Source: an uncultured Nocardioides sp. (lineage in GTDB: Bacteria > Actinomycetota > Actinomycetes > Propionibacteriales > Nocardioidaceae). From it: DNA of 25,583 nt. The position numbers and the translations under genes were made by a program. The stretch is from assembly GCF_946885725.1 (NCBI RefSeq), contig NZ_CAMPGZ010000027.1:1-25583 (forward strand), written 5' to 3'. A model generated the notes under the pieces. It worked only from the letters and a program-made list of their open reading frames with translations, ran no database searches and was not told the origin of the DNA. Below, piece after piece: positions 1-25,583 of this stretch (its first letter is position 1; every line of letters begins with the position of its first letter).

Positions 1-54
1 GGGCAGGGCGGGCGACGCGCCGCGTGGCGCCGGCGTCGGGGTCCGGACGGTCAT
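1..54 (-). CDS. Start of a gene cut by the window edge, possibly CopD
   Basis: On the minus strand an ATG at 54-52 overlaps the CopC stop codon as ATGA and stays open for 18 codons to the window edge (reads [18 protein letters not shown]). The tight 4-bp overlap is the same arrangement as between the two genes before it, so it is probably the next gene of the copper operon. CopC genes are often followed by copD, which encodes a multi-helix membrane copper importer. That identity is inferred from context alone; the visible residues are a plain polar, proline-rich N-terminus and carry no diagnostic motif. Confidence 0.5.
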   Translation of the reverse strand, partial: MTVRTPTPAPRGASPALP

Positions 55-593
55 GGCCGCCCCCGTGATGTCGCGACGGCGCGGACGGTGCTCAGTGCCG
101 CCGCCAGGACGAGCGCGGCCAGCAGTCCGGCCACGACGAGCTTGGTGCGCAGGTCGGGCAGGCCCGACGCCGGGCTCAGGGCGCTCGGCGTACCGCTCGT
201 GACGGGCTGCGGCCCGACCTCGGTCACGCCGGCACCCTCGGACCGGACCTCGAACCCGACCTCGTCCGAGACACGGTGCCCGTCGACCCCGACCACGGCG
301 AACCGCAGCCGGGCGGGACCGGGCGGCAGGTCCTCGAGCTCCACCTGCACGTGGTTCGCGAACGTGCGTGCCGGCATGCGGCGTACCTCGTCGCCGGCCT
401 CGACGACCACCGTGCTCCCGTCGGGGACCAGGTCGGTCGAGAACTCGAGGTCCACCGGACCGTCGCCCGGGGACCAGGTCCCGCCCGCCACGGTGGATGA
501 CACCAGGTCGGTGTGCGCCGAAGCCGGTGCCGCCATCGCCGTGGCGAGCAGGACCAGGACCGCGCCGGCCAGCACTCGCATCAGGACACTCAT
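51..593 (-). CDS. copC: CopC-type periplasmic/exported copper-binding protein with C-terminal anchor
   Basis: The 180-residue protein has a signal peptide (residues 1-26, ending PASA) followed directly by His27 in AHTDLVSS, the usual N-terminal Cu(II) ligand of CopC. The second signature, [15 protein letters not shown] near residues 102-116, matches the conserved end of the CopC beta-sandwich (His106 is the likely second ligand). A single hydrophobic segment at about 151-172 and a short basic tail anchor it to the membrane. Known CopC proteins bind copper outside the membrane and pass it to CopD or to copper enzymes. The start ATG overlaps the signal peptidase stop by 4 bp (ATGA) and is preceded by AGAGGTGA. 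Its place behind a multicopper oxidase suggests that it supplies or buffers copper for that enzyme. Family assignment is firm; the partner is inferred. Confidence 0.88.
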
Positions 594-1099
594 CGCTCAC
601 CTCTCACGAGACCGGCGTGGCTCGGTGGCCACGCGACGGCCACCACACAGCCGACGACGTCGTCCTCGTCGACCGGACCGAACTTCCTCGAGTCGACCGA
701 ACGGCCACGGTTGTCACCCATCACGAACACCGCGCCGGCCGGCACGCGCACCGGTCCGAAGTAGGTGCCGTCGATCGCCTCCGAAGCGGCGTCCGGGGGA
801 GCGGCGACCCCGTCGATCGCCAGGCGACCGTCCCGCAGGCCCACCCGGTGCCCGGCCGTCGCCACGATCCGCTTGACCAGCAACCCGCCGTCGACGGGGG
901 ACCGCACAGCGACCACGTCGCCACGGCCCCAGGTGCCGGTCCACCGGCACCACTTCGAGACGACCGCGGTGTCGCCGTCCGACAGGGTCGGCTCCATGCT
1001 CTCCTGTCGGACGACGACGGGCTCGACGAGCAGCAACCGGACCACGACGAAGGTCACCACGACCACGCCGAAACCGAATGCCAGTCGAGCGTTGTTCAC
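590..1099 (-). CDS. Type I signal peptidase (S26 family), small form
   Basis: The 169-residue protein carries all core S26 motifs: one N-terminal membrane helix (about 7-25), the catalytic serine in QESMEPTL (Ser34), the catalytic lysine in LLVKRIVA (Lys76), and box [17 protein letters not shown] (128-143). The family cleaves signal peptides outside the membrane. At 169 residues it is shorter than typical housekeeping LepB proteins of actinobacteria, with a reduced beta-domain. The start is GTG at 1099, 6 bp after the oxidase stop, with no clear ribosome site, so translation is probably coupled to the oxidase gene. It sits between multicopper oxidase and CopC, which suggests a dedicated peptidase for this operon, although the oxidase itself uses a Tat-type leader. 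An ordinary second signal peptidase is the alternative. Confidence 0.9.
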
Positions 1100-1105
1100 G
1101 ACGGA

Positions 1106-2803
1106 TCAGCCCTGCATGGGGCGAGCAGCCTTGACGGGGTCCAGCTCGGCGACGTGCTCATGGTCGCCTGCGGAGAACTGGACCATCATGTCGTGGTCCT
1201 CGTGGACCAGGTTGTGGCAGTGCATCATGTAGCGCCCGCTCGGCCTGGGCCATCCGGGGCCGGCGGCCGGGCCACCGAATCGCATGGCCACCTTGATCGT
1301 CTCGTTCTCACCGAGGTACACGACGTCCTTCGGCCCGCGCTCGTGCGGACGGACCAGGTCGGCTCGCCCGTTGCGCGACAGCACCTGGAAGTCCACGAGG
1401 TGGACGTGCACCGGGTGGAACCAGCCGCCCGACGGGTTCCTGAACGTCCAGATCTCGACCGACTCGCTCTCCGGCTCCGCGATGCAGTGCTGGTAGTCGG
1501 TGTCGATGACCTTCTGCCAGTCCTCGCCGTTGATGACCCAGTGGCCGTTCTGGCGCTCGAACGTGAACTGGCGCTGCACGGCGCCCTGGGCCCTGAGCCC
1601 CTGCTCGGTGAACGTCATGGCCTCGTGGACCGGGACGCGTTCCTCCCAGTCGGCCGGGATCGTGTTGTTGCTGGTGTTGCTGGCGGCGCCGCGCACCCGG
1701 AAGCGCATCGCGTAGCCGACGGTGTCGAAGTCCTCGTTGTTGTCCGGGAACAGGTTGCGCAACGTCAGCAGCGTGTTGTCGGGGTACTTGGCGAAGTCGA
1801 TGACGACCTCGTAGCGCTCGGCCTGGCCGTGCAGCAGGTTGCTGACGGACTGAGGCTTCGGCATCAGCCCGCCGTCCGTCGCGATGACGGTCATCGGGAC
1901 TGCGCTCCGGCCGTCGTGCAGCTGCCAGCGGTAGGACCGGGAGGCCGAGGCGTTGAGCAGCCGGAACCGGTACTTCCGCCGCTCCACGACCATCTCCGGC
2001 CACGGGACGCCGTTGACCAGGATGACGTCGCCGTACACGCCGGACTCGCTGTTGTCGTCGTACGCCAGCCGGCCGTCCTTCCAGAACATCGCGTCGCGGA
2101 TCACGACCGGGACGTCGTACGGCGGCCCGGTCGGGATGCCGAGGTTCCGCTCGACGGAGTCGTGCAGGATGTACTCCGCCGCGAGGCCGCTGTAGGCGTT
2201 CTGCGACGTGTGGTGCACGCCGTGGTCGTGGTACCAGAGCGTCCGCGCCTCCTGCGAGTTCGGGTAGAAGTAGTCCTTGTACTGGCCCGGCAGCGTGATG
2301 TCGCTGGCGTAGCCGTCGAACTGCGGCAACGACGCCGACCCGTGCAGGTGCGTCGACGTCCACCGCTTGAGCGGGTCGTTGGTGTACGGCGCCGGCATCT
2401 GCGCGTTCTGGTCCGGCGCCGGCGGCGGCGTGTGCAGCGCGTTGGTCTGGCGCACGACGACGGGCTGCCCGCGCTGCACCCGGATCGTCGGGCCCGGCGT
2501 GACGCCGTTGTAGCCGAAGATCGGCGTCTTGTACCCGGGCATGATCCTCGCGATCGCGAAGGTCTGCACGAGGTGGTACATCGGGTAGCTGCGCACCACC
2601 CCGTCCGGGCAGCGCACGTTGGTGGTGCCGCTCGGTGTCAGCTCCGGCGGCCGGACGAACGGCAACGAGAACGGCTTCGGGAAGGCGCTCTCCCGCATGC
2701 GGTCGCCGCCCGACTTCGTCATCGCGGTGCGACCCAACGGCAGCGTGGCGGCCGCCGCCCCTACTGCTCCGAGCTTGATCAACCCCCTGCGTGAAACTTC
2801 CAT
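1106..2803 (-). CDS. Tat-exported multicopper oxidase (CotA/bilirubin-oxidase type)
   Basis: The 565-residue three-domain cupredoxin oxidase has four copper-binding segments in order: THLHG (about 151-155), WYHDHGVHHT (about 190-199), HPVHVH (about 463-468) and HCHNLVHEDHDMM (about 528-540). The last holds the T1 copper Cys, His and axial Met and has the HED spacing seen in CotA and bilirubin oxidase. A twin-arginine leader, SRRGLIKLG with an alanine-rich stretch, starts at residue 4, so folding and copper loading occur before export. I chose ATG 2803, because GGAGGA lies just upstream and it puts the twin arginines at the N-terminus; an upstream in-frame start at 2836 adds 11 residues that look non-coding. 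These enzymes oxidise phenols, bilirubin or Cu(I) while reducing oxygen to water; the substrate here is unknown. It heads an operon with a signal peptidase and CopC. Confidence 0.93.
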   Translation of the reverse strand: MEVSRRGLIKLGAVGAAAATLPLGRTAMTKSGGDRMRESAFPKPFSLPFVRPPELTPSGTTNVRCPDGVVRSYPMYHLVQTFAIARIMPGYKTPIFGYNGVTPGPTIRVQRGQPVVVRQTNALHTPPPAPDQNAQMPAPYTNDPLKRWTSTHLHGSASLPQFDGYASDITLPGQYKDYFYPNSQEARTLWYHDHGVHHTSQNAYSGLAAEYILHDSVERNLGIPTGPPYDVPVVIRDAMFWKDGRLAYDDNSESGVYGDVILVNGVPWPEMVVERRKYRFRLLNASASRSYRWQLHDGRSAVPMTVIATDGGLMPKPQSVSNLLHGQAERYEVVIDFAKYPDNTLLTLRNLFPDNNEDFDTVGYAMRFRVRGAASNTSNNTIPADWEERVPVHEAMTFTEQGLRAQGAVQRQFTFERQNGHWVINGEDWQKVIDTDYQHCIAEPESESVEIWTFRNPSGGWFHPVHVHLVDFQVLSRNGRADLVRPHERGPKDVVYLGENETIKVAMRFGGPAAGPGWPRPSGRYMMHCHNLVHEDHDMMVQFSAGDHEHVAELDPVKAARPMQG

Positions 2804-2822
2804 GCGTGTCTCCTCCACCCCA

Positions 2823-2844
2823 CCACGGCCCGGCACGGCCGTGG
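2823..2844 (-). promoter_or_regulatory. Perfect 8-bp inverted repeat in the oxidase leader
   Basis: CCACGGCC and GGCCGTGG flank a 6-bp spacer, 19 bp before the oxidase start codon and just upstream of its ribosome site. It could be an operator or an mRNA hairpin that affects translation. Only the symmetry is seen. Confidence 0.4.
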
Positions 2845-2867
2845 AGTGCCTTGATGGTGGAAGGGGG

Positions 2868-2884
2868 ACCTTGAGCCGACCTTG
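2868..2884 (-). promoter_or_regulatory. Direct repeat GACCTTG x2, 10-bp period, upstream of the oxidase operon
   Basis: GACCTTG occurs at 2868-2874 and 2878-2884 (plus-strand reading), one helical turn apart, 65-80 bp upstream of the oxidase start. The 9-bp form GACCTTGAG is also found upstream of the receiver-only regulator at 3419-3427. This fits a shared activator site, perhaps for the neighbouring two-component system, but no binding protein can be named from sequence. Confidence 0.35.
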
Positions 2885-2929
2885 GATTGCTGCGCAAATG
2901 CAAACAATCGGAACCAGGCCGGTGTCGGG

Positions 2930-3367
2930 TCAGGAGCGAGGACCCGGTTCGGAGCCGGAGTCAGGGCCTGGCGGCCGGCGGAACCGGCGCGGAAGGATGC
3001 GTTGGCCCTGGGTGATGAAGCGGATGCCGTCGACCACGTCCTCGGCCGCGACGGACTTGTCGAGGTAGCCGTGCGCCCCGGCGGCGATCGCGGCCTCGAC
3101 GACGTCGGGCTGGCTGAACACCGACACCACCAGGACCCGCGTGTCGGGAGAGGCCTTGAGCACCTGCTCGGTGGCGCTGATGCCGTCCAGGACCGGCATC
3201 GACAGGTCCATCACCACCACGTCGGGGTGGAGGCGACGCGCCAGCTCCACGGCGTCGGCGCCGTTGTCGGCCACACCGACGACGCGCATGTCGGGGGCGC
3301 TGGACAGCAGGGTCGTGAGCCCGAACCGGATGACTTCGTGGTCGTCGGCGACCAGCACGTCCAGCAT
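2930..3367 (-). CDS. Response regulator, receiver domain only (NarL-like, no DNA-binding domain)
   Basis: The 145-residue protein is a CheY-like receiver with all phosphorylation residues: acidic pair Asp8-Asp9, phospho-acceptor Asp54 in VVMDLSMPVLDG, Ser82 and Lys104. The sequence resembles receivers of NarL/LuxR regulators up to GIRFITQGQRILPR, where the linker to the helix-turn-helix normally starts. It then runs into a Pro/Gly/Ser tail and stops. No helix-turn-helix coding is found in any frame of the 126 bp that follow. ATG 3367 is preceded by GAGGGGGG. It lies downstream of the sensor kinase, on the same strand and before the copper operon. It may act as a phosphate sink, work by protein contact, or be a regulator that lost its output domain. 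Confidence 0.88.
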   Translation of the reverse strand: MLDVLVADDHEVIRFGLTTLLSSAPDMRVVGVADNGADAVELARRLHPDVVVMDLSMPVLDGISATEQVLKASPDTRVLVVSVFSQPDVVEAAIAAGAHGYLDKSVAAEDVVDGIRFITQGQRILPRRFRRPPGPDSGSEPGPRS

Positions 3368-3418
3368 GGCGCCCCCCTCTTTTCGACGACGTCGCTTTCG
3401 TCGGAATCGTCGGGGATC

Positions 3419-3427
3419 GACCTTGAG
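3419..3427 (-). promoter_or_regulatory. GACCTTGAG box upstream of the receiver-only gene
   Basis: This 9-bp sequence is identical to 2868-2876 upstream of the oxidase operon, in the same orientation to its gene and about 55 bp before the start codon. Shared control is inferred from the identity and position only; a 9-bp match over half a kilobase could still be chance. Confidence 0.3.
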
Positions 3428-3449
3428 AACACCTGGGAAGCGTGAGACA

Positions 3450-3501
3450 GGCTCCGCCGAACGTCAGGCGGGCTCCGCCGAACGTCAGGCGGGCTCCGCC
3501 G
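3450..3501. repeat. 21-bp tandem repeat, about 2.5 copies, across the kinase stop codon
   Basis: Unit GGCTCCGCCGAACGTCAGGCG (21 bp) is present at 3450-3470 and 3471-3491, exactly identical, then 10 bp of a third copy to 3501. The unit length is a multiple of three. The kinase stop codon (3485-3487) lies in the second copy and a second in-frame TGA lies in the first. It looks like a slippage duplication that copied the last codons and stop of the kinase gene. Confidence 0.85.
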
Positions 3502-4909
3502 GGAACCGCGCCGTCACGGTCAGCCCGCCCCCGGGAGTCGGGCTGAGATCGAGCCGCCCCTCGAGCTCGGTGAGCGTGTCGGAGAGCAGCTGGAGGCCCC
3601 AGTGACCCGGCGCGTGCAGAGGGAGCTCCATGCCGCGGCCGTCGTCGACGACGGTGACCACGACATCCCGGTCGTCCCGAGCCACCCGCACACGCACGTG
3701 CTGCGCCTCCGAGTGGCGGGCGACGTTGCGCAGCGCCTCGCGGACCACCCGGTAGGCGAGCCGGGCGGCGGTCGGCGGGAGCGGCTCGGGATCGACGTCC
3801 AGCTCGATCGTGCGGCCGCTCTGCTCGGGTTGTGCGGCGAGCGCGGTCAGCGCGTCGTGCAACCCGCCGTGCTCGACGTCGGGCGGGTAGGTGTCCGTCA
3901 GCATCACCCGCAGGGCGGCGACCGCGTCGATCAGCACCTGGTGCACGCGGTTGAACACCGAGCGGGCGTGCCGCCCCTCCTCATCGTCGGGCAGGCTGGC
4001 TCTGATCGTCGGCAGCGCGTAGGTGACGCCCGCGAGGTCCTGGATCACGCCGTCGTGCAGGTCCTGGACGAGCCTGCGACGCTCGAGGTCGGACGCCAGC
4101 AGCGCGTGCCGGGTCAGCCGCGTGCGGCGCGACTCCTCGCGGTCGACGCGGCGCGCCAGTGCGACGGCGAGGGGCATCAGGCTGAGGAACATCGCGATCA
4201 GCCCGCCGACGAACAGCGGTAGCTGCGAGCGCAGGATCGCCGTGCGGTTGTCCTCCATCTGCTCGGTCGACAGGTACGTCTCGAAGACGAGCGGCCGCCC
4301 GTCGGCGTCCTCGGCTCCGACGTACACCTCGAGGGCGGTGCCCTCCTCCCGTTCGCCGACGTTCTCGGCGCGTTCCAGCTCGCTCACCTCGGCGAAGACG
4401 TCGTCGGTGCCCACCAGCTCGCGGACGTCCGGCTCGAGCTCGAACCGCTCTCCCATGAGCGGGGTCTGGTCGGCCCACAGGATCGTGCCGTCCGCGGCCC
4501 AGATCTTGATGTGGCGCAGCGACCCGGCGTCGAGGCGGGTGCGGAAGAACTGGTCCATCTGGGCAATGGCCGCAGGGTCGCCGGCGCGCAGGTCGTCGCC
4601 GACGAGCGAGGTGACGCCCTCCGCGATCTCGACGGCCGTGCGACGGGCGTCGCGCAAGGCCTCGTTCTCGGCCACCTGGTCGGCGAAGTAGGTGCAGAGC
4701 ACACCGAGGACGACTGTCACGGAGAGGCTTCGCAGCACGAACGAGCGCACCGCGGACGCCACCACAGTCCGGCTTCGGCGGGCGCTCACCGGCTCGGCAC
4801 CGTGCGGCACCGTCGGGCCGAGACCGACGTGTGGTTCCCCCGGTGCGCGCTCGGGCGCACGTGAGGACGTGTTACTGGGCGCCGGACTTGACACGGATGA
4901 TCCCCGCAC
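3485..4909 (-). CDS. Sensor histidine kinase, NarX/DegS-like (HisKA_3)
   Basis: The protein has up to 474 residues. There is one membrane helix at about 55-74, an extracytoplasmic sensing region of about 150 residues, and a second helix at about 231-252. The HisKA_3 phospho-acceptor motif is RRRLVQDLHDGVIQDL (His285), and a HATPase domain follows with Asn395 in EALRNVARHS and VVDDGRGM at 420-427. This class passes phosphate to LuxR-type regulators, and such a gene lies just before it. GTG 4909 overlaps that regulator by 38 bp. Later in-frame GTG codons at 4894, 4810 and 4789 are also possible; 4894 has GGGGA at good spacing. The first 45 residues are low-complexity, so the start is uncertain. 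The sensing region has no motif I recognise; copper or redox sensing is only a guess from the neighbours. Confidence 0.9.
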   Translation of the reverse strand: MRGSSVSSPAPSNTSSRAPERAPGEPHVGLGPTVPHGAEPVSARRSRTVVASAVRSFVLRSLSVTVVLGVLCTYFADQVAENEALRDARRTAVEIAEGVTSLVGDDLRAGDPAAIAQMDQFFRTRLDAGSLRHIKIWAADGTILWADQTPLMGERFELEPDVRELVGTDDVFAEVSELERAENVGEREEGTALEVYVGAEDADGRPLVFETYLSTEQMEDNRTAILRSQLPLFVGGLIAMFLSLMPLAVALARRVDREESRRTRLTRHALLASDLERRRLVQDLHDGVIQDLAGVTYALPTIRASLPDDEEGRHARSVFNRVHQVLIDAVAALRVMLTDTYPPDVEHGGLHDALTALAAQPEQSGRTIELDVDPEPLPPTAARLAYRVVREALRNVARHSEAQHVRVRVARDDRDVVVTVVDDGRGMELPLHAPGHWGLQLLSDTLTELEGRLDLSPTPGGGLTVTARFPAEPA

Positions 4910-5540
4910 GGCTCGCCGTCACGACTGCCTCGAGCTGGGAGTGCGCACCCAGCTTGCTGAGCACGTTCTTGATATGGGCGCGACAGGTGTTGAGGGAGAT
5001 CCCGAGGTTCCGGGCCGCGGTCCTGGCGTCCATCCCGTCGCCCAGCATCTGCAGCACCTCGAGCTCGCGCGGCGTGAGCGAGGCCTGGGGCCCGCGCTGC
5101 TGCGGCGGCGTCACCACCGAGGACAGCAGGCGCTGGTCGACGACGAACGGCGCACCGCCCGCGGTGCGGAGCACCTTGAGCATGTCGTCGAGGGCGCCGT
5201 CCTTCGCGAGCACGGCGGCGGCGCCCACGTTCGTCGCCCGGCGCAGCACCATGGTGTCGGCGAACGCGGTCAGGACGACCAGGCAGACGTCCGGGCGCTG
5301 TTGCTTGAGGGTGGTCGCGAGGCTGAGCCCGTCCTCCCCGCCGAGCTGGACGTCGACGACGACGATGTCCGGCGCGAGCTCCTCGGCCATCTGCAGCGCC
5401 GAGGCGGTGTCGGTCGCGACACCCACCGGCTCGAAGTCGGGCTCGCCCTCCAGCGCGACGGCCAGCAGCTCGGCGAAGATGCTGTGGTCGTCGACGACCA
5501 GGACGCGACGTACGGCCGCCGCGACACGCTCTTGAGACAT
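4872..5540 (-). CDS. LuxR/NarL-family response regulator
   Basis: The 222-residue protein has an N-terminal receiver with Asp17-Asp18, phospho-acceptor Asp63 in IVVVDVQLGGEDG, Thr91 and Lys113. A Q/P linker (about 145-153) leads to a GerE/LuxR helix-turn-helix, LTPRELEVLQML to LSKLGAHSQLEAVV (155-206). It is the probable DNA-binding partner of the overlapping histidine kinase downstream. A second regulator with no output domain lies after the kinase. The protein begins at ATG 5540 and its stop TAA lies inside the start region of the kinase gene, so the two are translated together. Its target genes are unknown; the copper operon downstream on the same strand is the nearest candidate. Confidence 0.93.
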   Translation of the reverse strand: MSQERVAAAVRRVLVVDDHSIFAELLAVALEGEPDFEPVGVATDTASALQMAEELAPDIVVVDVQLGGEDGLSLATTLKQQRPDVCLVVLTAFADTMVLRRATNVGAAAVLAKDGALDDMLKVLRTAGGAPFVVDQRLLSSVVTPPQQRGPQASLTPRELEVLQMLGDGMDARTAARNLGISLNTCRAHIKNVLSKLGAHSQLEAVVTASRAGIIRVKSGAQ

Positions 5541-5663
5541 CGGTAAAGCTCCCCCCGGAGTTGGCGACGACCCGAGACCCCCGTGGACAGGGCCGTCGCG
5601 GCCCAGTGAAACCCAGACGGAGGGGACTTCCGAGCACTACCGGTCGAAATGGTCCGGATGTGT

Positions 5664-5682
5664 CATGTGTAGAGGGCACATG
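5664..5682. repeat. CATGTG-N7-CACATG inverted repeat upstream of the LuxR regulator
   Basis: Perfect 6-bp arms with a 7-bp spacer in the 191-bp gap between the SARP gene end and the LuxR regulator start, 124 bp before the latter. The surroundings are less GC-rich than the genes. It may be an operator or a weak terminator for the SARP gene; no T-tract follows. Confidence 0.3.
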
Positions 5683-5731
5683 TCAACCGTCTGACACGGC
5701 GTTCGACCGATTTGTGCGGTCCCCGGACGGT

Positions 5732-6646
5732 TCAGGCGGCGAAGCCGGTCCGGACCTCGCGGGCGAGCACCTCGATGTCGGCGGACAGCAGCTGTCGCAG
5801 TCCCGAGCTCGCGGCCAGCGACCGCCGGAGCAACTCGATCAGGACGCGTGCCTCGGCGGGCTCGGACAGCGCGTCTCCGCCGCCGGCCCGCAGCACCTCG
5901 GCGTAGACCTCCCGCGTGGCGGGGTCGGGGTCGCAGCCCATCTCCTCGGAGAGCGTCTCGGCCAGCACCTGGTAGAGCCGGAGCGCCTCGTTGAGCCGGC
6001 CATCGAGCGCTCGCGCGCGCATGGCCACCCGCAGGGCCGGCTCGCACAGGGGGTCCCAGTCGAGCGCGACGTCCGCGAGCCTCCGCGCCGGCGTCGTGTC
6101 GCCGGCGTCGAGGGCGAGCCGCGCGGCGTGCGTCGTGGCCGCGACCACCGCTGCGCGCAGCCGGGTGCGCGCCGTCTCGGCCCAGGCGGCGTACGGCTCG
6201 TCGGCGAGCACCGTGCCGCGGACGGCGGCGAGCATCGCGTCGACGTGCTGCGCCGCGGTGCCCGGATCCTCGGTGCCCAGCGCCGCGCGTGCCGACTCCA
6301 GTGACCGGTCCAGGTCGATGTCGACCGAGCGCGGGTCGAGAACGTAACCACCGCGTGCGGTCAGGATCACCGGCGCGCCGTCGGTCGCGCGCTCGAGGGT
6401 ACGGCGCAGGACGCATACGTAGCTCTCGACCGTGGCCAGCCACGACGCCGGCGGGTTCGCGCCCCACAGCCCCTCGGCCAGCTGCTCCTTCGCGACCATC
6501 TGACCCGCGGACAGTGCCAGCAGTGCCAGCACCTGGCGAGGCTTCACGCCCCGGATCTCGATCAGCCCGCCGTCAGGAGCGGTGTCGTCCGGGCCGGAGG
6601 TCGTGACCTCGAACGGACCCGTCAGTGTGATGTGGATCGTGGTCAT
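5732..6646 (-). CDS. SARP-type transcriptional regulator (winged helix plus BTAD)
   Basis: The 304-residue protein has an OmpR-like winged helix at about 1-105 (ITLTGPFEV, GVKPRQVLALLAL, WGANPPASWLATVESYVCVLRRTLE, ARGGYVLDP) and a bacterial transcriptional activator domain at about 112-255 (LYQVLAETLSEEMGCDPDPATREVYAEVL). This is the short SARP layout (AfsR N-terminal part) with no ATPase or TPR module, and such proteins activate promoters by binding direct repeats. I chose ATG 6646 because MTTIHITLTG begins the fold; an in-frame upstream start at 6748 would cover the repeat-rich promoter region. GGGGAGG lies about 10 bases upstream. Divergent from the secreted PKD protein, which may be its target. 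No biosynthetic cluster is visible here, so a role in antibiotic control is not supported. Confidence 0.9.
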   Translation of the reverse strand: MTTIHITLTGPFEVTTSGPDDTAPDGGLIEIRGVKPRQVLALLALSAGQMVAKEQLAEGLWGANPPASWLATVESYVCVLRRTLERATDGAPVILTARGGYVLDPRSVDIDLDRSLESARAALGTEDPGTAAQHVDAMLAAVRGTVLADEPYAAWAETARTRLRAAVVAATTHAARLALDAGDTTPARRLADVALDWDPLCEPALRVAMRARALDGRLNEALRLYQVLAETLSEEMGCDPDPATREVYAEVLRAGGGDALSEPAEARVLIELLRRSLAASSGLRQLLSADIEVLAREVRTGFAA

Positions 6647-6957
6647 GTGCTTCGAGCCTCCCCGGCCGCCCACCCCGCGGCCTGCCAGGAATTGTTGGGG
6701 AATCCCAGCGACACAGCGAGCCCTCTGCTGGGGAAGGGCGTTCCCCACTTGTGAGTAGTCAGCTCCCTGGGCTCAGTGGCCCCGACGGGCCGTCCCGACG
6801 ACCGGTCCGCTGCGCCTCGCCTACGCCGTACGGACCAGACGCTCCCCTGCGCCCGCCTGGCCCGAACGGTCTCCAGGGATTTACAAGGTCCGCGACACAG
6901 GGTTGCCGACGGCGGTCTCGGAGATGCCGGCCGCGGCAATCCGCGAGGAGGGCGGAC
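6647..6957. promoter_or_regulatory. Divergent promoter region between SARP gene and PKD protein gene
   Basis: There are 311 bp without a gene. Near the SARP side TTGGGGAA (6695-6702) and CTGGGGAA (6728-6735) form a direct repeat 33 bp apart, three turns at an 11-bp period. The second copy faces TTCCCCA (6741-6747) across 5 bp, giving a perfect 7-bp palindrome. SARP proteins are known to bind short direct repeats with an 11-bp or 22-bp period, so autoregulation is possible. The PKD gene has GAGGAGGG before its ATG. No clear -10/-35 pair could be assigned on either strand. Confidence 0.5.
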
Positions 6958-9078
6958 ATGAAGATGAAACGACTCGCGGGGCTGACCAGCCTCGTGATGA
7001 TCGCGTCGATGCTCGGCACGGCAGCGATCGCAGCAGTCGTCGATCCCGGAAGGCCTCGGGAGGGAGGCCTCGTGGAGGTCGGTCCGATCTCACCCGAGAC
7101 CGGCTTCCCCACGTGGTACCGGGACAGCAACGGGATCAGGCTCGAGGCCTGCTACACGATGGAGGACCCGCTCTGCGGTGCCCTGCCCGACGAGATCCCC
7201 GACCCGGAGGCGCCCATCAGCTTCCCGGACAACTTCCCGGGCGAGTTCTTCTACCAGCTGGCCAACACGACGGTCCCCACGAGCGCCGGGCCCGAGGTCC
7301 TGGTCGTCATGGACCTCGAGGCGGCGTTCGCCCAGGAGGAACCCCGCGACGGTGACCAGATGGTCTTCGGCCGGATCCGCATCCGTGCCAAGGACGTCCC
7401 GGACGGGCAGACCTGGCGCATCACGCACCCGTACGGCGTGGACCAGTTCACCACCGACGGCGGGGGCGGCATCAACATGACCGAGGACATCGGCACCACG
7501 CCGCAGTCGTTCGGTGGCGCGATGCGCAGCCGCATCGGCCCGTTCCTGCGCTGGGACCCCGCAGTCGCCCCCGCGGCGCCGGCCGGGTACGTCGGTGACC
7601 CGGGCATCGACCACGAGGTAGTCGGGTCGCCCTACGGCACCAACTTCGTCCGCGTGGAGCGGCTCGGGCCGGACGGCAACTGGCAGACCATCGGTGAGAC
7701 ACGGCAGTTCTCGCTGCAGGGTCGCCTCGCCACCAACTCGGGCCTCGACGTGCAGTCGGCGACGTATTCCACCGACGGCGCCGGCAACGGCTTCCTCGAC
7801 GTCCTGGCCAGCAGCGAGAGCGGGCAGGTCATCCAGGTGCCGGCGAACTCGAGCCTCGGCACGCCGACGATCACCCTGCGCGGTGACGGCGGCCGGTACT
7901 TCGCACGCATCGCCATGCCCAACCCGCCACCGGCCGACGGCGCGACGATCACGGTCCGCAACGTGTCGGACAACCCGGCTTCGACCAAGACCATCAAGGT
8001 CGTCGACCAGGTGACCATCGAACGTGCCGTGTACGACGCCGACGCACGGACCTTGACGGTCGAGGCGACGTCCAGCGACGCCGGTGCGCCCGCGCTCTCG
8101 GTGGGGCAGTTCGGCGCCATGACCAGCGGCGTCGCCACCTACAGCAACGTGCAGGTCCCGCCCGCCGTCGTCACGGTCACCAGCGCCGCCGGCGGCAGCG
8201 CCCAACGCGCGGTCACGATCACGGGTGGCGCGTTCAGCGCCGAGGCTCCGATGGCGGCCTTCACCGGCCCGAGCAACGCCCAGGTCGGCCAGCGGGTCAC
8301 CTTCGACGCGGGAGCCTCGCTCGGCGACGTCACCGGCTACTCGTGGACCATCACCGGTCCGGGCGGCACCACCACCGGCAGCGCGCGCACGATCGACCTC
8401 ACCCCGACGGCCGTCGGGACCTACTCGATCCAGCTCGTCGTCTCCGGTCCCGGTGGCACCAGCGAGCAGATGACCGGCACGCTCGAGGTCACCGAGGTGC
8501 AGGACGCGTCGGCCAACGCCGGGCCGGACCAGACGGTCAACCGCGGCACGCTCGTGCGGCTCGACGGCAGCGCGTCGACGGGAGCGGCGACGTACTCCTG
8601 GAAGCAGCTGTCCGGACCGTCGGTGAACCTGTCCGGTGCGGACACGGCGAAGCCGTCGTTCACCTACCCGCTGATGCCGCTGCCGACGTCCACGGCCGCC
8701 TCGGGCAACCCTGGCTACACCGTCAACAACGAGCCCATCGTGCTCGAGCTCACGACGAAGGGCGTCAACGGTGTGGAGGCCAAGGACACGGTCACGGTGA
8801 ACCCGCAGGCCGAGTCGATCACCGGCATCGACGCGAGGTACCGCACCCGTGGTGAGTGGCGCGTCAGCGGCACGTCCTCGATCCTCGCCGGCCAGCGCGT
8901 CGCCATCGTGCTCGGCTCGGGTGTGACGGGCCGGCTGATCGGCACCGCCAACGTCGACGCCGCCGGCACCTTCTCGCTGCGCAACAGCGCCGCGGCCCCC
9001 GGCAACGTCACCACCCTCACGGTCATCTCGTCCACCGGAGGCGTCTCTTCAGCCGCCACCATCCGCGTGACCAGCTGA
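6958..9078 (+). CDS. Secreted protein with unassigned N-terminal domain and PKD/Ig-like repeats
   Basis: The 706-residue protein has a Sec signal peptide (MKMKRLAGLTSLVMIASMLG, cleaved near residue 25). Residues about 30-290 form a domain with clear blocks such as FPTWYRDSNGIRLEACY, ISFPDNFPGEFFYQLA, HPYGVDQFT and IGPFLRWDPAVAPAAPAGYVGDPG. I have seen similar unnamed secreted actinobacterial proteins but know no function. Beta-rich repeats follow, including two PKD-like domains (about 429-514, AFTGPSNAQVGQRVTFDAG; about 517-613, ANAGPDQTVNRGTLVRLDGSAS) and a last Ig-like domain to the end. Two Cys lie close together (CYTMEDPLC). There is no membrane anchor or sortase motif, so it is probably released or wall-associated. 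ATG 6958 has AGGAGGG upstream; a longer frame from 6751 lacks a leader. It is divergent from the SARP gene. Confidence 0.88.
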   Translation: MKMKRLAGLTSLVMIASMLGTAAIAAVVDPGRPREGGLVEVGPISPETGFPTWYRDSNGIRLEACYTMEDPLCGALPDEIPDPEAPISFPDNFPGEFFYQLANTTVPTSAGPEVLVVMDLEAAFAQEEPRDGDQMVFGRIRIRAKDVPDGQTWRITHPYGVDQFTTDGGGGINMTEDIGTTPQSFGGAMRSRIGPFLRWDPAVAPAAPAGYVGDPGIDHEVVGSPYGTNFVRVERLGPDGNWQTIGETRQFSLQGRLATNSGLDVQSATYSTDGAGNGFLDVLASSESGQVIQVPANSSLGTPTITLRGDGGRYFARIAMPNPPPADGATITVRNVSDNPASTKTIKVVDQVTIERAVYDADARTLTVEATSSDAGAPALSVGQFGAMTSGVATYSNVQVPPAVVTVTSAAGGSAQRAVTITGGAFSAEAPMAAFTGPSNAQVGQRVTFDAGASLGDVTGYSWTITGPGGTTTGSARTIDLTPTAVGTYSIQLVVSGPGGTSEQMTGTLEVTEVQDASANAGPDQTVNRGTLVRLDGSASTGAATYSWKQLSGPSVNLSGADTAKPSFTYPLMPLPTSTAASGNPGYTVNNEPIVLELTTKGVNGVEAKDTVTVNPQAESITGIDARYRTRGEWRVSGTSSILAGQRVAIVLGSGVTGRLIGTANVDAAGTFSLRNSAAAPGNVTTLTVISSTGGVSSAATIRVTS

Positions 9079-9084
9079 CCGTCC

Positions 9085-9136
9085 CATCGAACTGACCGGC
9101 CCGCCGCCGGCCCCCCTGGCGGGCCGGTCTTCGATG
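9085..9136 (+). terminator. Strong terminator hairpin after the PKD gene
   Basis: Outer arms CATCGAA/TTCGATG (9085-9091, 9130-9136) and inner arms GACCGGCCCGCC/GGCGGGCCGGTC (9094-9105, 9118-9129) are all perfect, only 6 bp after the stop codon. There is no T-run, which is usual for actinobacterial terminators. Confidence 0.85.
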
Positions 9137-9198
9137 TCCTCGTACGGCGCCAGCGACCAGCTGTAACGCGGGGTTGTGGACGCTCAACAGGGGAAATG

Positions 9199-9226
9199 CC
9201 ACGCGCAATGCGTCCATATCGCGTGG
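9199..9226. repeat. Inverted repeat CCACGCG / CGCGTGG in the 230-bp gap
   Basis: Perfect 7-bp arms with a 14-bp spacer, in the gene-free stretch 9137-9366 before the small membrane protein. I see no ORF with a family match or known RNA in this stretch. The repeat may be an operator or a small hairpin; its role is unknown. Confidence 0.3.
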
Positions 9227-9366
9227 GAAGAGCACCGCCCCGGTCTGTCGCGGTCCTCGTGGTCTTGCCGATGATCAGCCGGCCCGCTGGAGCCACTCCC
9301 GCCGCTGGCGATCGAGGATCGTGGCCGGAACCAGGCCGCGATGGGTGGGCCGATACCCTGCCGCGC

Positions 9367-9555
9367 ATGGCCAAGCACGAGGAAGATCTCGACCCCGCTG
9401 CCGACACCCAGATGTTCCAGGCGTTCGTGGATCGTCGCGAGCTCGACGAGCAGGAGGCCACGGCCTCAGGAGGCCGTCGTACGTCCGTCGTGATCGCGGC
9501 CCTCGTGGCTCTGGTCGCCGTGCTGTTGCTCGCCTGGTTCGTGCTCGGCCGCTGA
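9367..9555 (+). CDS. Small single-pass membrane protein, function unknown
   Basis: The 62-residue protein has an acidic soluble N-terminus (MAKHEEDLDPAADTQMFQAF), a short Arg/Glu stretch, and one C-terminal helix, VVIAALVALVAVLLLAWFVL, at about 40-59 that ends GR. The layout is that of a tail-anchored protein with the N-terminus in the cytoplasm. I chose ATG 9367 because TACCCT at 9354-9359 fits a -10 element (TAnnnT) seven bases before it, which would give a leaderless message; a longer frame from 9196 reads as basic non-coding sequence. I do not recognise a named family. It is monocistronic as far as can be seen, with the broken lipoprotein gene 68 bp further on. Confidence 0.65.
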   Translation: MAKHEEDLDPAADTQMFQAFVDRRELDEQEATASGGRRTSVVIAALVALVAVLLLAWFVLGR

Positions 9556-9622
9556 GGCCACGCGTCGGCGGGCCCTTGCTTCTTCTGCCGACTCGGCTGC
9601 GTCGGCGTGGCACGCTGGGCCG

Positions 9623-10650
9623 ATGCCGTGGTCGCGAGTCGTTGCGCTCGTCGGCGTGTTGGGGGCGTTGCTGTCGGGTTGCAGCGTGCTCGCCCGGGAC
9701 GAGGCGCCGCCCGCGGCAGGAGGCCCGTGCTGGGTGTCACGCTCTCCCAGGTACGTGGGGAGCAGCCGTCGTACGTCGACCGCGAGCTGGATCGCTTCCC
9801 GGCGGAGCGAGCGGTCTGCAGGGCGCTGTGGCTGCCCGGCGCGGATCAGTGGTTCGTCCCGCAGGGCGTCGCGCTGCAGGACCGCACGGCGTGGGTGAGC
9901 GGCTACCGGTGGCGCGAGGGCTACGGGAAGCGCTACTGCCGCGTGATGCGCGTCGACCTGCGCGACGGCCGGGTTCTCGCCGACGAACGCCGTGTCGCGT
10001 GGGAGCGGCCCGACGGCTCCACGGCCCTGTGCCGGCACGGAGGGGGACTGGCGCTGACCAGGCACGGACTCTGGATCGCGACGTCGCAACGGCTCTGGTT
10101 GCTCGACCCATCCCGGATCGGGCGAGACGATCCCGTCGTCCGGACGTGGCAGGTGGCGAAGCCGGTCAGCGGCGGGCTGCTCGTCACCGGCCACTCAGCT
10201 CGGCTGGGTCTTGGAGACTTTCGCAAGCGCGGCTCCGGGTCGCTGCACTGGTACGACGCCGAGGATCTGGTCGCGCCTGGTGTGCGAGTCTTGGCCGGCC
10301 GGGTCCGCCGCGGTGAGACGCCCCGCTCGACAGCCGTCGCTCCGGTGCGAGTGACCCGGGTTCCGCGGTACGCCCAGGGCGGCGCGGTCCCGCCGAACGG
10401 CAGAAGCGCCATGCCGTACCTCGTCTCGTCCTTGTCGACGTGCGGGATCCTGCACACTCCCGGCGGACGAGGCGTCGGCTTCGCCCCAGGGGCTGAGGGC
10501 GTCGCGTTCGACCGCGACGGCGGCCTGTGGGCGGTGCTGGAGTCGGGTAGCCGCCCGTACCAGCAGGACGGTCGACCACTCGTGCCGATGCTGGTCCGCT
10601 TCGACGTCGCCCGATTGCTGGCCGGCGGCGACGCGGACTGCTCCTGGTAA
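9623..10650 (+). pseudogene. Lipoprotein, beta-propeller-like, apparently frameshifted near 9725
   Basis: From ATG 9623 the frame encodes a clear lipoprotein leader, MPWSRVVALVGVLGALLSGC, with lipobox LSGC at residues 17-20, then SVLARDEAPPAAGG. Near 9720-9735 this frame turns into Ser/Arg-rich nonsense while the next frame continues sensibly (PVLGVTLSQVRGEQPSYVDR) to TAA at 10650. A 1-base deletion in GGCCCGTGCTG joins the two parts; restoring one G gives GGPVLGVTLSQ. The body is about 305 residues with several WLPGADQW-, LWIATSQRLWLLD- and GLWAVLESGS-like strands that suggest a beta-propeller, but I cannot name a family. Alternatives are a sequencing error, or a start at GTG 9607 that gives an intact 347-residue protein without a leader, which is less likely because its first 40 residues are Arg-rich. 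Confidence 0.7.
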
Positions 10651-10869
10651 GGCTCGCGCAACCCGCGGACGGCGCTGATCCGGGGGAGTCAGATTCAGCT
10701 CGACTCAGCCCTTGACGGTTCCGGCCCCAGGCTTGGCGAGCACCACCCCCAACGCCGGCAAGCGCAGATGAGGCAGGTGTCAAGAGTCAGCCGGTTGATG
10801 CACCGCTGTCGCCCGAAGGGCGAGGCCGGGGTTGAGCACTCCCAGACACCCGGCCTTCCACGCTGTCCA

Positions 10870-10892
10870 CGCTGCTCCGCATCGCAGCAGCG
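10870..10892 (-). terminator. Terminator-like hairpin after arsC
   Basis: Arms CGCTGCT and AGCAGCG are perfect with a 9-bp loop, 26 bp beyond the arsC stop on the minus strand. The rest of 10651-10869 holds no convincing gene or RNA. No copy of the tRNA-Lys 3' end is seen there, so the left edge of the arsenic island is not marked by an attachment repeat. Confidence 0.45.
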
Positions 10893-10918
10893 GTGGGACC
10901 GAGCGCCAGGATGGGTCA

Positions 10919-11368
10919 TCACCTCTCGGTCAAGACCGAGGGTGCGAGGTCGACGTCCGGGACGAGTTCGGCAAGGAGCTCGCGAACGCGAGTGTCGAGG
11001 TCGCCGATGATGCGGCGCACGGTGGCGTCGTCCTGGCCGCCGGGGTCGTCGACTGGCCAGTCCACGTACTTCACGCCGGGCACGTACGGGCACTCCTCGC
11101 CGCAGCCAAGGGTGATGGCGAGGTCGCTGGTCGCGACCGTGTCCCGGGTGAGGAGTGTCGGCTGTTCGGCGCTGGTGTCGAGGCCGAGAGCGTTGAGGGC
11201 GCGGGCGACCTCGGGGTGGATGTGCTCGCCGGGCTGGGTGCCTGCCGACACCGCGCGGACCCGGCCTTGGGCGTAGTGCTCGGTGAGGACGCGGGCGATG
11301 ACCGACCGGCCACCGTTGCGGACGCAGGCGAAGACAACCTGTGGCACGTGGGGGTCGTCGGCGTTCAC
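10919..11368 (-). CDS. arsC: Arsenate reductase, low-molecular-weight phosphatase fold
   Basis: The 149-residue protein has the phosphatase-type anion loop C-X5-R near its start (ACVRNGGRS, Cys15 to Arg21), SAGTQPG at 41-47, and two more cysteines in LGCGEECPYVPG (Cys89, Cys93) followed by DWPVDDPGG. This layout matches actinobacterial ArsC proteins that reduce arsenate to arsenite using mycothiol and mycoredoxin; thioredoxin coupling is the alternative. The loop usually reads CVHNAGRS; here HNA is RNG. I chose GTG 11368 because it overlaps the upstream channel gene as GTGA and AGGAGC precedes it; a much longer frame upstream is antisense to other genes. It is the last gene of the minus-strand ars operon. 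Confidence 0.92.
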   Translation of the reverse strand: MNADDPHVPQVVFACVRNGGRSVIARVLTEHYAQGRVRAVSAGTQPGEHIHPEVARALNALGLDTSAEQPTLLTRDTVATSDLAITLGCGEECPYVPGVKYVDWPVDDPGGQDDATVRRIIGDLDTRVRELLAELVPDVDLAPSVLTER

Positions 11369-12192
11369 GGGATGCTCCTGTCGGTGCTGGTGCGTGGGTT
11401 GGTGGGGTGTGGAAGGACGGCGCGAGCGGCGGTGTCGGCCCCGGGAGTGCCCGGTTGGTCGACGTCGGGGTGGAACCAGCGCACCAGCAGGACAGCGAGT
11501 ACGGCGCCGACGACCTGGGCGGCGAGGAACCCGATGACCGAAGTTGGGGCGATGCCGGCGAACGTGTCGGTGAAGGCTCGGCCGATGGTGACAGCGGGGT
11601 TGGCGAAGCTGGTGCTGGAGGTGAACCAGTAGGCGGCGCCGATGTAGATGCCTACCGCGGGTGCCGCCAACGCGCCGCGGCCGGTGCGGGCGAGGATGAA
11701 GATGAGCGCGACCAGTCCCGTGGTGGCGACGAGCTCGCCGAGCAGCAAATGGTTGCCGGTCCGGGGTTTGGTGGAGATCTCGACGACGGGCAGGTCGAAC
11801 ATCAGGTTTGCGAGGGCCGCCCCGGCGATGCCGCCGACGACCTGGGCGGCGCTGTAGGCGCTCACCTCGGGCAGCGTGAGACCGGTGCGTGTGCGGCGGC
11901 CGAGATACCAGTCCGCGAGTGAGACGACCGGGTTGAAGTGCGCGCCCGAGGTCGGGCCGAACATGAGGATGAGGACCGTCAGGCCGAATGCGGTCGCAGT
12001 CGAGTTCTCCAGCAGCTGCAGGCCGACGTCGCCGGGGGAGAGGCGTTCGGCGGCGATGCCGGAGCCGACCACGATGGTGACGAGCAGCAGTGTGCCAAGC
12101 GCTTCGGCGCTCAGCCGCCGAGCCAGGGTCGGCTGGCGGGGCTGTGCGGGTCGTACCGGCGGTCCGTCCGGTGCGTGGGGTGCGTCGGTCAC
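11365..12192 (-). CDS. MIP-family channel (aquaglyceroporin-like, probable arsenite exit)
   Basis: The 275-residue protein has six membrane helices and both half-helix motifs of the aquaporin family, GAHFNPV (83-89, NPV instead of NPA) and SFANPAVTIGRAFTDTFAGI (195-214). The fold lies between about 24 and 242; N- and C-terminal tails are polar. In Sinorhizobium an aquaglyceroporin next to arsC replaces the arsenite pump and lets arsenite flow out. Here also the gene overlaps arsC by 4 bp and no ArsB or Acr3 is present, so the same role is inferred. I chose GTG 12192, which has GGAAGGAA upstream; ATG 12273 with GGAG is an alternative that adds 27 residues. The gap to the MFS gene is 204 bp with no visible gene. 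Confidence 0.88.
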   Translation of the reverse strand: MTDAPHAPDGPPVRPAQPRQPTLARRLSAEALGTLLLVTIVVGSGIAAERLSPGDVGLQLLENSTATAFGLTVLILMFGPTSGAHFNPVVSLADWYLGRRTRTGLTLPEVSAYSAAQVVGGIAGAALANLMFDLPVVEISTKPRTGNHLLLGELVATTGLVALIFILARTGRGALAAPAVGIYIGAAYWFTSSTSFANPAVTIGRAFTDTFAGIAPTSVIGFLAAQVVGAVLAVLLVRWFHPDVDQPGTPGADTAARAVLPHPTNPRTSTDRSIP

Positions 12193-12396
12193 GCGGTTCC
12201 TTCCGTGCCCGAGCCGCCGGCCGGGGGAGGCAACCGTGCGGACGGAGTGGGTCTGAGCCTGCTCGAGGCTCATTGTCTCCGAGAAGAGCTCTCGAAGAAG
12301 CACGGTGACCGTGGCCGTGGACGCCAAGGTCGGTACTCGCTGCGCCGGTCGTCGGCCGAACAGGACGCCCTTCTCTGGTCAGCGGCTGCGGGGGAG

Positions 12397-13707
12397 TCAC
12401 GACCGCGCAGAGGATCGTGCGGCGCGCGCGGATGGCCGCGTAGGGGACGAGCAGGCGACCACGAGGGTGCCGACGGCCGCGAGACCGGCCAGGGCGAGGA
12501 ACGCGCCGGTCCAGCCGCCGAGCACGGCCGCGAGGGCGGCGCCGACGAACGGTGCTGCGGCGCCGGCGACGAGGCTCGGCGCGGTGAGGACGCCGGACAG
12601 CCGGCCGTACGCGTGGGTGCCCCACCGGTCGGTGACCGCGGTGGCCTGGATGAGCGTGTAGACGCCGCGCGCCAACCCGAGCAGCACCGAGAGCCCGATG
12701 ACCACCGCCGCGACGGGCGGTGCCACGGCCAGCGCCACGGTCGCTGCCGCGGTCGCGGTGCCCACCATGACCAGGCGGCCGGTCGGTGTGGTCGCCGCCG
12801 CGAACCGCGCGTACCCGAGTCGGCCGGCGACCTGTCCGACGCCGCCCAGGCCGAGAGCGACCGCGGCCACACCGGGACTGAGGCCGGCGTCGACGAGTGC
12901 CGGGATGAGGTTCACGACCAACGCGTACGTCGCCAGGGTCAGCAGCGAGGCGCCGAAGGCCAGCAGCACGAACGGTCGTGACCGTGTCACCGTCCACGGG
13001 TCCCAGGCCGGGGCGTCCGCGTCGGGCTCGGGCACCGGGCCGTCGTGGACGTCGAGTGCGGGGTCCGGTTGCCGGTGGCGTGCGGACGGCGTCCATGGCT
13101 TCGCCAGTCCCCACCAGTGCAGCGGCGTCACTGCCAGAAGCAGGACCGCGGCGAGCAGCAAGTAGGTGGAGCGCCATCCCATCGCCTGGTCGAGCGAGGT
13201 GGTCAGGGGTGCGAACACGGTGCTGGCCAGGCCGCCGACCAGGGTCAACGTGGTCAGCGCCCGTACCCGGTCCGGGCCGCCCCAGTGCGTCAGCGCGGCG
13301 AACGCCGGCGGGTACAGGCTGCCGGCCATCGCCGCCCCGGCCAGCAGCCAGCCGGCAGCGAACACCCAGAACGACTCGGCGGTGGCGACGACGCCCAGCG
13401 CGGCCACGGCGAGGAGGCCGAAGATGGTCATGACGCGTCGAGGTCCGTAGTCGTCGATGTGCCGACCGACCCAGATCCCGGTGGCGCCGTTGACCACCTG
13501 GGCGCCGGAGAACGCGGCCGCGATGGCCACGTGGCTCCAGCCCGTGTCAGCGCTGATGGGCCCCTGCAGGACGGTGAACGCGTAGTACAGGACACCCCAG
13601 GAGGTGATCTGCGCGGCGCTCAGGGTCGCGACGACCTGCCGCAGGTCGCGACGCGGCAGCCCGGCCGAAACACCGTCCGGCCGGGCCACCTGGTCAGGTG
13701 CTGTCAT
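12397..13707 (-). CDS. Major facilitator superfamily transporter in the ars operon
   Basis: The 436-residue protein has twelve predicted helices. The first half (about 25-200) includes GRHIDDYGPRRVM, the loop 2-3 motif of the superfamily. A charged loop (about 202-240, rich in Pro and Asp) separates it from the second half. N- and C-tails are short. It looks like the monocarboxylate/OFA-type branch rather than ArsB or Acr3, and no arsenite-pump motif is seen. Its substrate is unknown; export of an organoarsenical or related antibiotic would fit neighbouring ArsO and the ArsN-like domain. It starts 7 bp after the arsO stop, so it is cotranscribed. The ATG at 13707 is well placed. Confidence 0.9.
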   Translation of the reverse strand: MTAPDQVARPDGVSAGLPRRDLRQVVATLSAAQITSWGVLYYAFTVLQGPISADTGWSHVAIAAAFSGAQVVNGATGIWVGRHIDDYGPRRVMTIFGLLAVAALGVVATAESFWVFAAGWLLAGAAMAGSLYPPAFAALTHWGGPDRVRALTTLTLVGGLASTVFAPLTTSLDQAMGWRSTYLLLAAVLLLAVTPLHWWGLAKPWTPSARHRQPDPALDVHDGPVPEPDADAPAWDPWTVTRSRPFVLLAFGASLLTLATYALVVNLIPALVDAGLSPGVAAVALGLGGVGQVAGRLGYARFAAATTPTGRLVMVGTATAAATVALAVAPPVAAVVIGLSVLLGLARGVYTLIQATAVTDRWGTHAYGRLSGVLTAPSLVAGAAAPFVGAALAAVLGGWTGAFLALAGLAAVGTLVVACSSPTRPSARAARSSARS

Positions 13708-13714
13708 TCGCCTG

Positions 13715-15130
13715 TCAGCCGCGGGTGGTCACCGTCTCCAAGGAGACGAAGTCGCTGCGTCCGGCAGGCACCGCCGGGCCGCAGCAACCGCCCGCCACTG
13801 GACCCGTCTCGATGTCGACCTCGTCGTCGAACCGGCCCGACCCGTCGCACACCCCGGTCTCCGGCAGCACCAGCTCGACCTTGTCCGCCGCCTCCAGGTC
13901 ACCGTCCAGCGCGGCGACCACCGAACGAGCCTGCTCGTACCCGGTCATGGCCAGGAACGACGGCGCCCGACCATAGGACTTCATCCCCACCACGAACAGG
14001 TTCGCCTCCGGCTGCGCCAGCTCACGGTGCCCGTGCGGGGCGACGTCACCACAGGAGTGGAACGACGGGTCGATCTGGGCCGCCAGCGCCCGCACCGACC
14101 CCAGCACCGGGTCCAGGTCCAGACGAACCTCGGAGAGGAACGAGTGGTCCGGACGGAACCCGGTGACCACGACGACCTCGTCGACGTCGGTCACCTCCGC
14201 TCCCGTGGTGGACACGATGGTGAGACGACCGTCGGCTTGAGCCCGGACCTCGCTGGTGCGGAACTGGGTCACGGTCGTGACGTGACCGCCCTCGGCCGCC
14301 TGACGTGCCTGCTTCCCCAGCGCACCACGCTCGGGGAGCTGGTCGTTGTCGCCACCACCGAACGCGTCACCGACCGACGGGCGCCGCAGCAGCCAGGACA
14401 CCCGGGTGTCCGGGTCCTCCTGCGCGAGCCTGCCCAGGCCGACCAGGACACCTTGGGCGGATGCGCCCTTGCCGGCCAGCGCCACGTGCTTGCCGGCGTA
14501 CCGGGCCGCCACCGTCGGGTCACGGAAGTCCGGGATGCCGTAGTGGATGCGGTCCGCGTGCGCGGCCTCCCCGACCGCGGGGTAGCCGTCCGAGCCGAGC
14601 GGGTTCGGCTGCCACCAGGTGCCCGACGCGTCGATGACCGCCGAAGCCTCCACCCGACCCTCGCCGCCGTCAGCGTCGACGACGTGGATGACGAACGGCT
14701 CGGCCTCCCGACCCGAGGCGACGACGCGGTCACGACCCTTCCGGGCGACACCTACGACTCGCGTGCCGTACCGGACCTCGCCGACCGGGCGGGCGTCCAG
14801 GGTGTCCGCGAGCGGCTGCAGGTACTCCTCACGCCACGCGTCACCGCTCGGGTAGTCGGTCAGATCCGGCGCCTCCCACCCGGTCGCCTCCAGCAGCTTG
14901 CGTGCCGTGGGGTCGATCAGCTCCGACCAGGCCGAGAACAACCGGACGTGCGCCCATTCCGCTACAGCAGCGCCGGCGACGGGGCCTGCCTCCAGGACCA
15001 CGAACGGCAGACCGCGGTCCGCTGCGTTCGCGGCGGCGGCCAGCCCGACCGGTCCCGCGCCGATCACCACCAGCGGCGCGGACTCGGAAACGCGGGCGCC
15101 GGGGGCGCCGGCGATGCGCACTGTGCTCAT
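13715..15130 (-). CDS. arsO: ArsO-like flavin-dependent monooxygenase
   Basis: The 471-residue protein has an FAD-binding motif, VVIGAGPVGLAAAANAA (21-37), and a second nucleotide motif, VALAGKGASAQGVLVGL, in mid-protein for NADPH, as in class B flavoprotein monooxygenases. RLFSAWSELIDPTARKLL and VVVTGFRPDHS are further family-like blocks. The C-terminal tail is Cys/Gly-rich (GPVAGGCCGPAVP). ArsO genes are common in ars operons of bacteria; their biochemical role is still poorly defined, and oxidation or monooxygenation of an arsenical is assumed. ATG 15130 with GAGGAG upstream was chosen; the frame upstream runs antisense through the regulator. It is first in the minus-strand operon and divergent from the ArsR-ArsN fusion. 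Confidence 0.85.
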   Translation of the reverse strand: MSTVRIAGAPGARVSESAPLVVIGAGPVGLAAAANAADRGLPFVVLEAGPVAGAAVAEWAHVRLFSAWSELIDPTARKLLEATGWEAPDLTDYPSGDAWREEYLQPLADTLDARPVGEVRYGTRVVGVARKGRDRVVASGREAEPFVIHVVDADGGEGRVEASAVIDASGTWWQPNPLGSDGYPAVGEAAHADRIHYGIPDFRDPTVAARYAGKHVALAGKGASAQGVLVGLGRLAQEDPDTRVSWLLRRPSVGDAFGGGDNDQLPERGALGKQARQAAEGGHVTTVTQFRTSEVRAQADGRLTIVSTTGAEVTDVDEVVVVTGFRPDHSFLSEVRLDLDPVLGSVRALAAQIDPSFHSCGDVAPHGHRELAQPEANLFVVGMKSYGRAPSFLAMTGYEQARSVVAALDGDLEAADKVELVLPETGVCDGSGRFDDEVDIETGPVAGGCCGPAVPAGRSDFVSLETVTTRG

Positions 15131-15168
15131 GAGTGCTCTCCTCAGAAACGGGCCCGGGCAGTCCCGGA

Positions 15169-15214
15169 GGTTCCATCGACGTTCTTCGATGGAACCGTAT
15201 CGACGGGCATCGAT
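15169..15214. promoter_or_regulatory. Tandem ars operators, two ATCGA-N6-TCGAT palindromes
   Basis: The first palindrome has 11-bp perfect arms, GGTTCCATCGA (15169-15179) and TCGATGGAACC (15186-15196). The second has core arms ATCGA (15199-15203) and TCGAT (15210-15214). Both share ATCGA-N6-TCGAT and start 24 bp apart. They lie between divergent arsO and the arsR fusion, next to the -10 of the latter. They are the likely binding sites of the ArsR domain, giving repression of both sides. Symmetry is seen; binding is inferred. Confidence 0.8.
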
Positions 15215-15223
15215 GAAAGCAAG

Positions 15224-15229
15224 TACTCT
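15224..15229 (+). promoter_or_regulatory. Possible -10 element TACTCT of a leaderless ars transcript
   Basis: TACTCT fits TAnnnT and ends 6 bases before ATG 15236, so transcription would begin at or next to the start codon. No ribosome site is visible, which agrees with a leaderless message. The second operator would lie over the -35 region. Confidence 0.5.
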
Positions 15230-15235
15230 GGGTAC

Positions 15236-16192
15236 ATGACCGCGACAAGCCCGCCTACCGCGACGACCGGGCCGATGGACCTCGTGCTGCTCGAAGACCA
15301 CCCGGACCAGACGCGCGTCGAGACCCTGCTCAGCAAGGCCGAGGCCAGCACCTACGCCGAGTGGTTCTCCACGCTCGGCGACCCCACCCGCGTCCGCCTC
15401 CTCCACGCGGTCGCCTCTCGCTCGACCGGCGTCAAGGTCGGCGACCTGGCCAAGCTCCTCGGCATCAGCCAGTCGACCTGCTCCCACCACGTCGATCTGC
15501 TCCGCAAGGTCGGGTTCGTGGTCGTCGACAAGGTCGGCCCCTCCAGCGTCGTCCACGTCAACACCGCGTGCTGCGCCGGCCTGCCGCACGCGGCCGACGT
15601 CATCATGGGCACCCTGGCCACCGCACCCTGCTGCCCGTCCGACCTGCCCGATGGCGTCACGACCCGTGCCATGACCGACGACGACCTCGCCGTCGTCCAA
15701 GCCATCTACGCCGAAGGCATCGCCACCCGCAACGCCACCTTCGAGACCGAGGTCCCGACCATCGAGGCGCTGCGCACCAAGTTCCTGCCCGGTCACCGGT
15801 GGGTCGCCGAAGCCCACCCCGACCACCCGACCATGGGCGACGTCACCGGCCCCGACGGCTCCCGCATCGTCGGCTGGACCGCCATCTCCCCCGTCTCCAG
15901 TCGGGAGGTGTACTCAGGCGTCGGCGAGAGCTCCGTCTACGTCACCGCCTCGGCCCGGGGGCGAGGCATCGGAAAGGCGCTGCTCCACCGACAGGTCACC
16001 GAAGCCGACGCCGCCACCGAGAACGGTGGCATCTGGACCCTGCAGACCTCGATCTTCCCCGAGAACCGGGCCTCCATCGCCCTGCACAGATCAGCCGGCT
16101 ACCAGACCATCGCCGTACGACCCCGCATCGCACAGCTCGACGGTGTCTGGCGCGACACGGTCCTCATGGAACGCCGCCGCGCATGTGACTGA
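15236..16192 (+). CDS. ArsR repressor fused to ArsN-like GNAT acetyltransferase
   Basis: The 318-residue protein has two domains. Residues about 25-130 are an ArsR/SmtB winged helix (TLGDPTRVRLLHAV, DLAKLLGISQSTCSHHVDLLRKVGFV). It has Cys82 in the recognition helix, a Cys112-Cys113 pair in NTACCAGLPHAADVIMG and Cys132-Cys133, all plausible arsenite ligands. Residues about 142-314 are a GNAT enzyme of the phosphinothricin/arsinothricin acetyltransferase (ArsN1) type: IYAEGIATRNATFETE, VGWTAISPVSSREVY, SSVYVTASARGRGIGKALL (acetyl-CoA loop 241-248) and ENRASIALHRSAGY. The domains are in frame with no stop. Such enzymes N-acetylate arsinothricin or phosphinothricin. The fused form would be both sensor and detoxifying enzyme; that link is inference. 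ATG 15236 is chosen from the -10 spacing; the longer upstream frame is antisense to arsO. Confidence 0.92.
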   Translation: MTATSPPTATTGPMDLVLLEDHPDQTRVETLLSKAEASTYAEWFSTLGDPTRVRLLHAVASRSTGVKVGDLAKLLGISQSTCSHHVDLLRKVGFVVVDKVGPSSVVHVNTACCAGLPHAADVIMGTLATAPCCPSDLPDGVTTRAMTDDDLAVVQAIYAEGIATRNATFETEVPTIEALRTKFLPGHRWVAEAHPDHPTMGDVTGPDGSRIVGWTAISPVSSREVYSGVGESSVYVTASARGRGIGKALLHRQVTEADAATENGGIWTLQTSIFPENRASIALHRSAGYQTIAVRPRIAQLDGVWRDTVLMERRRACD

Positions 16193-16290
16193 CGATTGAT
16201 GTCCTTGCTCCTGACCGCCTCGTGGAAGGGCTCTTCGACCCCGATGAGCCCGACGAGGACGACGCGAACGGCCTCGGCGAGGTCTCGTGA
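16189..16290 (+). pseudogene. Possible C-terminal remnant of a tyrosine integrase
   Basis: After a stop at 16186-16188, the frame that overlaps the last codon of the ArsR-ArsN gene encodes LTIDVLAPDRLVEGLF followed by an acidic tail DPDEPDEDDANGLGEVS and a stop. Such acidic tails after a DRL-type helix are seen at the ends of actinobacterial integrases, and the position next to a tRNA with a duplicated 3' end agrees. The stretch is only 33 codons, so the similarity is weak evidence. Confidence 0.3.
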
Positions 16291-16383
16291 CACGGAGCCG
16301 TGCCCACCTCTGCCACGCTTCTGCCACGCCGTCAGAACCAGGCCTCCCGCGAGGCAGCGGCTGTACCGCTGACTTGGGGTGTC

Positions 16384-16410
16384 GTAGGCCCCGTGGTGTA
16401 GGCCCCGTGG
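16384..16410. repeat. Tandem duplication of the tRNA-Lys 3' end
   Basis: GTAGGCCCCGTGG is present twice, at 16384-16396 and 16398-16410, one base apart. The second copy covers the acceptor and part of the T arm of the tRNA. Duplicated tRNA 3' ends are usual at integrated-element junctions (att sites). The ars cluster lies on that side. Nearby are two small hairpins (16342-16355, 16355-16371) and the 9-bp repeat CTGCCACGC at 16310 and 16321. Confidence 0.7.
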
Positions 16411-16471
16411 GACTCGAACCCACAACCCGCGGATTAAAAGTCCGCTGCTCTGCCAGTTGAGCTAGAGGCCC
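16399..16471 (-). tRNA. tRNA-Lys (anticodon TTT)
   Basis: The minus strand folds as a 73-nt cloverleaf. The acceptor stem GGGCCTC pairs with GGGGCCT, with G-U at the first and sixth pairs. The D arm is GCTC/GAGC, the anticodon arm GCGGA-CTTTTAA-TCCGC with anticodon TTT, and the T arm GTGGG-TTCGAGT-CCCAC. The discriminator is A and CCA is not encoded. The two wobble pairs in the acceptor stem are slightly unusual; a 3' end replaced by integration could explain them. Confidence 0.95.
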
Positions 16472-16738
16472 GGGTGAGGTGGGAAACCCGGGATGACGCC
16501 GGTGGGATTCCTGACCCGTTCACGTGAGTATTCCATCCCGGCGTTCGTCGGTCCCGCGGCCCTCCTGCCGGCATCTGCCGAGGTGGGGACGGGGGCGTTC
16601 TGCCAACTGGTTGGGTAGTCAGAACGAAGCGGTTGGTAGGTCAAACTAAATCCACTACTCCACTCTGGATACCGGTCTAATCCGGCCCTTTCTCCCTTTC
16701 ACGCGCGCTTGACGGTCCACTCCAACACTGCCGAGTGA

Positions 16739-16757
16739 CTTGCGGGGTGGCCGCAAG
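16739..16757. promoter_or_regulatory. CTTGCGG-N5-CCGCAAG palindrome before the peroxidase gene
   Basis: Perfect 7-bp arms lie 8-14 bp before the candidate start codons of the peroxidase. The 16600-16735 stretch upstream is less GC-rich and probably holds the promoter, but I could not pick -10/-35 elements. The palindrome may be an operator or a leader hairpin. The rest of 16472-16738 has no gene. Confidence 0.4.
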
Positions 16758-16765
16758 CGTTATGT

Positions 16766-19700
16766 GTGGGGATGGGGAAGGCCATGTACCAACCTGTTCG
16801 GGGGAAGGGCTCTCGGGTCCGAAACCCAGGGAAAGGCAAGCACGCAGCAACTAGGACGAGGCGGAAGCGAGGCGTTGCCGGCGCCACGACGATCCTCCTC
16901 GGCCTCGGGATGATGCCGGCGATCACATCGTCGGTCGCGACAGCCGCAGTCGCACCGGAGGGTCAGGGGTTCCACCTCAACGCCTCCGACCTGCGGCACA
17001 TCTTCAAGCAGATCCAGATCGCCGAGCAACACGTCGCCAATCCAGGTACGCCGGACAACCCGTGCGCCAGCCTGGTGGGCGATGGCCCGAACCAGATCCC
17101 GCGGGCCGGCAACGGCCGCGAGCTGCCCTGGGGCCTGCGCACCGTGGACGGGTCGTGCAACAACGTGTTCCCGATCGAGGGACGCGACACATGGGGAGCG
17201 GCGGACACGGAGTTCCCGCGGCTGGTGCCGGCCAAGCACCGCGGCGGCTACAACAATCCGAACGGCAACGTCGTAGATCCCGAGCCGCGTCGGATCAGCA
17301 ACCTGATCGTGGACCAGACCAACCGCAACCCCGCCGCCGTCGAGGCCGCGGGCACCGACGTCGCCGCCGCCGACGACAACGGCACCCTGGCGATCGGCAA
17401 CGTGGCGCCGGACGCCGGTCTGTCCGCGCCGTTCAACTCCTGGTTCACGTTGTTCGGGCAGTTCTTCGACCACGGCCTCGACCTGGTCACGAAGAGCAAG
17501 ACGGACTCCGTCGTGATGCCGCTGGCGGCCGACGACCCGCTCGTCGTCGGGGGCCGTGACGGGGACCCGGCCACAACGGCCGACAACGTTCCGGTCGGGA
17601 CGCCCATGATCCTGAGTCGGACCGTCAACTCGAATGGGCGCGAGGCGACGAACACCACGACCTCGTACGTCGACCAGAACCAGACCTACACGTCACACCC
17701 CGCGCACCAGGTGTTCCTGCGCGAGTACGCGGACGCCGCCGCGCCTACCGAGACAGGTGGGCTGCTGACGGGTCCGGGCGGCGGGATGGCCACGTGGGAC
17801 GACGTGCAGGCTCAGGCCAGCTCGATGCTCGGTATCGAGCTCGACGACATGGACGTCCTGAACGTGCCGCTGCTCGTGACCGACCCGTACGGTCACTTCA
17901 CGCGCGGGACGAACGTGCGCCCGCGCGTCGTCTTCGCGGCCGGCGACCAGCCTGCCGGCGCATCGTGCACCGCACCGTCCGGTGGGAACGTCACGTGTGT
18001 CGGCACCCCGGCGAACCCGCTGGACGTGACGAACGCGGTCAAGACCGGTCACGCGTTCCTCGACGACATCGCCCACGCGGCGGTGCCGAACGCCGCCGGC
18101 ACTCACAACTCAGTGCTGCTCGGTCAGCACTTCGTGGCCGGTGACGGCCGGGCCAACGAGAACATCGGCCTGACCGCGGTGCACCACATCTTCCACGCGG
18201 AGCACAACCGGCTCCAGGCAGACATCGACGGGATGATCCGAGGGGCCAACGCCGTGCTCACCACGGAGGAGGCCACTGCTTGGCAGAACCTCAACCCGAA
18301 CTCCGGCTGGGGCTACGGCGAGCGGCTGTTCCAGGCCGCGCGGTTCGTGACCGAGATGGAGTACCAGCACCTGGTGTTCGAGGAGTTCGCGCGCAAGGTG
18401 CAGCCGATGGTGAACGTCTTCGGCGAGGAGGGTGGCTACCACCCCGAGGTCAACGCCGCGATCCGTGCGGAGTTCGCGCACGCGGTCTACCGGTTCGGCC
18501 ACTCGATGCTGACCGAGACGGTTGCCCGCAAGCGCTTCGACGGCACGAACGACAGCCTTCCGCTGATGTCCGCGTTCCTCAACCCGAACGAGTTCCTCGA
18601 CGGGTACACGAAGGACGTCGACGGGACGACCGTTCCCGACCCAGAGGCTGCGGCCGGCGCGATCATTCGCGGCATGACCCGTCAGACGGGCAACGAGATC
18701 GACGAGTTCGTGACCGAGGCCCTGCGGAACAACCTGCTCGGTCTCCCGCTGGACCTGGCCACGATCAACATGGCCCGGGCTCGCGACGCCGGCGTGCCGC
18801 GGCTCAACGAGGCACGGCGCGCGTTCTTCGCCAAGTCCGGCAACACCGCCCTGCAGCCCTACGAGAGCTGGGCCGACTTCGGGTTCAGCCTCAAGCACCG
18901 CGCGTCGCTGGTGAACTTCATCGCGGCGTACGGCACGCACGGCACGGTCACTGCGGAGACAACGGTCGCGGGACGACGCAACGCCGCCGCGCTGCTGCTG
19001 TACGGACCGGCAGGTGCGGACGGGGTCCTGGAGGACATCGCCACTACTCCGGAGAACGAGGCCGCGGACAACCCGACCGGCACCCAGCCGGCGGACGCGT
19101 CCGACTTCCTCAACGGCACCGGGACCTGGGCGGACGACCCGGAGACGGGTCTGCCGACCACCGGCCTCGAGGACATCGACCTGTGGGTCGGCGGCCTGGC
19201 CGAGAAGCAGATGGTCTTCGGTGGTCTGCTCGGCCCCACGTTCAACTACGTGTTCGAGCTCCAGATGGAGGACCTGCAGGACGGTGACCGGTTCTACTAC
19301 CTGCACCGCACGCCGGGCATGAACCTGCTCACCCAGCTCGAGGGCAACTCGTTCTCCGAGCTGATCATGCGCAACACCGACGTGCAGGGACTGCCCGCGG
19401 ACTCGTTCTCGCGGCCGGACCTTGTCTTCAACCTCGCGAACCTGAGCACCGTGGAGGACAACCCCGACACGGTGGACATCGACGAGTCCACGCTCCTCAC
19501 CACGATGGCGGACGGGACGCTTCGCTTCTCCGGTACCGAGCACGCCGTCTTCAACGGCAGCGCTGAGAACGACCGCATCTGGTCGAGCGAAGGCGACGAC
19601 ACGATCCGCGGCAACGACGGTGACGACTGGATCCAGGGCGGCGACGGCAACGACAACCATGTCGGTGGCCTGGGCAACGACATCCTCGTCGACCTCAACG

Positions 19701-21553
19701 GTGACGACGTCATCAAGGGCGGCGGTGGCCACGACGCCATCTCCTCCGGCCAGGGTGGCGGCGGCGACCTCAACCAGGGTGGCTTCGGCAACGACTTCAT
19801 CCTGGGTGGGAACGACATCACCGAGACGTTCGCGGGTGAAGGTGACGACGTCGTGTACGGCGGCGACGCCGAGGACTTCGTCTTCGGTGACGGCGGCGAC
19901 GACTGGATCGAAGGCGGTCGTGGTCCCTTCGACCAGCTCATGGGCGACAACGGCCAGCCGTTCCAGGACGACATCAACGAGGCCGGCCACGACGTGATGA
20001 TCGCGTACGGCGGAGAGAAGGACTACGACTCCGAGGGCGGGGACGACATCATGCTCCACGGCCCCGGCATCCAGCGGAGTGAAGGCATGCGTGGCTTCGA
20101 CTGGGTCACCCACCAGGGCGACCCGCTCCCGGCCGACTCGGACATGCTCTTCACGGGTCTTCTCCCGCCGATCGAGGCCAACCGCGACCGGTTCGACATG
20201 GTCGAGGCGCTCTCGGGTGCCAACTTCAACGACATCCTGCGTGGGGACGACCGTGGAGTCGCCGACCTCACCCCGCCTGCCAACGAGCCCAAGGAGTCGC
20301 ACGTGCTGGACGCGGCGGGCGTGGCCAGGATCACCGGGGCGAACACGCTGTTCCGGGCCGACCAGCTCCCGTCGGGAGACCGTGTCTTCGCGGGCGGCAA
20401 CATCATCATGGGTGGTGACGGCAGCGACGTGCTCGAGGGTCGTGGCGGCGATGACATCATCGACGGCGACGCGCAGCTCGAGGTCCGGCTCGTCGTCCCC
20501 TACAAGGACGGCAGCGTGCGGCGGGTGACGAGCATGCTCGACGTGCAGGCCGACGTACTGGCCGGCCGGACGCTTCTGGGCCAGCACTCGATCGAGCGGA
20601 TGATCGTCCGTCCGAGCAGCCCGGGCGACCATGACGTGGCGCTGTTCTCGAACCCGCAGGACGAGTACACCATCACCAACAACGCCGACGGCACGGTGAC
20701 GGTCGCGCACGACGGCGGCACCGGCATCGACGGCACGGACACGTTGCGCGGCATCGAGGAGATGCTGTTCAACCAGGCCGTGCTGGACGACACTCCGGAC
20801 CCGCCGGCCGCGCCGACGCTGCTCCAGGTGACCCCTGGGGTCGGCAGCGTCACGGTCAACTTCACCGCTGGTGCGGATGGTGGTCTGCCGATCACCGAGT
20901 TCCGGGTGAGCGTGTTCGAGGGTTCGTCCACCACGCCCGACAGGACCCTCGTGGTCCCGTCGAGCCAGACATCGCTCACGGTGAAGGGTCTGACCCCGGG
21001 TGTGCCGGTCAGGGTCACGGTGGCCGCGGTGAACGCCGCGGGCGTCGGCACCGCGTCCGCGAAGTCGGCCCCCGTCACGCCGAAGGCGCCGGAGGTTCCG
21101 GACGGTGACACCGGCACGCCTCCGGGCACCGGTACCACGCCGCCTGGCACGGGGACTCCTCCGGGCACGGTTCCGCCGCCTCCGGGCACGGGATCGGGTA
21201 CGACGCCTCCGGGTACGACTCCTCCGGGCACCGGCAAGCTGACCGCGCCGGACGCACCCAAGGTGCGCAAGGCCAAGTCCGGCAAGCGGGGCGGCGTCAA
21301 GACCGCGACCGCGAGGTGGGCGGCACCGGCCGTCGACGGCGGCTCGGCAGTCACGGGCTACCGGGTCTACGCAATCAAGATCGGGGCGAACGGCAAGGTC
21401 AAGAAGGTGACCCGCTCGAAGCTCATCGACTCCGATCGCCGCAGCATCAAGATGCGCCTGCCCGCCGGTCTCTACCGGTTCCAGGTCATGGCCATCAACG
21501 ACATCGGTCAGGGTGACCTGTCGGCGCGGTCCAACACCGTCGTCAGCAGATAA
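16766..21553 (+). CDS. Secreted animal-type haem peroxidase with RTX-like and FnIII domains
   Basis: The 1595-residue protein has a long basic N-terminus and a signal peptide (TTILLGLGMMPAITSSVATA). The peroxidase domain (about 150-890) shows the distal His in FGQFFDHGLDL (His236), RANENIGLTAVHHIFHAEHN, and the proximal His in YRFGHSML (His579), which match animal haem (peroxidasin-like) enzymes. Residues 930-1055 and 1209-1235 hold RTX-like GGxGxDx calcium repeats. Two FnIII-like domains (about 1345-1441, 1493-1595) flank a PPGT linker. It probably acts outside the cell and oxidises halides or phenolics with peroxide; the substrate is unknown. The start is uncertain: GTG 16766 or ATG 16772 or 16784, with GGGGAAGG too near the last. 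It is followed by a strong terminator, so monocistronic. Confidence 0.92.
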   Translation: MGMGKAMYQPVRGKGSRVRNPGKGKHAATRTRRKRGVAGATTILLGLGMMPAITSSVATAAVAPEGQGFHLNASDLRHIFKQIQIAEQHVANPGTPDNPCASLVGDGPNQIPRAGNGRELPWGLRTVDGSCNNVFPIEGRDTWGAADTEFPRLVPAKHRGGYNNPNGNVVDPEPRRISNLIVDQTNRNPAAVEAAGTDVAAADDNGTLAIGNVAPDAGLSAPFNSWFTLFGQFFDHGLDLVTKSKTDSVVMPLAADDPLVVGGRDGDPATTADNVPVGTPMILSRTVNSNGREATNTTTSYVDQNQTYTSHPAHQVFLREYADAAAPTETGGLLTGPGGGMATWDDVQAQASSMLGIELDDMDVLNVPLLVTDPYGHFTRGTNVRPRVVFAAGDQPAGASCTAPSGGNVTCVGTPANPLDVTNAVKTGHAFLDDIAHAAVPNAAGTHNSVLLGQHFVAGDGRANENIGLTAVHHIFHAEHNRLQADIDGMIRGANAVLTTEEATAWQNLNPNSGWGYGERLFQAARFVTEMEYQHLVFEEFARKVQPMVNVFGEEGGYHPEVNAAIRAEFAHAVYRFGHSMLTETVARKRFDGTNDSLPLMSAFLNPNEFLDGYTKDVDGTTVPDPEAAAGAIIRGMTRQTGNEIDEFVTEALRNNLLGLPLDLATINMARARDAGVPRLNEARRAFFAKSGNTALQPYESWADFGFSLKHRASLVNFIAAYGTHGTVTAETTVAGRRNAAALLLYGPAGADGVLEDIATTPENEAADNPTGTQPADASDFLNGTGTWADDPETGLPTTGLEDIDLWVGGLAEKQMVFGGLLGPTFNYVFELQMEDLQDGDRFYYLHRTPGMNLLTQLEGNSFSELIMRNTDVQGLPADSFSRPDLVFNLANLSTVEDNPDTVDIDESTLLTTMADGTLRFSGTEHAVFNGSAENDRIWSSEGDDTIRGNDGDDWIQGGDGNDNHVGGLGNDILVDLNGDDVIKGGGGHDAISSGQGGGGDLNQGGFGNDFILGGNDITETFAGEGDDVVYGGDAEDFVFGDGGDDWIEGGRGPFDQLMGDNGQPFQDDINEAGHDVMIAYGGEKDYDSEGGDDIMLHGPGIQRSEGMRGFDWVTHQGDPLPADSDMLFTGLLPPIEANRDRFDMVEALSGANFNDILRGDDRGVADLTPPANEPKESHVLDAAGVARITGANTLFRADQLPSGDRVFAGGNIIMGGDGSDVLEGRGGDDIIDGDAQLEVRLVVPYKDGSVRRVTSMLDVQADVLAGRTLLGQHSIERMIVRPSSPGDHDVALFSNPQDEYTITNNADGTVTVAHDGGTGIDGTDTLRGIEEMLFNQAVLDDTPDPPAAPTLLQVTPGVGSVTVNFTAGADGGLPITEFRVSVFEGSSTTPDRTLVVPSSQTSLTVKGLTPGVPVRVTVAAVNAAGVGTASAKSAPVTPKAPEVPDGDTGTPPGTGTTPPGTGTPPGTVPPPPGTGSGTTPPGTTPPGTGKLTAPDAPKVRKAKSGKRGGVKTATARWAAPAVDGGSAVTGYRVYAIKIGANGKVKKVTRSKLIDSDRRSIKMRLPAGLYRFQVMAINDIGQGDLSARSNTVVSR
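21109..21234 (+). repeat. PPGTG-type linker repeat inside the peroxidase gene
   Basis: Codons for (T)PPGTG and PPGTT recur about eight times between the two FnIII-like domains, with imperfect DNA copies of CCTCCGGGCAC. It is an extended flexible linker, probably long enough to span cell wall. Such repeats change length by slippage, so copy number may differ between strains. Confidence 0.8.
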
Positions 21554-21564
21554 CTCCCCACAGG

Positions 21565-21604
21565 GCGGTGGCGTCCGGAGGCTCGGGCCTCCTGGCGCCA
21601 CCGC
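21565..21604. terminator. Terminator between peroxidase and DUF2510 genes
   Basis: Outer arms GCGGTGGCG and CGCCACCGC (21565-21573, 21596-21604) enclose an inner GGAGG/CCTCC stem, 11 bp after the peroxidase stop and followed by TTT. It can act on both strands for the converging DUF2510 gene, whose stop is 33 bp further on. Confidence 0.85.
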
Positions 21605-21637
21605 TTTGCCTTCCCGACGTCTCCCCCCCGGAAGTCG

Positions 21638-22234
21638 TCACACTCCGGGGTCGAGTGCGTGGCACCTGGCGCTCACCGGCGGGTACGGGCCGTGCGGGCC
21701 CTCTGGATCCGCGCCTAGGTGTTGCGTTGGTACGTCGGGCAGCGTGCACTCGGTCAGCCGCGGATCCTCGGGGGTCGTCGCGGCGCCGAGCACGGCGGTC
21801 GGCTCCAGGCAGTCGGACGGTGCCGTCGCCTGGGCGAGCAGCGCGCCGGCGGTGCCGGCGGCCGCCACCGCGGCAGCGGCCAGGCAGGCCCGCGAGGTCC
21901 TCGCCCAGGATGTGCGCTCGTCAGACCCGGCGTCCCCGAGCCGCCCGGCCTCGGTCGGTGAGCACAGCGTCTCCGGGGTCGGCTGAACGCTGAGCCCCGC
22001 CATCGGTGCGGCACCGTCCGGCGCGTCCCACTCGTCGCCGTTCCAGAACCGCAGCGCGGCGGGGTTCTCAGGGTCGGCGTACCAGCCCAGCGGCGCCGGC
22101 GGAGGCGGTGGCTGACCGGCCGGCGGCGAGGGCGGCGAACCGGCGCTCGCCCGGGTCTCGAGAGCGGGGGAGGGCGCCGGCGACCCGCGCCGGTCGGCGT
22201 CGTCAGAGCTGTTCCCCCGCTTGAAGAAGGTCAT
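21638..22234 (-). CDS. DUF2510 domain membrane protein
   Basis: The 198-residue protein has a short basic and polar N-terminus, a Pro-rich stretch (SPPSPPAGQPPPPPAP, about 33-48) and a DUF2510 domain, LGWYADPENPAALRFWNGDEWD (49-70), with its typical Trp and Asp residues. This domain is common in actinobacterial membrane proteins and has no known activity. One helix at about 115-136 (ACLAAAAVAAAGTAGALLAQA) is followed by an outside domain of about 60 residues with four Cys-containing positions. I chose ATG 22234 (MTFFKRG); a longer frame from 22264 adds only MRKPFQHGRA. Convergent with the peroxidase gene. Function unknown. Confidence 0.8.
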   Translation of the reverse strand: MTFFKRGNSSDDADRRGSPAPSPALETRASAGSPPSPPAGQPPPPPAPLGWYADPENPAALRFWNGDEWDAPDGAAPMAGLSVQPTPETLCSPTEAGRLGDAGSDERTSWARTSRACLAAAAVAAAGTAGALLAQATAPSDCLEPTAVLGAATTPEDPRLTECTLPDVPTQHLGADPEGPHGPYPPVSARCHALDPGV

Positions 22235-22327
22235 CGCGCGCCCGTGCTGAAATGGCTTCCTCAACTCTGCTGGGTTGTCGCCCGCTGCCGCATGACACGA
22301 TCGGTTTACCCCGCATGGGTCACGGAA

Positions 22328-22346
22328 GGCGTACTACTCGTACGCC
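22328..22346 (-). terminator. Terminator-like hairpin after the phosphotransferase gene
   Basis: Arms GGCGTAC and GTACGCC (22328-22334, 22340-22346) with a 5-bp loop lie 8 bp beyond the stop codon on the minus strand and are followed by TTCC. The short perfect stem at this position suits a terminator. Confidence 0.6.
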
Positions 22347-22354
22347 GTCTCGCC

Positions 22355-23368
22355 TCAGACCAGTCCGGTCTCGAACGCCAGCGCGGCCTGGTGCAGCCAC
22401 CACGGCAGGGCTTCGCGCTCCCGTGCGCGTACGGCGGGATCGGGGTGCTCGACGATGTCGAGCGACTTGTTCCAGCCCAGCCAGGCGAGACCGGCCAGCA
22501 GCCCGAGCCGCAGCGCGGCCGGGTCGTGAGCGGGTCCGGCCGCCTCGCGCTGCAGCTCCAGGAGGTCGTCGAGTCGGGCCGTGATCGTCGCGCTGTCGGT
22601 CGCCGTACCGAGAGGGCCGAACAGGTGCGCGCAGCCGACGATGAGCCGGCCGATGTCGACCTCGGCCGGGCCGACCGTGGCCAGACCCCAGTCGATCAGG
22701 GTCAGTCGACCGGGCCGGTCGGGCTCGAAGGCCATGTTCACGGTGGCCAGGTCGCCGTGCAGCAGGGTGGGCGGCAGCGCGAGGCACGCCGCGGTGATCG
22801 GCCCGGTGTCCTGGGCCAGGGCGAGGACCCGGTCCCCGACCTCGCCCGGTGCGACCTCGGGCCAGTACTCCCACCCGCGCAGCGCGAAGTCGATCAGCCG
22901 GGCGCCGGCGTGAGGGCGGATCCGGCCCGGCTCGAACATCGAGAGAACTGCGTCGAGCGGGGTGAGGCCGGCGGGCGCCTCGCCGAGGAACGCCGCATGG
23001 AGGTCGGCGCAGGCGCGGAGCATCGTGCGCGCCTGCTCTGGTCGTACGACGGACTTCCAGCTGAGCACGGCGTCGCCGAGGTCACGCATGACCAGCACGC
23101 CGAGCCCGTCCTCGCCGTACCACGCGTCGACCACGGGATGGAGGACGCTCTCGGGCAGCCGGTCGAGGATGCCGCTCTCGAAGAGTGCCACCTCACGTCC
23201 GCGGGTGTCGCCGGAGAGCTGCATGACCAGGTCGACGGACGGATCGAACCGCTTGACGATCACCCGCGAACCGTCGCGGAGCCGCACGCGCTCGAGGGTC
23301 GCGCCGGAACGCCCGTCGTCGTTCACCGGAGCACGTTCGACGGCGTCCTGAAGGAGGGCGCGGTCCAT
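22355..23368 (-). CDS. APH-family phosphotransferase (aminoglycoside/choline kinase fold)
   Basis: The 337-residue protein has the APH fold: ATP-binding Lys39 in RVIVKRF, hinge VLVMRDLGD, catalytic loop LLHGDLATVNMAF (Asp206 and Asn211), and the Mg-binding motif LTLIDWGLATVGPAEVDIGRL (Asp226). It transfers phosphate from ATP to a small hydroxylated substrate that the sequence does not reveal. There is no typical antibiotic-resistance context, so a metabolic or regulatory substrate is likelier. ATG 23368 follows GATGAG. The gene is divergent from the cupin gene and ends at a hairpin. Broad family is firm, function open. Confidence 0.88.
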   Translation of the reverse strand: MDRALLQDAVERAPVNDDGRSGATLERVRLRDGSRVIVKRFDPSVDLVMQLSGDTRGREVALFESGILDRLPESVLHPVVDAWYGEDGLGVLVMRDLGDAVLSWKSVVRPEQARTMLRACADLHAAFLGEAPAGLTPLDAVLSMFEPGRIRPHAGARLIDFALRGWEYWPEVAPGEVGDRVLALAQDTGPITAACLALPPTLLHGDLATVNMAFEPDRPGRLTLIDWGLATVGPAEVDIGRLIVGCAHLFGPLGTATDSATITARLDDLLELQREAAGPAHDPAALRLGLLAGLAWLGWNKSLDIVEHPDPAVRAREREALPWWLHQAALAFETGLV

Positions 23369-23466
23369 GGCTCATCGTGGCGTGCCGGTCGCATACGACA
23401 CAGCGCCCGAAGGCACTAGCCCGAACGTGTCTTGTCGGCGGTCGTCCGGGCGGAGCAGCGTCCGTA

Positions 23467-23484
23467 GCGAGCCGACGGGCTCGC
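23467..23484. repeat. GCGAGCC-N4-GGCTCGC inverted repeat upstream of the cupin gene
   Basis: Perfect 7-bp arms in the 156-bp gap between the divergent phosphotransferase and cupin genes, 41 bp before the cupin start. It could be an operator or a leader hairpin. A -10/-35 pair is not obvious. Confidence 0.3.
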
Positions 23485-23524
23485 ACAGTCCGGCACGGCT
23501 CCCACTGCTCACCGGGAGGCCCGC

Positions 23525-23884
23525 ATGACCGCCACACAGAACATCGACAAGCCGCACGAGCGTCGCCCGTTCAAGGACCACGGCCACATGGACGTCGTCA
23601 CGTTCGGCGACTTCACGCTGGGCCGCGGCGTCTTCGAGCCCGGCTGGCGCTGGTCCAACGACGTCAAGCCCATCGTCGGCACGGAGTCCTGCCAGGTGCA
23701 CCACACGGGGATGTGCCTGTCCGGCCGGATGACCATCCGGTACGGCGACGGCACGGAGGTCGCGATCGGCCCCGGCGACGTCGTGGACCTCGACCCCGGC
23801 CACGACGCCTGGGTCGAGGGTGACGAGCCCTGCGTCATCATCGACACCGGCGTGGCGGCGTACGCCAAGCCCGTCGATGCCTGA
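23525..23884 (+). CDS. Small cupin-domain protein
   Basis: The 119-residue single cupin domain has conserved blocks EPGWRWSNDVKPIVGTESCQVHHTG (39-63), LSGRMTIRYGDGTEVAIGPGD (65-85) and DPGHDAWVEGDEP (90-102). His59, His60 and His93 are possible metal ligands. Members of this small-molecule or metal-binding family occur in many actinobacteria and their reactions are not known. ATG 23525 has GGGAGG upstream. The VOC gene starts inside its last codons, so the two are translated as a pair. Product and function of the pair cannot be told from sequence. Confidence 0.85.
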   Translation: MTATQNIDKPHERRPFKDHGHMDVVTFGDFTLGRGVFEPGWRWSNDVKPIVGTESCQVHHTGMCLSGRMTIRYGDGTEVAIGPGDVVDLDPGHDAWVEGDEPCVIIDTGVAAYAKPVDA

Positions 23885-24305
23885 GGCGCACGCCTCGTCG
23901 GGTGCGCGTCCGCGCGTGCTGCAGATGCGGCTCGTGGTCGAGGCGCCCGACTACGACGCGGCGCTCGCCTTCTACCGCGACGTGCTCGGTGCCCGCGAGG
24001 AGCTGACGGTGCACGGCGACAACGGCGAGAAGGTGACCATCCTCGACGTCGGACGGGCGACGCTGGAGCTGTCCAACCCGGCCCAAGTCGAGTACATCGA
24101 CGAGGTGGAGGTCGGCCGCCGGCACGTGAGCCCGCGGCTGCGCGTCGCGTTCGAGGTCGAGGACGCCGCCGCCGTGACGGACGACCTGGTCGCTGCCGGC
24201 GCCGAGCTCGTCGCGCCGCCCACGCGGACGCCGTGGAACTCGCTCAACGCCCGCCTCGAGGCACCGGCCTCGCTGCAGCTCACCGTCTTCCAGGAGCTGG
24301 AGTAG
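23877..24305 (+). CDS. VOC-family (glyoxalase/dioxygenase fold) protein
   Basis: The 142-residue protein has paired beta-alpha-beta-beta-beta units: LQMRLVVEAPDYDAALAFYRDVLGAREEL (about 15-43), VTILDVGRATLELSNPAQ, then RLRVAFEVEDAAAVTDDLVAAGAELVAPP and LEAPASLQLTVFQEL. This is the vicinal oxygen chelate fold of glyoxalases, fosfomycin-type enzymes and dioxygenases; metal ligands are not clear enough to assign a reaction. I chose ATG 23877, which overlaps the cupin stop by 8 bp; the longer frame from 23820 lies inside the cupin gene. The stop is part of a palindrome shared with the next gene. Confidence 0.85.
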   Translation: MPEAHASSGARPRVLQMRLVVEAPDYDAALAFYRDVLGAREELTVHGDNGEKVTILDVGRATLELSNPAQVEYIDEVEVGRRHVSPRLRVAFEVEDAAAVTDDLVAAGAELVAPPTRTPWNSLNARLEAPASLQLTVFQELE

Positions 24306-24320
24306 GGAGCGGGCTCCCTA
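24303..24320. terminator. Bidirectional terminator palindrome holding both stop codons
   Basis: TAGGGAGC and GCTCCCTA are perfect 8-bp arms with GG between. TAG at 24303-24305 ends the VOC gene and CTA at 24318-24320 is the TAG of the converging glycosyltransferase. The palindrome makes a compact stem for both messages. Confidence 0.75.
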
Positions 24321-25544
24321 GTGCTGGGGGAGCGGCCAGCGCACCGAGGTGAGGAGCGGGTGCACGCCGCGGGGCATGTCGAGGCGGGCGAAGACGCGCT
24401 CCCAGTCCGCGGCGATGCTCTGGATCGTGTACTGGTCGGCGTCGAGCAGCGCCTGGCGGCCCAGTCGGCGGCGCAGCTCGGCGTCCTCGATCAGCTGCTC
24501 GAGTGCCCGCGCGTACGCACCCACGCGGCCGTTCTCGATCAGCAGACCGTTCTCGGAGTGCCGGATGATCTCGCCGGGTCCGCGCGGGCAGTCGAAGGCG
24601 ATCAGCGGGAGCCCCACGCTCATCGCCTCGATGAGCACGAGCGGGAAGCCCTCCCACCGTGACGCCATGGCGTACACCGAGGCGTTGCGCAGGGCCTCCG
24701 GCAGGTCGTCGGTGAAGCCGCGGAGCGTCACCTGCGACTGCAGCCCGAGCTCGCGGATGTGGGCGCGCAGCGCCCGGCGCTTGCTGCCGGTCCCGTAGAT
24801 GTGCAGCTGCCAGTCCGGGTGCGCCGCGGCCACCGGCGCGAACGCCTTGATCAGCCGCCGCTGCCCCTTGCGGCCGGACAGCCGACCCGCGGACACCACG
24901 ACCGGCGCGTCCAGGGCGGGAGGCTCGGCGGCGACCGGCCACGACACGGCGTTGCGGATCACCACGATCTCGGTGTCGATGCCGGGCAGCTCGCGCCGGT
25001 AGTCCTCCGCGTCGGCGTCGGTGAGGACGACGTACGCGTCCAGCCTCGGCACCGCGGCACGGATCACCCGCATCTGCCGCCGGTTCTTCGCGCGGCCGGG
25101 GTAGTTCAGGTGGTCCCAGCCGATTGTCCGGACCGTCGTGCGGGCGTACGTCGCCAGCGCGAGGTGCAACGAGGGCCGGGTCGACACGAGGAAGCCCGTC
25201 CGCACCTCCCGGATCGCCCGACGCAGCAGCACGTCGGTGAGCAGCGACATGTTCGCCTCGGACGGGGCCGGCCGGAGCCGGCTCTGGAACCGGTCGAGGC
25301 CCTTCCGGTCGCGGCGACGGTTGGGCAGGGCGCGCAGCACGCGTACCTCGACGTCGGGGTGCAGTGGGAAGCGCGGCTTCCGGCGCCGGCGGTACAGGCT
25401 GACCACCCGCACCGGGCGGCTCTCGACGAGCTGGTTGGCGAGGTTGACCACCGTGCGGGCGACGCCGCCGCCGCTGGAGATGTCGAAGACGAGGAAGCAG
25501 ACAGGCTCGGCCGCCCGAGCACCCGCGAATGTCACTTGTTGCAC
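24318..25544 (-). CDS. Family 4 glycosyltransferase (GT-B fold)
   Basis: The 408-residue protein has an N-terminal Rossmann part with FLVFDISSGGGVARTVVNLA (about 17-36, Gly-rich acceptor-side loop) and a C-terminal nucleotide-sugar half: VVSAGRLSGRKGQRRLIKAF, then EGFPLVLIEAM (about 298-308) with the E-x7-E motif of GT4 retaining enzymes. It is a soluble enzyme that probably works at the membrane in glycan or glycolipid synthesis; donor and acceptor are unknown. The start is GTG 25544 or GTG 25535; GGGGAG lies 3 or 12 bases away, neither ideal. The gene is complete in the window and converges on the VOC gene. Confidence 0.9.
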   Translation of the reverse strand: MQQVTFAGARAAEPVCFLVFDISSGGGVARTVVNLANQLVESRPVRVVSLYRRRRKPRFPLHPDVEVRVLRALPNRRRDRKGLDRFQSRLRPAPSEANMSLLTDVLLRRAIREVRTGFLVSTRPSLHLALATYARTTVRTIGWDHLNYPGRAKNRRQMRVIRAAVPRLDAYVVLTDADAEDYRRELPGIDTEIVVIRNAVSWPVAAEPPALDAPVVVSAGRLSGRKGQRRLIKAFAPVAAAHPDWQLHIYGTGSKRRALRAHIRELGLQSQVTLRGFTDDLPEALRNASVYAMASRWEGFPLVLIEAMSVGLPLIAFDCPRGPGEIIRHSENGLLIENGRVGAYARALEQLIEDAELRRRLGRQALLDADQYTIQSIAADWERVFARLDMPRGVHPLLTSVRWPLPQH

Positions 25545-25583
25545 CGTCTCCCCGTGAGCGCACGCCCCCGGGACAGGTAGGCG

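Follow-up and report, generated by a model that had tools for sequence, protein, structure and literature searches.

Proteins that hold an ars regulator or enzyme within one fused polypeptide are already known. As far as the accessible text of each paper goes, ArsR-ArsC, ArsN-ArsC and ArsN-ArsD fusions have been described (PMC6205960), as have Acr3-ArsC and ArsR-ArsC2 (PMC6514093), and AqpS-ArsC is another published ars fusion (PMC6205960, PMC6514093 and PMC10190100, as a group). Repressor-enzymes are known as well, since the ArsR-ArsM fusion of Brevundimonas M20 was reported to bind its own promoter (PMC10190100, accessible text). The protein described here is like these, and none of those named pairs ArsR with ArsN; the accessible part of a comparison of actinobacterial ars clusters makes no mention of an ArsR-ArsN fusion (PMC6514093). 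We found no description of an ArsR-ArsN/GNAT fusion in the open-licence PMC literature, outside which most subscription papers lie. The pairing thus appears to be undescribed, and the coupling of its two halves is the key question.

The As(III) sites published for ArsR repressors comprise Cys32/34/37, Cys95/96/102 and Cys15/16/55, and the third Cys is missing from SpArsR, which is selective for MAs(III) (PMC11868830, accessible text). ArArsR is a further ArsR type, in which Cys 41, 43, 80, 82, 107 and 108 were mutated (accessible parts of PMC11868830 and PMC13236881), and the accessible part of PMC11212059 reports that As(III) binding turns a model peptide of the AfArsR site from a random coil into an ordered state. 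The arsinothricin acetyltransferase PpArsN1 contacts arsinothricin through Ile31, Phe33, Ala124 and Val158 of one chain and Arg75, Ala76 and Arg77 of the other (PMC6465285, accessible text).

The stretch of DNA analysed here, referred to as the window, is a 25,583-nucleotide contig of an uncultured Nocardioides sp. It carries a single gene in which an ArsR repressor is joined to an acetyltransferase:

15236-16192, forward strand: fused gene, 318 amino acids, ArsR/SmtB winged-helix repressor plus GNAT acetyltransferase (translation, Pfam, homologues, alignment)
15329-15652, forward strand: ArsR part, residues 32-139, with HTH_20 at residues 47-97 (Pfam, AlphaFold model)
15656-16177, forward strand: GNAT domain, residues 141-314, of the phosphinothricin/ArsN acetyltransferase fold, with the acetyl-CoA motif RGRGIG at 241-246 (Pfam, NCBIfam, alignment, Foldseek)

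Translation of the fused gene yields 318 residues and a stop, with no internal stop codon. The Pfam search that the earlier note had proposed placed both halves over their curated cut-offs, with HTH_20 at 41.5 bits (cut-off 27), HTH_5 at residues 49-95 with 40.6 bits (cut-off 22), Acetyltransf_1 at 203-289 with 31.9 bits (cut-off 20.7) and Acetyltransf_4 at 144-308 with 28.1 bits (cut-off 24.3). This bears out that note's reading of one continuous frame joining an ArsR winged helix to a GNAT domain of the phosphinothricin/arsinothricin acetyltransferase type, and the two HTH scores place the protein in the ArsR/SmtB family. The NCBIfam model HTH_metalloreg (NF033788, cut-off 55 bits) scored 54.2 bits on the window protein and 56.6, 58.1 and 59.0 bits on the fused relatives L016, L069 and L021. 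In the AlphaFold model (mean pLDDT 75.4, pTM 0.59), the ArsR part has a predicted recognition helix at residues 79-92 and predicted wing strands at 95-100 and 103-108.

The fused gene faces a divergent row of ars-type genes, with 105 bases between the two starts:

13715-15130, reverse strand: FAD/NAD(P) oxidoreductase (Pyr_redox_3), 471 amino acids, the divergent partner (Pfam, tblastn)
12397-13707, reverse strand: MFS transporter, best model ArsK (Pfam, NCBIfam)
11365-12327, reverse strand: MIP/aquaporin-family channel (Pfam)
10919-11368, reverse strand: protein of the low-molecular-weight phosphatase fold, candidate ArsC-type arsenate reductase, GTG start assumed (Pfam, NCBIfam)

The specific ars models all scored under their cut-offs on these partners: ArsK gave 171.4 bits on the transporter (cut-off 400), the arsenate reductase model NF010053 gave 46.5 bits on the phosphatase-fold protein (cut-off 215), and the ArsO flavin monooxygenase model NF040505 gave 38.1 bits on the oxidoreductase (cut-off 425). 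A second flavoprotein, present at two relatives, scored 243.0 and 251.6 bits with NF040505, likewise under the cut-off. Homologues of the neighbours were counted by tblastn (E <= 1e-10) in the fetched DNA. In 23 of 27 fused loci an oxidoreductase homologue lies next to the fused gene in divergent orientation (it is absent in L003, L019, L020 and L021), and 3 of 47 unfused loci have one nearby. Those three belong to the six actinobacterial unfused loci, so in this phylum-confounded comparison the oxidoreductase is a mark of actinobacterial ars loci and not of the fusion in particular. Among the 27 fused loci, an MFS homologue was found in 18 (one a 67-residue match), Acr3 in 14 and ArsC in 15.

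Beyond the fused gene, about 200 bases away, lies a tRNA-Lys(ttt) gene (16398-16471, reverse strand). An island at this gene was considered and rejected, as the window holds no exact second copy of at least 14 bases of its 3' end. Elsewhere, the window encodes a 1595-residue protein that combines an animal-type haem peroxidase domain with RTX calcium-binding repeats and fn3 domains (16766-21553, forward strand), a row of a CopC-domain protein, a signal peptidase S26 and a multicopper oxidase that is perhaps copper-related (51-2836, reverse strand), and a SARP-like regulator with Trans_reg_C and BTAD domains (5732-6646, reverse strand).

The 105-base gap contains two copies of a palindromic motif that the earlier note had not picked up:

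15169-15196, either strand: putative operator 1, a perfect 11-nt inverted repeat GGTTCCATCGA-N6-TCGATGGAACC with the core ATCGAN6TCGAT at 15175-15190 (repeat and motif search)
15199-15214, either strand: putative operator 2, a second exact ATCGAN6TCGAT, 24 nt downstream of the first (repeat and motif search)

These are the only two exact ATCGAN6TCGAT sites in the whole window, and 100 shuffles yielded none. Within 230 bases upstream of the assumed starts, 24 of the 27 fused loci carry one to three exact copies (three copies in 6 loci, two in 17, one in 1), and no exact copy was found upstream of the fused gene in L015, L019 and L020. In 26 of 29 cases the spacing between neighbouring copies is 26-37 bases, compared to 24 in the window. 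Four further fused loci have one copy each (L077-L079) or none (L076). The motif is rare in controls, with 2 occurrences in 54,000 shuffled upstreams, 2 sites in the 426,880 bases elsewhere in the same 27 fused loci, and 2 sites in the 658,829 bases of 47 unfused loci (L022-L068). Both of the latter (L044:9570 and L058:4986) sit just upstream of an unfused arsR, and ATCGAN6TCGAT therefore seems to be an arsR operator of more general use in actinobacteria. Since it may also serve other ArsRs, there would be room for cross-talk. The unfused loci L087 and L090 have one and two sites, respectively. A search for sigma-70-like promoters at 15100-15300 found none. Judged by sequence, operator-like palindromes lie at the presumed regulated promoter, as in other ArsR/SmtB systems, and the fused HTH very likely works as a repressor that controls its own gene. 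With R773, AfArsR, CgArsR, SpArsR and ArArsR it has in common the winged helix, conserved Cys residues and a palindromic putative operator beside ars-type genes; unlike them, it has a C-terminal enzyme.

We aligned 148 fused sequences, consisting of P0001-P0121 (among them the protein of the window and its identical copy in the database) and 27 loci, a set that is weighted to close relatives and in which near-copies such as L069 and L074 count separately. The earlier note had placed Cys residues at 82, 112-113 and 132-133, where they indeed are, with one further Cys at 317. Two of its three Cys sites proved conserved:

15569-15574, forward strand: codons of Cys112-Cys113, Cys in 148/148 at each position (alignment of fused sequences)
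15629-15634, forward strand: codons of Cys132-Cys133, in a PCCP junction between the domains, Cys in 145/148 at each position (alignment; low model confidence at 111-135)

Position 82 is Cys in 119 of the 148 sequences and otherwise T, V or A among the residues listed, and Cys82 was rejected as a general ligand. The two pairs flank the last predicted ArsR helix, with 112-113 at its start and 132-133 after its end, where the enzyme is joined on; both fall within residues 111-135, which the AlphaFold model predicts with low confidence. A profile alignment to SmtB sets Cys112 opposite H106, which we take to be a residue of the alpha-5 site.

The Cys arrangement is not one of the familiar ones. 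A CxC[DE] motif within the first 110 residues occurs in 1 of 121 sequences and a CC ahead of the HTH in 28 of 121, and three Cys at the R773, AfArsR or CgArsR positions were not found (the AfArsR residue alignment reaches its wing only). In the aligned residues, the conserved 112-113 and 132-133 differ from the published Cys32/34/37, Cys95/96/102, Cys15/16/55 and Cys101/102, and the arrangement differs from the first four published ArsR types, a comparison that ArArsR falls outside.

A profile search with the ArsR halves led to free ArsRs of a related type, of which we took 45 of the 120 listed (P0217, P0221-P0223 and P0225-P0265). These standalone QSTVSHH...FPSAADVVMG proteins (e.g. P0239, P0262) are 41-51% identical to the ArsR half and carry no enzyme, and we know of no characterisation of them. 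In P0217 the beginning of a GNAT can apparently still be read, and this protein may be a fused relative that was truncated. The fused ArsR half and the free type therefore have a common ancestor. C112 is common to both (45/45 free proteins), whereas C113 occurs in 0/45 and C115 in 26/45 takes its place; the Cys112-Cys113 pair therefore seems specific to the fused form. Past residue 125, some Cys is present in 23 of the 45 and a CC pair in 4. The free type itself, with its invariant Cys112 and with Cys115 before FPSAADVVMG or similar, may be a further type of arsenic site.

The reading that we prefer (probability about 0.6) is a self-regulating, bifunctional repressor-enzyme, which a trivalent arsenical would derepress at the Cys pairs and whose GNAT half would N-acetylate an arsinothricin- or phosphinothricin-like amino acid. 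When the toxin is absent, a dimer of the ArsR half would sit on both ATCGA-N6-TCGAT operators in the gap and repress its own gene together with the oxidoreductase-MFS-MIP-ArsC operon. Arsenite or a trivalent organoarsenical would bind C112-C113 and/or C132-C133 and cause release from the DNA, and both divergent transcripts would rise. The GNAT half, expected to form a dimer with shared active sites, would then acetylate its substrate, and the partner proteins would oxidise, reduce or move arsenicals.

PAT/ArsN-type GNATs carry the acetyl-CoA motif Q/RxxGxG/A, which is present in the GNAT half as R241-G-R-G-I-G246. Conservation among the 148 fused sequences is nearly complete at R241 (143), G244 (147), G246 (148), E231 (146) and H284 (148), presumably the acetyl-CoA motif and active-site positions of the family, and catalysis by the GNAT half is likely. 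Foldseek matched the GNAT half of the model to phosphinothricin acetyltransferases and to P. putida ArsN (5jtf, 5wph) with probability 1.00, and also to 9igl. The earlier note's assignment to an ArsN1-like enzyme holds in part: the best NCBIfam model is ArsN1 family A (NF040503) and the neighbours are of ars type, but the score of 124.2 bits is under the curated cut-off of 170. By residues mapped through intermediate sequences rather than directly to 5jtf, PpArsN1 Phe33 corresponds to F169 and Arg77 to R223, each found in 148/148, and the substrate-gate Arg75 corresponds to Ser221, Ser in 148/148. The same position is Ser in all 26 fused and unfused relatives of a second alignment (A2), and the Ser therefore marks a wider ArsN1-A-like group. 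Compared to ArsN1 (NF040503/NF040504; PpArsN1 5jtf/5wph), the fused protein thus shares the fold, the best model, the Phe33 and Arg77 equivalents and the ars-type neighbours, and differs in carrying a repressor, in scoring under the curated cut-offs and in the Ser at the gate. Arsinothricin is a plausible substrate.

These differences also bear on the possibility that the ArsR half is an arsenic repressor and arsenic a signal only, with the GNAT half acetylating another substrate such as methionine sulfoximine, phosphinothricin or another amino acid or peptide. We consider this possible but doubtful. The change of the gate Arg75 to Ser speaks for it, as do the phosphinothricin acetyltransferase labels on many of the solved relatives and the ArsN1 A cut-off, which was missed by all 11 sequences scanned (ten further fused or unfused relatives scored 118.1-143.5 bits). 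ArsN1 A is nonetheless by far the best model, with 55.3 bits for ArsN1 B and 29.4 bits for phosphinothricin acetyltransferase, and the fused gene faces arsenic-type genes.

An unlikely alternative is that the fusion is a convenience of co-expression: a stop codon would have been lost in an arsR-arsN operon, leaving two tethered halves that work independently without mutual gain. Unfused arsR-arsN neighbours do exist, as two genes with a four-base overlap in L051 (7908-8285 and 8282-8881) and as genes in frame with a single TGA between them in L080 (match 1501-2316, estimated). The ArsRs of both loci are of another type, with an N-terminal CC and a CVCD motif, and descent of the fusion from an operon like either is therefore not supported. 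The near-invariant Cys pair of the junction also argues against mere convenience, as does C113, whose absence from the free sister ArsRs points to the 112-113 pair having arrived together with the fusion.

The history of the fusion was followed in two trees of the GNAT domain. The first had 80 rows, with 16 of 96 rows left out for their reverse orientation (4 of these being distinct fused loci); its 28 fused GNATs form one side of a branch (SH-aLRT 81), and the free Williamsia protein L022 adjoins them (SH-aLRT 98). The second had 95 rows, with the reverse-oriented rows added and L075, a copy of L001, left out, and one set in it unites 32 fused and 3 free rows (L022, L091 and L093) with an SH-aLRT of 99; L093 has a very long branch. 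Because L022, L091 and L093 fall among the fused rows, the fused/free label needs three changes on this tree, and at most one of them is required by the well-supported branches. The fusion may therefore have arisen once. For dN/dS, 15 of 18 listed loci were entered, loci of another length being left out; pairs with a dS of at least 1.6 or not computable were not printed, and L069 or L070 paired with other genera was dropped, an indel having put them out of register. In the printed pairs of 13 Nocardioidaceae loci the ArsR half gave 0.02-0.35 and the GNAT half 0.12-0.38, with dS high in some, and purifying selection therefore acts on both halves.

A closer coupling than the preferred reading calls for, in which substrate or acetyl-CoA bound in the GNAT dimer alters the ArsR dimer through the short junction, so that DNA binding depends both on thiol-reactive arsenic and on the antibiotic itself or the acetylated antibiotic, seems to us quite unlikely. 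The junction is strongly conserved and its length nearly fixed (30 residues from C113 to R144 in 135 of 148 sequences, 33 in 10, and 29-34 in all outside the 135). In addition, the active sites of PpArsN1 are built from both chains (PMC6465285, accessible text), and the ArsR and GNAT halves could therefore share a dimer. Against this, catalysis alone would account for the conservation of the GNAT active-site residues, the coupling by ligand is conjecture, and the junction is modelled with low confidence. In a fuller version, which we regard as distinctly improbable, Cys112-113/132-133 would form a new arsenical site between DNA reader and enzyme within the shared dimer, arsenic and, via the GNAT site, the antibiotic would together set DNA binding, and arsenic would also alter acetyltransferase activity.

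The fusion recurs in many genomes. By a precomputed domain list, both HTH_20 and Acetyltransf_1 are present in 120/120 homologues, the best 120 of 3442 matches; the top homologue, whose sequence is identical, bears the name of a Nocardioides MAG and may come from the window itself. Among 68 loci fetched from genomes, 21 are fused, all 21 with actinobacterial titles, and in the remaining 47 the GNAT relative is not fused to an ArsR. The genome survey proposed by the earlier note, run on 147 Nocardioides genomes (E <= 1e-30), gave a full-length match in 41, a GNAT-only match in 12 and no match in 94. A phylum-wide sample of 396 genomes gave 19 matches (E <= 1e-25), 5 of them fused and full-length, the window's own genome included. 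One of these five (G397) was reported with a TGA, and its locus L076 has no stop in the translated match; a sixth full-length match (G257) is the unfused pair of L080. The fusion is thus common in Nocardioides (41/147) and rarer across the phylum (5/396 sampled, the window's own genome included). A plasmid search matched 1139 records, of which 34 cover at least 80% of the query, and the 30 listed of these 34 are from Rhodococcus, Nocardia and Pseudonocardia. Such proteins are labelled 'helix-turn-helix domain-containing GNAT family N-acetyltransferase' in the database. With full-length relatives in the homologues, loci and Nocardioides genomes counted above and on plasmids of three genera, and with 148 fused sequences alignable end to end, the notion that an assembly or annotation artefact joined two genes is ruled out for practical purposes.

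If the repressor-enzyme reading is true, the protein would offer a testable coupling of repressor and enzyme, a new arsenic-binding Cys arrangement in the ArsR family and, through its operator motif, a basis for predicting targets, and it may be a compact part for arsenic biosensing. In many actinobacteria one gene would then couple arsenic sensing with resistance to an antibiotic that contains arsenic, which would hint at arsinothricin-like compounds as a lasting selective pressure.
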